This document shows, in pieces, positions 1 through 64,000 of a stretch of DNA of 64,000 nt (position 1 is the first letter of the stretch; every line of letters starts with the position of its first letter). Below the pieces are notes generated by a model that was not told where the DNA came from, ran no database searches, and saw nothing but the letters and a program-made list of their open reading frames with translations. A program made the position numbers and the translations under genes. The stretch is from an uncultured beta proteobacterium (GTDB taxonomy: Bacteria > Pseudomonadota > Gammaproteobacteria > Burkholderiales > Burkholderiaceae_B): NCBI GenBank assembly GCA_903894155.1, contig CAITPF010000010.1:1-64000 (forward strand), in the 5' to 3' direction.

Positions 1-58
1 CATCTGATACCTTGCCTTTCATTGAGTGAATCTGCAATACGCCATCTTTCGTGATCAC
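1..58 (-). CDS. possible 5' end of a CDS running off the left edge (GTG start, VITKDGVLQIHSMKGKVSD...)
   Basis: Open minus-strand frame to window edge, with AGGAG upstream of the GTG; only 19 codons visible. Confidence 0.25.
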   Translation of the reverse strand, partial: MITKDGVLQIHSMKGKVSD

Positions 59-168
59 CTGCCGGCTCCTGTTGGGTGAACCAGGCGGCGCGCAAGCCCC
101 AATCGGCGTTATGCTAGCCCCCAGTCGGGGCGCCTCGACCCCATGGCGGGCGCCCTCTTGAAAATCAA

Positions 169-603
169 ATGCGACTAACCCGACATTGTGCCGCAATTCG
201 GGTTGGACCAAGGAAGAAAATGCACCGACCGCGCCCGCGGACGCCCGCCCAAAAGCACCGCCCGACCTTGCACGCTGCCGCGATTTGCGCGCTGGCGGCA
301 TTGCTCGCCGGTTGCCAGAGCAGCCCCGTTTACTATCACCAGAGCCCGCTGCGCCACGTGGTCGTGCTCGACAAGCGCGAGATCAGCGTGCTCCAGCTCG
401 ACGACAACCGCTGGGAAGCCTATGGTGGCAAGCAGGGCGGGCTGTTCACAACCGATATGGATCTGCAGCGCAACCGCCAGATCGAGGCGATCGAAAAAGT
501 CTCGGGCTGCAAGGTGACCACCGCCGTGTATCCGCCTGACCAGAGCGACGAGCACCTGCTGATGCAGGCGTTGGTCGATTGTTCGGCGCGGCTCGGCGGC
601 TAG
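169..603 (+). CDS. small putative lipoprotein of unknown function
   Basis: ORF with hydrophobic N-terminal segment and lipobox-like LAGC; true start may be the ATG at 220. Confidence 0.6.
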   Translation: MRLTRHCAAIRVGPRKKMHRPRPRTPAQKHRPTLHAAAICALAALLAGCQSSPVYYHQSPLRHVVVLDKREISVLQLDDNRWEAYGGKQGGLFTTDMDLQRNRQIEAIEKVSGCKVTTAVYPPDQSDEHLLMQALVDCSARLGG

Positions 604-613
604 CGCCAGAGCC

Positions 614-1258
614 TTATTCGCCGAAGAGGCCGCGCTCGATCAGCGTGCCCATCTGACGTGCCGGGCCGGGCTGCGCCTCACGCACCAGCGCCTGGGCGAC
701 CCCTGCGCGATCGTCGGCGCTGCGGTTCTGGCTCACTTTCCACTTCGCCTGCACGCGATCGATGCGAAGCTCGATGGCGACAATCGCCGCCAGCATGGTT
801 TCGAGGTAGTCGGGTGGCGCGTCGGCGACCTTCCATGGCGCGGGCTGTGTGCTTTCCATGCGCGCGGTCAGCGCCTCGACCGCGCGGCGCTTGACCGCCG
901 GATCCTGCGATGCGTGCAGCGTGCCGTTGATCTGCACGGTGACATAGTTGTAGGTTGGCACGGCGCGATGGTGCTCGCGCTTTGAGGGGTACCAGTTGGG
1001 CGACACGTACGCGTGCGGCCCCTGGAAGACCGCGAGCACGCGTGCGCCCTCGCCCGCGCGGCGCCAGACGTCGTTGGCGATCGCAACGTGCCCGATCAGG
1101 CGAGCGCCCGCTGCGAGCGACCCCTCGAGGAGAAGTGGCAGGTGATCGGCGACGAGGTCTTCGCCGTCGCGCGTCACGAGCGTGGCGAGCGGGTTTTGGG
1201 CGATCGCCTCGGCGATGGCCTGCGGATCCGACTGTTCAAAATGCGCTGGCAGATACAT
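614..1258 (-). CDS. FMN-binding negative transcriptional regulator, PaiB family
   Basis: MYLPAHFEQSDPQAIAEAIAQNPLATLVT...ADHLPLLL and YVTVQINGTL resemble PaiB. Confidence 0.85.
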   Translation of the reverse strand: MYLPAHFEQSDPQAIAEAIAQNPLATLVTRDGEDLVADHLPLLLEGSLAAGARLIGHVAIANDVWRRAGEGARVLAVFQGPHAYVSPNWYPSKREHHRAVPTYNYVTVQINGTLHASQDPAVKRRAVEALTARMESTQPAPWKVADAPPDYLETMLAAIVAIELRIDRVQAKWKVSQNRSADDRAGVAQALVREAQPGPARQMGTLIERGLFGE

Positions 1259-1277
1259 GGCGTTTCCCGGGGGTGTG

Positions 1278-2858
1278 TCAGGCGATGCGCTCGGCGATCG
1301 CGTCGCCGTAGGGCGTCATGATCTCCGTGCAGCCCGTGTTCGTGTCGCCTTCGCGCATGACGCCTGCAGGGCACGCGAACGCGTATGGGTAGACGTTGCG
1401 CCGCGCCGTCGTGACGGGCGCAATGGCCTCGAGCGCGCTGATCACGTCGGGCCCGAGCAGCCGATCGGCAATGATCTTGCCCCCGCCGCTGACGTCGATG
1501 CGCGGCTGGTGGAAAGCCTGTTCAAGGTTCAGGCCATGATCCATGATGAAGGCGCTGAGCTGCATCACCGCGCCAAGGATCTTGCGCCCTCCCGAGGCCC
1601 CAAGCGCAAAGCGCCGTCCCGTTGCATCCTCGCCGATCACCGGGCAGTAGTTCGCCAGGCAACGCTTGCCGGGCGCCAGCGAATTCGGCTTGCCCGGCTC
1701 CGGATCGAACCACATGATTCCGTTGTTGAGCAGCAATCCGGTGGATGGCGAAATCACCTTCGAGCCGAAAATGGACAACAGGGTCTGCGTGACCGCGCAC
1801 ATATTCCCCTGCCGGTCGACGACGCTGAAGTGGGTTGTGCAACCAGGCGCTTTCGGCGATTCATGATCGCCCATCGACTCCAGGCGAGCCTGGAACGCCG
1901 CATCAAGCGATCGCGCAAACGCTGCGTAGGTGCTCGCGCCCGGCGCGCCTGCGGTGGGCGTGAGCTCCCGTGCAAGTTGTTCGAGCGCGCGCCCGAAGGT
2001 GGGGCCGCCGGTTAACCCGGGCGCGGCCCAGACCCGCCCGCCGCGATGCGCCACCACGAGCGGATCGACGATCTCGGCCTCGTACGCCTCGAGATCGGCG
2101 AGGCTCAGGCACCCTCCTTTTTCGCGCACGTCCGCCACCAGCGCGCGTGCGACGTCGCCCCGATAGAAACCGTCTGCGCCATATTCGGCGATCTGTCGCA
2201 GCGTCGCGGCGAACGCGCGCTGGTCCAGGTGCTGCTCGGTCAGCGCGGTCCATTCGCCAGCCAGCGGCCACTGCCCGTCATCGAGGAACAGCTTCGCGGT
2301 GTCGGGATCGCGCGCCAGCGCGCGTGCGTTTGCACCGGTCAGCAGCGACGTATACCAGTCGACGATCAGGCCGTCCTCGGCGAGCTGGGCGGCCGGCGTC
2401 ACCAGGTCGCGCCAGGGCAGGCGTCCGAACAGGCGGTGCGCCAGATCCATGCCCGACACCACGCCGGGCACGGCGACCGAGGTTGCGCCGAAGACGTTGC
2501 GGTCATCGACGACCGAAGGCCATGGGAACAGGTCGGACGATTTGCCCTGGCCGCTGAGCGGGTAATTGGCCGGGTCGAGCTCGCGCGGCGAGCGGCAACC
2601 GAAGTTGACGACCTTGGCGCTGCCGGAATCCGCGCGATAGAGCACCATGGTGCCGCCCGCGGCGGGGCCGCTCATCCAGGGCTCCACCACGCCGATGGCG
2701 AACGACGTGGCGATTGCGGCATCCACGGCATCGCCGCCGGCCTCGAGCACTGCGGCGCCGACCTCGGCCGCACGCTTGTGCTGCGCCGCGACCACGCCCC
2801 CGCGCGTGGCGATGACCGCCTTGCGCACGACCTGGGAATTGGAGAAATTGTCGATCAT
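1278..2858 (-). CDS. gamma-glutamyltransferase family protein
   Basis: AAEVGAAVLEAGGDAVDAAIATSFAIGVVEPWMSGPAAGG and THFSVVDRQGNMCAVTQTL match the GGT family; start trimmed to MIDNFSN. Confidence 0.9.
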   Translation of the reverse strand: MIDNFSNSQVVRKAVIATRGGVVAAQHKRAAEVGAAVLEAGGDAVDAAIATSFAIGVVEPWMSGPAAGGTMVLYRADSGSAKVVNFGCRSPRELDPANYPLSGQGKSSDLFPWPSVVDDRNVFGATSVAVPGVVSGMDLAHRLFGRLPWRDLVTPAAQLAEDGLIVDWYTSLLTGANARALARDPDTAKLFLDDGQWPLAGEWTALTEQHLDQRAFAATLRQIAEYGADGFYRGDVARALVADVREKGGCLSLADLEAYEAEIVDPLVVAHRGGRVWAAPGLTGGPTFGRALEQLARELTPTAGAPGASTYAAFARSLDAAFQARLESMGDHESPKAPGCTTHFSVVDRQGNMCAVTQTLLSIFGSKVISPSTGLLLNNGIMWFDPEPGKPNSLAPGKRCLANYCPVIGEDATGRRFALGASGGRKILGAVMQLSAFIMDHGLNLEQAFHQPRIDVSGGGKIIADRLLGPDVISALEAIAPVTTARRNVYPYAFACPAGVMREGDTNTGCTEIMTPYGDAIAERIA

Positions 2859-2863
2859 GTTGG

Positions 2864-3754
2864 CTAACCGTGTTGTTTCGCGTGGCGCACCACGTCGGCG
2901 TGCGTTGCAAACCAGACGCCCGGGAGGCTGCGCATCAGCGCGATGAGCTCTTCCAGGATCCACAGGCGTGAGCGGTATCCGATCACGTGCGGATGCATGG
3001 TCAGCTGGAACAGACCGCCCTCGCGGTAGGCCGCCTCGAATTCGCGTCGGAAAATATCGAACACGGCTTCGGGCGCCGTGTGTGGCCGCAGGCCGGAGAA
3101 GCGGTTCATGTTGAAGTAGACCGCGTCATCCCGGATCCACTCGACCGGCAGCTCGACGACGCCCGTGGGTTCGCCGTTTTCCAGCAACTCGTAGCAATCC
3201 ACGTCGGCCATCAGCGACGAGTCGTAGATCAGGCCCATTTCGCGGACCAGCGCCAACGTGTTGGGGCTGAAGTCCCACGACGGCGTTCGCATCCCCACAG
3301 GCCGCACGCCGCAGATCGACTCGAGCGTATCGGCGCTCCTCAGCATCAGGTCGCGCTCGGCCTCGATGGGCAAGACGGAATTGCGTTCATGGATCCAGCC
3401 GTGGATGCCGATCTCGTGGCCCTCAGCCACGATGCGACGCTGCTCGTCCGGGTAGAGCAAGGCGGTGACCGCGGGCACGAAAAACGTGGCGGGCACTTCG
3501 TTGCGCGCCAGGAGCTCGAGGATGCGCGGCACGCCCTGACGGTTCCCGTATTGGCCTTGCGAAAGCTTTCCGGGCGACTCGCCGCCGTCGCGCAGCTCGT
3601 TGGTTTCGTGATCGGAGTCAAACGAGAGGGCCACCGCGCAGCGTGCGCCTTCGGGCCAGAGCCGCGGGCGCAGAGTGCGTCCCGCACGCACGCGATCGAC
3701 GATGCCGCGCCAGTGCGCTTCAGGCCATTGCCAGGGTTCGAGGGGGGTGGTCAT
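2864..3754 (-). CDS. polysaccharide deacetylase family protein (NodB/PuuE-like)
   Basis: VALSFDSDHETNE, VPATFFVPA, GHEIGIHGWIHE motifs. Confidence 0.88.
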   Translation of the reverse strand: MTTPLEPWQWPEAHWRGIVDRVRAGRTLRPRLWPEGARCAVALSFDSDHETNELRDGGESPGKLSQGQYGNRQGVPRILELLARNEVPATFFVPAVTALLYPDEQRRIVAEGHEIGIHGWIHERNSVLPIEAERDLMLRSADTLESICGVRPVGMRTPSWDFSPNTLALVREMGLIYDSSLMADVDCYELLENGEPTGVVELPVEWIRDDAVYFNMNRFSGLRPHTAPEAVFDIFRREFEAAYREGGLFQLTMHPHVIGYRSRLWILEELIALMRSLPGVWFATHADVVRHAKQHG

Positions 3755-4806
3755 TTGCCTGCTCCGGGGGGTAATTTGCTGGCGACGTTCTGCGCCGCAG
3801 CGGATTCACGTGCCACGAATGCCGCGAAGTCGGCCGGTTGCATCCCGACCCCTTCAAGGCCCAGCGCATCGAATTGCGCAACGACTTCGGGATCCTGGAT
3901 CGCGCGCACGATTTCCGTCTGGACACGGTCGACGATGCGCGCAGGTACACCTGCCGGCATCCACAGGCCAAACCAGTTCACGACATTAAAGCCGGTGAGG
4001 CCAAGCTCGTCGAGTGTGGGCACCTGCGGCATCCCTTTCCAGCGGCGCGCGCCCGTGATGGCGAGCGCGCGCAGCCTTCCGGACTGCACATGCTGCTGGG
4101 CGATCTGCGTGCCGACGAAAAAGAGATCGACGCGGCCCGCGATGACATCGTTGGTCGCCTCGGCCACGCCCTTGTAGGGAACGGAAACGATGTCGGTGCC
4201 GGTCGTCGTCTTCATGATTTCGGCGGGGATGTGGCTGGCGGTGCCGAGCCCGGCGTGCGCATAGTTCAGTTTCCCGGGCGCGCGCACGGCCTGGTCGATC
4301 AACTCCTTGAAGGTCGTGGCCTTCGAGTCTGCGGGCACGACCAGCACCTGGCCGAAGTTTTGCGCCACCAGCGAGACATGGGTGAAGTCCTTCACCGGAT
4401 CGTAGGTGACGTTCTCGTTGAACGGGGGAATGCTGACGTGCGAGGCGGTCGTGAAGAGCCACGTGTAGCCGTCGGGCGGCAGCTTCGACACATAGGCCGT
4501 GCCGACCAGCCCGCCCGCGCCGAGACGATTTTCGACGATCACTGCTTGCCCGAGCGCGGCCGAAAGCCTGGGGGCGATCACGCGCATCAGAAGATCGGGC
4601 GGCCCGCCTGGCGGCGAGGGCACCACCACGCGGATCGGCTTGTTCGGGTAATCCGTGGCGGCGATGCCGGCCGGCGCGGCGGCGCCCTGCGCCAACGCGC
4701 ACGAAGCCATGAGGAGGCTGGCCAGGAGCGTCAGCGTGCGGGCGAGCGAGCGCCCGCGACCGCCCTTCGCGAGTTGCGAGACGGGCTGCGCAAGGAGTTT
4801 TGACAT
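3751..4806 (-). CDS. Bug/TctC family tripartite tricarboxylate transporter substrate-binding protein
   Basis: YPNKPIRVVVPSPPGGPPDLLMR, GQAVIVENRLGAGG, PPDGYTWLF; overlaps the next gene by ATGA. Confidence 0.92.
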   Translation of the reverse strand: MSKLLAQPVSQLAKGGRGRSLARTLTLLASLLMASCALAQGAAAPAGIAATDYPNKPIRVVVPSPPGGPPDLLMRVIAPRLSAALGQAVIVENRLGAGGLVGTAYVSKLPPDGYTWLFTTASHVSIPPFNENVTYDPVKDFTHVSLVAQNFGQVLVVPADSKATTFKELIDQAVRAPGKLNYAHAGLGTASHIPAEIMKTTTGTDIVSVPYKGVAEATNDVIAGRVDLFFVGTQIAQQHVQSGRLRALAITGARRWKGMPQVPTLDELGLTGFNVVNWFGLWMPAGVPARIVDRVQTEIVRAIQDPEVVAQFDALGLEGVGMQPADFAAFVARESAAAQNVASKLPPGAGK

Positions 4807-4886
4807 GATGATGGTTGGCCGAAAAGAGGCGCTGTTTGGCGCTGTGTGGTTGCGCGGCGGTCGGGTGCCAGACGCGGGGCGTGGAT

Positions 4887-5897
4887 TCAGGGCAACCGCA
4901 CCGTGGAGTGTGTCGATGACGACAGGATGATCGCCTCGAGGACTTGCGCGTTGCGCACGGCGTCGCCTTCCGGCGTCACGAGCGGCTCGCCCCGCACAAT
5001 GCAGTCGGCGAAGTGCTCGAGCTCGGCGCGCTCGGTGCTGACGTCGTCGAAGCGCGTGACGACCGGCTCGCGCTTGTTCATGATGTTGTCGCGATCGATG
5101 GTGCAGGTCGTCAGCTCCCAGGTGTTGAGGTGCTGCACGCCGCCGACCCGGGCCCAGCCGCTGGAGCCGAATACCTGCATGCGCCAGGTTTCTGCCGTGG
5201 CGATGATGGTTCCGAGGTAGCCCGTGGATCCGCCCGCGAAGTGCAGCAGCATGGAGGTCGTGTCGTCCGAACCGAAATCCTGCGCCAGCCGAAAGCTCTG
5301 CGCGGTGACCTCGTCGATGGGGCCTGCCAGGTACATCATGGCGTCGATCACGTGGACGCCGCGTCCCGTCATCCCGCCCGCGGGGGATTCGTCGCCTGCA
5401 TGACGCCAGTGACCTTGGGGAAAGCGATACGCGCTCGGCCCGCAGAAGTTTCCTTCGATGTGCAGGACCCTTCCGAGCCGCCCGTCGTCGATCATGCGGC
5501 GGATCTCCTGCAAGGCGGGCTGGAATCGCCAGTTGTAGCCAACGCCCAGCACAATGCCGTGGCGGGCGGCGGCCTCGGCCGCACGCCGCGTGCTGGCGCC
5601 GTCCAGCCCCAGCGGTTTTTCGCAGAAAACGTGCTTGCCAGCCTGGGCGGCGGCGACGATCTGGTCCGTGTGCATCGAGTGCGGGGTTGCCAGCACGACG
5701 GCATCCACGCCCGGGTCCGCGAGGACGGCTTCATAGCTATCCATGATCCGGATGCCTTGCCGGGCGGCGAAGTCGGCCGCCTTTGCCGGTGTTCGCGTGG
5801 CGCCCGCGACGAACCGGATGGATTTGCTCAGGCCCTGCGCGCTGTTGACCAGATTCTGGCCCCAGACGCCCATGCCGATGATGGCAGCGTTGATCAT
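4887..5897 (-). CDS. Gfo/Idh/MocA family oxidoreductase
   Basis: MINAAIIGMGVWGQNLV, DAVVLATPHSMHTDQIVAAAQAGKHVFCEKPLG. Confidence 0.92.
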   Translation of the reverse strand: MINAAIIGMGVWGQNLVNSAQGLSKSIRFVAGATRTPAKAADFAARQGIRIMDSYEAVLADPGVDAVVLATPHSMHTDQIVAAAQAGKHVFCEKPLGLDGASTRRAAEAAARHGIVLGVGYNWRFQPALQEIRRMIDDGRLGRVLHIEGNFCGPSAYRFPQGHWRHAGDESPAGGMTGRGVHVIDAMMYLAGPIDEVTAQSFRLAQDFGSDDTTSMLLHFAGGSTGYLGTIIATAETWRMQVFGSSGWARVGGVQHLNTWELTTCTIDRDNIMNKREPVVTRFDDVSTERAELEHFADCIVRGEPLVTPEGDAVRNAQVLEAIILSSSTHSTVRLP

Positions 5898-6015
5898 GGT
5901 GTGTAGCCGGTAGATTAGTTAGGAATCGATTATCAGAGAAAGAATGACCAATGACAACCAAGCCGGGGGGAGTTGCGCGGACCAGCTGCTGCCGGGCCTG
6001 AAGCGGCGCACGGCG

Positions 6016-6837
6016 TCAGCGTGCTGGTGCGGCTCCTGGCACGACACCCGTAAGCCACCCCCGCAAGACCGCCAGGAATTCGGCACTGCGGGTGACCGGG
6101 AAGAAATGGCCGCCCCGTTCGAGCAGAACCAGCCTGGCGCCGGGCAGGAATTGCGCGAGCGACGCCTGCAGGTGCGGCGGGACGATGAGGTCATCGCGCG
6201 CGCCCACGACAAGTGTCGGGCAGGTCAGCGCGGAAAGCCTGGCGCTTTGGTCAAAGCGCAGCAGGGCGTGCATGCGCTCGCGTACGACCGCCTGCGCTGT
6301 GGGATCCGTTGGCGCGGTTGCGACGAGCCGCTCGTAGGCATCCCAGTGCGCGTCGAGCCACGCCGGTTCGTACGAGAGGAATGCCGACGAGCTGGCGTAG
6401 GCGCGCGGGCTTTCGCCCAGCAATGACAGCCGCATCGTGAACAATTCATGCAAATAGCGATCCGGCTTTGCCCAGGATCCGCTGAGCGCCATCGCCCGCA
6501 CGCGCTGCGGTGCGGCAAGCGCCATCGCCTGCGCAATGCACCCGCCAGTGGAGTGCCCCGCTACGATGCAGGAATCCACGCCGCGGTCGTCAAGCAGCGC
6601 GAGGCAGTCGTGCGCCAGCAGTTCGACGCTGCAGGGCGCCTGGCCCCGGCTGCTCGCCCCGATGCCGCGCTGGTCGAGTCTCAGCAGGCGCCAGTCGCGC
6701 AAAAGTTCGGCGGCGCAGGGATCCCAGAACGATGCCGCGCCGCCCAGGCCGCTCACGCAGAGCAGCGCGGGCCCCGCGCCTTCGTCGAGGCCCCGGATGA
6801 CAGCGCCATCGTGGGTGGTAAACAGAAATTCAGACAT
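6016..6837 (-). CDS. alpha/beta hydrolase
   Basis: GLGGAASFWDP, LLRLDQRGIGAS, VAGHSTGGCIAQ nucleophile elbow; start set to MSEFLFTTHDG. Confidence 0.88.
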   Translation of the reverse strand: MSEFLFTTHDGAVIRGLDEGAGPALLCVSGLGGAASFWDPCAAELLRDWRLLRLDQRGIGASSRGQAPCSVELLAHDCLALLDDRGVDSCIVAGHSTGGCIAQAMALAAPQRVRAMALSGSWAKPDRYLHELFTMRLSLLGESPRAYASSSAFLSYEPAWLDAHWDAYERLVATAPTDPTAQAVVRERMHALLRFDQSARLSALTCPTLVVGARDDLIVPPHLQASLAQFLPGARLVLLERGGHFFPVTRSAEFLAVLRGWLTGVVPGAAPAR

Positions 6838-7006
6838 GGCCGGCAAAGGGATCGTGACGCAACCGTCGGGCTCGACAGACAGGGGCTTGGGCGCCCTGCC
6901 GATATAGTATGGTGGAAACCCCGGACAATGCTGCCGATCACGACGAGCCACCAGATGCACCTGCAACAATCGAATTTCAACGGCGCCGGGCTCTTGGGGC
7001 AGACAG

Positions 7007-7339
7007 ATGTCTGACGAAAACCAGCTCGTCGTGCCGCCCTCGTTCATCGCGCTCTTCGTCGAGCCCGGGCGGATCAAGCCGAGCGCTTCGCGCGAAGAAA
7101 TCCTTGCCCGCTACGACTATTGCGAAGACCTTGCCCAGATGCTGACCGAGACCGCCAGCGCCAGACGCTGGGAGCTTGGCATCACGGAGGATGACGTGCT
7201 CGAGCGCCTGCAGCGCGGCCTGGCCGACCCCAGTGCCGGCGTGACCGAACCCGAAGCGGTCTGGGTCATCCGCCGACTCGCGGAGCTGCTGGGATGGCCC
7301 GACCCCGGCGCGCCTATTGATCCTGTTCGAGCTCAGTGA
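7007..7339 (+). CDS. conserved hypothetical protein
   Basis: Complete 110-aa ORF with codon usage like neighbours, convergent with the cupin gene. Confidence 0.65.
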   Translation: MSDENQLVVPPSFIALFVEPGRIKPSASREEILARYDYCEDLAQMLTETASARRWELGITEDDVLERLQRGLADPSAGVTEPEAVWVIRRLAELLGWPDPGAPIDPVRAQ

Positions 7340-7724
7340 AGAACTTCGTTCCCGCCATGAAGTGGTTGGGTTTCATGAACATTGAAATGAAGAGAGCGCC
7401 GTTCGGTGCATACGCCACATGGCGGTTGCCGCCCGGTCGCCACACGTAATTGCCGGCGGTGCAGGCACCCTGGCTATCCTCCAGGCTGCCCTCAAGCATG
7501 TAGGTCTGCTCGATCGCGGTATGGATATGATCCGGCACGACCGCGCCTGGCTCCATCTTGAACAGGATGGTCGAGAGGCCGGTCTCGGGGTCGGAGTAGA
7601 GGATCTTGGTCTGGATGCCGGGGAAGGGAGCGGGACGCCATTCGAGTGACGAAATCTCGACGAGTCGAGCATCCAGGGGGCCGAGCCCCTCGTGATCCTT
7701 GTAGTGCGGCGTGCTGCCGGCCAT
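7314..7724 (-). CDS. cupin-domain protein (ChrR-like cupin)
   Basis: GLSTILFKMEPGAVVPDHIHTAIEQTYMLEGSLEDSQGACTAGNYVWRPGGNRH cupin motifs; start set to MAGSTPHYKDHEG. Confidence 0.8.
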   Translation of the reverse strand: MAGSTPHYKDHEGLGPLDARLVEISSLEWRPAPFPGIQTKILYSDPETGLSTILFKMEPGAVVPDHIHTAIEQTYMLEGSLEDSQGACTAGNYVWRPGGNRHVAYAPNGALFISMFMKPNHFMAGTKFFTELEQDQ

Positions 7725-7771
7725 GCGTTTTCCCCTTGTGGTTGTGCTGGTCACAGGCTGCGCGGCGGCGG

Positions 7772-8155
7772 TCACTGGGGCCGAAGGCCGTTGCCTCGCG
7801 TGCGGGGGGCGCCGCCCGTTGTCGCCGCACCGGTATTGCCGGCGCCTGTGCCGGCGCTGCCCGAAGGTGTTCCGTAGCTGCCGGTGCCGCCATAGCTGCC
7901 TGATGTCGCGCCGCCAGCTGGCGACCCTGAGTAAGCACCACGCGGGTCTGCCCCGCCGGCTCCCGGCGCAGCGCCATAGGATGAGGCGTCTGATCCGGAA
8001 GAGGATCCGTACGAGGGGCTGGTCGCGCCGCCTACCTGCCAACCGCTGCCAAAGCCACCCGAGCTCGGGGGCTTTAGCCCCTGGGCGGAGCAAACGCCCA
8101 GCGCCCCCGCGAGCAGTGCCGCAGTGGCCAGGACAATCAACCATTGTTTACGCAT
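7772..8155 (-). CDS. small secreted Gly/Ser-rich protein of unknown function
   Basis: Signal peptide MRKQWLIVLATAALLAGALGVCSAQ followed by low-complexity G/S/A-rich sequence. Confidence 0.6.
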   Translation of the reverse strand: MRKQWLIVLATAALLAGALGVCSAQGLKPPSSGGFGSGWQVGGATSPSYGSSSGSDASSYGAAPGAGGADPRGAYSGSPAGGATSGSYGGTGSYGTPSGSAGTGAGNTGAATTGGAPRTRGNGLRPQ

Positions 8156-8404
8156 TTCACGACTCCAGTGCGTGCCGAATGTCGATCATAGCGTTTCTTT
8201 GTCGGTCGCAGCACCGGCCCCGCGCTGGACGGCTGACCAGAACGCTTCGGTCCCGGGGGCTACCGCGATGCTTTCACGGCATCGGGGCAGAAGAAAATAG
8301 CATTAGCCAGCGAGGGAATGTCAGCCGACAATTTACACTTGCTTCCGGGCGCCGGGCGCCGTGCGCCGGGACTGACCGAACAACTCGAGGAGACCTGCGT
8401 GCCA

Positions 8405-9331
8405 ATGATCAGCAACTACAAGGGCATTATTCCGGCGATTGCCTGCCCGTTCACCCCTGACCACAAGATCGATGAACCCGCGTTGCGCCGGCATGCCGCC
8501 TGGCTCGGGTCGCAACCCGGCATCGTCGCGGTGATGACCAACGGCCATACCGGCGAGGTGTTTTCGCTGCTGCCGCGCGAGCGCGCCGAAGTCACGCGCA
8601 TCGTCGCCAGCGAGCTCGAGGGACGCATTCCGGTGATTTCGTCGGTGGTCTGCGAGGGCTTGCTCGATGCAAAGGAGCAGGCCCAGATGGCGTGCGATGC
8701 GGGTGCGAAGGGCCTGGACGTCATGCCGCCGCACCATTGGCTGCGTTTTGGCCTGCGCCATGACCACGTCATGCAGTATTTCGACAATCTTTCGACGGTG
8801 GGCCTGGATCTCGTCGCGCATGTGTATCCCGCGTGGACACGCGCCTCCTACTCCACCGCCGTCATGGCGGACCTGGCACGCCTGCCCTACCTGCAGGCGT
8901 TCAAGGTCGGCCAGCGCGACATGAACAAGTACGCGGCTGACATCCTGGCCATTCGCGACGCCGATCCCACCAAGGCCATCCTGACCTGCCACGACGAATA
9001 CCTGCTCGCCTCGATGGTGCAGGGGGTGGATGGCGCGCTGGTGGGCTTTGCGACCTTCATTCCGGGACTCATCAACGATCTCTGGGAGGCCGTCAAGGCG
9101 GGCGATCTCAAGCGTGCGATGCAGGTGCAGGCGCTGATTACGCCGCTCAAGGACGCGGTCTACGGCGGCGGCGAGCCGACCGGCGAGGCCCATGCGCGCA
9201 TGAAGATGGGGATGTACCTGGCCGGCGTGCTCGATGCGCCGACGGTGCGCCCGCCAACCGAGGCGCCCGACGAACAGGAAATCGCCCGCCTGCGCGCGGC
9301 CGTGGCAAACGCCGGGCTGCTCAAGCGCTGA
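8405..9331 (+). CDS. dihydrodipicolinate synthase (DapA) family aldolase/hydratase
   Basis: GIIPAIACPFTPDHKIDEPALRRH, TNGHTGEVFSLLPRERAEV. Confidence 0.9.
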   Translation: MISNYKGIIPAIACPFTPDHKIDEPALRRHAAWLGSQPGIVAVMTNGHTGEVFSLLPRERAEVTRIVASELEGRIPVISSVVCEGLLDAKEQAQMACDAGAKGLDVMPPHHWLRFGLRHDHVMQYFDNLSTVGLDLVAHVYPAWTRASYSTAVMADLARLPYLQAFKVGQRDMNKYAADILAIRDADPTKAILTCHDEYLLASMVQGVDGALVGFATFIPGLINDLWEAVKAGDLKRAMQVQALITPLKDAVYGGGEPTGEAHARMKMGMYLAGVLDAPTVRPPTEAPDEQEIARLRAAVANAGLLKR

Positions 9332-9357
9332 TTCCACATCACGGCGAGAGGTCAATC

Positions 9358-10329
9358 ATGTTCAAACACAAGCTATTCACGCTGCTCGCAGCGGGCTGTT
9401 GCCTTCTGCCGGTCGCGCAGGCGCAGGATGCGACCCGGAAATACCCGTCGCATTCGGTGACCGTCATCATTCCCTTTCCACCGGGCGGCACCCTCGACAC
9501 GGTGGGCCGCATGCTCGCCCAGAGGCTCGGTGAGCAGACGGGCCAGACCTTTGTGGTCGAAAACCGTGCCGGCGCGGGCGGCGTGATCGGCGGGCAGGCG
9601 GTTGCGCGTGCCAACCCCGATGGCTACACGCTGTTGTTCAGCGCATCGACGTTCGCCATGGCGCCCATGGTGGCCAAGGGCGCCGTCTATGACGTCGATC
9701 GCGACTTCAAGGCGATTGCGCTGGTGGCCAAGGCACCGCTTTCGGTGGCGGTCAGCAAGTCGGTTCCGGCGAAAAACGTCGCCGAGCTGGTTGCCTACGG
9801 CAAAGCCCAGCCGGGCGGTCTGAAAATGGCGATCGGTTCGGTCGCCTCGGCCGGTCACCTCGCAGTCGAGTTGCTCAAGAGCAAGAGCGGCGTCGATTAC
9901 ACCGTCATCCAGTACAAGGGCTCGTCGCCCGCCTACAACGACCTGATCGGCGGGCGCATCGATGGCTTCATCGATCCGATCCTCGGCTCGTTGCAGTTCG
10001 CAAAGGCCGGCCAGCTCAATGTGCTGGCAGTGACCTCTGCGGCTCGGGTCCCGAGCATGCCGGAGGTGCCGACGGTTGGCGAAACCTACCCGGGTTATGA
10101 GTTCTACAGCTGGTATGGGCTATGGGCGCCGGCGAAGGTGCCAGAGGCCATCGCGGAGTTTCTCAACGCCGAAGTCAACAAGGCGCTCACGACGGACATG
10201 GACGCGCGACTTCGCGCGCAAGGCCTGCTGCCCACGCCCGGATCGATGGCGGATTTCAGGCAGTTCCAGACCAACGACATGGCCGTTGTGCAAAAGCTGA
10301 TCACCGAGGGCGGCATCCGTGGCGAATGA
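9358..10329 (+). CDS. Bug/TctC family substrate-binding protein
   Basis: YPSHSVTVIIPFPPGGTLDTVGR, GQTFVVENRAGAGGVIGGQAVARANPDGYTLLF. Confidence 0.93.
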   Translation: MFKHKLFTLLAAGCCLLPVAQAQDATRKYPSHSVTVIIPFPPGGTLDTVGRMLAQRLGEQTGQTFVVENRAGAGGVIGGQAVARANPDGYTLLFSASTFAMAPMVAKGAVYDVDRDFKAIALVAKAPLSVAVSKSVPAKNVAELVAYGKAQPGGLKMAIGSVASAGHLAVELLKSKSGVDYTVIQYKGSSPAYNDLIGGRIDGFIDPILGSLQFAKAGQLNVLAVTSAARVPSMPEVPTVGETYPGYEFYSWYGLWAPAKVPEAIAEFLNAEVNKALTTDMDARLRAQGLLPTPGSMADFRQFQTNDMAVVQKLITEGGIRGE

Positions 10330-11023
10330 CCCCAAGCGCCCCGTCGCGCTGGTGACCGGCACAAGCTCGGGCATCGGCCAGTCCATCGGCCGATTCCTGC
10401 TCGCGTCCGGCTGGGATGTCGTCGGTTTCGACGTTGCGCCAGCGGCAATCGAAAGCGCGTCTTTCAAGCCGGTTCGCGTGGATCTGACCGACTGCGCAGC
10501 CGCGCAGGCCGCAGCGCGCGAACATGCGTATGCCGACGCGCTGGTGCATGCCGCCGGCGTCCTTCGTGTCGGACGCCTTGGCGAGCTCAATGCCGCCGAT
10601 TTCGGCCTTATGTGGAGCCTGCACGTCGCGGCGCTGGCGAGCATCGCCGATATCCTGGGCCCGGCCATGCATCAGCGCGGTGCAGGCCGCATCGTGCTGG
10701 TGGGGAGTCGGGTTGCGCAGGGCATGCCCGGGCGCAGCCAATACGCTGCGACCAAGGCGGCGCTGATCGCGCTGGCGCGCAGCTGGGCCGGCGAGCTCAT
10801 TGAGGGCGGGGTGACTGTCAACGTGGTCTCGCCCGCCGCGACCGAGACGGCGATGCTGCAGGATCCCGCGCGAAGCGGCTCCGCCCCCAGGCTGCCGCCC
10901 CTTGGCCGGCTCATCCGCCCCGACGAGATTGCCTCGCTGGTGGCCTATCTCCTGTCGCCTGCGGCCGATGCCATCACTGGGCAGGACATCCAGATTTGCG
11001 GCGGCGCTTCGCTGCCGCGGTAG
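10319..11023 (+). CDS. SDR family oxidoreductase
   Basis: VALVTGTSSGIGQSIGRFL cofactor motif, SQYAATKAALIAL active-site YxxxK, overlaps upstream gene. Confidence 0.92.
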   Translation: MANDPKRPVALVTGTSSGIGQSIGRFLLASGWDVVGFDVAPAAIESASFKPVRVDLTDCAAAQAAAREHAYADALVHAAGVLRVGRLGELNAADFGLMWSLHVAALASIADILGPAMHQRGAGRIVLVGSRVAQGMPGRSQYAATKAALIALARSWAGELIEGGVTVNVVSPAATETAMLQDPARSGSAPRLPPLGRLIRPDEIASLVAYLLSPAADAITGQDIQICGGASLPR

Positions 11024-11048
11024 TCTGCCCAAGCCCGAATTTCGCCTG

Positions 11049-11096
11049 TCCATCAATCCATCAATCCATCAATCCATCAATCCATCAATCCCCCAA
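11049..11096. repeat. tandem octanucleotide repeat (TCCATCAA) x5 plus one degenerate copy
   Basis: Read directly: tccatcaa x5 then tcccccaa, in the SDR/tartrate-dehydratase intergenic region. Confidence 0.95.
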
Positions 11097-11115
11097 TCCC
11101 TTACCGGTTGCCTCC

Positions 11116-12282
11116 ATGAAGATCGTTGAAATCCGCGAATCCACGCGCCCCATCAAGTCCAACATCCGCAACGCCTACATCGATTTTTCGAAGATGACGC
11201 TAAGCCTGGTCGCGGTGGTCACCGACGTCATCCGCGACGGCAAGCCGGTGATCGGCTATGGCTTCAACTCGAACGGCCGTTACGGCCAGGGCGCGCTGAT
11301 GCGCGAGCGCTTCATCCCGCGCGTGCTCGAGGCCGCGCCTGACAGCCTGCTCGACGAACGCGACGTGATCTGCCCCCACAAGGTGTGGGCGGCGATGATG
11401 AACAACGAGAAACCGGGGGGTCACGGCGAGCGTTCGGTGGCGGTCGGCACGATCGACATGGCGGTGTGGGACGCGGTGGCCAAGATCGAGGGCTTGCCGC
11501 TCTTTCAGATGCTGGCCAACCGCTACGGCAACGGGCAGGCGAATCGCAAGGTGTTCGTCTACGCGGCGGGCGGCTATTACTGGCCCGGACAGGGGCTCGA
11601 GGGCCTCACGCGCGAAATGCAGAGCTACCTTGACCGCGGCTATTCGGTGGTCAAGAAGAAGATCGGGGGCGCCACGCTCGCGCAAGATTGCAAGCGCATC
11701 GAGGCCGTGCTCAAACTGCTCGGCCCCGGCCAGCGATTGGCCGTTGACGCCAACGGGCGCTTTGATCTGACGACCGCCGTGGCCTACGCGAAGGAGCTGT
11801 CGCAATACGACCTCTTCTGGTACGAGGAGGCCGGCGATCCCCTCGATTACGAGCTGCAGGCCGAGCTTGCCAATCACTACGACAAGCCGATGGCCACCGG
11901 CGAAAATCTGTTTTCCATGCAGGACGCGCGCAACCTGATTCGCTACGGCGGCATGCGGCGCGACCGCGACTGGCTGCAGTTTGACTGCGCCCTGTCCTAT
12001 GGCCTGGTCGAGTACCTGCGCACGCTCGATATGCTCCGGGAGTACGGGTGGTCCGCCTCGCGCTGCATCCCGCACGGCGGGCACCAGATGTCGCTGGCGA
12101 TTGCGGCAGGCCTGGGCCTGGGCGGCAACGAGAGCTACCCCGATCTGTTCCAGCCCTACGGCGGCTTCCCGGATGGCGTGCGCGTTGAAGACAGCTACGT
12201 CACGCTGCCCGAACTGCCTGGCATCGGCTTTGAGGGCAAGGCCGATCTGTATGCGGAAATGAAGGCGCTGGCGAGCGGTTAA
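11116..12282 (+). CDS. tarD: enolase-superfamily (MR/MLE) dehydratase, D(-)-tartrate dehydratase-like
   Basis: RNAYIDFSKMTLSLVAVVTDV, EKPGGHGERSVAVGTIDMAVWDAVAK, VKKKIGG, LAVDANGRFD and SRCIPHGGHQMSLAIAAGLGLGGNESYPDLFQPYGGFPDGV closely resemble recalled Bradyrhizobium TarD. Confidence 0.85.
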   Translation: MKIVEIRESTRPIKSNIRNAYIDFSKMTLSLVAVVTDVIRDGKPVIGYGFNSNGRYGQGALMRERFIPRVLEAAPDSLLDERDVICPHKVWAAMMNNEKPGGHGERSVAVGTIDMAVWDAVAKIEGLPLFQMLANRYGNGQANRKVFVYAAGGYYWPGQGLEGLTREMQSYLDRGYSVVKKKIGGATLAQDCKRIEAVLKLLGPGQRLAVDANGRFDLTTAVAYAKELSQYDLFWYEEAGDPLDYELQAELANHYDKPMATGENLFSMQDARNLIRYGGMRRDRDWLQFDCALSYGLVEYLRTLDMLREYGWSASRCIPHGGHQMSLAIAAGLGLGGNESYPDLFQPYGGFPDGVRVEDSYVTLPELPGIGFEGKADLYAEMKALASG

Positions 12283-12295
12283 GATGGGTCAAAAA

Positions 12296-12313
12296 CCTGT
12301 CGCAGACGACAGG
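12296..12313. other. small inverted repeat CCTGTC-N6-GACAGG upstream of the Fe-ADH gene
   Basis: Perfect 6-bp arms in the 57-bp intergenic gap. Confidence 0.4.
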
Positions 12314-12339
12314 CCAGAAATCTGTCGGAGACTCGCAGC

Positions 12340-13479
12340 ATGGCGCTCATCAACTACCTGACCCAGATCCAGTTCGATTTCGGCGCGATCGCATGCCTGC
12401 AGTCCGAGTGCGAGCGCATCGGGATCTCGCGCCCGATGATCGTGACCGACCCGGGCGTGCGCGCGGCCGGGCTCGTCGACAGAGTGCTTGCCCAGTTGAA
12501 GAACCCGGACGCCGTCGGGGTCTACGACCAGACGCCGCCCAATCCAACCGAGGCGGCCGTGCGCCAGGCGCTGGCCCTCTACAGGGATGGCAAATTCGAT
12601 GGCCTGGTTGCCGTGGGCGGTGGCTCTTCGATGGATCTGGCCAAGGCGGTTGCCGTGTGCGCAACGCACGAAGGCCCGCTCAAGTTGTTTGCGGCCGTCG
12701 AGGGCGGTGCAGCCCGTATCACGGCTGCGACCGCACCCATCATTGCGATTCCGACGACTTCGGGCACGGGTAGCGAAGTGGGACGCGGCGCCATGATCAT
12801 CCTGGACGATGGCCGCAAGGCGGGCATCCTTTCGCCCTACATCATCCCGAAGTCGGCGATTTGCGATCCCGAACTGACCCTGGGGCTTCCGCCCCTGCTG
12901 ACAGCGGCGACCGGCATGGACGCCATCACGCACTGCTTCGAGACGTTCATGTCGGCAGCGCTGAACTTCCCGGCCGAGGGCATTGCACTCGATGGCTTGT
13001 GGCGCGGCTGGGCCCATATCGAGCGCGCGACCCACAGCCCAGGGGACCGCGAGGCGCGCCTGCACATGATGAGCGCATCGACCCAGGGTGCGATGGCCTT
13101 CCAGAAGGGGCTCGGCGCGGTGCACAGCCTGAGCCATTCCCTGGGCGGCATCAATCCGCGCCTGCACCACGGTACGCTCAACGCCATGTTCCTGCCTGCG
13201 GTGATCCGGTTCAACCAGGAGGCCGAGTCGATGAAATCGGCCAACAAGATGCAGCGGCTTGCGCAGACCATCGGGGTCGCAGCGGGAGACGATGTCGCGC
13301 CAGCGGTCAAGGCGCTGAACCAGAGGCTGGGATTGCCCTCGGGCCTTGCCGCCATGGGCGTGACCGAGGATTTGTTCGACCGGATCATTCAGGGCGCGCT
13401 GGCCGACCATTGCCACAAGACGAATCCGCGCCTCGCCACCGCGACCGATTACGCCGCGATCCTGCGCCAGTCGATGTAG
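12340..13479 (+). CDS. iron-containing alcohol dehydrogenase (group III)
   Basis: VGGGSSMDLAKAVAV, PIIAIPTTSGTGSEVG, GAVHSLSHSLGG...HHGTLNAMFLP. Confidence 0.92.
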   Translation: MALINYLTQIQFDFGAIACLQSECERIGISRPMIVTDPGVRAAGLVDRVLAQLKNPDAVGVYDQTPPNPTEAAVRQALALYRDGKFDGLVAVGGGSSMDLAKAVAVCATHEGPLKLFAAVEGGAARITAATAPIIAIPTTSGTGSEVGRGAMIILDDGRKAGILSPYIIPKSAICDPELTLGLPPLLTAATGMDAITHCFETFMSAALNFPAEGIALDGLWRGWAHIERATHSPGDREARLHMMSASTQGAMAFQKGLGAVHSLSHSLGGINPRLHHGTLNAMFLPAVIRFNQEAESMKSANKMQRLAQTIGVAAGDDVAPAVKALNQRLGLPSGLAAMGVTEDLFDRIIQGALADHCHKTNPRLATATDYAAILRQSM

Positions 13480-13481
13480 CG

Positions 13482-14612
13482 CTACTTGCTTGCGGTGCGT
13501 TGCTCGATCCAGGATGCCAGGATGTCGGCGATCTGGAGGCTGTTGGCGTCCTGCATCAACATGTGCGAGTTGCCCTTGATCCCGATGGCGGGCAGCAACA
13601 GCAACTCGGCGCGCCCGCCCGCCTTGTTGGTCTTTTCGACGAACTCGGTGCAGGTCTTGAGCCGGGGTGCCCAGCGCGTGGAAAGATCGATGTAATCGCC
13701 AAACAGCACCATGATCGGCATGCCCGTGTACGGCTTGAGGTCGCCGTCGGCTGCCGGGCAGGCTCCGGGCTCGACCGCGATGATCGCATCGATTCCGGCT
13801 CGGTCGAGCGATGCGGTCTGGAAGGGAAAGATGCCGGATTGCGAGTGGCTGATCAGAACCGTCTTCTTGAGTTGCCTGGCCAGTTCGGATAGCGCTGGCA
13901 CCGTCGGGTTCGGCGTGGGCATCGCATTGAGCCAATCGGGCACCATCTGTTGCCAGAGCTCGCGCTGCGCGGCCACCGGGAACTGCATGCCTTCATAGAC
14001 CTTGGGGTACTCGGGACCAAATCGGAAGATCCGCCAGGCCGATTCGTGGCTCGCGGCGAACACCACCGGAAGCTGGTCTGGCTTGGCGCGGCCGGTCTTG
14101 ATCGCGTTCATGGCTGTCGCGTCGACCGCCGAGCGTCCCCGACCAGATTGGTCGATGACGTACGTCGGAAACCCGCGTCGCACGAAGTACTCATCCCAGC
14201 CCATTCGCCCGTCGGGGGTGGTTTCCCAGGTTTTGCCCGTCAGGCAGCAACCGTGGATCAGCACGATCGAGGTGCCCCTGGCCGTTGCCGGCACCTGGAA
14301 GCGCGTGTACATCTGGTCGACCGTGATCGTGCCCGCAGCGGCGTAGGCCGGCAAGGTCGACAGATCCTGGGATTGGATATCGCGGCCGCCCACGAAGAAG
14401 CTGCCCTGGCGCGCGATCGTCAGCGGGCCCGCCAGGGCCTTTTTATCCAGGGCGACAATCTTGAAGCCCGGATCGCCGATCGCGTCGGCGGCGCGCGCCG
14501 CAACCGGTGCAAGCAGGGCGCCAAGAAGTGTTGCGCCCGTAAGCGCCAGTGCGAAACGATGACCGCGTCGTGCCATGAGAAGTCTCCGAGGGGCCGATGC
14601 CTTCAGGGGCAT
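13482..14612 (-). CDS. secreted alpha/beta hydrolase (esterase-like)
   Basis: Signal peptide; IVLIHGCCLTGKTWETTPDGRMGWDEYFVRRGFPTYVIDQSGRGRS; LISHSQSG nucleophile. Confidence 0.8.
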   Translation of the reverse strand: MPLKASAPRRLLMARRGHRFALALTGATLLGALLAPVAARAADAIGDPGFKIVALDKKALAGPLTIARQGSFFVGGRDIQSQDLSTLPAYAAAGTITVDQMYTRFQVPATARGTSIVLIHGCCLTGKTWETTPDGRMGWDEYFVRRGFPTYVIDQSGRGRSAVDATAMNAIKTGRAKPDQLPVVFAASHESAWRIFRFGPEYPKVYEGMQFPVAAQRELWQQMVPDWLNAMPTPNPTVPALSELARQLKKTVLISHSQSGIFPFQTASLDRAGIDAIIAVEPGACPAADGDLKPYTGMPIMVLFGDYIDLSTRWAPRLKTCTEFVEKTNKAGGRAELLLLPAIGIKGNSHMLMQDANSLQIADILASWIEQRTASK

Positions 14613-14665
14613 TCTACTGGTGGCGGCCGGCGCCGGGAACGCCCCGGCCCATCCGACAAACGCGA

Positions 14666-15205
14666 TCAGGCAGGGTGTTCGGCGTTGTAGCGCTCGATGC
14701 CGGCGAAGATTTCCTTGTGGGCTTCGGCCTTGCCACCCCAGCCCTCAACCTTCACCCACTTGTTCGGCTCGAGATCTTTGTAGTGCTCGAAGAAGTGCTG
14801 GATTGCGTTCAGGCGCATCGGGTTGATGTCGGTGACTTCGAGCCAGTGGTTGTAGATCGGCAGGATTTTGTCTTCCGGCACGGCGAGCAGCTTGGCGTCT
14901 TCGCCGGCCTCGTCCGTCATCTTGAGCAGACCGAGCGCGCGGCAACGAACCACGACGCCGGGGATGACCGGGAAGGGCGTGACGACCAGAACATCGACCG
15001 GATCGCCATCGCCGGCGATCGTCTTGGGGATATAGCCGTAGTTACACGGGTAGTGCATCGCTGTTCCCATGAACCGGTCAACGAAGATGGCACCGGACTC
15101 TTTATCGACCTCGTACTTGATCGGGTCGGCGTTCATCGAAATTTCGATGATGACGTTAAACGATTCCGGGATATTTTTACCCGCGCTGACGTTGTCGAGG
15201 CTCAT
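14666..15205 (-). CDS. ppa: soluble inorganic pyrophosphatase
   Basis: NVIIEISMNADPIKYEVDKESGAIFVDRFMGTAMHYPCNYGYIPKTIAGDGDPVDVLV, family I PPase signature. Confidence 0.97.
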   Translation of the reverse strand: MSLDNVSAGKNIPESFNVIIEISMNADPIKYEVDKESGAIFVDRFMGTAMHYPCNYGYIPKTIAGDGDPVDVLVVTPFPVIPGVVVRCRALGLLKMTDEAGEDAKLLAVPEDKILPIYNHWLEVTDINPMRLNAIQHFFEHYKDLEPNKWVKVEGWGGKAEAHKEIFAGIERYNAEHPA

Positions 15206-15458
15206 GCGTACTCCGAATTTACCGATTTATTGGTGAATACCCTGATGTTAGCAGGGAATCTTCACTTTCCCCGGCTGACACTTTGGTAGATACTGTTACC
15301 CGCTGACCGCCTCGTGCGTGTGTGGCGCTCCGCCTTACCCGTGACGACCCGCACTTTCCAGCGGATCGGGCAGTATGGGGGTACCTGGCGGAACCAGAAT
15401 TTTAAGAGCAAGAGCCAGTCCGGAAAAGCGAGACAACACTTTTAGGGAGTTTTTGAGC

Positions 15459-17531
15459 ATGAGTAATGAAACAATGGGCCTCTACTTTGCCCTGGCCTGC
15501 GGCGTGATCGCAGTGCTGTACGGGTTTGTAGTGCGATCCTGGATTCTGGGACAAAGTACCGGCAATGCCAAGATGGTCGCCATCGCGGACGCCATCCAGC
15601 AGGGTGCGGCGGCGTATCTCTCCAAGCAGTACACCACGATCGGTGTCGTCGGCGTCGTGCTGGCCGTGCTCATCGCGCTTTTCCTGGATATGTCGACCGC
15701 CGTCGGGTTTGTCATCGGCGCCGTGCTCTCGGGCGCCTGCGGCTTTATTGGCATGAACGTGTCGGTGCGGGCCAACGTGCGCACCGCGCAGGCAGCCACC
15801 ATTGGCATGAACGAGGCGCTGAACGTGGCCTTCAAGGGCGGCGCGATCACCGGGATGCTGGTGGTTGGTCTTGGCCTGCTGGGTGTGGGACTGTTCTACA
15901 TGTACCTCGTCGCCACGGGCGCAGGCAAGGATATGTCGACCATTCTGCACCCGCTGATCGGTCTGGCGTTTGGCTCCTCCCTGATCTCGATCTTCGCGCG
16001 TCTGGGCGGCGGCATTTTCACCAAGGGTGCTGACGTCGGCGCCGATCTGGTTGGTAAAGTCGAGGCAGGCATCCCCGAGGATGATCCTCGCAACCCGGCG
16101 GTGATCGCCGACAACGTGGGCGACAACGTGGGCGATTGCGCCGGCATGGCCGCTGACCTCTTCGAGACCTACGCCGTCACGCTGATCGCGACGATGGTGC
16201 TCGGCGCGCTCATGATCAAGGGCGCGATCGGCGCGGCCGTGACCTACCCGCTCGTGCTCGGCGGGATCTCGATCATCGGCTCGATCATCGGTTGCTCGTT
16301 CGTGAAGGCAACCCCTGGCATGAAGAACGTGATGCCGGCGCTGTACAAGGGCCTGATCATTAACGGGCTGATTTCGCTGGTCGCTTTCTACTTCGCGACC
16401 AACTGGATCATTCCCGACAACGCGCTGGCTGACGTCGGCTTCGCCGTCGGCGCCAAAATGCGCCTGTTTGGCGCAACGGTCGTCGGCCTCGTGCTGACCG
16501 CGATGCTGGTCTGGATCACCGAGTACTACACCGGCACCGATTACGCGCCGGTCAAGCACATCGCCAAAGCATCGACCCAGGGTCACGGCACCAACATCAT
16601 CGCGGGCCTCGGCGTTTCGATGAAGTCGACCGCCTGGCCGGTGATCTGCGTGTGCATTGCGATCTACGCGGCTTACTGGCTCGCCGGCATCTACGGCATC
16701 GCGATCGCCGCGACGTCCATGCTGTCGATGGCCGGCATCGTGGTGGCGCTCGACGCGTACGGCCCGATTACCGACAACGCAGGCGGTATCGCCGAAATGG
16801 CGGGCATGCCCGAATCGGTGCGCAACATCACCGATCCGCTTGACGCCGTGGGCAACACGACCAAGGCGGTCACCAAGGGCTACGCGATCGGTTCGGCAGG
16901 CCTCGCCGCGCTGGTGCTGTTTGCCGATTACACCCATGCGCTTGAGTCGGCCAATATGAAGGTCACGTTCGACCTGTCGAACCACATGGTGATCATCGGC
17001 CTGTTCATCGGTGGCCTGATCCCCTACCTCTTCGGCGCCATGGCGATGGAAGCGGTTGGCCGCTGCGCGGGTGCCGTGGTCGAGGAAGTGCGTCGCCAGT
17101 TCCGCGATATTCCGGGCATCATGGACGGCTCGGGCAAGCCCGAGTACGGCAAAGCTGTTGCCATGCTGACCAGTGCCGCCATCAAGGAAATGATCATCCC
17201 CTCGCTGTTGCCGGTCGTCGTGCCGATCGCAGTGGGTCTGCTCCTCGGGCCGGCCGCGCTCGGCGGCATGCTGATGGGCACCATCGTGACGGGCCTGTTC
17301 GTCGCCATCTCGATGTGCACGGGCGGCGGTGCGTGGGACAACGCCAAGAAGTACATCGAGGAAGGCAACTACGGTGGCAAGGGTTCCGAGGCGCACAAGG
17401 CCGCCGTGACCGGCGACACCGTGGGCGATCCCTACAAGGATACGGCCGGCCCCGCCGTCAACCCGCTCATCAAGATCATCAACATCGTTGCGCTCTTGAT
17501 CGTGCCGCTGATGGTGCGCGTGTTCTCGTAA
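15459..17531 (+). CDS. hppA: membrane-bound proton-translocating pyrophosphatase
   Basis: Multi-[68 protein letters not shown]. Confidence 0.96.
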
Positions 17532-17581
17532 GATCGCTGGTCTGGGCGCCGCACATCGCGGCGCCTGCCGCCAGACAAACG

Positions 17582-17615
17582 CCGCCCGCGCCTTACGACG
17601 CGGGCGGTTTTTTTT
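17582..17615 (+). terminator. Rho-independent terminator after hppA
   Basis: CCGCCCGCG-N8-CGCGGGCGG followed by T8. Confidence 0.9.
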
Positions 17616-17634
17616 CCTGTACCAGAGACCAAGC

Positions 17635-18945
17635 ATGAGCGAAGCTGAGCAGTTGCCGGTCTGCATCATCGGCGCCGGCTCGTCGGGCGTCACCACGGCG
17701 AAATCATTGCGCGCGCAGGGCGTGGCGTTTGAGTGCCTCGAGCTCGGGTCGAAGATCGGCGGCATGTGGCGTTACGAAAACGACAACGGCATGTCCTCCG
17801 CATACCATTGCCTGCATATCGACACGAGCCGCAAGAACCTCGGCTATTCGGATTTCCCGATTCCCGAAACCTACCCCGATTTCCTGTCGCACGGTCAGGT
17901 GCTGGAGTATCTGGAAACCTACGCCGAATATTCCGGCGTCGTGCCGTACATCCGGTTCAATACGCGCGTCGAGGCTGTCCGGCCCCGCGCCGCAGGCGGC
18001 TGGACGGTGGCGCTCGCCGGCGGCGAGCAGCGCGACTATCGCGCTGTGATTGTCGCCAACGGACACCTCTGGGATCCGCGCATGCCCGAGTTCGCCGGCA
18101 CGTTCAGCGGGATGCAAATGCACTCGCATCACTATCGCACGCCTGCCGCGTTTGCCGACAAGGATGTCCTGGTCGTTGGCATTGGCAATTCGGCCGTCGA
18201 TATCGCGGTGGACGTTTGCCGGCAGGCGCGCAGCACGACGATGTCGATGCGGCGCACGGCCTGGGTTGTGCCGAAGTACATCATGGGAATTCCGACGGAT
18301 CGCTGGATCGCCTTCCTCACCCGCAAGCTTCGATTGCCCACCCGCATGGCGCGCAGTGTGATTCGCCGACTGATGGTGCTGGCCGTTGGCGACCAGGCGC
18401 GCTTCGGACTGCCACGGCCCTTGCATCCCATCTGGCGCGAGCACGCGACGCTCAGCCAGGATCTGCTGTCCTACCTGGGCCACGGCTGGATCACCATCAA
18501 ACCCAATATCCTTGAGCTGCAGGGCGACAGCGTGCAGTTCGACGACGGCAGTCGCAAGCGGTTCGATGCGATCATTTACGCCACGGGGTACAGGACTTCC
18601 TTTCCTTTCCTGGATCCGGCGACGTTCGCGGTGCGTGACGGGCACGCCAGGCTGTACCGCCGGATTCTTCCGGTGGATCTTCCGGGCCTGTATTTCGTCG
18701 GGCTTGTGCAGCCGATCGGCCCCACGATCCCGTTATGCGAGATTCAGGGTCAGTGGATTGCCTCCGTGCTCGCGGGGCGCACCGCATTGCCGGACGCGGC
18801 TTCGATGGACCGCGAAATCGATGCCCACCTTGCCGCCAACGCGCAACGCTACGTGGGGAGCGCGCGCTACACGCTCGAGGTGGATTTCCGCGACTACGCG
18901 GGGCGGCTACGCGGCGACATGCGGGCCGCGTGCGCGGGCGCCTGA
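17635..18945 (+). CDS. flavin-containing monooxygenase / NAD(P)-binding FAD protein
   Basis: VCIIGAGSSGVTTAKSLRAQG, IGGMWRYE, DVLVVGIGNSAVDIAVD, IIYATGYRTSFPF. Confidence 0.9.
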   Translation: MSEAEQLPVCIIGAGSSGVTTAKSLRAQGVAFECLELGSKIGGMWRYENDNGMSSAYHCLHIDTSRKNLGYSDFPIPETYPDFLSHGQVLEYLETYAEYSGVVPYIRFNTRVEAVRPRAAGGWTVALAGGEQRDYRAVIVANGHLWDPRMPEFAGTFSGMQMHSHHYRTPAAFADKDVLVVGIGNSAVDIAVDVCRQARSTTMSMRRTAWVVPKYIMGIPTDRWIAFLTRKLRLPTRMARSVIRRLMVLAVGDQARFGLPRPLHPIWREHATLSQDLLSYLGHGWITIKPNILELQGDSVQFDDGSRKRFDAIIYATGYRTSFPFLDPATFAVRDGHARLYRRILPVDLPGLYFVGLVQPIGPTIPLCEIQGQWIASVLAGRTALPDAASMDREIDAHLAANAQRYVGSARYTLEVDFRDYAGRLRGDMRAACAGA

Positions 18946-18995
18946 CCCGTGTCGCGGCAGGGCCCGTCGCGCGGGTTGCACCGGATATTGAAGGA

Positions 18996-20021
18996 CTAGT
19001 CCAGCCGCACCTTGCCTTCCTCGATCACGCGGCGCCAGTAGACTGTCTCGTCGGCGACCCAGGTGCGCAGCTCGGCGGGCGATTTGTCGACCGGGACTGA
19101 ACCCAGATCGGCGTATTGTTTCAGGATATCCGGCTCATGGATGATGCGCGCGAGCTCCTTGTTGAGCTTTTCGATGATGGCAGGCGGCGTGGCCGTGGGC
19201 GCCATCATGCCCTGGAAGCTGCCTGTCACGAATCCGGGGATGCGCTCGGCCATCGCCACCGTGTCGGGAATGGGCGCGAAGCGCCCGGGGCTCGCGACCG
19301 CAATGAGACGGTAGGCTCCGTTGCGCGCCATCGGGTAGGTTGCCAGGAAGCTGTTCATGGTGGCGTCGATCTGACCGCCCGCCAGGTCCGTCAACACTTG
19401 CGCGCCGCCCTTGTAGCCGATGAAATTGAACTGAAGGCCTTCCTTCTGCGCGATTAGCACGCCTGCCAGGTGAGGCGCGGCGCCCAGTGGTGCGCCGAAG
19501 CTCACCGGATCCTTCTGTGCCCGCGCGTAGGCAAGGAACTCGTCAAAGGTCTTGACCGGCAAGCGGTTAGCCACCACCAGGATGTGGGGTGAGTACGCCA
19601 GGATCGACACTGGGGTGAGATCCTTTTCCGGGTTGTAGGTCAGGCTGCTCATCATGGTGGGCGTCATGGTCATCGCGCTCATGTCGACGACCAGCAGCGT
19701 GTAGCCATCGGGCTCGGATTTGGCCACGAGCGCGGCGCCGATCTGCGCATTGCCCCCGGTCTTGTTCTCGACCACGACAGACTGGCCCCAGGTTTCAGTG
19801 AGTCGCTTGCCGAGGATGCGCGCCAGCACGTCCGAGGCGCCGCCTGCGGCGAACGGCACGATGATCCGGATCGGCTTGTTTGGGTAGCTGGCGGCGGGAT
19901 CTTGCGCCGCGCATGGCGCGATGGCGAAGGTCATCGCGGCGCATGCGCAGGCCATCACGCCGCCCAGCCGATGCAGGCCCCGGCGCAAACGGGCAAAACT
20001 TTGTTCCGAAAGTCCTGGCAT
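18996..20021 (-). CDS. Bug/TctC family substrate-binding protein
   Basis: YPNKPIRIIVPFAAGGASDVLARI, GQSVVVENKTGGNAQIGAALVAKSEPDGYTLL; start set to MPGLSEQS. Confidence 0.92.
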   Translation of the reverse strand: MPGLSEQSFARLRRGLHRLGGVMACACAAMTFAIAPCAAQDPAASYPNKPIRIIVPFAAGGASDVLARILGKRLTETWGQSVVVENKTGGNAQIGAALVAKSEPDGYTLLVVDMSAMTMTPTMMSSLTYNPEKDLTPVSILAYSPHILVVANRLPVKTFDEFLAYARAQKDPVSFGAPLGAAPHLAGVLIAQKEGLQFNFIGYKGGAQVLTDLAGGQIDATMNSFLATYPMARNGAYRLIAVASPGRFAPIPDTVAMAERIPGFVTGSFQGMMAPTATPPAIIEKLNKELARIIHEPDILKQYADLGSVPVDKSPAELRTWVADETVYWRRVIEEGKVRLD

Positions 20022-20088
20022 GTGTTTTGTCTCCTGGCACGCGTTGTGGTTATACGCGGCAGGATGCCAGAACTTGCGACTTCTGCGT

Positions 20089-20121
20089 AAAAAAAACGCC
20101 TCCCGAAGTTTCCGGAAGGCG
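20089..20121 (-). terminator. Rho-independent terminator (minus strand) after the Spy/CpxP-like gene
   Basis: Minus strand CGCCTTCCG-N7-CGGGAGGCG (one G-U wobble) followed by T8. Confidence 0.8.
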
Positions 20122-20190
20122 TCAGAAAAGGGGTGGCCGCGAACAGGCGTCCGGCAAGTGGATGCCTGCCCGCGGCCGGGGGATGACCTG

Positions 20191-20802
20191 TCAGCTTTGC
20201 GGTTTAGCCTGTGGCTTGCGCTGCGCATGAGCCGCGTGGCGCGATTTCAGGTAAGTCGATGCCACCTTCTTCTGGTCGATGGTCAGGCTATCCCAGAAGG
20301 CGAGCCATTTTTGCTGGACCGCGTCCATGTTGGCTTCCATCTTGGCGCGTTCCTGCTTGGCCAGCGTCATCAAGGCGCGCGGGTCAACCGGATCGGCTGC
20401 GTAGAGCGCTTCCATGGCTTTAAAGTGCTCAGCGCGGCTGGCGGTGCGCGTCGCGCGCAGATCCGTGCGCGCCTTCTGGGCGGCGTCGAGCAGCGGCTTC
20501 TGATCCGCCGTCAGCGCGAGCTGGTCGATCACGGCCTGGGGCAGATCACCGGCTTGCTGGCCCGGAGCACCTGCGCGTGGGCCCATTCCCCCGTGTGGTC
20601 CCATGCCTTGCGGGCCGGCGCCCTGCATCATCGGCCCGGCACCTTGTGGTCCTGCACCCTGCATCATGGGCCCGGAACCCGGGGCCATCATGCCGCCCGC
20701 GCCTGGTCCTTGCCCGGGGGTTGCTTGTTGGGCGGCGACGCTAAATGCCATGGCCGTGATGGCGAGTCCGGCAAGCAGGGGACGAATGGTTGAGTGTTTC
20801 AT
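20191..20802 (-). CDS. periplasmic Spy/CpxP-like (LTXXQ) protein with Met/Gly/Pro-rich repeat
   Basis: Signal peptide; LALTADQKPLLDAAQKAR and DSLTIDQKKVASTYL; MMQGAGPQGAGP repeat. Confidence 0.75.
   Translation of the reverse strand: MKHSTIRPLLAGLAITAMAFSVAAQQATPGQGPGAGGMMAPGSGPMMQGAGPQGAGPMMQGAGPQGMGPHGGMGPRAGAPGQQAGDLPQAVIDQLALTADQKPLLDAAQKARTDLRATRTASRAEHFKAMEALYAADPVDPRALMTLAKQERAKMEANMDAVQQKWLAFWDSLTIDQKKVASTYLKSRHAAHAQRKPQAKPQS
20606..20677. repeat. two tandem 36-bp in-frame repeats encoding the GPMMQGAGPQGx segment
   Basis: 20606-20641 and 20642-20677 align with period 36. Confidence 0.8.
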
Positions 20803-20908
20803 GGTGCGACTCCTATGTTTTATCGCGATTACATAGTCACACGCGCCGCATTTCAAGCGTGTTTCGGGAACTCCCCCAGGTGTTTCAACACGTTACGGCC
20901 CTGGTGGT

Positions 20909-21496
20909 TCACGCCTGGACCCACTCGCTCAGGCCGCTCTCGCGCGAACCGCGCTGGAGCATTTCCCAGGCGTAGCTCTGGAAGCTTCGGCGCACCAGCA
21001 CCTCGAACGTGGGTTCATCGCCGGTCTGCCACAACCAGACCGACGCCTTGAAGTACACCGAACCCGCGCTCTGGCCGACCTTGAAGGCCCTCGGATGCAG
21101 GTCGAGCGGGCAACCCTGGGCCAGCGCCTCGCGCACGCGGGACCCGCGCAGGCGCAGTACCCGGTAGCCGCTGGTGACATCCGTGACGGCGCAGTGCAGG
21201 CCTTGCAGGTGCTCGCGCAGGAGCGCGCAGAGCGCGGCCGGCGCGTGTGCGGTAGAGATCACGAACCAGTCATCGGGCCCGGCCCACACGATGCGCGTGT
21301 TTTCGTCGTGCGCCGTCGAACAGACTTGCGTGGGCAGAGCCACGGCGAGCGCGCGTTCGACGCCCTGGCAGAAGGCCGGGTCGAGAGGATCGCCACGCAG
21401 GTTGACGATCGAAAGCCCTGCGGGCCATCCGGCCATCAGCGCGGGTTCGGCGGCATCGGTTTGCGCGCCACGAACAGTTGCGGTTTGATCAGGCAT
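20909..21496 (-). CDS. soxG: sarcosine oxidase gamma subunit
   Basis: Position in the sox operon; IVWAGPDDWFVIS, VTDVTSGYRVLRLRGSRVREALAQGCPLDLHPRAF. Confidence 0.92.
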   Translation of the reverse strand: MPDQTATVRGAQTDAAEPALMAGWPAGLSIVNLRGDPLDPAFCQGVERALAVALPTQVCSTAHDENTRIVWAGPDDWFVISTAHAPAALCALLREHLQGLHCAVTDVTSGYRVLRLRGSRVREALAQGCPLDLHPRAFKVGQSAGSVYFKASVWLWQTGDEPTFEVLVRRSFQSYAWEMLQRGSRESGLSEWVQA

Positions 21497-24482
21497 TCTG
21501 GCGCTCCGCTTTCGGGTCATAGAACACGGGACTGGCAATGACGGCATCGGCGACGCGATCGCCCGCGAGCGAGACCCGCACGGTTTCGCCCATGCGGGCG
21601 AGCCCGCCCTTGACCAGCGCCAGCGCGATCGAGCGGCCCAGCGTCGGGCTGTAGTAGCTCGAGGTCACGTGGCCCTGCATGGCGGCCGGGATGGGCGTGG
21701 CCGCGCCCACCAGAATCTGCGCGCCCTCGGTCAGGACCAGCGAGGGATCGGTGGTGAGCAGCCCGACCAGCTGCTTGCGGTCCGGGCGCACGGTGTCGCT
21801 GCGCGAGAGCGATCGCTTGCCCAGGAAATCCTTGGTCTTGGCGACCATGCCGCCCATGCCCAGGTCAATCGGACTGACCGAGCCGTCGGTGTCCTGCCCC
21901 ACGATGATGAAGCCCTTCTCGGCCCGCAGCACGTGCATCGTCTCGGTGCCATAGGGCGTGATGCCGTAGGGTTGGCCCGCCTCGTAGATGGCCTCCCACA
22001 CCTTGAGGCCATCGTCCGCGGGCACGTTGACTTCGTAGCTGCGTTCGCCCGAAAAGCTGATGCGCATCACCCGCGCCGGTACACCCGCCACGGTTCCTTC
22101 GCGGTACGACATGAAGGGGAACGCGTCGTCGTCGAAGTCGATATCGCCGCAGAGCGCGCGCAGCACGTCGCGCGCCCTGGGTCCGGCGACGGCGGTGGTC
22201 GACCAGTGATCGGTGACGGTCGTCAGGTACACCTTCAGATCCGGCCATTCCGTTTGCAGCCAGCGCTCCATCCAGGCCAGCACGCGCGGCGCGCCCCCCG
22301 TTGTCGTGTGCATCAGGAAGTGATTGGGCCCCAGCCGCACGGTCACGCCGTCGTCGAAGACCATCCCGTTCTCGTCGCACATCAGACCGTAGCGGCACTT
22401 GCCCACGTCGAGCTTGTTCCACGGGTTGGTGTACATCCAGTTGAGCAGCGTCGCGGCGTCCGGCCCCTGGATGTCGATCTTGCCCAGGGTCGAGGCGTCG
22501 AGCATGCCTGCGCCTGCGCGCATCGCGCAGACTTCGCGGTTGACGGCGGCATGGAGGTCTTCGCCTGCGTGGGGGTAATACCACGGCCGCTTCCATTGCC
22601 CCACGTCCTCGAAGGAGGCGCCGTGGCTGACGTGCCAGGCGTGCATGGCGGTCGTGCGCACCGGGTCGAACGCATCGCCGAGCTCAAGCCCCGCCAGCGT
22701 GCCGAACGTGACCGGCGTGTAGTTTGGCCGGAAGGTGGTCGTTCCCACCTGCGCGATGGTCAAGCCGCGCGCCTCGGCGGCGATGCCCATGCCGTTGATG
22801 TTGCCGGTCTTGCCCTGGTCGGTGCCAAAGCCCATCGCCGTGTAGCGCTTGACGTGTTCGATCGATTCGAAGCCCTCGCGCACGGCCAGCAGAATGTCGG
22901 AAGCGCCGACGTCGTTCTGGAAATCGACGAACTGCTTGGGCGCGCGGCTCGGCTTCCTGGCGTGCGGAACAAGCCACAGTGGCCGGATCGCGTCGTGCGA
23001 GGTTCTCGCAATCACGGGCGCGTCGATCGCCGCCGCACCCAGGCCCAGCGCGGCAGATGCCGAGGCACCGGCCTGCAGGCCCGTGAGCGCGCAATCGAGC
23101 AGCCCCTGCATGCCGGCGCAGGCCCCCGCGGCGCGTTCACCCTGAACGGGTTTGCCCGGCACGAAGGACTGCGTGGCGTCATCCCAGACGGCCTTGGTGC
23201 CGGCCTGGCAGTTCAGGTGGATGACTGGGCTAAAGCCCCCCGACATCGCGAGCAGGTCGCAATCGACGCGAACGGCGGCGCCGATCAGCGCACCGGTGTC
23301 GCTGATCGACTGCACGCTCACGTGCCGCACGCGCTTGCCTCCCTGCGCCTCGGTGACGACAGCCGACGTGGTCACGTGGATGCCCGCCGCGCGTGCGGCT
23401 TCGGCCAGGCTGCCCCGGGCGCCTGCGCGGGCGTCGATGACGCGCACGGCAGCGCCCGCCGCGCGCAGCGCAAGCGCCGCGTCGTAGCCCTGGTCGTTGT
23501 TGGTGAAGACCACCGCGTTCTGGCCTGGCAGCACGCCGTAGCGGCGCACGTAGACGCTGACTGCGCCCGCCAGCATGATGCCGGGCAGGTCGTTGTTTGC
23601 GAACACCAGCGGGCGCTCGTGCGCGCCGGTCGCAAGCACGACTTCGCGGGCACGCACGCGCCAGAGTCGCTCGCGGTAACCCGGTTGGGCTTGCGGGGCG
23701 AGGTGGTCGGCGCGCCGTTCGGCCAGCGTGACGAGCTTGTGGTCGTGGAATCCAAAGGCGGTGGTTCTGCGCAACACCGTCACGTCAGGCATGCCTTCGA
23801 GCAGGCGCCGCGTGTGGTCGGCCCAGACGGCGGCCGATAAGCCGTCGATGATTTCGTCGCTCGAGAGCAGCCACCCCCCGGGTTCGGCCTGCTCATCGCA
23901 AAGGATGACGCGCGCGCCGCCGCTCGCTGCGGCCATGGCCGCCATCAGTCCGGCGATGCCGGCGCCGACGACCAGCACATCGCAGTGCGCAAACTGTTTG
24001 TCGTAGTGCGCCACATCGGGCTGCGAGGGCGATGCACCCAGGCCACTTGCGGCGCGGATGTGTTTTTCGAAGAAGTGCCACGCCTTCTGCGACGCCATGA
24101 AGGTCTTGTAATAGAAGCCGGCCGGCATCAGGCGGGAAAACCACCCGTTGACCGCGCGAAGGTCGAAATCGACGTTCGGACTCGCGTGCACGGAGCGCGC
24201 CGTCAGGCCATCGAAGATCTCCACATCGGTCATGCGCGCGTTGGGGATGCTGCGCGCCCCGTCGAACAACTGCACGAGCGCGTTGGGCTCTTCAACGCCT
24301 GCGGCGAGAATGCCGCGCGGGCGGTGGTACTTGAAGCTGCGCGCCACGACCGAGACATCGTTGGCCATGAGCGCGGAGGCGAGCGTGTCGCCCGCCAGGC
24401 CCTCATACTCGCGCCCGTTGAAGGTAAAGCGGATTCTGTGGGAGCGGTCGACCCGCCCGCCATGGCTCAGGCGGCGGCTCAT
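21489..24482 (-). CDS. soxA: sarcosine oxidase alpha subunit
   Basis: About 997 aa: RIRFTFNGREYEGLAGDTLASALMAN, DVLVVGAGIAGLMAAMAAA, C-terminal GcvT-like domain. Confidence 0.96.
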   Translation of the reverse strand: MSRRLSHGGRVDRSHRIRFTFNGREYEGLAGDTLASALMANDVSVVARSFKYHRPRGILAAGVEEPNALVQLFDGARSIPNARMTDVEIFDGLTARSVHASPNVDFDLRAVNGWFSRLMPAGFYYKTFMASQKAWHFFEKHIRAASGLGASPSQPDVAHYDKQFAHCDVLVVGAGIAGLMAAMAAASGGARVILCDEQAEPGGWLLSSDEIIDGLSAAVWADHTRRLLEGMPDVTVLRRTTAFGFHDHKLVTLAERRADHLAPQAQPGYRERLWRVRAREVVLATGAHERPLVFANNDLPGIMLAGAVSVYVRRYGVLPGQNAVVFTNNDQGYDAALALRAAGAAVRVIDARAGARGSLAEAARAAGIHVTTSAVVTEAQGGKRVRHVSVQSISDTGALIGAAVRVDCDLLAMSGGFSPVIHLNCQAGTKAVWDDATQSFVPGKPVQGERAAGACAGMQGLLDCALTGLQAGASASAALGLGAAAIDAPVIARTSHDAIRPLWLVPHARKPSRAPKQFVDFQNDVGASDILLAVREGFESIEHVKRYTAMGFGTDQGKTGNINGMGIAAEARGLTIAQVGTTTFRPNYTPVTFGTLAGLELGDAFDPVRTTAMHAWHVSHGASFEDVGQWKRPWYYPHAGEDLHAAVNREVCAMRAGAGMLDASTLGKIDIQGPDAATLLNWMYTNPWNKLDVGKCRYGLMCDENGMVFDDGVTVRLGPNHFLMHTTTGGAPRVLAWMERWLQTEWPDLKVYLTTVTDHWSTTAVAGPRARDVLRALCGDIDFDDDAFPFMSYREGTVAGVPARVMRISFSGERSYEVNVPADDGLKVWEAIYEAGQPYGITPYGTETMHVLRAEKGFIIVGQDTDGSVSPIDLGMGGMVAKTKDFLGKRSLSRSDTVRPDRKQLVGLLTTDPSLVLTEGAQILVGAATPIPAAMQGHVTSSYYSPTLGRSIALALVKGGLARMGETVRVSLAGDRVADAVIASPVFYDPKAERQNA

Positions 24483-24769
24483 GGTGCCGGCACCGTCTGG
24501 GCGGGTGCGGGCTCGCCGATCTTCCAGGTCGCACTGAATTCGTAGCTCACCGTGTCGCGCAAAGCGTTGAACCAGCGCCCGCAGCCACTGGCGTGGCGCC
24601 ATTGCTCATGGTGTAGTCCTTTCGGGTTGTGGCGCATGAAGACGTAGTCGCCCCATTGCGCATCCGTCAGGTTCTCTGTTTGGGTGGGGCGCGCGATGCC
24701 GCCTTCCCCGCCATAGGAAAATTCGATTTCCGCGCGCGGCCCGCACCACGGACACTTGATGACCAGCAT
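24479..24769 (-). CDS. soxD: sarcosine oxidase delta subunit
   Basis: MLVIKCPWCGPRAEIEFSYGGEG...DYVFMRHNPKGLHHEQWRHASGCGRWFNALRDT. Confidence 0.97.
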   Translation of the reverse strand: MLVIKCPWCGPRAEIEFSYGGEGGIARPTQTENLTDAQWGDYVFMRHNPKGLHHEQWRHASGCGRWFNALRDTVSYEFSATWKIGEPAPAQTVPAP

Positions 24770-24780
24770 GCCGAGCTCCT

Positions 24781-26025
24781 TCAGTGTGCGACGGCGGCGG
24801 CGCCGTGCTCGTCGATCAGGTGGCCGCTATGGAAGCGGTCGAGGCTGAACGCTTCGTTCAGGGGATGGGGGCGATCCTGCGCGATCGTGTGCGCCATGAC
24901 CCAACCGGATCCGGGTGTGGCCTTGAATCCGCCTGTGCCCCAGCCGCAGTTGATATACAGGCCCTTGACAGGCGTCAGGCCAATGATCGGGCAGGCATCG
25001 GGCGAGACGTCCACGATGCCGCCCCACTGGCGGTTCATGTGCACGCGCGAGAAGATCGGGAACATTTCCACGATCGCGCCGAGCGTGTGTTCGATCGTCT
25101 GGAAGCTGCCGCGTTGTCCGTATCCGGTGTAGGAGTCGATGCCGGCGCCGATCACCAGGTCGCCCTTGTCCGATTGGCTGATGTAGGCGTGGATCGCGTT
25201 GCTCATCACGACAGTCGGGAAGATGGGCTTGAGCGGTTCGCTCACCAGCGCCTGCAGCGGATGGCTCTCGATCGGAAGGCGCAGCCCCGCCAGGGTTCCC
25301 AGCACGCTGCTGTGGCCTGCCGCGACCAGCGCGACCTTCTTGGCGCGGATCATGCCGCGCGCCGTGTCGACGCCCGTGACCGCGCCGTTTTCACGCGCGA
25401 TCCCGATGACCTCGCAGTTCTGGATGATGTCCACGCCGAGCGCGTCGGCCGCGCGCGCAAAGCCCCAGGCGACCGCATCGTGGCGGGCGACGCCCCCGCG
25501 CGGCTGGTGCGAGGCGCCCAGCACCGGATAGCGCGTGTTCAGGTTGATGAAGGGGATCATCGCCTTGATGTCGGCGGGCGACAGCACTTGCGCGTCGACC
25601 CCGTTGAGGCGGTTGGCGCTGACGCGTCGCTCGATATCGCGCATATCCTGCAGCGTGTGGCCAAGGTTCAGGACCCCGCGCTGGCTGAACATGACGTTGT
25701 AGTTCAGGTCCTGGGAAAGGCCTTCCCACAGTTTCATGGATTTTTCGTACAGCTGTGTGGCCTCGTCCCACAGGTAGTTCGAACGCACGATCGTCGTGTT
25801 GCGCGCGGTGTTGCCCCCGCCCAGCCAGCCGCGCTCGACCACGGCGATATTGCGCATGCCGTGCTCCTTGGCAAGGTAGTAGGCTGTTGCCAGCCCGTGG
25901 CCGCCGGCACCCACGACGACCACGTCGTATTCGCGCCTGGGCTCGGGCGAGCGCCACTGCTTTTGCCAGCCCTCGTGATAGGTCATCGAGTTCCTGAGCA
26001 GGGACCAGATCGAAAAGTGTTGCAT
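24781..26025 (-). CDS. soxB: sarcosine oxidase beta subunit
   Basis: [77 protein letters not shown]. Confidence 0.97.
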
Positions 26026-26112
26026 TGATTCGTTCCTCGGACTGAACAGATCAAAGGCGGCAGTGCCGGATTTGAGCGATGATCCAGACATCAGGCCTTC
26101 TGCGCTATTAAT

Positions 26113-26163
26113 TTCACGACAAAAGAGTCGATTTTTACGACATTTGCGCTTTCATGACAAAAG
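26113..26163. promoter_or_regulatory. direct repeats TTCACGACAAAAG / TTACGACAT / TTCATGACAAAAG between divergent soxB and amidase genes
   Basis: Read directly; 12/13 identity between outer copies, with a partial copy between. Confidence 0.5.
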
Positions 26164-26287
26164 TTGCATCAATTAGCAATGAACTGATATCAATAAAGGG
26201 CGGCCGTTTTCTAGAATTTTCCATCGGTTCCAAATTCGCGCGGCTGCCGGCCCGCGACCGATTCTGCTTACTTCCACGGAGTCAACA

Positions 26288-27010
26288 ATGTCTGCACAAC
26301 TCGAAAAAGCTCTTGAGGCCGCGTTTGAAGAGGCCACCAAACGTTATCAGGCCAACGGGTTCCAGCGCCGCATCGGCTTTGGCAAGAAGCCCGCGCTCAT
26401 CAGCGTCGACCTGGCCAACGCCTGGACGCGTCCTGGCAACCCGTTCACCTGTGAGCACATTGACGACCAGATCATCCCGTCGATGCAGGCGTTGCTCAAG
26501 GCGTTCCGCAAGTACAATCTGCCTGTCGTACACGTCACCACCTGCTATCAGATCACGGATCGCAATAATCCCTACACCGACATGGGCCTCTGGCACGACA
26601 AGATTCCGGTCGACGTCGTCGCGCAAAGCAATCCCGAACTGTGGGCCATTGATTCGCGCATCGCACCGATCGAGGGCGAGCAGTTGCTGATCAAGAAGCG
26701 CGCAAGCGCTTTCCACGGCACGTACCTGGCAGGATACTTGCTTGCAGCAGGCGTGGATACGATTCTGGTGACCGGCGTGACAGCCTCGGCTTGCGTTCGG
26801 GAAACGATTTGCGACGGCCTGGCCGACGGCTTTCGCACCATCGCCGTGAAGGAAGCAATTGGTGACCGGGTGCCAGGCGCGGTACTGTGGAACTTGTTTG
26901 ATATCGACGCCAAGTTCGGCGATGTCGAAACCACCGAGACCTGCCTGAAGTATCTGGACCGGATCGGCGCCGAAGAGGCCGCCGCCAAGGTCGCTGCCAA
27001 GGCTGCCTGA
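26288..27010 (+). CDS. isochorismatase-family hydrolase, N-carbamoylsarcosine amidase-like
   Basis: RIGFGKKPALISVDLANAWT (Asp), IKKRASAFHGTYL (Lys), VTGVTASACVRETICDG (Cys); context with sarcosine oxidase. Confidence 0.82.
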   Translation: MSAQLEKALEAAFEEATKRYQANGFQRRIGFGKKPALISVDLANAWTRPGNPFTCEHIDDQIIPSMQALLKAFRKYNLPVVHVTTCYQITDRNNPYTDMGLWHDKIPVDVVAQSNPELWAIDSRIAPIEGEQLLIKKRASAFHGTYLAGYLLAAGVDTILVTGVTASACVRETICDGLADGFRTIAVKEAIGDRVPGAVLWNLFDIDAKFGDVETTETCLKYLDRIGAEEAAAKVAAKAA

Positions 27011-27062
27011 TCGCCGCTCGTGCGGTCGTTGCATTACCCCTTAAACGATTTTGAGGTTTGTC

Positions 27063-27176
27063 ATGGTCAAGAAGTTGGATACATCGGCGCCTAACCTGCA
27101 GCGTCGCGATCTGCCCCTCGCGGCGGGCGCGGTCACGATCATTTCCGAGTGGTGGAACAAGGAGTTCAAGGGCTGA
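27063..27176 (+). pseudogene. 37-codon ORF, probable internally deleted remnant of an ABC substrate-binding protein with Tat-like signal
   Basis: ATG after TGAGG; MVKKLDTSAPNLQRRDLPLAAGAVTIISEWWNKEFKG*; sits where the SBP is expected, immediately upstream of permease-permease-ATPase genes. Confidence 0.5.
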
Positions 27177-27209
27177 TCCCGTGTGGGGCAAGCAGAGCCG
27201 ACTCGATCG

Positions 27210-28082
27210 ATGAGTGCCGTCACGACACCCGTTATCCCCAGCCCCTCCAGGCCGCGCGGCACGCTCGCGCTGCCGGCGGTGGTGATCGTATCGTTCTTCC
27301 TGCTGGCCCCGCTCGCGCTGATCCTGCGCTACAGCCTCGACAAGTACGATCCCACTCAGCTGATGCTCGGCGTGGTCACGCTCGAGAACTACATCAAGCT
27401 GTTCGGGGATCCTTTCTACCAGAACGTGCTGTTGGTCACCGCGCGCATCGCGCTGATATCAACTTGCGTCACCATCCTGCTCTCGTTCCCGGTGGCGTAC
27501 TGCATTTCGCGTGCCGAGTCCGAGCGCTGGCGCAGCCGCATGATCATTCTGGTGGTGCTGCCGCTGCTGCTCGGCAACGCGGTGCGCTCGGCCGCCTGGA
27601 TGGTCGTCATGGGCACCAAGGGCGTGGTCAATTCCACCCTGCTCTGGCTGGGGATGATCGGCGAACCGCTGACCATTCTCTATACCCCGACGGCAGTGGT
27701 CATTGCCCTGGTTTCGGTGCTGCTGCCTTACGCGATCATCACGATGCAAAGCGTCATGGATTCGATCCCCAGGAGCCTGGAGGAGGCCGCCCAGTCGCTG
27801 GGATATTCGCCGGCGCGCACCATTGCCCAGATTGTGTTGCCGCTCGCCATGCCAGGGCTGATCGCCGCTGGCGCGATCTGTTTCGCGCTGGCCATGAACG
27901 CCTATGCCACCCCGGTGCTGATCGGCGGGCCGAAGATGCAGATGATGGGCCCGCTGGTGTACGAACAGATTGCCAAGGTGTCGAACTGGCCGTTCGGCTC
28001 GGCACTGGCCTGCCTGCTGATGGCCTCGACCATCCTGCTGACCATCCTGTCGACCCGTTTCCTGCAAAAGAAGTACAACTGA
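27210..28082 (+). CDS. ABC transporter permease (PotB-like)
   Basis: Multi-TM, EEAAQSLGYSPARTIAQIVLPLAMPGLIAAGAICFALAMNAYATPVLIGG. Confidence 0.92.
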   Translation: MSAVTTPVIPSPSRPRGTLALPAVVIVSFFLLAPLALILRYSLDKYDPTQLMLGVVTLENYIKLFGDPFYQNVLLVTARIALISTCVTILLSFPVAYCISRAESERWRSRMIILVVLPLLLGNAVRSAAWMVVMGTKGVVNSTLLWLGMIGEPLTILYTPTAVVIALVSVLLPYAIITMQSVMDSIPRSLEEAAQSLGYSPARTIAQIVLPLAMPGLIAAGAICFALAMNAYATPVLIGGPKMQMMGPLVYEQIAKVSNWPFGSALACLLMASTILLTILSTRFLQKKYN

Positions 28083-28083
28083 C

Positions 28084-28893
28084 ATGGCGCGCGTTCCGAT
28101 CGGGCGAATCCTTTTCCTCGGGCTTGTTGGCCTGATCTTCGCTTTCGTGATCGCGCCGCTCGTCGTCATTCTCTGGGCGAGTTTCTTTTCCGACCGCATC
28201 CTCACGTTTCCGCCAACCGGCTACACGGTTGCATGGTTCGCACGCGCCTGGGCCCTGCAGGATTTTTCCAACGGGTTCATCACCAGTCTTGAGCTCGGCG
28301 TTTGCGCGACCATCACCTCGCAGCTGATAGGCGTGCCCGCCGCGCTGGCCATCGAGCGCTATCCGTTTCCGGGTCGCGAGACCGTGCGCCAGGTGCTGCT
28401 CTCGCCCATGTATGTGCCGGCCATCGTCGCGGGCGCGGCCGTCTACATCTACTTCATCCAGGTCGAGATCCTCACCAACGTGCAACTGGCATCGACCTTC
28501 ACGGGCCTGCTGATCGCACACACGCTGGTCGCGCTTCCCTGGTGCATCCGGCTGCTCTGCGTTTCGCTGGAGACGGCGAACGCGACATCCGAGGAGGCGG
28601 CCGCAAGCCTTGGCGCCAACAAGTTCCAGACGTTTTACCTGGTGACGCTGCCAAGCATTCGATCCGGTATGATCGCCTCGGCGATGTTCTCGTTCATCGC
28701 GTCGTTTTCCGATCTGGAAAAATCGCTCTTTCTGGTCGGGCCCGGCATGACGACACTGCCGATTGCGATCGTGAACTATCTGGAGTGGAATCTCGACCCG
28801 ACGATCGCGGCGGTCGCCAGCGTGCAGATCGTGATCATCGCCGCGGCGTTGCTCGTGTCGAACCGCTACGTCAATCTGGGGAAGGCATTCTGA
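28084..28893 (+). CDS. ABC transporter permease (PotC-like)
   Basis: Multi-TM, EEAAASLGANKFQTFYLVTLPSIRSGMIASAMFSFIASF. Confidence 0.92.
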   Translation: MARVPIGRILFLGLVGLIFAFVIAPLVVILWASFFSDRILTFPPTGYTVAWFARAWALQDFSNGFITSLELGVCATITSQLIGVPAALAIERYPFPGRETVRQVLLSPMYVPAIVAGAAVYIYFIQVEILTNVQLASTFTGLLIAHTLVALPWCIRLLCVSLETANATSEEAAASLGANKFQTFYLVTLPSIRSGMIASAMFSFIASFSDLEKSLFLVGPGMTTLPIAIVNYLEWNLDPTIAAVASVQIVIIAAALLVSNRYVNLGKAF

Positions 28894-29945
28894 TGGCAGG
28901 CGTCTCGTTGCACAAGATTCGCAAGGTTTACGGGGATTCCACGGCGGTGGAGGAAACCTCGCTCGAGATCGTCGAGGGCGAACTGCTGGCGCTGCTCGGC
29001 CCGAGCGGGTGTGGCAAGACCACCACCCTGCGCATGATCGCCGGGTTCGTGGTGCCGACCAGCGGGTCGGTCCGGATCGGCGATCGCGATGTCACGACGC
29101 TGCCTGTCCACAAGCGCAACGTCGGCATGGTGTTCCAGGGCTACGCGCTGTTTCCGCACCTGACCGTTGCGCAGAACATCGCCTTTGGCCTGAAGCTGCA
29201 TGGATGGGATAAGGCGAAGATGCAGGCGCGGGTCGACGAGATGCTCACCCTTGCCCGCCTCGAGGCCTATGCAGGGCGTTTTCCGAAGGCGCTGTCGGGC
29301 GGGCAGCAGCAGCGCGTGGCGCTCGCGCGCGCGATCGCCAACCAGCCCGAAGTCCTGTTGCTCGATGAGCCGCTTTCGGCGCTTGATGCCCAGTTGCGCA
29401 CACAGATGCGCGCGCAGATTCGCGAGTTGCAGCGCCAGGCGGGCATCACGACGGTATTCGTGACGCACGATCAGGAAGAGGCCATGGCGATCGCCGATCG
29501 CATCGGCGTCATGAACCTCGGCAGGCTCGAGCAGCTCGGCTCTGCGCAGGATCTCTACCAGCGACCGGCCTCGCGGTTCGTCGCAACGTTCATCGGCAAG
29601 TGCAACCTCATCGAAGGCAAGCGTACAGCGCCCGGCGAGTTCGTGACGAGCGATGGCCATCGCCTGCGCGTGCCGGATACGGCGGCGAGTCACGATGCCA
29701 CGGTGGTGTCGTTCCGCCCGGAAAACGCCTGGCTGTCGGATGCGCCCGACGGCGTGGCCAACGCAGTGCCGGTGACGCTCAGCGCGAGCGTCTATCTCGG
29801 GCCGAGCGTCGAGCACGAGGTAGTCACCGGCGCAGGAAGCCGCCTGACGATCAGCGCGCCAGCGCGCCAGGACACCAGTCACTGGCAGCCGGGCCAGGCG
29901 CTTTACGCTCAGTGGCGCGTCGAAGACGGGCTGTGTCTGGCCTGA
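28893..29945 (+). CDS. ABC transporter ATP-binding protein (PotA-like)
   Basis: Walker A GPSGCGKTT, signature LSGGQQQRVALARAIANQPEVLLLDEPLSALD, TOBE-like C-terminus. Confidence 0.95.
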   Translation: MAGVSLHKIRKVYGDSTAVEETSLEIVEGELLALLGPSGCGKTTTLRMIAGFVVPTSGSVRIGDRDVTTLPVHKRNVGMVFQGYALFPHLTVAQNIAFGLKLHGWDKAKMQARVDEMLTLARLEAYAGRFPKALSGGQQQRVALARAIANQPEVLLLDEPLSALDAQLRTQMRAQIRELQRQAGITTVFVTHDQEEAMAIADRIGVMNLGRLEQLGSAQDLYQRPASRFVATFIGKCNLIEGKRTAPGEFVTSDGHRLRVPDTAASHDATVVSFRPENAWLSDAPDGVANAVPVTLSASVYLGPSVEHEVVTGAGSRLTISAPARQDTSHWQPGQALYAQWRVEDGLCLA

Positions 29946-30027
29946 CCCGCCGGGGCATCGTGTTCGCCTGAGAGGCGCCGCCGGGCACATCACACCGGCC
30001 AGCGGCATGGCACACGGCCCATCGTCA

Positions 30028-30999
30028 TTACGCGCCTTCGCGCACCTGCCCCGGGCTCATTCCCATCTGCGCGCGGATTGTTTGGGCGAAATGCGCGCCA
30101 TCCTGGAAGCCGCACTCCAGGGCAATATCCGTCACGCGCAGATCCGTGTTGCGCAGCAGCCAGACCGCCCGTCGCAGGCGCAACCGCGCACGGTAACGGG
30201 CCGGGCTGATGCCGACGTCGCGCGCAAACCTCCGTTCGATCTGCCGGGCGCTGACGCCGAGCTGCTGGTAGGCCTGTGAGACCGGCCCGGGCGAGTTCAG
30301 CGATTGCTCGATGAGCAGCATCGCCTTGTGCACGAGGGGATCCCGGGATTGCCGGGTCAGCACTTCCTCCGGTTGCAGCGTGCGCGACGGCAGTGGCTGA
30401 TCCTCGAGCATGATGCGCAATGCCTTGACCGCCATCGGGCGCCCGATGGCGCGTTCGATCAGGTAGGCCGACAAGTGCACGACGCTCGTGCCGCCTGCGC
30501 AGGTCATGCGGTCACGGTCGACCACGAACATCTGGTTGGAGGTGACGCGACAGCGGGGAAACTCCGCCGTGAATTCGTCTCGGTGAAACCAGCTGACGCA
30601 CGTCAGGTAGCCGTCGAGCAACCCCGCGCGCGCAAGGATGAACGATCCGGTGCACAAGCCCGCGAGATCGATATTCTGGCGGGCCGCCGCCGTCAGGAAC
30701 CGGTAAATCGCGTCGGGGACTGGATCGGGTGCGCGCAGCAATCCGCCGACCACTGCCACGCAGTCGAAACGGGTGGGATCAACGAGTGCGCCCGTGGGGG
30801 CAACGCTGGCGCCACAGCTCGACATGACGGGGTCGCGCGTGGCGGCCAGGATTTCCCAGTCGCAGTGCACCTTGCGGCTGCGATCGCCCTCGTCGGCGGC
30901 CAGGCGCAGCGCATCGACGAACCCCGCGAACGCGGTCAGCGTGAAGTGGGGCGCCAGGATGATCCCGACGCGCAGTCTGGATTGCGGTTCGTCGGCCAC
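30028..30999 (-). CDS. GlxA family transcriptional regulator (DJ-1/PfpI-like plus AraC HTH)
   Basis: VGIILAPHFTLTAFAGFVDALRLAAD, LAGLCTGSFILARAGLLDG, QLGVSARQIERRFARDVGISPARYRARLRL. Confidence 0.92.
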   Translation of the reverse strand: MADEPQSRLRVGIILAPHFTLTAFAGFVDALRLAADEGDRSRKVHCDWEILAATRDPVMSSCGASVAPTGALVDPTRFDCVAVVGGLLRAPDPVPDAIYRFLTAAARQNIDLAGLCTGSFILARAGLLDGYLTCVSWFHRDEFTAEFPRCRVTSNQMFVVDRDRMTCAGGTSVVHLSAYLIERAIGRPMAVKALRIMLEDQPLPSRTLQPEEVLTRQSRDPLVHKAMLLIEQSLNSPGPVSQAYQQLGVSARQIERRFARDVGISPARYRARLRLRRAVWLLRNTDLRVTDIALECGFQDGAHFAQTIRAQMGMSPGQVREGA

Positions 31000-31013
31000 G
31001 GCGGCAGAGCGGT

Positions 31014-31985
31014 TCAGGCCTTCCAGACCTCGCCGTACAGACGCAGCCAGTTCGTGCCGATGATCTTTTCGATGCGCGAAGCCGACCAGCCGGCCGACTC
31101 CATCGCTGCGGTCAGGTTGGGGAACTCACCGATCGTGCGGATGCCTTCCGGGTTGAGGATGGTGCCGAACTCGGTCAGCTTGCGATAGCGGCCCTTGTCC
31201 ATCGTGATCCAGTCGAAGAAGCCCTTGTCATAGCCCTGGGTGAAGTCGGTGCCGATCCCCACGCTGTCTTCACCCACGAGGTTGATCACGTAGTCGAAGG
31301 CCTCTACGTAATCGTGCACCGTGGATTCGATGCCGCGGCGCAGGAAAGGAGGGAACATCGTCACGCCGACAAACCCGCCGTGTTCGACGATGAACTTCAG
31401 CTCGTCGTCGGATTTGTTGCGCGGGTGCTGCTTGAGCCCGGCCGGCAGCGTGTGCGAGTAGCAGACGGGCTTGGTCGACGCCAGGATCGTTTCCTTTGAC
31501 GTCAGCGGGCCGACGTGCGAGAGATCGACCAGGACGCCGACGCGGTTCATCTCGGCGACCAGTTCGTGGCCGTACCCGGAAAGGCCGCTGTCGCGCTCGT
31601 AGCAACCCGTGCCGACCAGGTTTTGCGTGTTGTAGCAGAGCTGCATGATGCGCACGCCCATGTCGGCAAACGCTTCGACGTGGCCCAGGTTGTCTTCGCA
31701 CGCGTAGGAATTCTGGAACCCGAGGATGATGCCTGTTTTGCCCTCGGCCTTGGCACGCCGTATGTCGGCCACGCCGCGCACCTGCAGGGCAAGATCCGCG
31801 TTCTCGCGGATGAGCTGCTTCATATTCACGATGTTGTCGACAGTGGCCGCGAATCCCTCCCAGATCGAGACGGTGCAGTTGGCGGCTGTCAGACCCCCGC
31901 GGTGCATGTCCTCGAGGATGGACTTGTCCCACTTGGAGATGATCAGGCCGTCGATGACAATGCTTTGCGAATGAATGCTGCTCAT
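31014..31985 (-). CDS. membrane dipeptidase (peptidase M19 family)
   Basis: IILGFQNSYACEDNLGHVEAFADMGVRIMQLCYNTQNLVGTG, VLVDLSHVGPLTSKE, VGIGTDFTQGY. Confidence 0.92.
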   Translation of the reverse strand: MSSIHSQSIVIDGLIISKWDKSILEDMHRGGLTAANCTVSIWEGFAATVDNIVNMKQLIRENADLALQVRGVADIRRAKAEGKTGIILGFQNSYACEDNLGHVEAFADMGVRIMQLCYNTQNLVGTGCYERDSGLSGYGHELVAEMNRVGVLVDLSHVGPLTSKETILASTKPVCYSHTLPAGLKQHPRNKSDDELKFIVEHGGFVGVTMFPPFLRRGIESTVHDYVEAFDYVINLVGEDSVGIGTDFTQGYDKGFFDWITMDKGRYRKLTEFGTILNPEGIRTIGEFPNLTAAMESAGWSASRIEKIIGTNWLRLYGEVWKA

Positions 31986-32000
31986 GGCTGGCTCCCTGTT

Positions 32001-33194
32001 TTAGTAGACATTCTTGAAATACACGCCGAAGATTGCTTTGTTGTAGCTGTAGAAACTGATGTTCGAGTTGTTGTTCTGCACAACATAACCGATCTCGGGC
32101 CGCAGGCCCATGATGTAGAAATCGCGCTTGGTCAGCGTGGCGGAATACACGACGCCGGAGTCGCTGCGGACCGAGCCCCAGATCGGGTCGACATCCCAGT
32201 AATTGCGCTGGATCACGGTTGCGCGCGCATTGAGTTGCAAGTTGGTCGAATCCTCGGCGACTTGCACGCCGAGCGACGCGTACATGCCATACGAGCTGTA
32301 GGCCGTGATCGCCGCCGTGGTGCGATCCGCGCCGATTTCGACGTTGGTCGACAGGTTGCGCATGATGCTGTAGTTGTAGCCAAGAGCGCCCTGGACCTGC
32401 GTGCCGTTGAGGTACATATAGTTCGGGAAGTCGAGCGCCGCCACCTTGGCGAACACCATAAACGAGTTCTGCTCCGGCTGATTGAACACCATGCGCGTCG
32501 ACACGTAAGGTGCGTCGTACAACAGGACGTTGTTATAAAACATGAATTCGTTGCCGACCCGGATATCCTTGTAATCGAAATCCTGCCAGCGCTTGATGAT
32601 GCTGGTGTCGAACGTCTGGCGGTTGAACATCATGGCGTCGGGAAAGGTGACTGTCGCCACGCTGGCCGATGCGAAGAGCCCGGAGCCGGGCTGGATTTCG
32701 CGCTCGGCTTCGGCCACGAAGGCCACGCCCGTCTGCACGTCGGTCGGCAGCGACGGCTGGTAGTAGAGCGTCTGACCGAAGATGTTGAACGCGCGCAGCG
32801 ACGTGATCTGGCCGGGGTTGGTGTCCTGATAGGCGCCGATGTAGATCTTGACCGTTTGGCGTTTCTGGATATCGCTCAGATACCACTCGATCTTGTCGCG
32901 CACCGTGATCGGGATCGGCTTTTGCAGGATGTCGATGAACTGGACTTTCGCTTCGGCTAGCCGGCCGGCGACGAAGAGGCTGCGCGCAAGCTCAAGCTGC
33001 ACCCGGACCGATTTGGTCTCGTTGAAGAGCTTCGTGAAGATGATGATGGCCTGGTTGATGTCGCGATCCATCATGATCACGCCGGCCTCGAAGCGCTTCT
33101 GAAACTCTTGCGGTGATTGCGCGTTTGTCGTGCCCCAATAAAAAATGGCTGCCAGGATCAGCAGCCATCGGGCGGGCGCCGCCAGGCTTGTCAC
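32001..33194 (-). CDS. Slam-like (surface lipoprotein assembly modifier, DUF560/T11SS) outer-membrane protein with TPR N-terminus
   Basis: GTG start overlapping the upstream stop (GTGA); signal peptide; TPR region ...LELARSLFVAGRLAEAKVQFIDILQKPIPITVRDKIEWYLSDIQKRQ; beta-barrel-like C-terminus ending aromatic. Confidence 0.72.
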   Translation of the reverse strand: MTSLAAPARWLLILAAIFYWGTTNAQSPQEFQKRFEAGVIMMDRDINQAIIIFTKLFNETKSVRVQLELARSLFVAGRLAEAKVQFIDILQKPIPITVRDKIEWYLSDIQKRQTVKIYIGAYQDTNPGQITSLRAFNIFGQTLYYQPSLPTDVQTGVAFVAEAEREIQPGSGLFASASVATVTFPDAMMFNRQTFDTSIIKRWQDFDYKDIRVGNEFMFYNNVLLYDAPYVSTRMVFNQPEQNSFMVFAKVAALDFPNYMYLNGTQVQGALGYNYSIMRNLSTNVEIGADRTTAAITAYSSYGMYASLGVQVAEDSTNLQLNARATVIQRNYWDVDPIWGSVRSDSGVVYSATLTKRDFYIMGLRPEIGYVVQNNNSNISFYSYNKAIFGVYFKNVY

Positions 33195-34138
33195 TGAGCC
33201 TTGCCGCCGAAGGCGCCTCTGAGAGACTCCACGCCATTGCCCCTGAGGCCGAATATGCCGCCGATTTCCGAGGCGTTCGGGCCGTAGAACTGACCGCCGG
33301 CCTGGCCCGTCAGATTGTTGTTGTTGGTCTGGGCCGCGCCCGCGAACTGCGTCCCGCTGATGGTCAGCAGACCGTTGGCGTTGAGTTGCGGCGCAGCGAC
33401 TGTCGAAGTGACGTTCTTGGCGACGGCCGAATTGGCGAGAACCGTGTTGCTGGTGCCCCACTGCACAGTCAGCGCGCCGAAATCGACGTTGGCTGTCATG
33501 TTGGCCGTCGCGAGGGCCGGGACGCCGATGGGGTTTACGTAGATGGCTGAGGCGGTGCCAGTAAAGGTCGCCTGGCCGGCGAGCGGCACGACGGTCGATG
33601 GGTTGCCGTATGAGATGCCGCCCTGAGTGCCACCGACGCCCAGGCCCGTGATCCAGACGCCGTAGGACTGATAGCTCCAGCCGTTGGCGATCGGATCAGC
33701 GAGCATCGCCGTGTTTCTGTTGTTGCTCGACGTTGCGCCGATAAAACCGGGCATTGCGCCCATGCCTGCGATGGTGTCGCCGTTGGACTTGTCGAAGGTG
33801 ACGTTAAAGCCCAGCGACGACTGCAACGTCAGCAGGGTCAGGTTTGCCGAGTTGTCGTAGACGCCGACAAAGTTGGCCCCGCCCGTGCTCAGGAAGCCGC
33901 TGCCAGAGATCTGAATGTTGCCGTCAGAGCCGGCCGCATAGGTGACCTGGTGCGATACACCGGTCGCGTTGATTGTTTGCCCCGGGGTGACCGCCTGCCA
34001 CGTGTTGAACGGCGTTGCGGCCGACGGCACGGAGTACGAGTTGGGGCTGCCGCCGCTGGTCGAGCACCCGGCGATGCCGACGAGCGCCGCGACACCGGCG
34101 ATAACGGGCAGGCGCGTCAGAAATTCAGACTTGTTCAT
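33191..34138 (-). CDS. TbpB-like surface lipoprotein (transferrin-binding-protein-like beta-barrel)
   Basis: Lipobox ALVGIAGC; C-terminal GGQFYGPNASEIGGIFGLRG...GAFGGK; start set to MNKSEF. Confidence 0.75.
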   Translation of the reverse strand: MNKSEFLTRLPVIAGVAALVGIAGCSTSGGSPNSYSVPSAATPFNTWQAVTPGQTINATGVSHQVTYAAGSDGNIQISGSGFLSTGGANFVGVYDNSANLTLLTLQSSLGFNVTFDKSNGDTIAGMGAMPGFIGATSSNNRNTAMLADPIANGWSYQSYGVWITGLGVGGTQGGISYGNPSTVVPLAGQATFTGTASAIYVNPIGVPALATANMTANVDFGALTVQWGTSNTVLANSAVAKNVTSTVAAPQLNANGLLTISGTQFAGAAQTNNNNLTGQAGGQFYGPNASEIGGIFGLRGNGVESLRGAFGGKAQ

Positions 34139-34220
34139 GAATTCAACAACCATTCGAGGGTAATTTTTAATAACAGTTGACCGCCCGGGGCAAAGCTCCC
34201 GACCAATCAGCGCAGGCCTC

Positions 34221-34240
34221 AGTATAAGGCGCACAGTATA
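34221..34240 (-). promoter_or_regulatory. duplicated -10-like element (CTTATACTG twice, 14-bp offset) upstream of the TbpB-like gene
   Basis: Plus strand CAGTATAAG at 34220-34228 and 34234-34242. Confidence 0.4.
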
Positions 34241-34344
34241 AGTCCTCTACGCCCCCTGCGTCAGGGGCAAGGCGGACAATCCGGATAGAACTACCGCATG
34301 CACCAGAACCGTGCGCCACCGCCGGACATGGGGTGGCGACGATG

Positions 34345-35610
34345 CTACCCCAGGGCTGCAACCGGCTCCGGCAGGGCAATATGGTGATGCTTGCTGAACT
34401 GGTAATCGTGGAAGATATGCTCTGCGCTCAGGGTCCGGTAGGTGCCGTCGGGCAGGGGCAACGTCGTGTCTTTGAGCCTGTAGGCGGTGTGCCCGCAGGT
34501 CCAGCAGTTGAAGTTGCTCATGTGCGTGCACAGGCAGGTCTTGTCCATGACGGCGATCTTCTGGCCCCGCGGTCGCAATTCCACCTCGCGGTTGTAGGCG
34601 ACGATGTATGAGCAGCTTCCCTTGCCGTCCAGCAGGTAGCCATAGGATTCGCAGCCCGGACGGATCCCGGCGCCAATGGCGGGCGAGCTTTTCAGCATGC
34701 GCATCGGGTATCCGGTGGGCGAGATCGTATTGACCTCGATGTCCTGCTCGCTGGCCTTGTAGTATTCCTGCTTGACGTCATCTGGCAAGCCACATTCGTC
34801 GGAGACGGTGAACCGGGTCGCCACCTGCACGGCGGCCGCGCCGTTCTCGAGAAACCCGACCGCATCGGTGCCCGTGAAGATCCCCCCTGCCGCGACGATC
34901 GGGATGTCGAGCAGCTCGGCCTTGAGGTAGCGAGCGACTTCGCCGACGATCGTGGTCAAGTCATACTTGGCCCAATCCATCCCGAAACCGAGGTGGCCGC
35001 CCGCGAGCGGGCCCTCGACGACGACGTAGTCCGGCAGCCGGTTCAGGCGCGCGTTTTTGCGCAGGAAGATTTGCAGTGCGCGCACCGACGACACGATGAT
35101 GCCCAGCTTGGCATCGCGAAAGCGCGGATGATCCTCAATCATGGCGAACGAGCCGAGGTGCAATCCCGCGCTGAGCGTGATGCCGTCGATGCCCGCGTCA
35201 AGCGCCGACGCCATCCGCACGCGCAGTGTCTCGCGCGGCGCGTTCATCGTGAGCTTTTCCATGCAGTTCACCAGGATCAGGCCGCCGCCCCGCTTGGCCT
35301 CCATGGTCGAGGCCACGTGCATGCGGGTGGCCTCCGCCAGCCGCCCCAGGTCGAACTGGACGATGGACTTATCCGTCTTGGGGATGTTGAGCTTGTAGAA
35401 CTTTGTCTTGTCCTTGACGTAGGACGTGTTGAACCGCTTGTCGGACACATCCTCGATCATGGCGTCGGAGATGTGTCCGATGCCGCCCAGCCGGGCCGCT
35501 TCGAGCGCAAGCTCGGCGGTCGAGATATTGACGCCCATCCCGCCGATCATGATCGGAACGAGTTCTTTATTACCCAGGCTTAGCCTGAAATCGTCGACGC
35601 ACTTCATCAA
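34345..35610 (-). CDS. nitronate monooxygenase family protein
   Basis: PIMIGGMGVNISTAELALEAARLGGIGHIS, VVEGPLAGGHLGF, VAAGGIFTGTDAVGFLENGAAAVQVATRF. Confidence 0.88.
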   Translation of the reverse strand: MMKCVDDFRLSLGNKELVPIMIGGMGVNISTAELALEAARLGGIGHISDAMIEDVSDKRFNTSYVKDKTKFYKLNIPKTDKSIVQFDLGRLAEATRMHVASTMEAKRGGGLILVNCMEKLTMNAPRETLRVRMASALDAGIDGITLSAGLHLGSFAMIEDHPRFRDAKLGIIVSSVRALQIFLRKNARLNRLPDYVVVEGPLAGGHLGFGMDWAKYDLTTIVGEVARYLKAELLDIPIVAAGGIFTGTDAVGFLENGAAAVQVATRFTVSDECGLPDDVKQEYYKASEQDIEVNTISPTGYPMRMLKSSPAIGAGIRPGCESYGYLLDGKGSCSYIVAYNREVELRPRGQKIAVMDKTCLCTHMSNFNCWTCGHTAYRLKDTTLPLPDGTYRTLSAEHIFHDYQFSKHHHIALPEPVAALG

Positions 35611-35846
35611 GAATCCTTCGCTATTTGTACCACGATGCGTCGCGCTGTCAGTTCCTGGGGACTGCTTTCCCGCAACCGCGACCGGTTCGGGGACTGGGAA
35701 TCGCGGAGCCCTGAAGACGGCCGCGAATGACGGGGCGTTTCATGTGAGACCCTGATTCGTCGGGGGATTTTACTTGTTTATTGGCTTCGCACGATTTTGC
35801 CCCGCCTGCGGGCAAGGGTTTGGCCTGATTTGAGGCAAATCTGCGC

Positions 35847-37409
35847 CTAATCCGCCTCGGGCACGTGGGGGAATCGCGCCCTGGCCTTCGTGGCGTGCTC
35901 CCCGTGCTGCAACCCCCCTCCGCGGACGTAGCGCTGGTCGTCGTTCGGGTAGACCTTCCAGTTCCAGGGCTCGGCCGATCCGCTGCGGCTTTCCACTTCC
36001 CGGATCAGCAGCCGTCGCTTTTGGCTTTCACGAACGGCAGCGTCGATGCGCGCCGGGTCATAGTCGCGGCCGGCGAGCTCCATCATCGTGGCGAGCGACT
36101 GTGCCGCTCCCGGGTCGCGCGCCAGGTCGTTCAATTCGTCGGGGTCGGCCGCCAGGTCAAAGAGCATGGGCTGGTGGCCGCCCGTGAGGATGAGCTTGAG
36201 CGATCCCTGCTTGACCATGCGCAGCGGCCCCGGCACGCCGCCCGCCGTGAAGTCGGAGACAGCCATATCCGGCCAATCCGGCGTGTCCGGCTCGGCGATC
36301 AGTGGCAGCAGGGAGCGACCGGCCAGCGGCTCTACGGCCTGGACGGGCTCGGGGGCCCCGGTGTTGCCCAGATCGAGCAGTGTCGGAAGCAGATCGACCA
36401 GCGAGACATTGCGCGCGACGCGGCCTGCCGCAAGCCGCCCCGGCCAGGAAACGACCATCGGCACGCGCACGGACCACTCGTACATCGACATCTTGAACCA
36501 CATGCCGCGCTCGCCCAGCATCTCGCCGTGATCCGAAGTGAAGACGATCGCCGTGTTGTCGTCCAGGCCGCTGGCGCGCAGCGTCGAGAGCAGGTCGCCG
36601 ATCTGCGCGTCGACCCACGTCACCATGCCGTAATAGGCCCGGCGCGCGTCGATCACCTTCGCCGTATCGACCGGCATGAGATTGCGGCGATGGTTGTAAT
36701 AGAGGCCGAGGCTTGCCGGATCGAGCCGATCCGGGGGCAAGCTTGCCACCCGCGGCAGGTCGATGTCCTCAGGGCGGTACATATCCCAGTATTCCTGCAG
36801 TGCGACGAAGGGCGGGTGCGGGTGTGTGTAGGAAACCGTCAGGAAGAAAGGTTTGTGATTGTCCCTGTCGCGCGCGCGGTTCCAGAGCCACTTCCTGGCC
36901 TCGAACTGGACTTCCTCGTCGTAGTCGACCTGCAGGTTGCGCAGGCTGGGGCCCGCTTCAAGCACAGGCCGCATGCTGACCCCCGCGGGGTTCGGGTCAG
37001 TCGGCGGCCGGCTCCAGTTCGCCGTCCAGCTGAAATCGGCAGGGTAGATATCGGTTGTGAGCCGCTCCTGGTAGCCGTGCAGCTGATCCGGCCCCACGAA
37101 ATGCATCTTGCCCGACAGCGCCGTGTCGTATCCGGCGGCGCGCAGGTAGTGCGCAATGGTCGGCAGCTCGGATTGCAGTTCGGCCCCGTTGTCCCAGGCG
37201 CCGATGTCGGGCGTGAGGCGACCCGTCAGGAGCGACGCACGCGCAGGCGCGCACAACGGCGAGTTCGTATAGGCGGAGTCGAAGACCGCGCCAGCTTGTG
37301 CGAGCCGGGTGATGTGCGGTGCGCGCACCACCTGGTGTCCGTGCATGGGCAGCACCTGTGGCGCAAGCTCGTCGACCATGATCAGCAAAATATTCGGAGC
37401 AGTTCTCAT
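35847..37409 (-). CDS. betC: choline-sulfatase-like sulfatase
   Basis: NILLIMVDELAPQVLPMHGH, LCAPARASLLTGRL (CxPxR), SGKMHFVGPDQLHGYQERLTTDIYPADF. Confidence 0.88.
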   Translation of the reverse strand: MRTAPNILLIMVDELAPQVLPMHGHQVVRAPHITRLAQAGAVFDSAYTNSPLCAPARASLLTGRLTPDIGAWDNGAELQSELPTIAHYLRAAGYDTALSGKMHFVGPDQLHGYQERLTTDIYPADFSWTANWSRPPTDPNPAGVSMRPVLEAGPSLRNLQVDYDEEVQFEARKWLWNRARDRDNHKPFFLTVSYTHPHPPFVALQEYWDMYRPEDIDLPRVASLPPDRLDPASLGLYYNHRRNLMPVDTAKVIDARRAYYGMVTWVDAQIGDLLSTLRASGLDDNTAIVFTSDHGEMLGERGMWFKMSMYEWSVRVPMVVSWPGRLAAGRVARNVSLVDLLPTLLDLGNTGAPEPVQAVEPLAGRSLLPLIAEPDTPDWPDMAVSDFTAGGVPGPLRMVKQGSLKLILTGGHQPMLFDLAADPDELNDLARDPGAAQSLATMMELAGRDYDPARIDAAVRESQKRRLLIREVESRSGSAEPWNWKVYPNDDQRYVRGGGLQHGEHATKARARFPHVPEAD

Positions 37410-37520
37410 GTCGGGTCGGTTCTCATGTCGGGTCTGTTTTCATCACGGGCCTGCTTTCATAACGGGTCTGCTCTCATGCCGGGCCGGTTCTCGTGTCGGT
37501 CCGGCTCGCGTGTCGGCGCA
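37402..37520. repeat. seven tandem degenerate copies of a 17-bp unit (GTTCTCATGTCGGGTCG)
   Basis: Copies at 37402, 37419, 37436, 37453, 37470, 37487 and 37504, each 17 bp; the first contains the betC start codon. Confidence 0.9.
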
Positions 37521-37542
37521 AGCGTCAGCGTGGTCTGGCGGC

Positions 37543-39798
37543 TCAGTCGTCGCTGAGCGCGGCATGGTATTCCTTCAGGTAGTCGACTTCCTGATCGTCG
37601 TCCACCGCCACCGTGACCTGCGCCAGTTTGCCGGTAAAGGTGTTGGGGCACGCATAGCGCTCACTGACCGGGCTGCCGTCGTCGCGCCCGCAATGCACAC
37701 CCGTCGCGTTTGGCAGCAATGGCCACATGCCCTCCATCTCCAGCGTCGCGACAGGCGTGTCATCGATCAGCAGCGTGCCGGTGCCACGCAAGGAGCCGGT
37801 CTTACGGAACTCGAAGCCCACGCTGTGGCGACCCGCTGGCAGCGCCCCGGGCGATTCCAGCACCAGGCGGCGTGCATCGCCGCAGTTGTACTCATGGACC
37901 AGGCGTCCATTCTGCACGAAGAGCGCATAGCCGCCGAAGCGCCCGCCGGCCGCGAGCAGCACGCCCTCGCAACCGCCCTCGGGCACGTCAAGGTCTGCGC
38001 GGATGCGGTAGGAGCGATTGGAAACGTTGGGCGCGGAAAGCCGGTCGATCCGGGCCATTCCCGCGCGGTAGACGTAGAGCGTGCGGCTTGTCGCGCGCAG
38101 GCTTGCGGCGGTGCGCTCGCGGTCGCGATCGTCAAGCGGCAGCACGTCATAGCGCCCGGCCTCGGCCCACCACAGGTCGATCAGTTCGCGCAGCTTTTCA
38201 GGCTGCTCCCGCGCGAGGTCTACGCTTTCCGAGAAGTCTCGCGCGACGTGGTAAAGCTCCCAGCGATCCTCCTCGAAAGGCGTTCCCTTCTTGTGCCGGG
38301 TGACGGCCTTCCAGCCATCGGCCCAGATACCGCGGTCGCCCAGCATCTCGAAATATTGCACCCGCTTTTGCGTCGGGGCCGCCGGGTCGTCCAGGGCGTA
38401 GGCCATGCTCACGCCATGGATCGGCAGCTGCGCGATCCCCTGGTGCTCGCCGGGGGCCTCGATGTCGAGCAGCTCGAGGATCGTCGGCACGAAGTCGACA
38501 CAGTGATGGTACTGGGTGCGAATGCCCCCGGCGTCCTTGACGCGCTTTGGCCAGTGCACGATCAGGGGGTCACGGATGCCGCCACCGAACGTATCCATCT
38601 TGAACCACTTCAGCGGCGTGTTGCCGGCAAACCCCCAGCCTTTCGGGTAGTGGTTGTACGTGTACTCGCTGCCGAGCTTGTCGATGTTGGCCAGGAGCTC
38701 ATCGATCGGCTCGTCGACGAACGCGTAGTGCTTGCGGATATTGACGTTGCCAAGGTCACCGCCTTCGTCGCTTGCGCCGTTGTCCGACATGACCACGAAC
38801 AGCGTGTTGTCGAGCTGGCCGGTTTCTTCCAGGTAATCCACCAGTCGCCCCACCTGCTCGTCGGTATGCTCCAGGAACCCGGCAAACACCTCCTGCATAC
38901 GGGCGCACACGCGCTGTTCGTCCGCGCTCAGCGAATCCCACGCGCGCACTTCGTCGTTGCGGTCCGTCAACAGCGTGCCGGGCGGGATGATGCCCAGCTC
39001 AAGCTGGCGGGCGTGCCACGCCTTGCGCACTTCGTCCCATCCCTTGTCGTACCGGCCCTTGTACTTGTCGATATAGCGGCGTGGCGCGTGGTGCGGCGAG
39101 TGGCAGGCGCCGAGCGCGACATAGCTGAAAAACGGTTTGTCGGGCGCGGCGCTCTGCTGGTCGCGGATGAACTCGATCGCCTTGTCGATCAGATCCTCGG
39201 TGAGGTGGTAATCCTCGCGCTGCGGCTTGGAGATCGGGTGGTTGTCGCAGAATAGCTCCGGGTTCCACTGGTCGCTCAGCGAGCTCAGGAAGCCGTAATA
39301 GCGATCGAACCCGCGCGACAGGGGCCAATAGTCAAAGGGCCCTGCCGCCGTGGCGTCGGTCATGCGCATCAGGTGCCATTTGCCGAGCGCGTGCGTGTTG
39401 TAGCCGTGGGGACGAAGCATGTCGGCCAGCGTGGCGGCGCGTTTGGTGACCTGGCCCTGGTAGCCGGGGTAACCGACCGACCACTCGACGATGGTGCCCA
39501 TCCCTGCCGCGTGGTGCTGGCGGCCGGTCAGCAGCGCGGCGCGCGTGGGCGAACACATCGCCGTGGTGTGGAAGTTGGTGAAGCGCACGCCGCCCGCAGC
39601 CAGTGCGTCGATGCGCGGCGTGCTGATATCCGAACCGTAGCAGCCCAGGTGTGCAAAGCCCACGTCGTCGAGCACCAGCAGGACGATGTTGGGGGCACCT
39701 GTCGGGGGCTTGGCGCGCTCAGGCCAGTAGGGCGTCGAGGTGCGATAGGTCGCGCCGATGATCCCCTTGAATTCCTCGGCAGGGAGTTTGTCGCTCAT
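37543..39798 (-). CDS. type I sulfatase (arylsulfatase)
   Basis: NIVLLVLDDVGFAHLGCYGSDISTPRIDALAAGG, MCSPTRAALLTGRQHHAAGMG. Confidence 0.93.
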   Translation of the reverse strand: MSDKLPAEEFKGIIGATYRTSTPYWPERAKPPTGAPNIVLLVLDDVGFAHLGCYGSDISTPRIDALAAGGVRFTNFHTTAMCSPTRAALLTGRQHHAAGMGTIVEWSVGYPGYQGQVTKRAATLADMLRPHGYNTHALGKWHLMRMTDATAAGPFDYWPLSRGFDRYYGFLSSLSDQWNPELFCDNHPISKPQREDYHLTEDLIDKAIEFIRDQQSAAPDKPFFSYVALGACHSPHHAPRRYIDKYKGRYDKGWDEVRKAWHARQLELGIIPPGTLLTDRNDEVRAWDSLSADEQRVCARMQEVFAGFLEHTDEQVGRLVDYLEETGQLDNTLFVVMSDNGASDEGGDLGNVNIRKHYAFVDEPIDELLANIDKLGSEYTYNHYPKGWGFAGNTPLKWFKMDTFGGGIRDPLIVHWPKRVKDAGGIRTQYHHCVDFVPTILELLDIEAPGEHQGIAQLPIHGVSMAYALDDPAAPTQKRVQYFEMLGDRGIWADGWKAVTRHKKGTPFEEDRWELYHVARDFSESVDLAREQPEKLRELIDLWWAEAGRYDVLPLDDRDRERTAASLRATSRTLYVYRAGMARIDRLSAPNVSNRSYRIRADLDVPEGGCEGVLLAAGGRFGGYALFVQNGRLVHEYNCGDARRLVLESPGALPAGRHSVGFEFRKTGSLRGTGTLLIDDTPVATLEMEGMWPLLPNATGVHCGRDDGSPVSERYACPNTFTGKLAQVTVAVDDDQEVDYLKEYHAALSDD

Positions 39799-39836
39799 GC
39801 TTGCATTCCTTCAGATGATGGGCCTTGGCATTGGCG

Positions 39837-40826
39837 TCATTCGACGTTTTCGATGCCGGCCGTCTTGATGATGGTGGCGGCAAGCGCCCTTTCCCGTTGC
39901 AGCGCCTGGGCGAACGCCGCCGGGTTCGCGTGCACGAGGGTGAGCCCGCGCGATTCCGCGGATTGCCGAAGCCCCGGGTCTTCCAGCGCGCGGCGTGCCG
40001 CTTCGCTGATGCGCTCAAGAATGGCGGGTGCAGTGCCGACCGGCGCCGCAATGCCAAAGAAGGTCGTGATCTCCATGCCCGCCATGCCGGCCTCGTCGAA
40101 AGTAGGCACCTGCGGCACGAGCGTCGAGCGGGTCTTCTGGCCGATGGCGAGCCCCACGACTTCGCCGTCCGTGATGGTGCGCACCTGACTTGGCAGGAAA
40201 TCCATCAGCACCGGGATCCGTCCGCCGCGCAGATCGATCATCGCCGGGTTCGAGCCGTTGTAGGGTACATGGATGATGTCAATGCCAAAGCGCATCTTCA
40301 TCAGCTCGATCGCGAGGTGGGGCGGCGTGCCCACGCCATATGAGCCAATCGCAAGCTGGCCTGGCCGCGCCTTGGCCTGGGCGATCAGCCCGGAAAGTGA
40401 TGTGATGCCGGAGGCTTTCGAGGCGACCAGAACGAGCGGGTTGACGCTGAGAAGGGCGACGGGCGTGATGTCCTTTTCCGGATCGAAGATCGGGGTTTTG
40501 GCCAGCATGGGGCCTGTGATCATGTTGGCGCCCGTGGTGACCAGCAACGTGTAGCCGTCGGGCTTGGCGCGGGCGACCATCTGGGCGGCGAGCATCGTGC
40601 CTGCCCCCGGCTTGTTTTCGACGATGATCGGCTGCCTGAGGTCATCGGACATCTTGCGCGCGATCTCGCGAACGGCAATATCCGTGGCACCGCCCGCCAC
40701 ATAGGGCATCAGCAGCGAAATGGGTCGTTCGGGCCAATCCGCCCGGGCAGGCGCGACAGGTGCGACGGCGATGGCAATGATCGCAAGCGCGACGCGCAGG
40801 GCGCGTTTGGGCATGAGCAATTTCAT
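39837..40826 (-). CDS. Bug/TctC family substrate-binding protein
   Basis: DWPERPISLLMPYVAGGATDIAVREI, QPIIVENKPGAGTMLAAQMVARAKPDGYTLL. Confidence 0.92.
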   Translation of the reverse strand: MKLLMPKRALRVALAIIAIAVAPVAPARADWPERPISLLMPYVAGGATDIAVREIARKMSDDLRQPIIVENKPGAGTMLAAQMVARAKPDGYTLLVTTGANMITGPMLAKTPIFDPEKDITPVALLSVNPLVLVASKASGITSLSGLIAQAKARPGQLAIGSYGVGTPPHLAIELMKMRFGIDIIHVPYNGSNPAMIDLRGGRIPVLMDFLPSQVRTITDGEVVGLAIGQKTRSTLVPQVPTFDEAGMAGMEITTFFGIAAPVGTAPAILERISEAARRALEDPGLRQSAESRGLTLVHANPAAFAQALQRERALAATIIKTAGIENVE

Positions 40827-41160
40827 CTTCGGATCCCCCGGAAAGGGTACTTCGATTGATCGACCTGCGGCTCGCGCAGTGCGTTGCGCTGAACAAACGT
40901 TTGCCCAACTTTATGGGCGACACAACGGCTTGTCAATGGAGAGGCGCCCTGAGGCCCGGGGGGCGAGCCGCAGCGGACGCGATCAGGGATCGAATTTCCC
41001 GGGATCGGGCCCGGTCATTACAAAAAATACGAACGATGCCGACCAAAAGCGCGGCCGATCGATGCAGGCAAACGCAATACAGTGTCGGTATACGTTTGAA
41101 TTCATCGCCGTTCGCGAGCGCTTGCCTGGGCCACGCGACGGCAGTTCAGGAGCTTTCACC

Positions 41161-41955
41161 ATGACGACCCTTCAACGCGCACCGGTGCTGTTCATCTCGC
41201 ACGGCGCCCCGACCTTTGCCCTCGAACCCGGCGTGCTCGGTGCGCGCCTGCAGGAAATCGGCGCCTCGCTCGGGGCGCTGCGCGCTGTCGTCGTGGTCTC
41301 GCCGCATTGGCAAACGCGCGACCTGCGCGTCGCGATCACGGCCTTGCCCCAGACGATCCACGACTTTGGCGGCTTTGATCCCAAGCTCTACACACTGACC
41401 TATCCCGCCCCGGGTGCGCCGGATGTTGCGCAGCAGACGATCCGTCTGCTTGCCGATGCCGGGTTGCCGGCGCACGGGGATGCCCAATGGGGTCTGGATC
41501 ACGGCGCCTGGGTGCCGATGATGCACCTGCTGCCAGATGCGCGCGTTCCTGTTTTCCAGGTGTCGGTGCCGTATGACCTGTCGACCCAAGGCGCAATCGC
41601 GCTTGGGCGCGCCCTGGCGCCCCTGCGCGATCAGGGCGTCGCGATCGTTGGCTCGGGCAGCATGACGCACAACCTGTCCGAGTTTCGCGGGGCGACCAAC
41701 CATGTTGCACCTTACGTGTCGGAGTTCACCGACTGGATTCGCGCGGCCGTGCTCAGGCGGGATGTCGGTGCGCTCGTCGATTACCGCAAGAGCGCGCCGC
41801 ACGCCGCGCGCGCCCACCCGACCGAGGAGCACTTCCTGCCCTTGCACGTGGCCATCGGTGCAACCGACGACGGCGAAGCGGCAACCGTGCTCGAAGGGCA
41901 AACAACCTTCGGCATCATCAACATGGAGTCCTACGGCTGGGGGCTGCCGCACTAA
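41161..41955 (+). CDS. DODA-type extradiol ring-opening dioxygenase (LigB superfamily, YgiD-like)
   Basis: PVLFISHGAPTFALEPG, VVVSPHWQT, LDHGAWVPMMHLLPDARVPVFQVSV, TEEHFLPLHVAIGA. Confidence 0.92.
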   Translation: MTTLQRAPVLFISHGAPTFALEPGVLGARLQEIGASLGALRAVVVVSPHWQTRDLRVAITALPQTIHDFGGFDPKLYTLTYPAPGAPDVAQQTIRLLADAGLPAHGDAQWGLDHGAWVPMMHLLPDARVPVFQVSVPYDLSTQGAIALGRALAPLRDQGVAIVGSGSMTHNLSEFRGATNHVAPYVSEFTDWIRAAVLRRDVGALVDYRKSAPHAARAHPTEEHFLPLHVAIGATDDGEAATVLEGQTTFGIINMESYGWGLPH

Positions 41956-42048
41956 AGGGGGCTTCGCGGCGGGGGACTCCACGCCGCGTTGCCCCACCGA
42001 TCTCGTCAATACGCAGTTCGCCGCCACGGCAACCCGCAACGGTGGTCC

Positions 42049-43374
42049 TTACATGCCGAGATAAGCGGCGCGTACCTGTTCGTTGTTGATCAGCTCCTGG
42101 CCTGTGCCCGTGAGCGTGACGCTGCCGGTCTCGAGCACGTAGCCGCGGTCCGCGATCGCCAGCGCCGCCATGGCGTTTTGCTCGACAAGCAGGATGGTCA
42201 TTCCCTGCGCCTTGAGCGATCTCACGACGTTGAAGACCTCCTGCACGAGCAGCGGTGCCAGGCCCATGGAAGGCTCGTCGAGCAGCAGAAGCTTGGGCCG
42301 GCCCATCAGCGCGCGCCCGATCGCCAGCATTTGCTGCTGCCCGCCCGAAAGCGTCCCGGCGGGAAGCCTGCGCTTTTCCTTGAGGATCGGAAACATCGTG
42401 AAGATCTTTTCCATGTCGCCCTCGACCTGCTCCCGGGGCTGCGTGTAGGCGCCCAGGCGCAGGTTGTCCTCGATCGAGAGCGGCCCGAACACCTGCCGGC
42501 CCTCGGGGCTCTGGCAGATGCCGCGGCGCATGCGCATATCCGAGCGCAGCTTGCTGATATCGATGCCGTCGAATTCGATGCTGCCCGCGCGCATCGGCTG
42601 CACGCCCGAGAGCGTGCGCATAAAGGTGGTCTTGCCCGCGCCGTTGGCGCCCACCAGCGCAACCGTTTCGCCGCGCCTGACCTCGATGTCGATTCCCTTG
42701 AGCGCCTGGATGCGCCCGTACCAGCTCTCCAGATTGCGCACGCGCAAGAGCGGCTCGGCCTGCGCGGCTTGTGCGGCCTGCCCCGTGGCGGCAAGCGCCC
42801 CGGCGGTCCGCGCGCCGAGGCCGACCGATTCGGGCGCCAGGCTGGCGATGCGATGGAACAATTCGGCGAACTCGGCGCGCGCCGTGTCGCCGAACAGCGG
42901 ATCTTCGCGATCGAGAAAGGCGGCATCGATCTCGGCCCAGTCGGATTCCCGGAGTATTTCGCGCGCCAGCGGCATCGCGTAGCGCTCTTCGGCCGAGATG
43001 TGCGACTTCTGCCGGGTCGTGAAAAGACGCAGGTTCTTGAGGAACTCGGCGCGCCTGTCCGCGTGCAGACTGGCCTCGATCATCAGCGCGCGCAGCGTGC
43101 TCAGCTGGTCCGGCCCATTGCGGTGATCCTGTTGCAGCGGATCGAGGATCCCGGCGGCCCTTGAGCTGCGCTCGCGCATGATGCGAAACAGGAAGTCGTC
43201 TTCCTTGGGATGGTGGGCGCGGTCGACGAAATGCTCAAGGTAGTCGAATACGGAGTTGAAAAAGCGTGGGTCGACCGGCGCGCCTTCCTCGATCTCGCCG
43301 GCCACGTGGTCGATCGTCGTCGTCAGGCGCCAGAGGTTGCTGTGGTCTTCGCTGATGATGCGCAGTGCTTGCAT
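42049..43374 (-). CDS. livF: N-terminal hemerythrin-like HHE domain fused to branched-chain amino acid-type ABC ATPase (LivF)
   Basis: N-term DHSNLWRL, HHPKEDDFLF, QQDHRNG, HISAEERYAMPLA; C-term LLRVRNLESWYGRIQALKGIDIEVRRGETVALVGANGAGKTT...LSGGQQQMLAIGRALM. Confidence 0.9.
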   Translation of the reverse strand: MQALRIISEDHSNLWRLTTTIDHVAGEIEEGAPVDPRFFNSVFDYLEHFVDRAHHPKEDDFLFRIMRERSSRAAGILDPLQQDHRNGPDQLSTLRALMIEASLHADRRAEFLKNLRLFTTRQKSHISAEERYAMPLAREILRESDWAEIDAAFLDREDPLFGDTARAEFAELFHRIASLAPESVGLGARTAGALAATGQAAQAAQAEPLLRVRNLESWYGRIQALKGIDIEVRRGETVALVGANGAGKTTFMRTLSGVQPMRAGSIEFDGIDISKLRSDMRMRRGICQSPEGRQVFGPLSIEDNLRLGAYTQPREQVEGDMEKIFTMFPILKEKRRLPAGTLSGGQQQMLAIGRALMGRPKLLLLDEPSMGLAPLLVQEVFNVVRSLKAQGMTILLVEQNAMAALAIADRGYVLETGSVTLTGTGQELINNEQVRAAYLGM

Positions 43375-43387
43375 GGCCGGGTCCTGG

Positions 43388-44149
43388 TTAGGCGTGCGTG
43401 CCGAGATAGGCCGCGATGACGTCCGGGTTGCGGCGGACTTCCTCGCCGGTGCCCTCGGCGAGTTTCTTGCCGTAATCGAGCACGAGGATCCTGTCCGACA
43501 GGTTCATGACCATCTTCATGTCGTGCTCGACGAGCACGACCGTCACGCCCGAATCGGCCACCTTGCGCACCAGCGCGTCCACCTCGATGGTTTCCTTCGG
43601 GTTCAGTCCTGCCGCAGGCTCGTCCAGAAAGATGATGCGTGGCTTGAGCGCCAGCGCCCGCGCGATTTCGAGCCGTTTGAGCGCGCCATAGGGCATGCTG
43701 TCGGCACGCGCGTCCAGGTATTGATCCAGGCCAACGAAACGCATGAGCTCGGACGCCTCCGCACGCAGGCTGGCGTCGCGCCGCGTGATCGCCGGAAACC
43801 GCAGGGCCGCGAACAGCGGATTGCGGTTTAGCCGCAGGTGCGCGCCGACCATCACGTTTTCGATCGCGTCCATGTTCATGCACACCTGCAGGTTCTGGAA
43901 GGTGCGCGCCACGCCGCGGCGGGCGAATTCGTTGGGAGCCTTGCCGCCAATCGATTCGCCGTCGAGCACGATGGTGCCGGCGGTCGGCGTGTAGACCCCG
44001 GTGATCAGGTTAAACAGCGTCGTCTTGCCCGCGCCATTTGGGCCGATGACCGCGTAGACGATGCCGGCATCGATCGTGAAGCTGACGTTCTGGACCGCCT
44101 TGACCCCGCCAAAGTGCACGGAGAGGTTGTTGACCTCAAGGAGCGCCAT
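43388..44149 (-). CDS. livG: ABC transporter ATP-binding protein LivG
   Basis: LLEVNNLSVHFGGVKAVQNVSFTIDAGIVYAVIGPNGAGKTTLFNLITG, RTFQNLQVCMNM. Confidence 0.95.
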   Translation of the reverse strand: MALLEVNNLSVHFGGVKAVQNVSFTIDAGIVYAVIGPNGAGKTTLFNLITGVYTPTAGTIVLDGESIGGKAPNEFARRGVARTFQNLQVCMNMDAIENVMVGAHLRLNRNPLFAALRFPAITRRDASLRAEASELMRFVGLDQYLDARADSMPYGALKRLEIARALALKPRIIFLDEPAAGLNPKETIEVDALVRKVADSGVTVVLVEHDMKMVMNLSDRILVLDYGKKLAEGTGEEVRRNPDVIAAYLGTHA

Positions 44150-44151
44150 CG

Positions 44152-45084
44152 TCAGCTCCCCTTGCCGAAGCGGGCGGCCAGGGTCGGCACCAGCCCCCTG
44201 GGCATGAAAATCATGCATCCCATCAGCACCGCGCCAAACGCGACGGTTTCCCAGCCTTCAAGCGAGGAGAGCGCCTGGGGCAGCGCGGTCAGCAGCACCG
44301 CGCCGACGACCGAGCCGTACACCGACGCCATCCCGCCGATCACCACCATCGTGACCAGCTCGATCGAGTGGAAGAAGTCTGCGATATTGGGCGTGACGAA
44401 GCCGATGTAGTGCGCCGTGACGCTGCCCATGAGGCTTGCGAACATGGCCGAAATCACGAAGATGGAGACCTTGTAGCGCACGATGTTCACGCCCACGACC
44501 TGCGCGGCAACCTCTGAGCCGTGCAGAGCCCGCAGCGCGCGCCCGAAGGGGGAATCGATCAGGTTCAGGCTTGCCCAGACGCTGACCGACAGCAAAAGGG
44601 CGACGATCCAGTACCACTGGATATCGGTGGTGATGTCGTATCCCAGCAGCCCCATCGCGGGAACCGGCATGCCGTCAGGGCCGCCCGTGAGCGACGCTTC
44701 GTTGCGCAGGGCAATGTTGATGATGATGCCAAGGCCCAGCGTTGCCATGGCAAGGTAGTGGCCCTTGAGCTTGAAAATGGGACGCGCGACGATGGCCGCA
44801 AGCAGCGACGCGGCCAGCGCCCCCAGCGCCATCGCCAGCAGCGGATGCACGTTGAAGTGCGTCGGCAGCACGGCCGTCGCATAGGCGCCGATGCCGATGA
44901 AGCCGGCGTGCCCCAGGCTGATCTGGCCGGCGAAGCCGATCAGCAGATTCAGGCCCAGCACGATGATGGCGTTGATTGCCATGCGCGTGGCGAGGTCCAC
45001 GTAGAACTTGTTCGGCAGGACAAAGGGCAGGATGACCAGGATGGCCATGATGACGACCAGGCCGATATAGGCGCTTTTCTTCAT
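44152..45084 (-). CDS. livM: branched-chain amino acid-type ABC permease LivM
   Basis: NAIIVLGLNLLIGFAGQISLGHAGFIGIGAY. Confidence 0.94.
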   Translation of the reverse strand: MKKSAYIGLVVIMAILVILPFVLPNKFYVDLATRMAINAIIVLGLNLLIGFAGQISLGHAGFIGIGAYATAVLPTHFNVHPLLAMALGALAASLLAAIVARPIFKLKGHYLAMATLGLGIIINIALRNEASLTGGPDGMPVPAMGLLGYDITTDIQWYWIVALLLSVSVWASLNLIDSPFGRALRALHGSEVAAQVVGVNIVRYKVSIFVISAMFASLMGSVTAHYIGFVTPNIADFFHSIELVTMVVIGGMASVYGSVVGAVLLTALPQALSSLEGWETVAFGAVLMGCMIFMPRGLVPTLAARFGKGS

Positions 45085-45086
45085 GC

Positions 45087-45962
45087 CTACACCCGATCCG
45101 TCGACTTGCCGCCGAACAGGCCGCGCGGCATGAAGAACAGCATGAGCAGGATCAGCACGAAGGGAATCGCGTCCTTGTAGGCCGACGATACGTAACCGGC
45201 GCCCATCGCCTCGAGGATGCCGACGATCAGGCCCCCGAGCACCGCGCCCAGGCCATTGCCCAGTCCGCCCACGACCGCCGCGACGAACCCCTTGAGCCCC
45301 AGCATGATCCCCATGTCGTAGGAGGCCATCGTGATCGGCGCGACCAGGATGCCGCCCAGGGCGCCCAGCCCGGCGGACATGGCGAAACTCATGAACAACA
45401 CCCAGTTGGTGTTGATGCCGACCATTTCGGCGGCGACCCGGTTGAACGATGTGGCCAGCATGGCCTTGCCGCCCAGCGTACGGGTGAAGAAGTACCAGAG
45501 GGCGATGACGACGATCAGGGTGACGCCGAGCACCCACAGGCTCTGGGGCAGTAGCGTGGCGCCCAGGATTTCGATCGGGGCGTCGCCCGAGAACGCGGGC
45601 AGGCTGACCGTGCCCTTGCCGAGCGTGACTTGCACCAGGCCCCGGATGACCAGCGAGGCGCCAATCGTGATGATGATCAGGGTCACGGTCTCGGCGCCCT
45701 TGACCGGCTCGATCGCGAGTTTTTCGAGGGCCACGCCGACCAGCGCGGGAACCAGGATGGCGAAGACCAGCGCCAGGGCCAGCGGCAGCCCGCTATGGGC
45801 GAAGAACACCGCCAGCATCGCGCCCAGCATGATGAACTCGCCCTGGGCGAAGTTGATGACGTGGCTGGCGTTATAGATCAGGGTGAAACCCAGCGCCGCG
45901 AGGGCGTAGGTTGCGCCGACGGTGAGGCCGGAGAATAGGAACTGCAGGAATTGCGCCAGCAT
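45087..45962 (-). CDS. livH: branched-chain amino acid-type ABC permease LivH
   Basis: FLFSGLTVGATYALAALGFTLIYNASHVINFAQGEFIMLGAM. Confidence 0.95.
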   Translation of the reverse strand: MLAQFLQFLFSGLTVGATYALAALGFTLIYNASHVINFAQGEFIMLGAMLAVFFAHSGLPLALALVFAILVPALVGVALEKLAIEPVKGAETVTLIIITIGASLVIRGLVQVTLGKGTVSLPAFSGDAPIEILGATLLPQSLWVLGVTLIVVIALWYFFTRTLGGKAMLATSFNRVAAEMVGINTNWVLFMSFAMSAGLGALGGILVAPITMASYDMGIMLGLKGFVAAVVGGLGNGLGAVLGGLIVGILEAMGAGYVSSAYKDAIPFVLILLMLFFMPRGLFGGKSTDRV

Positions 45963-46095
45963 GGTGCTCCCCGTCCTGACTTGTAATGGATGGTTTGATG
46001 AGGCGGTGCGTCGAGCGAAATGCCGCTGGACTCGGGATCGACCCGCGCTCAACCGGCGAGATTTTGAAACCTGACGGCGCTTCTGTCAATTAAGC

Positions 46096-46131
46096 GATAC
46101 AAAAAACTCAAAAATAAACTGATTTTGTATC
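46096..46131. promoter_or_regulatory. inverted repeat GATACAAAA-N18-TTTTGTATC between paaX 3' end and livH
   Basis: Perfect 9-bp arms; minus-strand TGATACAAAA resembles the left half of the paaX/paaN intergenic site. Confidence 0.55.
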
Positions 46132-47173
46132 AGCAAACTGGCATTTCTTGCGGGTTAACCCTAGATTTTTGCCCGTTGGCCGGGGGGCAGATCAGGCAAA
46201 TCGCACCGCACGCGGGAGGCACGAGCGGATCTTCGTCGGCAAAGCGCATGCCGAGCCACGGGGCCGATTCGGGCGTCGATCCGCTGGCCAGTTGCAGGTG
46301 CTCGTCGATATGACGCTCCGAGGGCGCCAGCAGCCGGCGGTAAAGCTCTTTGCACAGCTGCCGGGCCTTCTGCCCGGGCCAATCGCGCGGCAGCAGCACA
46401 TCGGGCAGCTCCGGGTCGCGCAGCGTCAGGCGGCGGTAGTCGTGGATGAGCAGGGTGCGAAGCAGGAAGGCGCCCTCGTCGCCGATTTCGCGCTGGGGAT
46501 CCCAGCGCAACTTGTCCAGGACCGGCTGGTAGCGGCGAACGAACTCTGCGTACGATTCCCCCAGATGCGCCAGATCCCAGGCCATATTGACCAGGTTGGC
46601 GCCACTGGCGGATATATCTGACCCGGCGTCGGCCGCCACCATGGGCATGAGGAACTTGAGCAGATCGCCCATCCCGTCGGTGGTGAGCGCGTCGAACGCC
46701 TTGGTGAGGTCAGTGCCCGGGTGCACGAAGCAGTCCGAGCCGATCACGCCGAAACCCTGCCAGAACAAGGCGCGGCGCAGCTGCTGGCGCTGCTTGGGGT
46801 CGAGGTTGCCCACGGTCAGGATCAGGCGCCAGCGGCGATCCCAGATCGGCGCGTGCGACGCGTAGATATGGCGGGCCGATTCCTCGGAGCGGCGTGCGCC
46901 GCCGGGGGTGAGCATGTAGTCCGCGCGCCGGCCGAGCGCCTCGGATTGCAGCCAGCCTTCCTTGACCAGCCGGAAGATCGAGGTGCGGATCAGCCGCTCG
47001 TTGAGCTGCAGCGGTTCGAGCAGGCGGATCAGGCTGCCCAGCCAGACCCGGCCGCCACGCGGCAGGATGGCGTCACCGAATATCGACACGATCAGCGAGC
47101 CGGTTTTCATCCGGTCCTGTTGGCGGAATTCGGCGATTCGGTTCTCGATCGGGTCTATCACGGCAGCGTTCAT
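46130..47173 (-). CDS. paaX: PaaX-family transcriptional repressor of phenylacetate catabolism
   Basis: KTGSLIVSIFGDAILPRGGRVWLGSLIRLLEPLQLNERLIRTSIFRLVKEGWLQSEALGRRADYMLT; adjacent to paa genes. Confidence 0.93.
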   Translation of the reverse strand: MNAAVIDPIENRIAEFRQQDRMKTGSLIVSIFGDAILPRGGRVWLGSLIRLLEPLQLNERLIRTSIFRLVKEGWLQSEALGRRADYMLTPGGARRSEESARHIYASHAPIWDRRWRLILTVGNLDPKQRQQLRRALFWQGFGVIGSDCFVHPGTDLTKAFDALTTDGMGDLLKFLMPMVAADAGSDISASGANLVNMAWDLAHLGESYAEFVRRYQPVLDKLRWDPQREIGDEGAFLLRTLLIHDYRRLTLRDPELPDVLLPRDWPGQKARQLCKELYRRLLAPSERHIDEHLQLASGSTPESAPWLGMRFADEDPLVPPACGAICLICPPANGQKSRVNPQEMPVC

Positions 47174-47246
47174 CCAAGGGGAAAAGGGCAGCGCATTGTA
47201 TCCATGCGTGACTTGCACGGCGATCATGCCACTGACCCAAAAAAAA

Positions 47247-47285
47247 TGATACAGATTTCTTAAAAAGCTTGATCTAAGTGAATCA
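47247..47285. promoter_or_regulatory. putative PaaX operator TGATAC-N26-TGAATCA between divergent paaX and paaN
   Basis: Read directly; close to the recalled E. coli PaaX consensus. Confidence 0.6.
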
Positions 47286-47381
47286 TGTTGTGTTAATCTT
47301 GCCGCCGGCAGACAACCGGCGGCGTGCAAAGGCGGGGCCGCCGCGACGCATCGAACAGGGCCCTCCAACAGGAAGAATCCA

Positions 47382-49049
47382 ATGTCAACGTCCTTATTTG
47401 AGAAGCATCGCGCCAAGCTGGAATCGGCGCTCGAGGCAATTCGTACGCGTGGCTACTGGCCCGCCTACAGCGAGATGCCCAGCCCCAAGGTGTACGGCGA
47501 AACGGCCCCCGACGACGGCAAGCGCGCCTTTGAGGCCCACCTCGGCAAACAGTTCAGCCTGGATCAGCCCGGGCAGACTGGCTGGCTGGGCGGCGAGCGA
47601 TCCCCCTACGGCGTAGCGCTTGATGTCCAGTACCCCGTATGCGATGTTGCCGCGCTCATCCGTGCAGGCCAGAAGGCCATGGCAGCCTGGCAGGCTCTTG
47701 GTTGCGAAGGCCGCACCGGCATTTGTGTCGAGATCCTCGAGCGGCTGAACCGCCAGAGCTTCGAGCTTGCGCACGCGGTCATGATGACGACCGGCCAGGG
47801 CTGGATGATGGCTTTCCAGGCTGGCGCCCCGCATGCGCAGGATCGCGGCCTTGAGGCCGTGACGTACGCCTACCGCGAGCAAAGCTTTATCCCCGCCGAG
47901 GCCACCTGGGAAAAGCCCCAGGGCAAGAACCCCCCGCTGGTCATGAAAAAGCGCTTTGAGGTCGTGGGCCGAGGCGTGGCCGTGGTCATCGGTTGCGCGA
48001 CCTTCCCCACCTGGAACACCTACCCGGGGCTCTTCGCAGCACTTGCGACCGGCAACCCCGTCATCGTCAAGCCACACCCCAACGCGATCCTGCCCGCCGC
48101 GATCAGCGTGCGCACCATCCGCCAGGCGCTGTCTGAAAACGGCATCGACCCGAATCTCGTCACGCTGTGCGTGGCGCGCGATAACGAGACCACCCAGCGA
48201 CTGGTGCGCGATCCCGCGGTGCGTTCCATTGACTTTACCGGCGGCAGCGCCTTTGGCAACTGGCTGGGCGAAAACTGCCGCCAGGCGCAACTGTACGCAG
48301 AACTCTCCGGCGTGAACAACGTGGTCATCGATTCCACCGATGCCTACAAGGCCATGATGCGCAACATTGCGTTCACGCTCTCGCTCTACTCGGGCCAGAT
48401 GTGCACCACCACGCAGGCCATCCTTGTGCCGGCCGGCGGCATCGAATCCGACGAAGGTCACAAGTCCTACGACGATGTCTGCGACGATCTCGCCCGCGCG
48501 ATCGAGGGTACGCTCGCCAAGCCTGAAGTGGCGTTCGCAGTGCTCGGTGCCGTGCAGTCACAGGACACCGTGCGCCGCATCGAGCTCGCCAACGGTGGCA
48601 CCATCGGTCGGGTCGTGCTGGCCTCGCGCAAGCTCGACAACCCGGATTTTCCCAACGGCGAATTCCGCACCCCCGCGCTGCTCGCTTGTGATGTGGCCGA
48701 CGAGGCCTTCTATATGGAAGAGCGCTTTGGCCCCATCACGTATGTCGTGAAGGTGGCTGACACCGCCGCCGCGGTCGCGCTATCGGAGCGCATCGTCGAT
48801 ACGCGCGGTGCGCTGACGGCCGGTCTCTACTCGACCAGCCAGCAGGTCGTCGATGCGATGACGCAGGCGACCTGGCGCTCCAAGGTTGCCCTGTCGGTCA
48901 ACCTCACCGGGGGCGTGTTCGTCAACCAGACCTCGGCCTTCTCCGATTACCACGGCACCGGCGGCAACCCGGCGGCCAACGCAAGCCTCTCCGATTCGGC
49001 CTTCGTGGCCAACCGGTTCCGCGTCGTCCAGCTGCGCTATCACGTGTAA
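47382..49049 (+). CDS. paaN: phenylacetic acid degradation protein PaaN (aldehyde dehydrogenase superfamily)
   Basis: GYWPAYSEMPSPKVYGE..., VAVVIGCATFPTWNTYPGLFAALATGNPVIVKPHP, YSGQMCTTTQAILVP. Confidence 0.93.
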   Translation: MSTSLFEKHRAKLESALEAIRTRGYWPAYSEMPSPKVYGETAPDDGKRAFEAHLGKQFSLDQPGQTGWLGGERSPYGVALDVQYPVCDVAALIRAGQKAMAAWQALGCEGRTGICVEILERLNRQSFELAHAVMMTTGQGWMMAFQAGAPHAQDRGLEAVTYAYREQSFIPAEATWEKPQGKNPPLVMKKRFEVVGRGVAVVIGCATFPTWNTYPGLFAALATGNPVIVKPHPNAILPAAISVRTIRQALSENGIDPNLVTLCVARDNETTQRLVRDPAVRSIDFTGGSAFGNWLGENCRQAQLYAELSGVNNVVIDSTDAYKAMMRNIAFTLSLYSGQMCTTTQAILVPAGGIESDEGHKSYDDVCDDLARAIEGTLAKPEVAFAVLGAVQSQDTVRRIELANGGTIGRVVLASRKLDNPDFPNGEFRTPALLACDVADEAFYMEERFGPITYVVKVADTAAAVALSERIVDTRGALTAGLYSTSQQVVDAMTQATWRSKVALSVNLTGGVFVNQTSAFSDYHGTGGNPAANASLSDSAFVANRFRVVQLRYHV

Positions 49050-49058
49050 GGATCTGCC

Positions 49059-49856
49059 ATGGCGTACGAAAACATTCTCTATGCCGTGCAGTCCGGGGTG
49101 GCGCGCATCACGCTTAACCGTCCGGACAAGCTCAACAGCTTTACGTCGGCCATGCATGCGGAGCTGCGCGCCGCGCTCGACGAGGTCCAGGCCGACTGCA
49201 CTGTGCGCGTGCTGGTGCTCACCGGTGCGGGAAGGGGCTTCTGCGCCGGCCAGGATCTCTCGGATCCCGAAGTGCAGTTCGTCGAAGGTCAGCCGCCGCC
49301 CGATATGGGCGACATCGTTGAAAAGAACTACAAGCCGCTCATCCTGACCCTGCAGAGCCTGCGCGTGCCGACCATCGCCGCGGTCAACGGCGTCGCGGCA
49401 GGCGCTGGCGCCAGCCTTGCGCTGGCATGCGATCTGGTCATCGCGACCAAGGCAGCGTCGTTCCTCCAGGCGTTCTCCAAGATTGGCCTGATCCCCGATA
49501 CCGGCGGCACCTGGTTCCTGCCGCAGCGCGTCGGAATGGCGCGGGCGATGGGGCTGGCGCTGCTTGCCGAAAAGCTCCCGGCGCAGAAGGCTGCCGATTG
49601 GGGGCTCATCTGGTCGGCAGTCGACGATGCCGAGTTTGCCCCCGCCGTGGATGCGCTCGCGCAGCAATTGGCGGTCGCCCCCACCAAGGCGCTCGTGCGT
49701 ACCCGCCAGGCCATGCACGCCGCGCCGGGCCACACGCTCGAGCAACAGCTTTCCATGGAAGCCGGGTTCATGCGAGAGCTTGGCCGCAGCCCCGACTATA
49801 TCGAGGGCGTCGCCGCCTTCACGGCCAAGCGCGCGCCGCGCTTCACCGGAAACTGA
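49059..49856 (+). CDS. paaG: 2-(1,2-epoxy-1,2-dihydrophenyl)acetyl-CoA isomerase
   Basis: Crotonase fold: ARITLNRPDKLNSFTSAMHAELRAAL, GAGRGFCAGQDLSDPEV, GLIPDTGGTWFLPQRVG. Confidence 0.94.
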   Translation: MAYENILYAVQSGVARITLNRPDKLNSFTSAMHAELRAALDEVQADCTVRVLVLTGAGRGFCAGQDLSDPEVQFVEGQPPPDMGDIVEKNYKPLILTLQSLRVPTIAAVNGVAAGAGASLALACDLVIATKAASFLQAFSKIGLIPDTGGTWFLPQRVGMARAMGLALLAEKLPAQKAADWGLIWSAVDDAEFAPAVDALAQQLAVAPTKALVRTRQAMHAAPGHTLEQQLSMEAGFMRELGRSPDYIEGVAAFTAKRAPRFTGN

Positions 49857-49861
49857 TCCTG

Positions 49862-50335
49862 ATGCCCCACACGCAACACAACCCGCAAGCGCTTGCACGC
49901 GACGTCGCCGCGGCGATGTGGGCGCGCGATCGCGCCACGCAGGCCCTCGATATGCAGATCGTCCGGGTGGCGCCTGGCGAAGCGGTGATCGCGATGCCGG
50001 TCAGCGCCGATATGCTCAACGGACACCAGACCTGCCACGGCGGCTACATCTTCACCCTGGCCGACAGCGCGTTTGCCTACGCGTGCAACAGCCACAACCA
50101 GAACACGGTCGCGGCGGCCGCGCACATCGATTTCCTGGCGCCGGCCCACGAGGGCGATGTGCTGGAGGCCGAGGCCATCGAGCGATCGCTCGCCGGGCGC
50201 ACGGGCGTCTACGACGTCACGGTGCGTATCCGCGGGGGCAAGACGTGCGCGTTGTTCCGCGGCAAGAGCTATCGCGTCAGCGGCGAAGTGATCCAGCGCA
50301 GCGCGCCCGAAGGGCAGCCAGCCCAACACAACTGA
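49862..50335 (+). CDS. paaI: hydroxyphenylacetyl-CoA thioesterase PaaI
   Basis: Hotdog fold: MLNGHQTCHGGYIFTLADSAFAYACNSHNQNTVAAAAHIDFLAPA. Confidence 0.94.
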   Translation: MPHTQHNPQALARDVAAAMWARDRATQALDMQIVRVAPGEAVIAMPVSADMLNGHQTCHGGYIFTLADSAFAYACNSHNQNTVAAAAHIDFLAPAHEGDVLEAEAIERSLAGRTGVYDVTVRIRGGKTCALFRGKSYRVSGEVIQRSAPEGQPAQHN

Positions 50336-50349
50336 CAGAGGAGACCCCG

Positions 50350-51675
50350 ATGCCCGCCAAGAGTCCCAAGCCAGGTGATCTCGAGCCGATCGAAAAGGCC
50401 AGCCGCGACGAAATCGCCGCGCTCCAGCTTGAGCGCCTGAAGTGGTCGGTGCGCCACGCCTACGATAACGTGCCCCACTACCGCAAGTCGTTCGACGAGA
50501 AGGGCGTCCATCCTGACGATCTCAAGACCCTCGCTGATCTGGCGAAGTTTCCGTTCACCACAAAGACGGATCTGCGCGACAACTATCCGTTCGGGCTCTT
50601 TGCGGTGCCGCGCGAGAAAATCGCGCGCGTGCACGCCTCGTCGGGCACGACCGGCAAGCCGATCGTGGTCGGCTACACGCTCAAGGATATCGACAACTGG
50701 GCGAACCTCGTGGCGCGCTCGATCCGCGCCGCGGGTGGCCGCGCGGGCGATACCTGTCACATCGCGTATGGCTATGGCCTTTTCACGGGCGGGTTGGGTG
50801 CGCACTACGGTGCCGAGCGCCTGGGCTGTACGGTTGTGCCCATGTCGGGCGGCCAGACCGAGAAGCAAGTCCAGCTGATCCAGGATTTCAAGCCTGAGAT
50901 CATCATGGTGACGCCCTCATATTCCCTGGTCATCGCCGAAGAGTTCGAGCGCCTGGGCGTCGCGCCGCAGGATATCTCGCTCAAGATCGGCATCTTCGGC
51001 GCCGAGCCCTGGGGCCAGGGCATGCGCACCGAGATTGAGCGCAAGCTGGGCATCGACGCGATCGACATCTACGGCCTGACCGAAGTCATGGGCCCGGGCG
51101 TCGCGTGCGAGTGCATCGAATCCAAGGATGGCCCGGTCATCTGGGAGGATCACTTCTACCCCGAGATCATCAACCCGGAGACAGGCGAAGTCGTGGCCGA
51201 TGGCGAAAGCGGCGAGCTCGTCTTCACCTCGCTCACGAAGGAAGCCGCACCGGTGATCCGTTATCGCACGCGCGATCTCACGCGCCTGCTCGCGCCCACC
51301 TCGCGCAGCTTCCGTCGCATGGACCGCATCACCGGTCGCACCGACGACATGCTGATCGTGCGCGGCGTCAACGTGTTCCCCAGCGTCATCGAGGAGCAGA
51401 TCCTGCGCGACAAACGCCTCGGCGGCAACTACCAGATCCACCTGACCCGCGACGGGCACCTCGACAATGTCGAGGTGCTGTGCGAGTTGCAGCGCGAGTG
51501 CTCGGGCACGCTGTCCGACGCGACGGTGCGCGAGATCGCCAAAGAGTTGCAGCACCACATCAAGACCATTGCCGGCATCTCTACGAAGGTGACGGTCCTG
51601 GAGCATGAATCGATTCCACGCACGCTGACCGGCAAGGCCCGCCGCGTGATCGACGAACGTCCGAAGCAGATCTGA
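50350..51675 (+). CDS. paaK: phenylacetate-CoA ligase
   Basis: ARVHASSGTTGKPIVVGYT, IYGLTEVMGPGVACEC, GRTDDMLIVRGVNVFPSVIEEQIL. Confidence 0.96.
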   Translation: MPAKSPKPGDLEPIEKASRDEIAALQLERLKWSVRHAYDNVPHYRKSFDEKGVHPDDLKTLADLAKFPFTTKTDLRDNYPFGLFAVPREKIARVHASSGTTGKPIVVGYTLKDIDNWANLVARSIRAAGGRAGDTCHIAYGYGLFTGGLGAHYGAERLGCTVVPMSGGQTEKQVQLIQDFKPEIIMVTPSYSLVIAEEFERLGVAPQDISLKIGIFGAEPWGQGMRTEIERKLGIDAIDIYGLTEVMGPGVACECIESKDGPVIWEDHFYPEIINPETGEVVADGESGELVFTSLTKEAAPVIRYRTRDLTRLLAPTSRSFRRMDRITGRTDDMLIVRGVNVFPSVIEEQILRDKRLGGNYQIHLTRDGHLDNVEVLCELQRECSGTLSDATVREIAKELQHHIKTIAGISTKVTVLEHESIPRTLTGKARRVIDERPKQI

Positions 51676-51682
51676 CGACAGG

Positions 51683-51705
51683 CGCGGCGCAGGCAACGCG
51701 CCGCG
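51683..51705. other. GC-rich hairpin after paaK (CGCGGCGC-N7-GCGCCGCG), no T-tract
   Basis: Perfect 8-bp stem in the paaK/SBP intergenic region. Confidence 0.5.
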
Positions 51706-51735
51706 ATCCGTCAAGGCAGGGCAGTGCACCGCTCT

Positions 51736-51803
51736 GTTGATTGAATCGATCAGTTGATTGAACAAAGCTAGTGGTTGAACAAGTCAGGCGATTGAACAAA
51801 GTC
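51736..51803. repeat. four tandem degenerate copies of a 17-bp unit (GTTGATTGAACAAAGCT-like)
   Basis: TTGAA(T/C) recurs at 51741, 51758, 51775 and 51792, exactly 17 bp apart. Confidence 0.85.
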
Positions 51804-51826
51804 AAACAACACAAGGAGATGCATTC

Positions 51827-52972
51827 ATGAACACGTTGGTGAAACAATTTGCCCTCGGTGCCACGCTGTCGCTCGCCGTCGCGTCCGCCTTCGCCGCCGA
51901 TCCCATCAAGATCGGCTCGGTCCTTTCCGTGACGGGCCCTGCCGGCTCGCTCGGCGATCCCGAACTCAAGACGATGCAGCTCTACGTCGACGAGATCAAC
52001 AAAAAGGGCGGCGTCATCGGCCGCCCGCTGCAGCTGATTTCCTACGACGACGGCAGTGACGCCTCCAAGGCCAATGGCTTCGCCAAGCGCCTGATCGAAG
52101 ACGACAAAGTCGACATCATCGTTGGCGGCACGACCACGGGCGCCACGATGTCGATGGTACCGCTGGTCGAAAAGGCGCAGATCCCGTTCATCTCGCTGGC
52201 AGGCGCGGTCGTCATCATCGAGCCGGTGAAAAAGTGGGTCTTCAAGACACCCCACACCGATCGCATGGCCGCCGAGCGCGTGCTCGACGACATGAAAAAG
52301 CGCGGCATCACCAAGGTGGCCCTGCTGTCCGAGACGAGCGGCTTTGGCCAGTCGGGCAAGAAGGAAGTCGAGGCCGTCCTCAGCAAGTACGGCGTCACGC
52401 TGGTCGCCAACGAAACCTACGGCCCCAAGGACACCGACGTCAGCCCGCAGCTGACCAAGATCAAGAACACCCCGGGAGTCCAGGCGGTGTTCGTCTTCGG
52501 CCTGGGCCAGGGCCCTGCGATCGTCACCAAGAACTACAAGCAACTGGGCATGACGCTGCCGCTGTACCAGTCGCACGGCGTGGCCTCGGGCGAGTACCTC
52601 AAGCTCGCCGGCCCCGCCGCCGAGGGCGTTCGCCTGCCGTCGCCCGCGCAGTCGATCCCGGGCAAGCTTGCCGACAGCGATCCGCAGAAGCCGGTCGTGG
52701 TCGGATATGACCAGGCCTATCGCGCCGCCTACAAGGAGGAAGCCTCGACGTTTGGCGGCTACGCCTACGACGGCCTGATGCTTGCCGTCGACGCAATCAA
52801 GCGCGCCGGCAGCACGGACAAGGCCAAGGTGCGCGATGCCATCGAAGCGACCAAGGGCTATGTTGGCTCGAGCGGCGTGTTCAACATGTCGCCCACGGAT
52901 CACATGGGCCTGGAGCTGTCTTCCTTCCGTCTGCTGGAAATCAAGAACGGCGACTGGACGATCGTTAACTGA
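51827..52972 (+). CDS. branched-chain amino acid-type ABC transporter substrate-binding protein (LivK-like), probably aromatic-acid uptake
   Basis: Signal peptide; PIKIGSVLSVTGPAGSLGDPELKTMQLYVDEINKKGGVIGRPLQLI; within paa cluster. Confidence 0.92.
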   Translation: MNTLVKQFALGATLSLAVASAFAADPIKIGSVLSVTGPAGSLGDPELKTMQLYVDEINKKGGVIGRPLQLISYDDGSDASKANGFAKRLIEDDKVDIIVGGTTTGATMSMVPLVEKAQIPFISLAGAVVIIEPVKKWVFKTPHTDRMAAERVLDDMKKRGITKVALLSETSGFGQSGKKEVEAVLSKYGVTLVANETYGPKDTDVSPQLTKIKNTPGVQAVFVFGLGQGPAIVTKNYKQLGMTLPLYQSHGVASGEYLKLAGPAAEGVRLPSPAQSIPGKLADSDPQKPVVVGYDQAYRAAYKEEASTFGGYAYDGLMLAVDAIKRAGSTDKAKVRDAIEATKGYVGSSGVFNMSPTDHMGLELSSFRLLEIKNGDWTIVN

Positions 52973-53032
52973 TCCCGGGCCTGAATGGAAATCCGGCCGG
53001 GAAGCCTCACCTTGAACAGGAACTAAACCATT

Positions 53033-54046
53033 ATGTATACGCAGTCTTTCAACGTACCGGATAGCCCCGGATTGAAGGCCGTGCCCGAGAAGGTGCCTGC
53101 CGAGAATCCCGAGTTGCTGGCCCGGTTTGACGCGCGCATCGAAGCCGATGGCAAGATCGAACCGCAGGACTGGATGCCCGAGGGCTATCGCAAGACGCTC
53201 GTGCGGCAGATCAGCCAGCACGCACACAGCGAAGTCGTCGGCATGCTGCCCGAAGGCAACTGGATCTCGCGCGCGCCGAGCCTCAAGCGCAAGGCCATCC
53301 TGATCGCCAAGGTGCAGGACGAGGGCGGCCACGGGCTCTACCTTTACAGCGCCGCGGAGACGCTGGGCGCGAGCCGCGATGAACTGCTCGACGCGCTGCA
53401 TGCCGGCCGCGCCAAGTACAGCTCGATCTTCAACTACCCCGCCCTGAACTGGGCGGATGTCGGCGTGATCGGCTGGCTCGTTGACGGCGCCGCGATCATG
53501 AACCAGATCCCGCTGTGTCGCTGCAGCTACGGCCCCTACGCCCGCGCGATGATCCGCGTGTGCAAGGAGGAATCCTTCCACCAGCGCCAGGGTTACGAAG
53601 CGCTCCTGGTGATGATGCGCGGCAGCGCCGGGCAGCGCGCCATGGTGCAGGATGCCGTCAACCGCTTCTGGTGGAAATGTCTGGCGATGTTCGGCCCCCC
53701 GGACAAAGACAGCGCGCACAGTGAGCAGGCCATGCGCTGGGGCATCAAGCGGATCTCCAACGACGATCTGCGCCAGAAGTTCATCGATGCCACGGTGCCG
53801 CAGGCCAACGTCCTGGGCGTCACGCTCCCCGATCCCGCGCTGAAGTGGAACGAAGAGCGTCAGCACTACGACCATGGCGAGATCGACTGGGACGAATTCT
53901 GGTCGACGGTCAACGGTAACGGCCCCTGCAACCGCGAGCGCCTGGCCACCCGCGTCAAGGCCCACAACGACGGGCAGTGGGTTCGCGACGCCGCGATCGC
54001 CTATTCCCTCAAACAGCAAGCCAAAGCAAACAAGGAGGCAGCATGA
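53033..54046 (+). CDS. paaA: 1,2-phenylacetyl-CoA epoxidase subunit PaaA
   Basis: [68 protein letters not shown] (read with Q for first E). Confidence 0.97.
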
Positions 54047-54339
54047 GTACCCCCGCCCTCAAGGAATGGCCCCTCTGGGAAGTTTTCGTGCGCAGCAAGC
54101 AGGGCCTCGAGCACAAGCACTGTGGCAGCCTGCACGCCGCCGATGCGCCTCAGGCGCTGCAGATGGCGCGTGATGTTTATACGCGCCGCCAGGAAGGCGT
54201 GAGCATCTGGGTCGTGCCCTCCGCGAGCATTTCCGCGAGCGCCCCCGAAGACAAGGATGCGATGTTCGATCCGTCGGCTGACAAGATCTACCGTCATCCC
54301 ACCTTCTACGACATCCCGGACGAAGTGGGGCACATGTAA
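54043..54339 (+). CDS. paaB: 1,2-phenylacetyl-CoA epoxidase subunit PaaB
   Basis: [54 protein letters not shown] overlap with paaA. Confidence 0.97.
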
Positions 54340-55124
54340 TGGCAGCCCATGAACAATACCTTCTGCACCTGGCGGACAACGCGCTGATTCTGGGCCAGCG
54401 CAACGCCGAATGGTGCGGCCACGGCCCGGTTCTGGAAGAGGATCTGGCGCTGGCCAACAACAGCCTCGACCTGATCGGCCAGGCGCGCTTGCTCTACCAG
54501 CGCGTGGCGGCCTTGCGCAACGACGGCAAGACATCCGAAGACCTGCTGGCTTACTTTCGCAACGAGCCGGAGTTTCGCAACTACACGCTGGTCGAGATCG
54601 CCCACAGCACGGCGCTGACGCCCACCGCCGCGGGCGAGCGCGACTATGCCGTCACGATCACGCGCAATTTCCTGTTCAGCGCGCTGATGGTGCTGGTGTG
54701 GAACGCGCTCAAGTCCTCGACCGACCAGGAGCTTGCCGCGATCGCCGCGAAGTCGCTCAAGGAGGCGCAGTACCACTTGAGGCACTCGCGCGACTGGCTC
54801 GTCAAGTTCGGTGACGGCACGGAGGTTTCGCACGCCAGGGTGCAAGCTGCGCTGGATCACCTGATGCCTTACACCCAGGAGTTCTGGACACCTTGCCCCA
54901 TGGAAGCCGCAGCCGTTCGCACCGGTGCCGGTGTCGACAACACGACCCTGAAGGCCTCCTGGGATGCGATCGTCGACGGGGCCCTTGCCGAGGCGACGCT
55001 CAAGAGGCCCGCCGCGGGTGGCTATGTCACGACCGGAAAGCTCGGCGTGCATTCCGAGCACATGGGCTTCGTGCTGGCCGAGATGCAGTCGCTGGCGCGC
55101 GTGCACCCCGAAGCCGTCTGGTAA
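54339..55124 (+). CDS. paaC: 1,2-phenylacetyl-CoA epoxidase subunit PaaC
   Basis: LADNALILGQRNAEWCGHGPVLEEDLALANNSLDLIGQARLLYQ. Confidence 0.97.
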   Translation: MAAHEQYLLHLADNALILGQRNAEWCGHGPVLEEDLALANNSLDLIGQARLLYQRVAALRNDGKTSEDLLAYFRNEPEFRNYTLVEIAHSTALTPTAAGERDYAVTITRNFLFSALMVLVWNALKSSTDQELAAIAAKSLKEAQYHLRHSRDWLVKFGDGTEVSHARVQAALDHLMPYTQEFWTPCPMEAAAVRTGAGVDNTTLKASWDAIVDGALAEATLKRPAAGGYVTTGKLGVHSEHMGFVLAEMQSLARVHPEAVW

Positions 55125-55129
55125 ATCGT

Positions 55130-55696
55130 ATGCAGGCGACGACGCTTCCCGACGGGCCGATTGCCGAAAAGACGCCGGCAGACCTGCACCATGCGGTGTG
55201 GGCGCTGCTGGAGTCGGTGAAGGATCCCGAGATCCCGGTGGTTTCGCTGCGCGAAATGGGCATCCTGCGCGCGGTACGGGATGTGGGCGCCGGTGGCCTG
55301 GAGGTCGTCATTACGCCGACCTACAGCGGTTGCCCCGCCATGTCGCAGATGCACGACGACGTGGCCGATGCGCTCTCGGATGCCGGCATCCCGGCGCGCG
55401 TCGTGCTGCAGCTTGCCCCGGCCTGGTCGACCGACTGGATGACGCCTGAGGCCAACGCGAAACTTCGCGCCTACGGGATCGCGCCGCCTTCCGCCGTGCG
55501 CTGCGGCAGCGCAGTGGATGCGGTCGTCCAGTTCGCGACGCGCAAGGGCGTGGGCGGTGTTGCCGATGTCGTTGCCTGCCCGCGCTGCGGCTCCGAAAAC
55601 ACCACGGAAACCTCGCATTTCGGATCGACGGCGTGCAAGGCGCTTTACCGCTGCCTTGCCTGCATGGAGCCGTTCGATTATTTCAAACCTTACTGA
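55130..55696 (+). CDS. paaD: 1,2-phenylacetyl-CoA epoxidase subunit PaaD
   Basis: LLESVKDPEIPVVSLREMGILRAV, TPTYSGCPAMSQM, CPRCGSENTTETSHFGSTACKALYRCLACMEPFDYFKPY. Confidence 0.96.
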   Translation: MQATTLPDGPIAEKTPADLHHAVWALLESVKDPEIPVVSLREMGILRAVRDVGAGGLEVVITPTYSGCPAMSQMHDDVADALSDAGIPARVVLQLAPAWSTDWMTPEANAKLRAYGIAPPSAVRCGSAVDAVVQFATRKGVGGVADVVACPRCGSENTTETSHFGSTACKALYRCLACMEPFDYFKPY

Positions 55697-55715
55697 GCCA
55701 TCTGGCGACCCAAAC

Positions 55716-56819
55716 ATGTCAACCATTCCACGCTTTCACGATCTCAAGATTGCGCGCGTCAACCCGGAAGCCGCCGGCTCCGTGGCGATCGCGTTCGATA
55801 TCCCGCAAAGCCTCTGCGAAACGTTTGCGTTCGAGCCCGGCCAGTACCTGACGCTGCGCGCCAAGATCGACGGCCAGGACGTGCGCCGCAGCTACTCGAT
55901 CTGCAGCACGCGCGCGCGCCTGAAGAACCGCCGCGAGCTCGTGGTCGGCATACGACCCATGGAGGGCGGCGTGTTTTCCAACTGGGCCGCCCGGCAACTT
56001 AAGGCCGGCGATGAAATCTCGGTGATGCCACCGGCCGGCCGCTTCAGCATCAAACGCCCGCGCGCGTTGCATCGCGTCGGCTTTGCCGCCGGTTCGGGCA
56101 TCACGCCGATCCTGTCGATCATGGCGAGTTCGCTTGATGAGCAGCCCGAGACCAAGTTCACGCTCGTCTACGGCAATCGGAGCATGGCCAGCGTCATGTT
56201 CAACGAAGAGCTGCAGGATCTCAAGGATCGCTACCCGGGTCGCCTGACGCTGATTCACATCCTGTCGCGCCAGGCGCAGGAATCGGAGCTGCTGCAGGGG
56301 CGCATCGATGGCGACAAGGTCAAGGCCATCATCGACGCACTGCTGCCCGTGGGCAGCATGGATGAAGTGTTCGTCTGCGGCCCCGAGGCCATGATCGAAT
56401 CGACTCAGAAGGCGCTGCTCGACGCCGGCGTCAAGCAGGAGCGCATCCACACCGAGCGCTTCACCTCGCCGTCGCTCGAGCATCTCTCGGCGGTAGAGCG
56501 GCAGGCCGCCGTCGCGGGCCACAAGCATGAAGTCGTCGGCGATATCGAGGTTACCGTCGTGCTCGACGGCAAGTCACACGAAATCCACATGCGCGCCGAC
56601 GAGCACGTGCTCGACGCGGCGCTGGCCGCCGGCCTTGACCTGCCTTATTCCTGCAAGGGCGGAGTTTGCTCGACCTGCCGCGTCAAGGTGCTCGAGGGCA
56701 GCGTCGAGATGGACAAGAATTTCGGCCTCGAAGCCTGGGAGACCGACAAAGGGTTCGTGCTGTCGTGCCAGGCCCGTCCCACCTGCAACAAGCTCACGGT
56801 GAGCTTCGACGAGCGCTAG
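55716..56819 (+). CDS. paaE: 1,2-phenylacetyl-CoA epoxidase reductase subunit PaaE
   Basis: RRSYSICS FAD motif, GFAAGSGITPILSI, C-terminal 2Fe-2S LPYSCKGGVCSTCRVKVLEG. Confidence 0.96.
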   Translation: MSTIPRFHDLKIARVNPEAAGSVAIAFDIPQSLCETFAFEPGQYLTLRAKIDGQDVRRSYSICSTRARLKNRRELVVGIRPMEGGVFSNWAARQLKAGDEISVMPPAGRFSIKRPRALHRVGFAAGSGITPILSIMASSLDEQPETKFTLVYGNRSMASVMFNEELQDLKDRYPGRLTLIHILSRQAQESELLQGRIDGDKVKAIIDALLPVGSMDEVFVCGPEAMIESTQKALLDAGVKQERIHTERFTSPSLEHLSAVERQAAVAGHKHEVVGDIEVTVVLDGKSHEIHMRADEHVLDAALAAGLDLPYSCKGGVCSTCRVKVLEGSVEMDKNFGLEAWETDKGFVLSCQARPTCNKLTVSFDER

Positions 56820-56880
56820 TCGCCCACCGGGTCAGGACCGCCGGGCTGGCAGGCGCGCGAGCGCCTTTGCCGGCCCGAAG

Positions 56881-57153
56881 TCATTTGGAGGGCTTGTTGA
56901 CCCCGGCGATCCACGCCACGAGCAGGATCCACACCACGGAGGATCCGCAGATCGCCGCCCAGCTGCTGTACATGGCAGTGGCGTCCTGCTGCGACCACTG
57001 GATGTGCTTGAACATGACTTCGCGGGTCGAGAGGAAATAAATCAGCAGGTTGACTGGCAGGCAATAAATGTTCTGGAGCAGTGCGCCCATGCCGGAGAGG
57101 CTGAGCACGCCTTCCGGCCCCAGGCCAAGCGTGAGGAGGTCGAGCGCTTTCAT
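56881..57153 (-). CDS. small membrane protein of unknown function
   Basis: 90-aa ORF with at least two hydrophobic segments. Confidence 0.55.
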   Translation of the reverse strand: MKALDLLTLGLGPEGVLSLSGMGALLQNIYCLPVNLLIYFLSTREVMFKHIQWSQQDATAMYSSWAAICGSSVVWILLVAWIAGVNKPSK

Positions 57154-57342
57154 GATGGTTGTCGTCTCCGGATGATCATCGGGCTGGGTGCCTTGCGCCG
57201 GCCCCGGTCGCGCATGCTGCGGCTAGCTGGCACACCATCATAATGAATTAATGCGTCGCGCTACAGGGAATTTCCGAAGGATCCCGATCGAGCGGCGCAT
57301 GATGTCCAAACCTGGATTTGTTTTCCCGGTAGCGATTCGAAC

Positions 57343-58080
57343 TTATTGATCCAGATCCACGCAATGGTGATCCTGAAGACGTTCGCCGGCAACGCCCTTC
57401 TCCAGGGTCCCGATTCCTGTCAATAGCAGGAAATTGTCCGGATCAAGATTGACCAGTCCCATCCCGGCAAAGGCGATATTGCCTTTCTCCTGATCGATTT
57501 TTTCGTTTGCCGTGACGAAGAGATTTTCCTTTTTCAGTTCGTTGAGCGTTAGCTTCTTGTAGAAGAAATGATAAGTGGCGATCTCCACAGCCGTTTCAGA
57601 CCACTGTCCGTTCAATTGATTGACCGGCAGGCTGGCAATGATTTTGCGCGCTTCGGACGACAGGCAGGAAATGTGGATGTGCAGCTGATCCTGGGTCCGC
57701 GCGTTAATTGCGTTCACGGCCAGGGAGATCATGTGCTCCTTGATGGGTCTGTTTAGCCGCTGCGTCATAAACCCCCTGGATTGCCATGCATGGTAAAAAT
57801 GGTTGGGTTCCGTGGCCTGTTGCAACCTGGCATCCTCAATACCAGTGACCTTGCCTGTCGGTATCAGCAAATATTGATACGGATCACTATTTGTCTTGTA
57901 GATCGCATAGTCATCATCGAGGTTCACCATGGCGCACGGGCCATACACATCGTCCGTTTTGTATGCAGGCACGCAGACCCCGCCAATTTCCTTCCATAAA
58001 AAATCGCGATCGGCTCGTGCAGCGTTGCTGTACATCAGGAGAAATAAAGAGCACAGAAAAAATTTGGCAATAAGTTTCAT
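57343..58080 (-). CDS. CDP-diacylglycerol diphosphatase-like (Cdh) secreted protein
   Basis: Signal peptide MKLIAKFFLCSLFLLMYSNAARA; HIT-like QDQLHIHISCLS; VCVPA...PCAMV; start set to MKLIAK. Confidence 0.75.
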   Translation of the reverse strand: MKLIAKFFLCSLFLLMYSNAARADRDFLWKEIGGVCVPAYKTDDVYGPCAMVNLDDDYAIYKTNSDPYQYLLIPTGKVTGIEDARLQQATEPNHFYHAWQSRGFMTQRLNRPIKEHMISLAVNAINARTQDQLHIHISCLSSEARKIIASLPVNQLNGQWSETAVEIATYHFFYKKLTLNELKKENLFVTANEKIDQEKGNIAFAGMGLVNLDPDNFLLLTGIGTLEKGVAGERLQDHHCVDLDQ

Positions 58081-58133
58081 CGAATATTCCGCAAAGTCAT
58101 GAATCGGTACGGGGCACTCCCGGGGCATCTGAA

Positions 58134-59129
58134 TCACGGACCGCTCTGGCCCTGTTTGCGCTGTGGCGTCGTGGTACCCAGGGGGACGGTCAGCGCAAGA
58201 AAGATCGCGTAACCCTGCGTGCGGTTATCCGCCCAAAGTTCCTTGTAGGCCCGCAGGTTGAGTGAGGCCGACTGGCCGTTGACGTCAAAAAGATAGCTCA
58301 CCTGGGGCCCGAAGCCGCCGACCTGCGACAGGTAGGGCCCGACCAGGTTGCCGCTGCCGGTGTCGCCGGTCAACTGGTAATAGACGTACCCGGCGACGCC
58401 AGCCGCCCAGTGTTCTCCGATGACCTTGGATGCGCTCCAGTCCAGATGGGAGTCGACGCCGCTTTTGACGTTGGTCGCGGGGTTCAGGAAGTTGTAGGTC
58501 AGACCGGCGACCGCGGAGAACTCCAGCCCCGTCGACGCGTTGTAATACGTGTAGCCGCCGCCCCAGTCGAGCGCACCGTGGCCGATGCCCGGATTGGCAA
58601 GGCTTTCGGAGTTGTAGCGCCCCGTGGGGATATTGCCCGTCAGGTAGGTCATCCAGTTGTGGTTGCCGCTGTTCCACGCAATGCTTGCGAAGGGGCTGAG
58701 GTCGGTGCCGCCCCAAACGGATTCGCCTCGCCCGGTGTCGCTGCGGGTGGCCGATGTGCTTGTTTCGGTCGTGGTGCGCGCCTGGCCGGAGCCCCACGAG
58801 ACCGCAAGAAAGGGCGTGCCGCCCAGGATCGTGGTCTCGAACGCATATCCCGGCTGCACGTAGACGATCGGCGAAAACGATTTGGTGCCCGTCGTGATGG
58901 TCGAACCCTTTTGCGTCCTTTTCGATGAATCGGTGCTGCCGTTGTAGTAGTACGGGTTGACGGACAGCGTCCACCCCGGGGTGTCGGGGACGGCGGCCAT
59001 GCTGGCGAACTGTCCGGATTGCCAGAAGGGCGTGCCGCCTTCATCGGCTTGCGCAATGCCTGTCGACGCGATGGCCAGAAGCCCCGCCGTGATCGCCCGC
59101 CCCGCCGCGATGCGCGCCTTCAGTGGCAA
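58134..59129 (-). CDS. outer-membrane transporter-like protein (phenol MetA-pathway family)
   Basis: Signal peptide, barrel-like alternating pattern, NPYYYNGSTDSSK, VWGGTDLSPFASIAWNSGNHNWMTYLTGNIPTGRY; TTG start after GGGAGATAAA proposed. Confidence 0.7.
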   Translation of the reverse strand: MPLKARIAAGRAITAGLLAIASTGIAQADEGGTPFWQSGQFASMAAVPDTPGWTLSVNPYYYNGSTDSSKRTQKGSTITTGTKSFSPIVYVQPGYAFETTILGGTPFLAVSWGSGQARTTTETSTSATRSDTGRGESVWGGTDLSPFASIAWNSGNHNWMTYLTGNIPTGRYNSESLANPGIGHGALDWGGGYTYYNASTGLEFSAVAGLTYNFLNPATNVKSGVDSHLDWSASKVIGEHWAAGVAGYVYYQLTGDTGSGNLVGPYLSQVGGFGPQVSYLFDVNGQSASLNLRAYKELWADNRTQGYAIFLALTVPLGTTTPQRKQGQSGP

Positions 59130-59215
59130 TTTATCTCCCCCATGACAATAATCCCAAGGGCTATGATAATGCGCCACACGGTATCCTGCCGTCGCCTGGG
59201 CTCGCCGGGAGGCCA

Positions 59216-60007
59216 ATGATGGTTCGAATGTTCATCCGCGCCTGCTTGATCGCAGCAACGCTTGTCGGTGCGACCGCTGTCGCCCAAACCGGGCCGACCG
59301 TGCTTCGTGCGACCTATATCGCGCAGAATCCCGTCCAGGCGTTTGTCGACCCTGCGAGCGGCCGTGTGCGAGGCCCAGCCGCCGACATCACCCGCGCGCT
59401 CGCGCAGCAACTCGGTGTGCCCTGGACGATCTCTGGCGCGCCGGGCGCCGTGGGTGTCATCGAGCGCGTCGTGCGCGGCGAAGCGGACATCGGCTTCGTG
59501 GCGTTCGACCCGCTGCGTGCGGTCGACGTGGATTTCTCGCAGGCCTACTCGCTTTCGCAGAACGCGTACCTGGTGGCCGACGCATCGCCGCTGCATCGTG
59601 CCGCGGATGTCGATGCGCCCGATGTGCGCATCGGCGTTCGCAAGGGCGATGCCGGCGAATTCTTTCTCACGCGAACGCTCAGGAACGCGACGCTCTTGCG
59701 CGACGACGCCGGCAGCCTTGAAGACGCGGCGCGGCAACTGCGCGCAGGAGCGATCAGCGCTTATGCGGCCAACCGGCACCGGCTCACGGGCTTCGTCGCG
59801 ACCACGCCTGGATATCGCATTCTCGAGGGCAATTTCTACCCCGTCGAACAGGCGATCGCCGTGCGCAAGGGCAATACCGTCATGCTAGGCGTTCTCAATA
59901 CGTTTCTGGATCAGGCGCGCGTGTCTGGCTTGATCGCGACCTCGATCAGCCAGGCCGGGTTGAGCGGAGTGGACGTGGCGCCTGCGCCGGTTGCGCGCAA
60001 GAACTGA
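59216..60007 (+). CDS. periplasmic amino-acid-type substrate-binding protein (SBP family 3)
   Basis: Signal peptide, GPAADITRALAQQLGVPWTI, VVRGEADIGFVAFDPLRAVDVDFSQAY. Confidence 0.85.
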   Translation: MMVRMFIRACLIAATLVGATAVAQTGPTVLRATYIAQNPVQAFVDPASGRVRGPAADITRALAQQLGVPWTISGAPGAVGVIERVVRGEADIGFVAFDPLRAVDVDFSQAYSLSQNAYLVADASPLHRAADVDAPDVRIGVRKGDAGEFFLTRTLRNATLLRDDAGSLEDAARQLRAGAISAYAANRHRLTGFVATTPGYRILEGNFYPVEQAIAVRKGNTVMLGVLNTFLDQARVSGLIATSISQAGLSGVDVAPAPVARKN

Positions 60008-60130
60008 CGCCTGGGGAAATCGAGGCGCCCGCGCAAGGCGATTGCCAGGAGTTTGATCCAGTGCAAACCGCAGGCGCGGTTATGGGCGCAGGCGTCAATC
60101 GCACGCGACTCCCAGCCGTAGAATCAGGGC

Positions 60131-62983
60131 ATGGGAAGGATCGCGCGGCGCTGTGCGGTTTGGACGGTAGTCGTCTGCTCGACGCCGGCGCTGGCGGTTA
60201 ACGTCAACGATCCCTACCTCCAGACAAACTACGCCAACAACCTTCCGAACTTTTACGATTCGGCCAATGCCTGGCCAAGCGTTGCATCGCTCGGGCTGTT
60301 TAACGCCGCCGGCATCGGGCAAGGCTGCACCGGCACGCTGATCAACTCGCGCACGATCCTGACCGCGGCGCACTGCCTTTCGGCGAATACGACACAAGGC
60401 ACCGCGGCATTCTCAAACTCGGCTGCGTCTGCGGGCACGCCAAACGATCGCACGCTGGGTGGGGCGCTGGCGCATTCGCTCTACAGCGGCACCTTCACTT
60501 ACGATATTGCACTCGTCACCGTCGCGCAGCCCATCACCGCGCTCACCCCGGTGCGCATCGCCGTGCCGTCGGATTTTGCCGATCCCACGAAGCTGGTGGG
60601 GCAAGTGGCGACCATCGTCGGATACGGTGCTGCGGGTACTGGCACGCAACCAGGCACGCCGATCTCAGTCACCGATCCGGTCACGGGCAAAGTCACAACG
60701 ACGACCCTGTTGCCTGGCGCGGGCGACGGCAAGCGGCGCGTTGTCGTGACCAAGATCGGCGCGATCGGCACCACGGCGGCGGGCGTTCCCCGCGTGATCA
60801 CGGCCCAGTTCCTCAATCCTGCGGTCGACAAATCCGCGCCCGTGCTGCAAGGGCAACCCGAGAAGGGCGACAGCGGCGGCCCGCTGCTTGTTCAGGTCGG
60901 ATCGCAATGGATCCAGATCGGCACCGTCGGCGGCGGCCCCTCAGGCTATGGCTCGACCGACACCTGGACCTGGATCGCCGACCACAGCGCCTGGCTGACG
61001 AAAAACAATCCGTGGCAAAGCGTGACCAGCAAGGCCGGGACCTTCAACTGGAACGCGCCCGGCGCCTGGTCCACGGGCGAGGTACCCAATAATCAGGACG
61101 GCAGTCTCGTCAGTGCCAGCCGGTCGCTGGGGCGCTTCTTTGAAGTCAACGTCAATACGCCGACGACATTGACTGTCAACATGAGCGCGACCGTGGACAA
61201 GCTCGCGATCGATCATCCGTCGGCCAGCGTTTCCGTCAGCGCGGGCCAGACGCTTTCTTCCGTGCTCGACACGACGTTAAATCGAGGCACTCTTGACGTG
61301 GCGGGCACGCTTTCCGCAGGGACGCTGCTTGCAGATGGAACACCCGACGTACTCTCGCGGGTGGTCGTGGCGGGCGGCCTGCTATCGGGCACCGGCAAGC
61401 TCACCGCAACCAATGGCGTCGTGCAGACCGGAGGGATCATCGCGCCGGGCTCCGCCGCCGCGACGGGCACGCTGACGATCGCCGGCAATTTCGTCCAGCA
61501 GGCGGGCGCAACCCTGCTTTCGCGCCTGAGCGCCACGCATTCATCTGATCTCGTGGTGACTGGCTCCGCCGCCCTGGGCGGAAACCTGTTGATCGGCGGC
61601 ATCACGGGCCAGAAACCCTCGACGGATTTGACTTATACCGTCCTGACGGCCGATAGTCGATCCGGAACTTTTGTATCGGTGAAATCGACCCTTGCCTTTC
61701 TCGCACCCACAGCCGTCTACGGCAACCAGACCGTTGCGGTATCGCTTGCGCGCAATGACCAGCCTCTTGAGGCTGTCGCCACCCATGCGTCCGATACGGG
61801 CGTGGCCAAGGCGCTCGACAAGCTGTCGCCCGGCAATCCGGTGGTGAGCCAGCTCGTCACGCGTGCCACGGTGTCGTCGACCCAGGTCGATTCCACGACC
61901 AAGGCGCTGATCATCGAGGCGCTCGGAAGCGAGAGCGCGGCCGACGCCCTCCTTGAGGAGTCCGACGCTCAGAACGACCTTGCGCTCTCGTCGCTTGCGG
62001 GCGAAGGTCTGGTCGCCGCGCAAAACCTGGCGTTTTCCAACGCATCGCTGTTCGTCGAAGGCATTCGCCAGCAGTCACAGAGCTGGCTCATCGGCATGCC
62101 AGTGCCCGGGGCTGCGATCGCGGGCAAGTCAGGCGGATCGTCGGCCTGGCTCAACGTTCAGGGCGGCTCGGGCCTGCTGCGCGGCGACGGCACCAACTAC
62201 GGCATCAACAGCGGCGGCGTCAACGTGCAACTGGGCGCCAATTACCAGATCAATACGCAGGCAATGGTCGGCGTGGCGATCGGCGGCTCGAACAGCACGT
62301 TCTCGGTTTCGGATCTGTCGACCACCGGTAACCTCAGCACGGTCAATCTCGGCATTTACGGAATCGCGCGACACGCGGATTTCTACGCTGCCGGCACGTT
62401 GGCCTATGCGCGCAACAGCGCCACCACGAACCGGACGGTCACCGTGTTCGATCTCAACGACCGGCAGAAGGCGAGCTTCAATATCGACACGCTCTCGGCC
62501 CGGCTCGAGCTTGGCTACCGCGCCGAAACTCCTCTGGTGACCATCACGCCCTTTGCGGCAGTCGAGCCGACCTGGCTGTGGCAATCGGCGTTTTCGGAGT
62601 CACGACAGACTGGGGGCAACAGCGACACCAGCCTCGGGTTGAATGTCAGGGCACAGCAAACCACCTCGCTGCCAGCAAGCCTGGGCCTGCAGTTCGATCG
62701 TCGCATCGATCTGGAAAGCGGCTGGAGCATCAGCCCTGTCGTGCGCGCAGCGTGGATCCGCGAGTTCATGCCGCAGCGGAGCATCAACGCGGAGTTGCAG
62801 ATGGCCCCCGGCGAGACATTCACTTCATACGGCCTGAGCGCCGCGACTAACGTCGCGCAGTTCAGCCTCGGATTGCTCGTCACAGATAACAAGACCGTCT
62901 CGAGCTATGTCTCGGGCACAGCCTATGCCTCGGACCGCGGCCAGGCCTGGCAGGCGCAGCTGGGCGTGAACATCAGGTTCTGA
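60131..62983 (+). CDS. autotransporter with trypsin-like (S1) serine protease passenger
   Basis: Triad motifs TILTAAHC, DIALV, GDSGGPLLV; C-terminal autotransporter-like barrel ending ...WQAQLGVNIRF. Confidence 0.9.
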   Translation: MGRIARRCAVWTVVVCSTPALAVNVNDPYLQTNYANNLPNFYDSANAWPSVASLGLFNAAGIGQGCTGTLINSRTILTAAHCLSANTTQGTAAFSNSAASAGTPNDRTLGGALAHSLYSGTFTYDIALVTVAQPITALTPVRIAVPSDFADPTKLVGQVATIVGYGAAGTGTQPGTPISVTDPVTGKVTTTTLLPGAGDGKRRVVVTKIGAIGTTAAGVPRVITAQFLNPAVDKSAPVLQGQPEKGDSGGPLLVQVGSQWIQIGTVGGGPSGYGSTDTWTWIADHSAWLTKNNPWQSVTSKAGTFNWNAPGAWSTGEVPNNQDGSLVSASRSLGRFFEVNVNTPTTLTVNMSATVDKLAIDHPSASVSVSAGQTLSSVLDTTLNRGTLDVAGTLSAGTLLADGTPDVLSRVVVAGGLLSGTGKLTATNGVVQTGGIIAPGSAAATGTLTIAGNFVQQAGATLLSRLSATHSSDLVVTGSAALGGNLLIGGITGQKPSTDLTYTVLTADSRSGTFVSVKSTLAFLAPTAVYGNQTVAVSLARNDQPLEAVATHASDTGVAKALDKLSPGNPVVSQLVTRATVSSTQVDSTTKALIIEALGSESAADALLEESDAQNDLALSSLAGEGLVAAQNLAFSNASLFVEGIRQQSQSWLIGMPVPGAAIAGKSGGSSAWLNVQGGSGLLRGDGTNYGINSGGVNVQLGANYQINTQAMVGVAIGGSNSTFSVSDLSTTGNLSTVNLGIYGIARHADFYAAGTLAYARNSATTNRTVTVFDLNDRQKASFNIDTLSARLELGYRAETPLVTITPFAAVEPTWLWQSAFSESRQTGGNSDTSLGLNVRAQQTTSLPASLGLQFDRRIDLESGWSISPVVRAAWIREFMPQRSINAELQMAPGETFTSYGLSAATNVAQFSLGLLVTDNKTVSSYVSGTAYASDRGQAWQAQLGVNIRF

Positions 62984-63450
62984 GTGCCGCAATGAGGCAA
63001 GGCTGCACTCAAGGCGTACTTGGGAAACGCCCTCGCACGGCCGTTCCCGCGCGATGAATCCATGAGATTTCGCAGGCGATGTTGCAAATAGTTGCGCGAT
63101 CACGATTGACTTCATCTTTTTGGGTGCTAGCATAAATCTCCTAGGCTGTCTGTAAAACCCGAGTTCGTGAAGCAATAACACCCTCACCCCCTCGCCCTAC
63201 ACGCACCCGCTTCTGCGGAAGCTGCAACGGCACCGCCCCGACTTTTCGCGTATAGGTCGGGCCGCACCGCACAACTTCTTCTCACGATCCCCCGCCCAGT
63301 CAGGTGGTGGCATTTTCGTCCCCGCGCGTCGGTGTCAGCCGAATGCTGCGAACAAAAAGGAGCCTGTCAACCGAATCATTCCTGAGGACCGTCGCACCGG
63401 AACTATCCCCGGGGTGATCGGTTGACGGGAGGCTCGCGTGACCGTGAAGC

Positions 63451-64000
63451 ATGAGAACCCTGGTCATCATCCCGATCATCCATACCGAGCAGGATATGGG
63501 CTCGCTGCTGAGCGAAATCAAGCGCGAGTATGTGTCGCGCTACGGGCTCGCGCAATGGGATTCCCACCTGAACTCGATTGCCGAGATCTGGGATGGCATC
63601 CGCCGGATGATCCTCGACTTCGATTTGCCCTATGCAAGCGTTCGCCTTTTTCAGGATGGATTGCCCCTATGCGGCAAGGAGGCTGAAATCGTCCGGGATG
63701 TCGCAGCACGCGGAAGCAAGAACCACCAGCTGCTTGCCGAGATCGCCGGGCGCGGTGCCCGACTCATGGGGACCGAAGACCCCCAGTTGTTGCTGCAGGA
63801 ATATCAATTCCTCCAGGGCGCGCTCAGGGATATGCAGAGCGAGGAGGGGGAGCAACGATGGAAGCAGCAAAGCCAGCGACTTCTGGCTGATCGTGATCAG
63901 TTTATCGCGGCGCGCATTAACGACACGCTATTGCCAAACGAAATCGGGCTGCTGTTTCTCGGCATGGCCCATCAGATCGAACCAATGCTCTCCAGCGACA
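63451..64000 (+). CDS. hypothetical protein, truncated by right window edge
   Basis: ATG frame MRTLVIIPIIHTEQDMGSLLSEIKREYVSRYGLAQWDSHLNSIAEIWDGIRR... open with no stop to the edge; absent from the ORF track because it has no stop. Confidence 0.7.
   Translation, partial: MRTLVIIPIIHTEQDMGSLLSEIKREYVSRYGLAQWDSHLNSIAEIWDGIRRMILDFDLPYASVRLFQDGLPLCGKEAEIVRDVAARGSKNHQLLAEIAGRGARLMGTEDPQLLLQEYQFLQGALRDMQSEEGEQRWKQQSQRLLADRDQFIAARINDTLLPNEIGLLFLGMAHQIEPMLSSD

Follow-up and report, generated by a model that had tools for sequence, protein, structure and literature searches.

A type XI (Slam) secretion gene pair with a probable built-in attenuator in a freshwater-type betaproteobacterium

Two overlapping genes in a 64,000-nucleotide stretch of DNA (the window) from a freshwater-type betaproteobacterium raise two questions: whether they encode a type XI (Slam) secretion pair, and how the amounts of cargo and exporter are balanced, a matter not addressed in the type XI papers open to search. 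The original prediction described a lipoprotein gene followed by a GTGA-overlapping outer-membrane protein gene and proposed a candidate type XI pair. We found both open reading frames (ORFs) as predicted, on the minus strand, which had been omitted. The cargo, a predicted surface lipoprotein of 315 aa, is encoded at 33191..34138, and the Slam (T11SS) outer-membrane protein of 397 aa, with its conserved ...FKNVY C-terminus, at 32001..33194. The GTG start of Slam overlaps the TGA stop of the cargo gene at 33191..33194. The same 4-bp overlap occurs in L004 with a different start codon (TTGA), and the cargo-Slam spacing ranges from −4 to +29 nt in the relatives. Both proteins exceed the curated Pfam cut-offs (TbpB_B_D, E 1.7e-11; SlipAM, E 1.1e-8), so that these matches are not due to chance. 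The pair and its gene order are kept in the relatives, and at every clade locus with a visible junction the gene immediately upstream of Slam encodes a TbpB-barrel lipoprotein. Judged from sequence, the two genes encode a Slam (type XI secretion) pair whose cargo is predicted to be surface-displayed, and the Slam-type identification was right. By analogy with known systems, the outer-membrane partner probably puts the lipoprotein on the cell surface.

The best Pfam match of the 32001..33194 product was SlipAM (DUF560; PF04575; residues 295–394; 35.5 bits, cut-off 22) and not an unrelated porin or TPR family. This match covers only the C-terminal third of the window protein; in the closest relative, L004, nearly the full SlipAM model was matched (36.7 bits, 7–278 of 288). 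The AlphaFold (AF2) model of Slam (pLDDT 87.9) starts with a signal helix, which is followed by five helices and then by a barrel with ∼14 long strands. From this model we assigned residues 28–112 (32859..33113, minus strand) to a short helical (TPR-like) periplasmic domain and, using Foldseek also, residues 113–397 (32004..32858, minus strand) to an outer-membrane beta-barrel, in agreement with the barrel-like C-terminus that had been predicted. As to the predicted TPR region, five helices are present in the model, VRDKIEWYLSDIQKR being the last of them ahead of the barrel, but TPR_Slam (PF24575) scored 17.8 bits, below its cut-off of 35.2. A PDB sequence search with Slam gave chance matches only. 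The Slam of L004 (L004:5728-7116) has an extra proline-rich segment of ∼65 residues between the signal peptide and the TPR region that is absent in the window.

The cargo begins with MNKSEFLTRLPVIAGVAALVGIAGC followed by STSGG, where a lipobox with Cys25 was read by eye. The predicted type II signal peptide (34064..34138, minus strand) carries the lipobox VGIAGC at residues 20–25 with a predicted acylated Cys25, which is invariant across 12 relatives, so the lipobox of the original prediction holds. PF01298 (TbpB_B_D) matched residues 185–313 at 45.2 bits (cut-off 26), and a second search placed the domain identically. The NCBIfam model NF041636 (slam_lipo) gave 34 bits against a cut-off of 80; by these profile scores the cargo is outside the narrow slam_lipo equivalog, yet within the barrel family. 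In the AF2 model, built on 12 relatives (pLDDT 85.6), residues 1–38 are disordered and a beta-rich effector/pedestal ('handle') region spans residues ∼41–180 (33599..34018, minus strand; boundary approximate). A TbpB-type 8-stranded barrel (33200..33586, minus strand), placed by the PF01298 match and the modelled strands, follows, and the protein terminates in FYGPNASEIGGIFGLRGNGVESLRGAFGGKAQ. The top PDB matches of the model were the TbpB C-lobe, the LbpB N-lobe, hemophilins from four genera, NHBA and fHbp, which together with PF01298 bears out the predicted C-terminal TbpB/fHbp-type segment. This barrel is the probable Slam-recognised domain.

The window cargo has 4.8% charged residues and one His, which is non-conserved. 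Asp, Glu, Lys and Arg together make up 4.4–6.1% of the mature cargos in most of the clade (14.9% in L020), compared with 10–32% in complete Neisseriaceae cargos and 17–23% in the neighbouring window proteins. Most clade cargos have no His and no Cys besides that of the lipobox. As these residues are absent or non-conserved, binding of haem or metal through His/Cys appears unlikely, and a haem/metal carrier was dropped as the leading idea. More probably, the cargo serves at the cell surface as a binding or adhesive protein and is not a haem or metal carrier; a role in adhesion or glycan binding is our guess.

GTDB genomes supplied four of the related loci, one from a Polynucleobacter isolate and three from MAGs, and all four hosts are betaproteobacteria. 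Whole-genome searches found the pair in 4 of the 32 genus genomes and 6 of the 270 genomes of the family, which for the window is probably Alcaligenaceae, and 6 of the 150 genomes in a sample of the genus Polynucleobacter have it, three already known included. In a maximum-likelihood tree, a 100/100 branch sets off the clade's nine Slams; the clade adjoins other Burkholderiales Slams whose neighbouring genes encode TbpB barrels (96/90) and is apart from the Neisseriaceae-type and FecR-associated groups. This deep Burkholderiales clade, which is separate from the host-associated group, has so far been met in MAGs and Polynucleobacter. The original prediction had placed Slam systems mainly in host-associated Neisseria/Moraxella-type bacteria; however, the family has been published as widespread among Proteobacteria of water and soil as well (PMC8406197), and finding it in a free-living host is therefore no surprise in itself. 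PMC12282271 likewise records the family from water and soil, and Polynucleobacter is not named in the main text of either paper, as far as searched.

The pair lies between the gene of a nitronate-monooxygenase-like protein (NMO; 34345..35610, minus strand; PF03060) and that of an M19 membrane dipeptidase (31014..31985, minus strand; PF01244), 15 bp past the Slam stop. Genome G002 of the same genus has the same synteny: after NMO come the M19 dipeptidase and then the same regulator, and a frameshifted Slam end lies between NMO and M19. This remnant (L119:2541-2800) reads GLRSEIGYVMQNNYSNLGFHFYN and LYNKAVVGIFLKNVY (stop), the C-terminal end of Slam. Therefore, the pair was once at this site and decayed there, and loss explains part of the patchy occurrence. 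Recent acquisition as the sole cause is ruled out by the remnant; transfer may have contributed elsewhere, and a search for plasmid-borne spread gave no match among 72,556 plasmids. We rejected an operon of the pair with the M19 dipeptidase, because NMO and M19 adjoin in G002 without an intact pair and the neighbours differ in every other locus. The dipeptidase is probably outside the system, and the NMO-like protein is outside it. As predicted, a TonB-dependent receptor was not recognised next to the pair, nor among the ORFs at ∼18–50 kb (by reading and Pfam on selected ORFs).

A promoter/terminator scan flagged, 25 nt inside the Slam gene, an 11-bp stem that is followed by a U-tract. This terminator-like hairpin (GATGGCTGCTGATCCTGGCAGCCAT; 33137..33169, minus strand) lies inside the signal-peptide codons for RWLLILAAIF, has a fold energy of −15.4 kcal/mol (z −3.5), and shows the features of an intrinsic terminator, namely a G+C-rich stem, a short loop and a U-tract. 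It is present in 9 of the 11 clade loci (the window, L004, L005, L006, L007, L017, L020, L116 and L117), of which L116 and L117 are out-of-sample loci obtained after the hypothesis had been stated. L018 has no qualifying hairpin, and L019 has only a 6-bp stem with a poor U-tract. When the Slam starts were resampled with synonymous codons, equal or better hairpins arose in 0.05–0.65% of the trials at seven loci (p 0.0005–0.0065; window, p 0.0015), and the same null gave p 0.012 for L116 and 0.0005 for L117. No stretch in the rest of these Slam genes equals the signal-peptide hairpin. The frequency of such hairpins in the window is 0.047 per kb per strand, and they are absent from all 69 control gene junctions with gaps of up to 40 nt; the clade differs from these controls with a Fisher value of 2e-10, where the rows are not independent and the control comes from another family.

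All eight distinct sequences share a geometry of an 8-bp stem, a 6-nt loop and then four invariant U's. Four of the eight stem pairs change on both sides (U-A/A-U/G-C, G-C/C-G, U-A/C-G and U-A/C-G), and the covariation score is 0.504 compared with 0.00–0.13 for slid partners; the 100% pairing is partly by construction, because the rows were picked as hairpins, and the rows are related. We consider it unlikely that this is an ordinary Slam pair whose hairpin is a functionless by-product of the signal-peptide codons. The signal peptides of the three closest loci do share the residues RWLL.LAAIF, so that some of the DNA conservation at the hairpin comes from protein homology, and two clade members do without it; however, synonymous resampling of the same proteins rarely yields an equally good hairpin, the stem has compensatory double changes, and the same element recurs after cargo copies that are followed by another gene, or by none.

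The hairpins in question lie behind second cargo genes ahead of a small outer-membrane protein gene (L007 and L118) and, in a weaker form, downstream of an L006 cargo copy that no gene follows. Their location points to the cargo's own terminator. Relative to the Slam start, the stem begins within 3 nt in L005–L007 and 21–26 nt downstream in the window, L004, L017 and L020; relative to the cargo stop, the hairpin lies 19–28 nt behind it in the Polynucleobacter-type loci. In Neisseriaceae too, an intergenic terminator-like hairpin occurs in ∼9 of 11 cargo-to-Slam gaps, the cargo status being judged partly by eye, against 17 of 53 control gaps of 41–100 nt (Fisher 0.005), although the two genes there may be separate units.

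Taken together, we consider it probable that this is a type XI (Slam) pair with built-in attenuation. The likeliest role for the hairpin, as read from its sequence and placement, is that of a cargo terminator doubling as an attenuator, with Slam made by read-through; it probably serves to make much more cargo than exporter. Its position points to the next gene's signal peptide having been written over the cargo terminator. On the family's model, the lipoprotein would pass through Sec, be acylated at Cys25 and reach the outer membrane; there the Slam barrel would recognise the C-terminal TbpB-type barrel and move the cargo, lipid-anchored, to the outer surface. Most transcripts would end behind the cargo gene, at the hairpin and U-tract; the Slam gene would be transcribed by read-through and Slam translated by coupling, its start overlapping the cargo stop, and the outcome would be a high cargo-to-exporter ratio. 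We give about even chances to the broader proposition that across the clade the cargo terminator is also the Slam signal-peptide code, a single stretch of DNA that is constrained at the levels of RNA structure and protein alike and determines the cargo-to-exporter ratio, and that it forms a module placeable before other outer-membrane genes (a PagP-like gene in L007 and L118).

Structure near a start codon often limits translation initiation, and the stem begins at most 3 nt from the Slam start in L005–L007. The hairpin might accordingly act on translation, hiding the Slam start until a ribosome coming from the cargo gene unfolds the stem, or on the stability of the mRNA, instead of on transcription. 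The invariance of the four U's straight after the stem, the distance of 21–26 nt past the start in the window, L004, L017 and L020, and the stand-alone copy in L006 make this improbable compared with attenuation by a terminator.

It is similarly doubtful that the cargo and Slam genes are separate transcription units, with a Slam promoter inside the cargo gene and the hairpin as a plain terminator. Separate promoters are known for nilB and nilC (PMC9100927), and Neisseriaceae pairs with gaps of 60–80 nt could be separate units. In the window, however, the gene overlap leaves no intergenic promoter space, the Slam transcript would contain the terminator anyway, and a weak scan placed promoter-like sites near the pair only upstream of the cargo or in NMO. 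It is very improbable that the barrel belongs to a generic TPR-porin of the BcsC/PelB kind and that the lipoprotein remains in the periplasm, for although the nearest solved folds found by Foldseek were BcsC, OmpG and PelB, with no Slam among the matches listed, SlipAM scored over its cut-off, the gene is tightly paired with that of a TbpB-barrel lipoprotein, and the tree joins the clade to other Burkholderiales Slams with TbpB cargos.

The pair resembles the Slam1/Slam2-TbpB/fHbp type of Neisseria, Moraxella and Haemophilus in its DUF560 barrel, helical N-terminal domain, lipidated TbpB-barrel cargo and adjacent genes. It differs in having ∼16–20% identity to the sampled classical-type Slams, a single handle-barrel cargo, a short TPR domain, overlapping genes, the embedded hairpin, different bacteria and no recognised TonB receptor nearby. 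Unlike TbpB, the cargo has one barrel and not two lobes, and no TbpA-type receptor was recognised in ∼18–50 kb. The hemophilins/HphA (T11SS-secreted haemophores) likewise have a single handle and a single barrel (structural matches 8gmm, 7re4 and 6om5), whereas the window cargo is predicted to be lipidated and, with its non-conserved His and few charges, appears to have no conserved haem ligand. The C-terminal barrel fold is shared with fHbp and the C-terminal domain of NHBA (GNA2132; 6cuj, TMt 0.71–0.73); the N-terminal part is different. Clostridial ABC operons offer a parallel, with a terminator that separates the gene of an abundant binding protein from that of its translocator; experiments there support internal terminators in this position as a control of SBP:translocator stoichiometry (PMC9045158). 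The terminator there is intergenic, whereas the terminator-like hairpin of the window's type XI operon lies inside the translocator's signal-peptide code.

The system is of a known kind; for its regulatory layout, and for internal-terminator stoichiometry in type XI systems, no report was found in the open-access literature searched, most subscription papers being outside that search. The embedded terminator-like element lifts the pair above a routine family member; the original prediction had missed it, along with the near-charge-free cargo and the Slam remnant in a relative. If true, an intrinsic terminator over signal-peptide code would be a clear example of dual coding. Published type XI work deals mostly with host-associated cargos. 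The clade provides a small system from free-living freshwater bacteria, culturable in the case of Polynucleobacter, that has a near-charge-free cargo and a candidate regulatory element.

Some Polynucleobacter-type genomes have two to three paralogous cargo lipoproteins round one Slam (L006:5081-8124 and L007:5036-12075), and one L007 paralogue is interrupted by a stop. A predicted outer-membrane protein of ∼165 aa follows the Slam or second cargo gene in such loci (L005:4128-4634, L007:8130-8615, L116:979-1491 on the minus strand, L117:2639-3175 and L118:1768-2235) and is absent in the window. It is at most weakly PagP-like (sub-threshold), two of the proteins have no Pfam match, and it is a possible third component. 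The window's own genome (C355) also encodes a 638-aa TPR and barrel protein with a sub-threshold SlipAM match of 16 bits (L002:1456-3372); no cargo was seen beside it on a short contig piece, and in the tree it groups with a FecR-linked SlipAM branch, apart from the window's clade. SlipAM proteins of that separate branch (L034, L035, L040, L041, L042, L043, L044, L046 and L021) lie upstream of or near genes with an apparent FecR-like N-terminal segment (AAGRVDFAFGKVQATT type; label assigned by eye), and this group is a possible further type XI cargo class.
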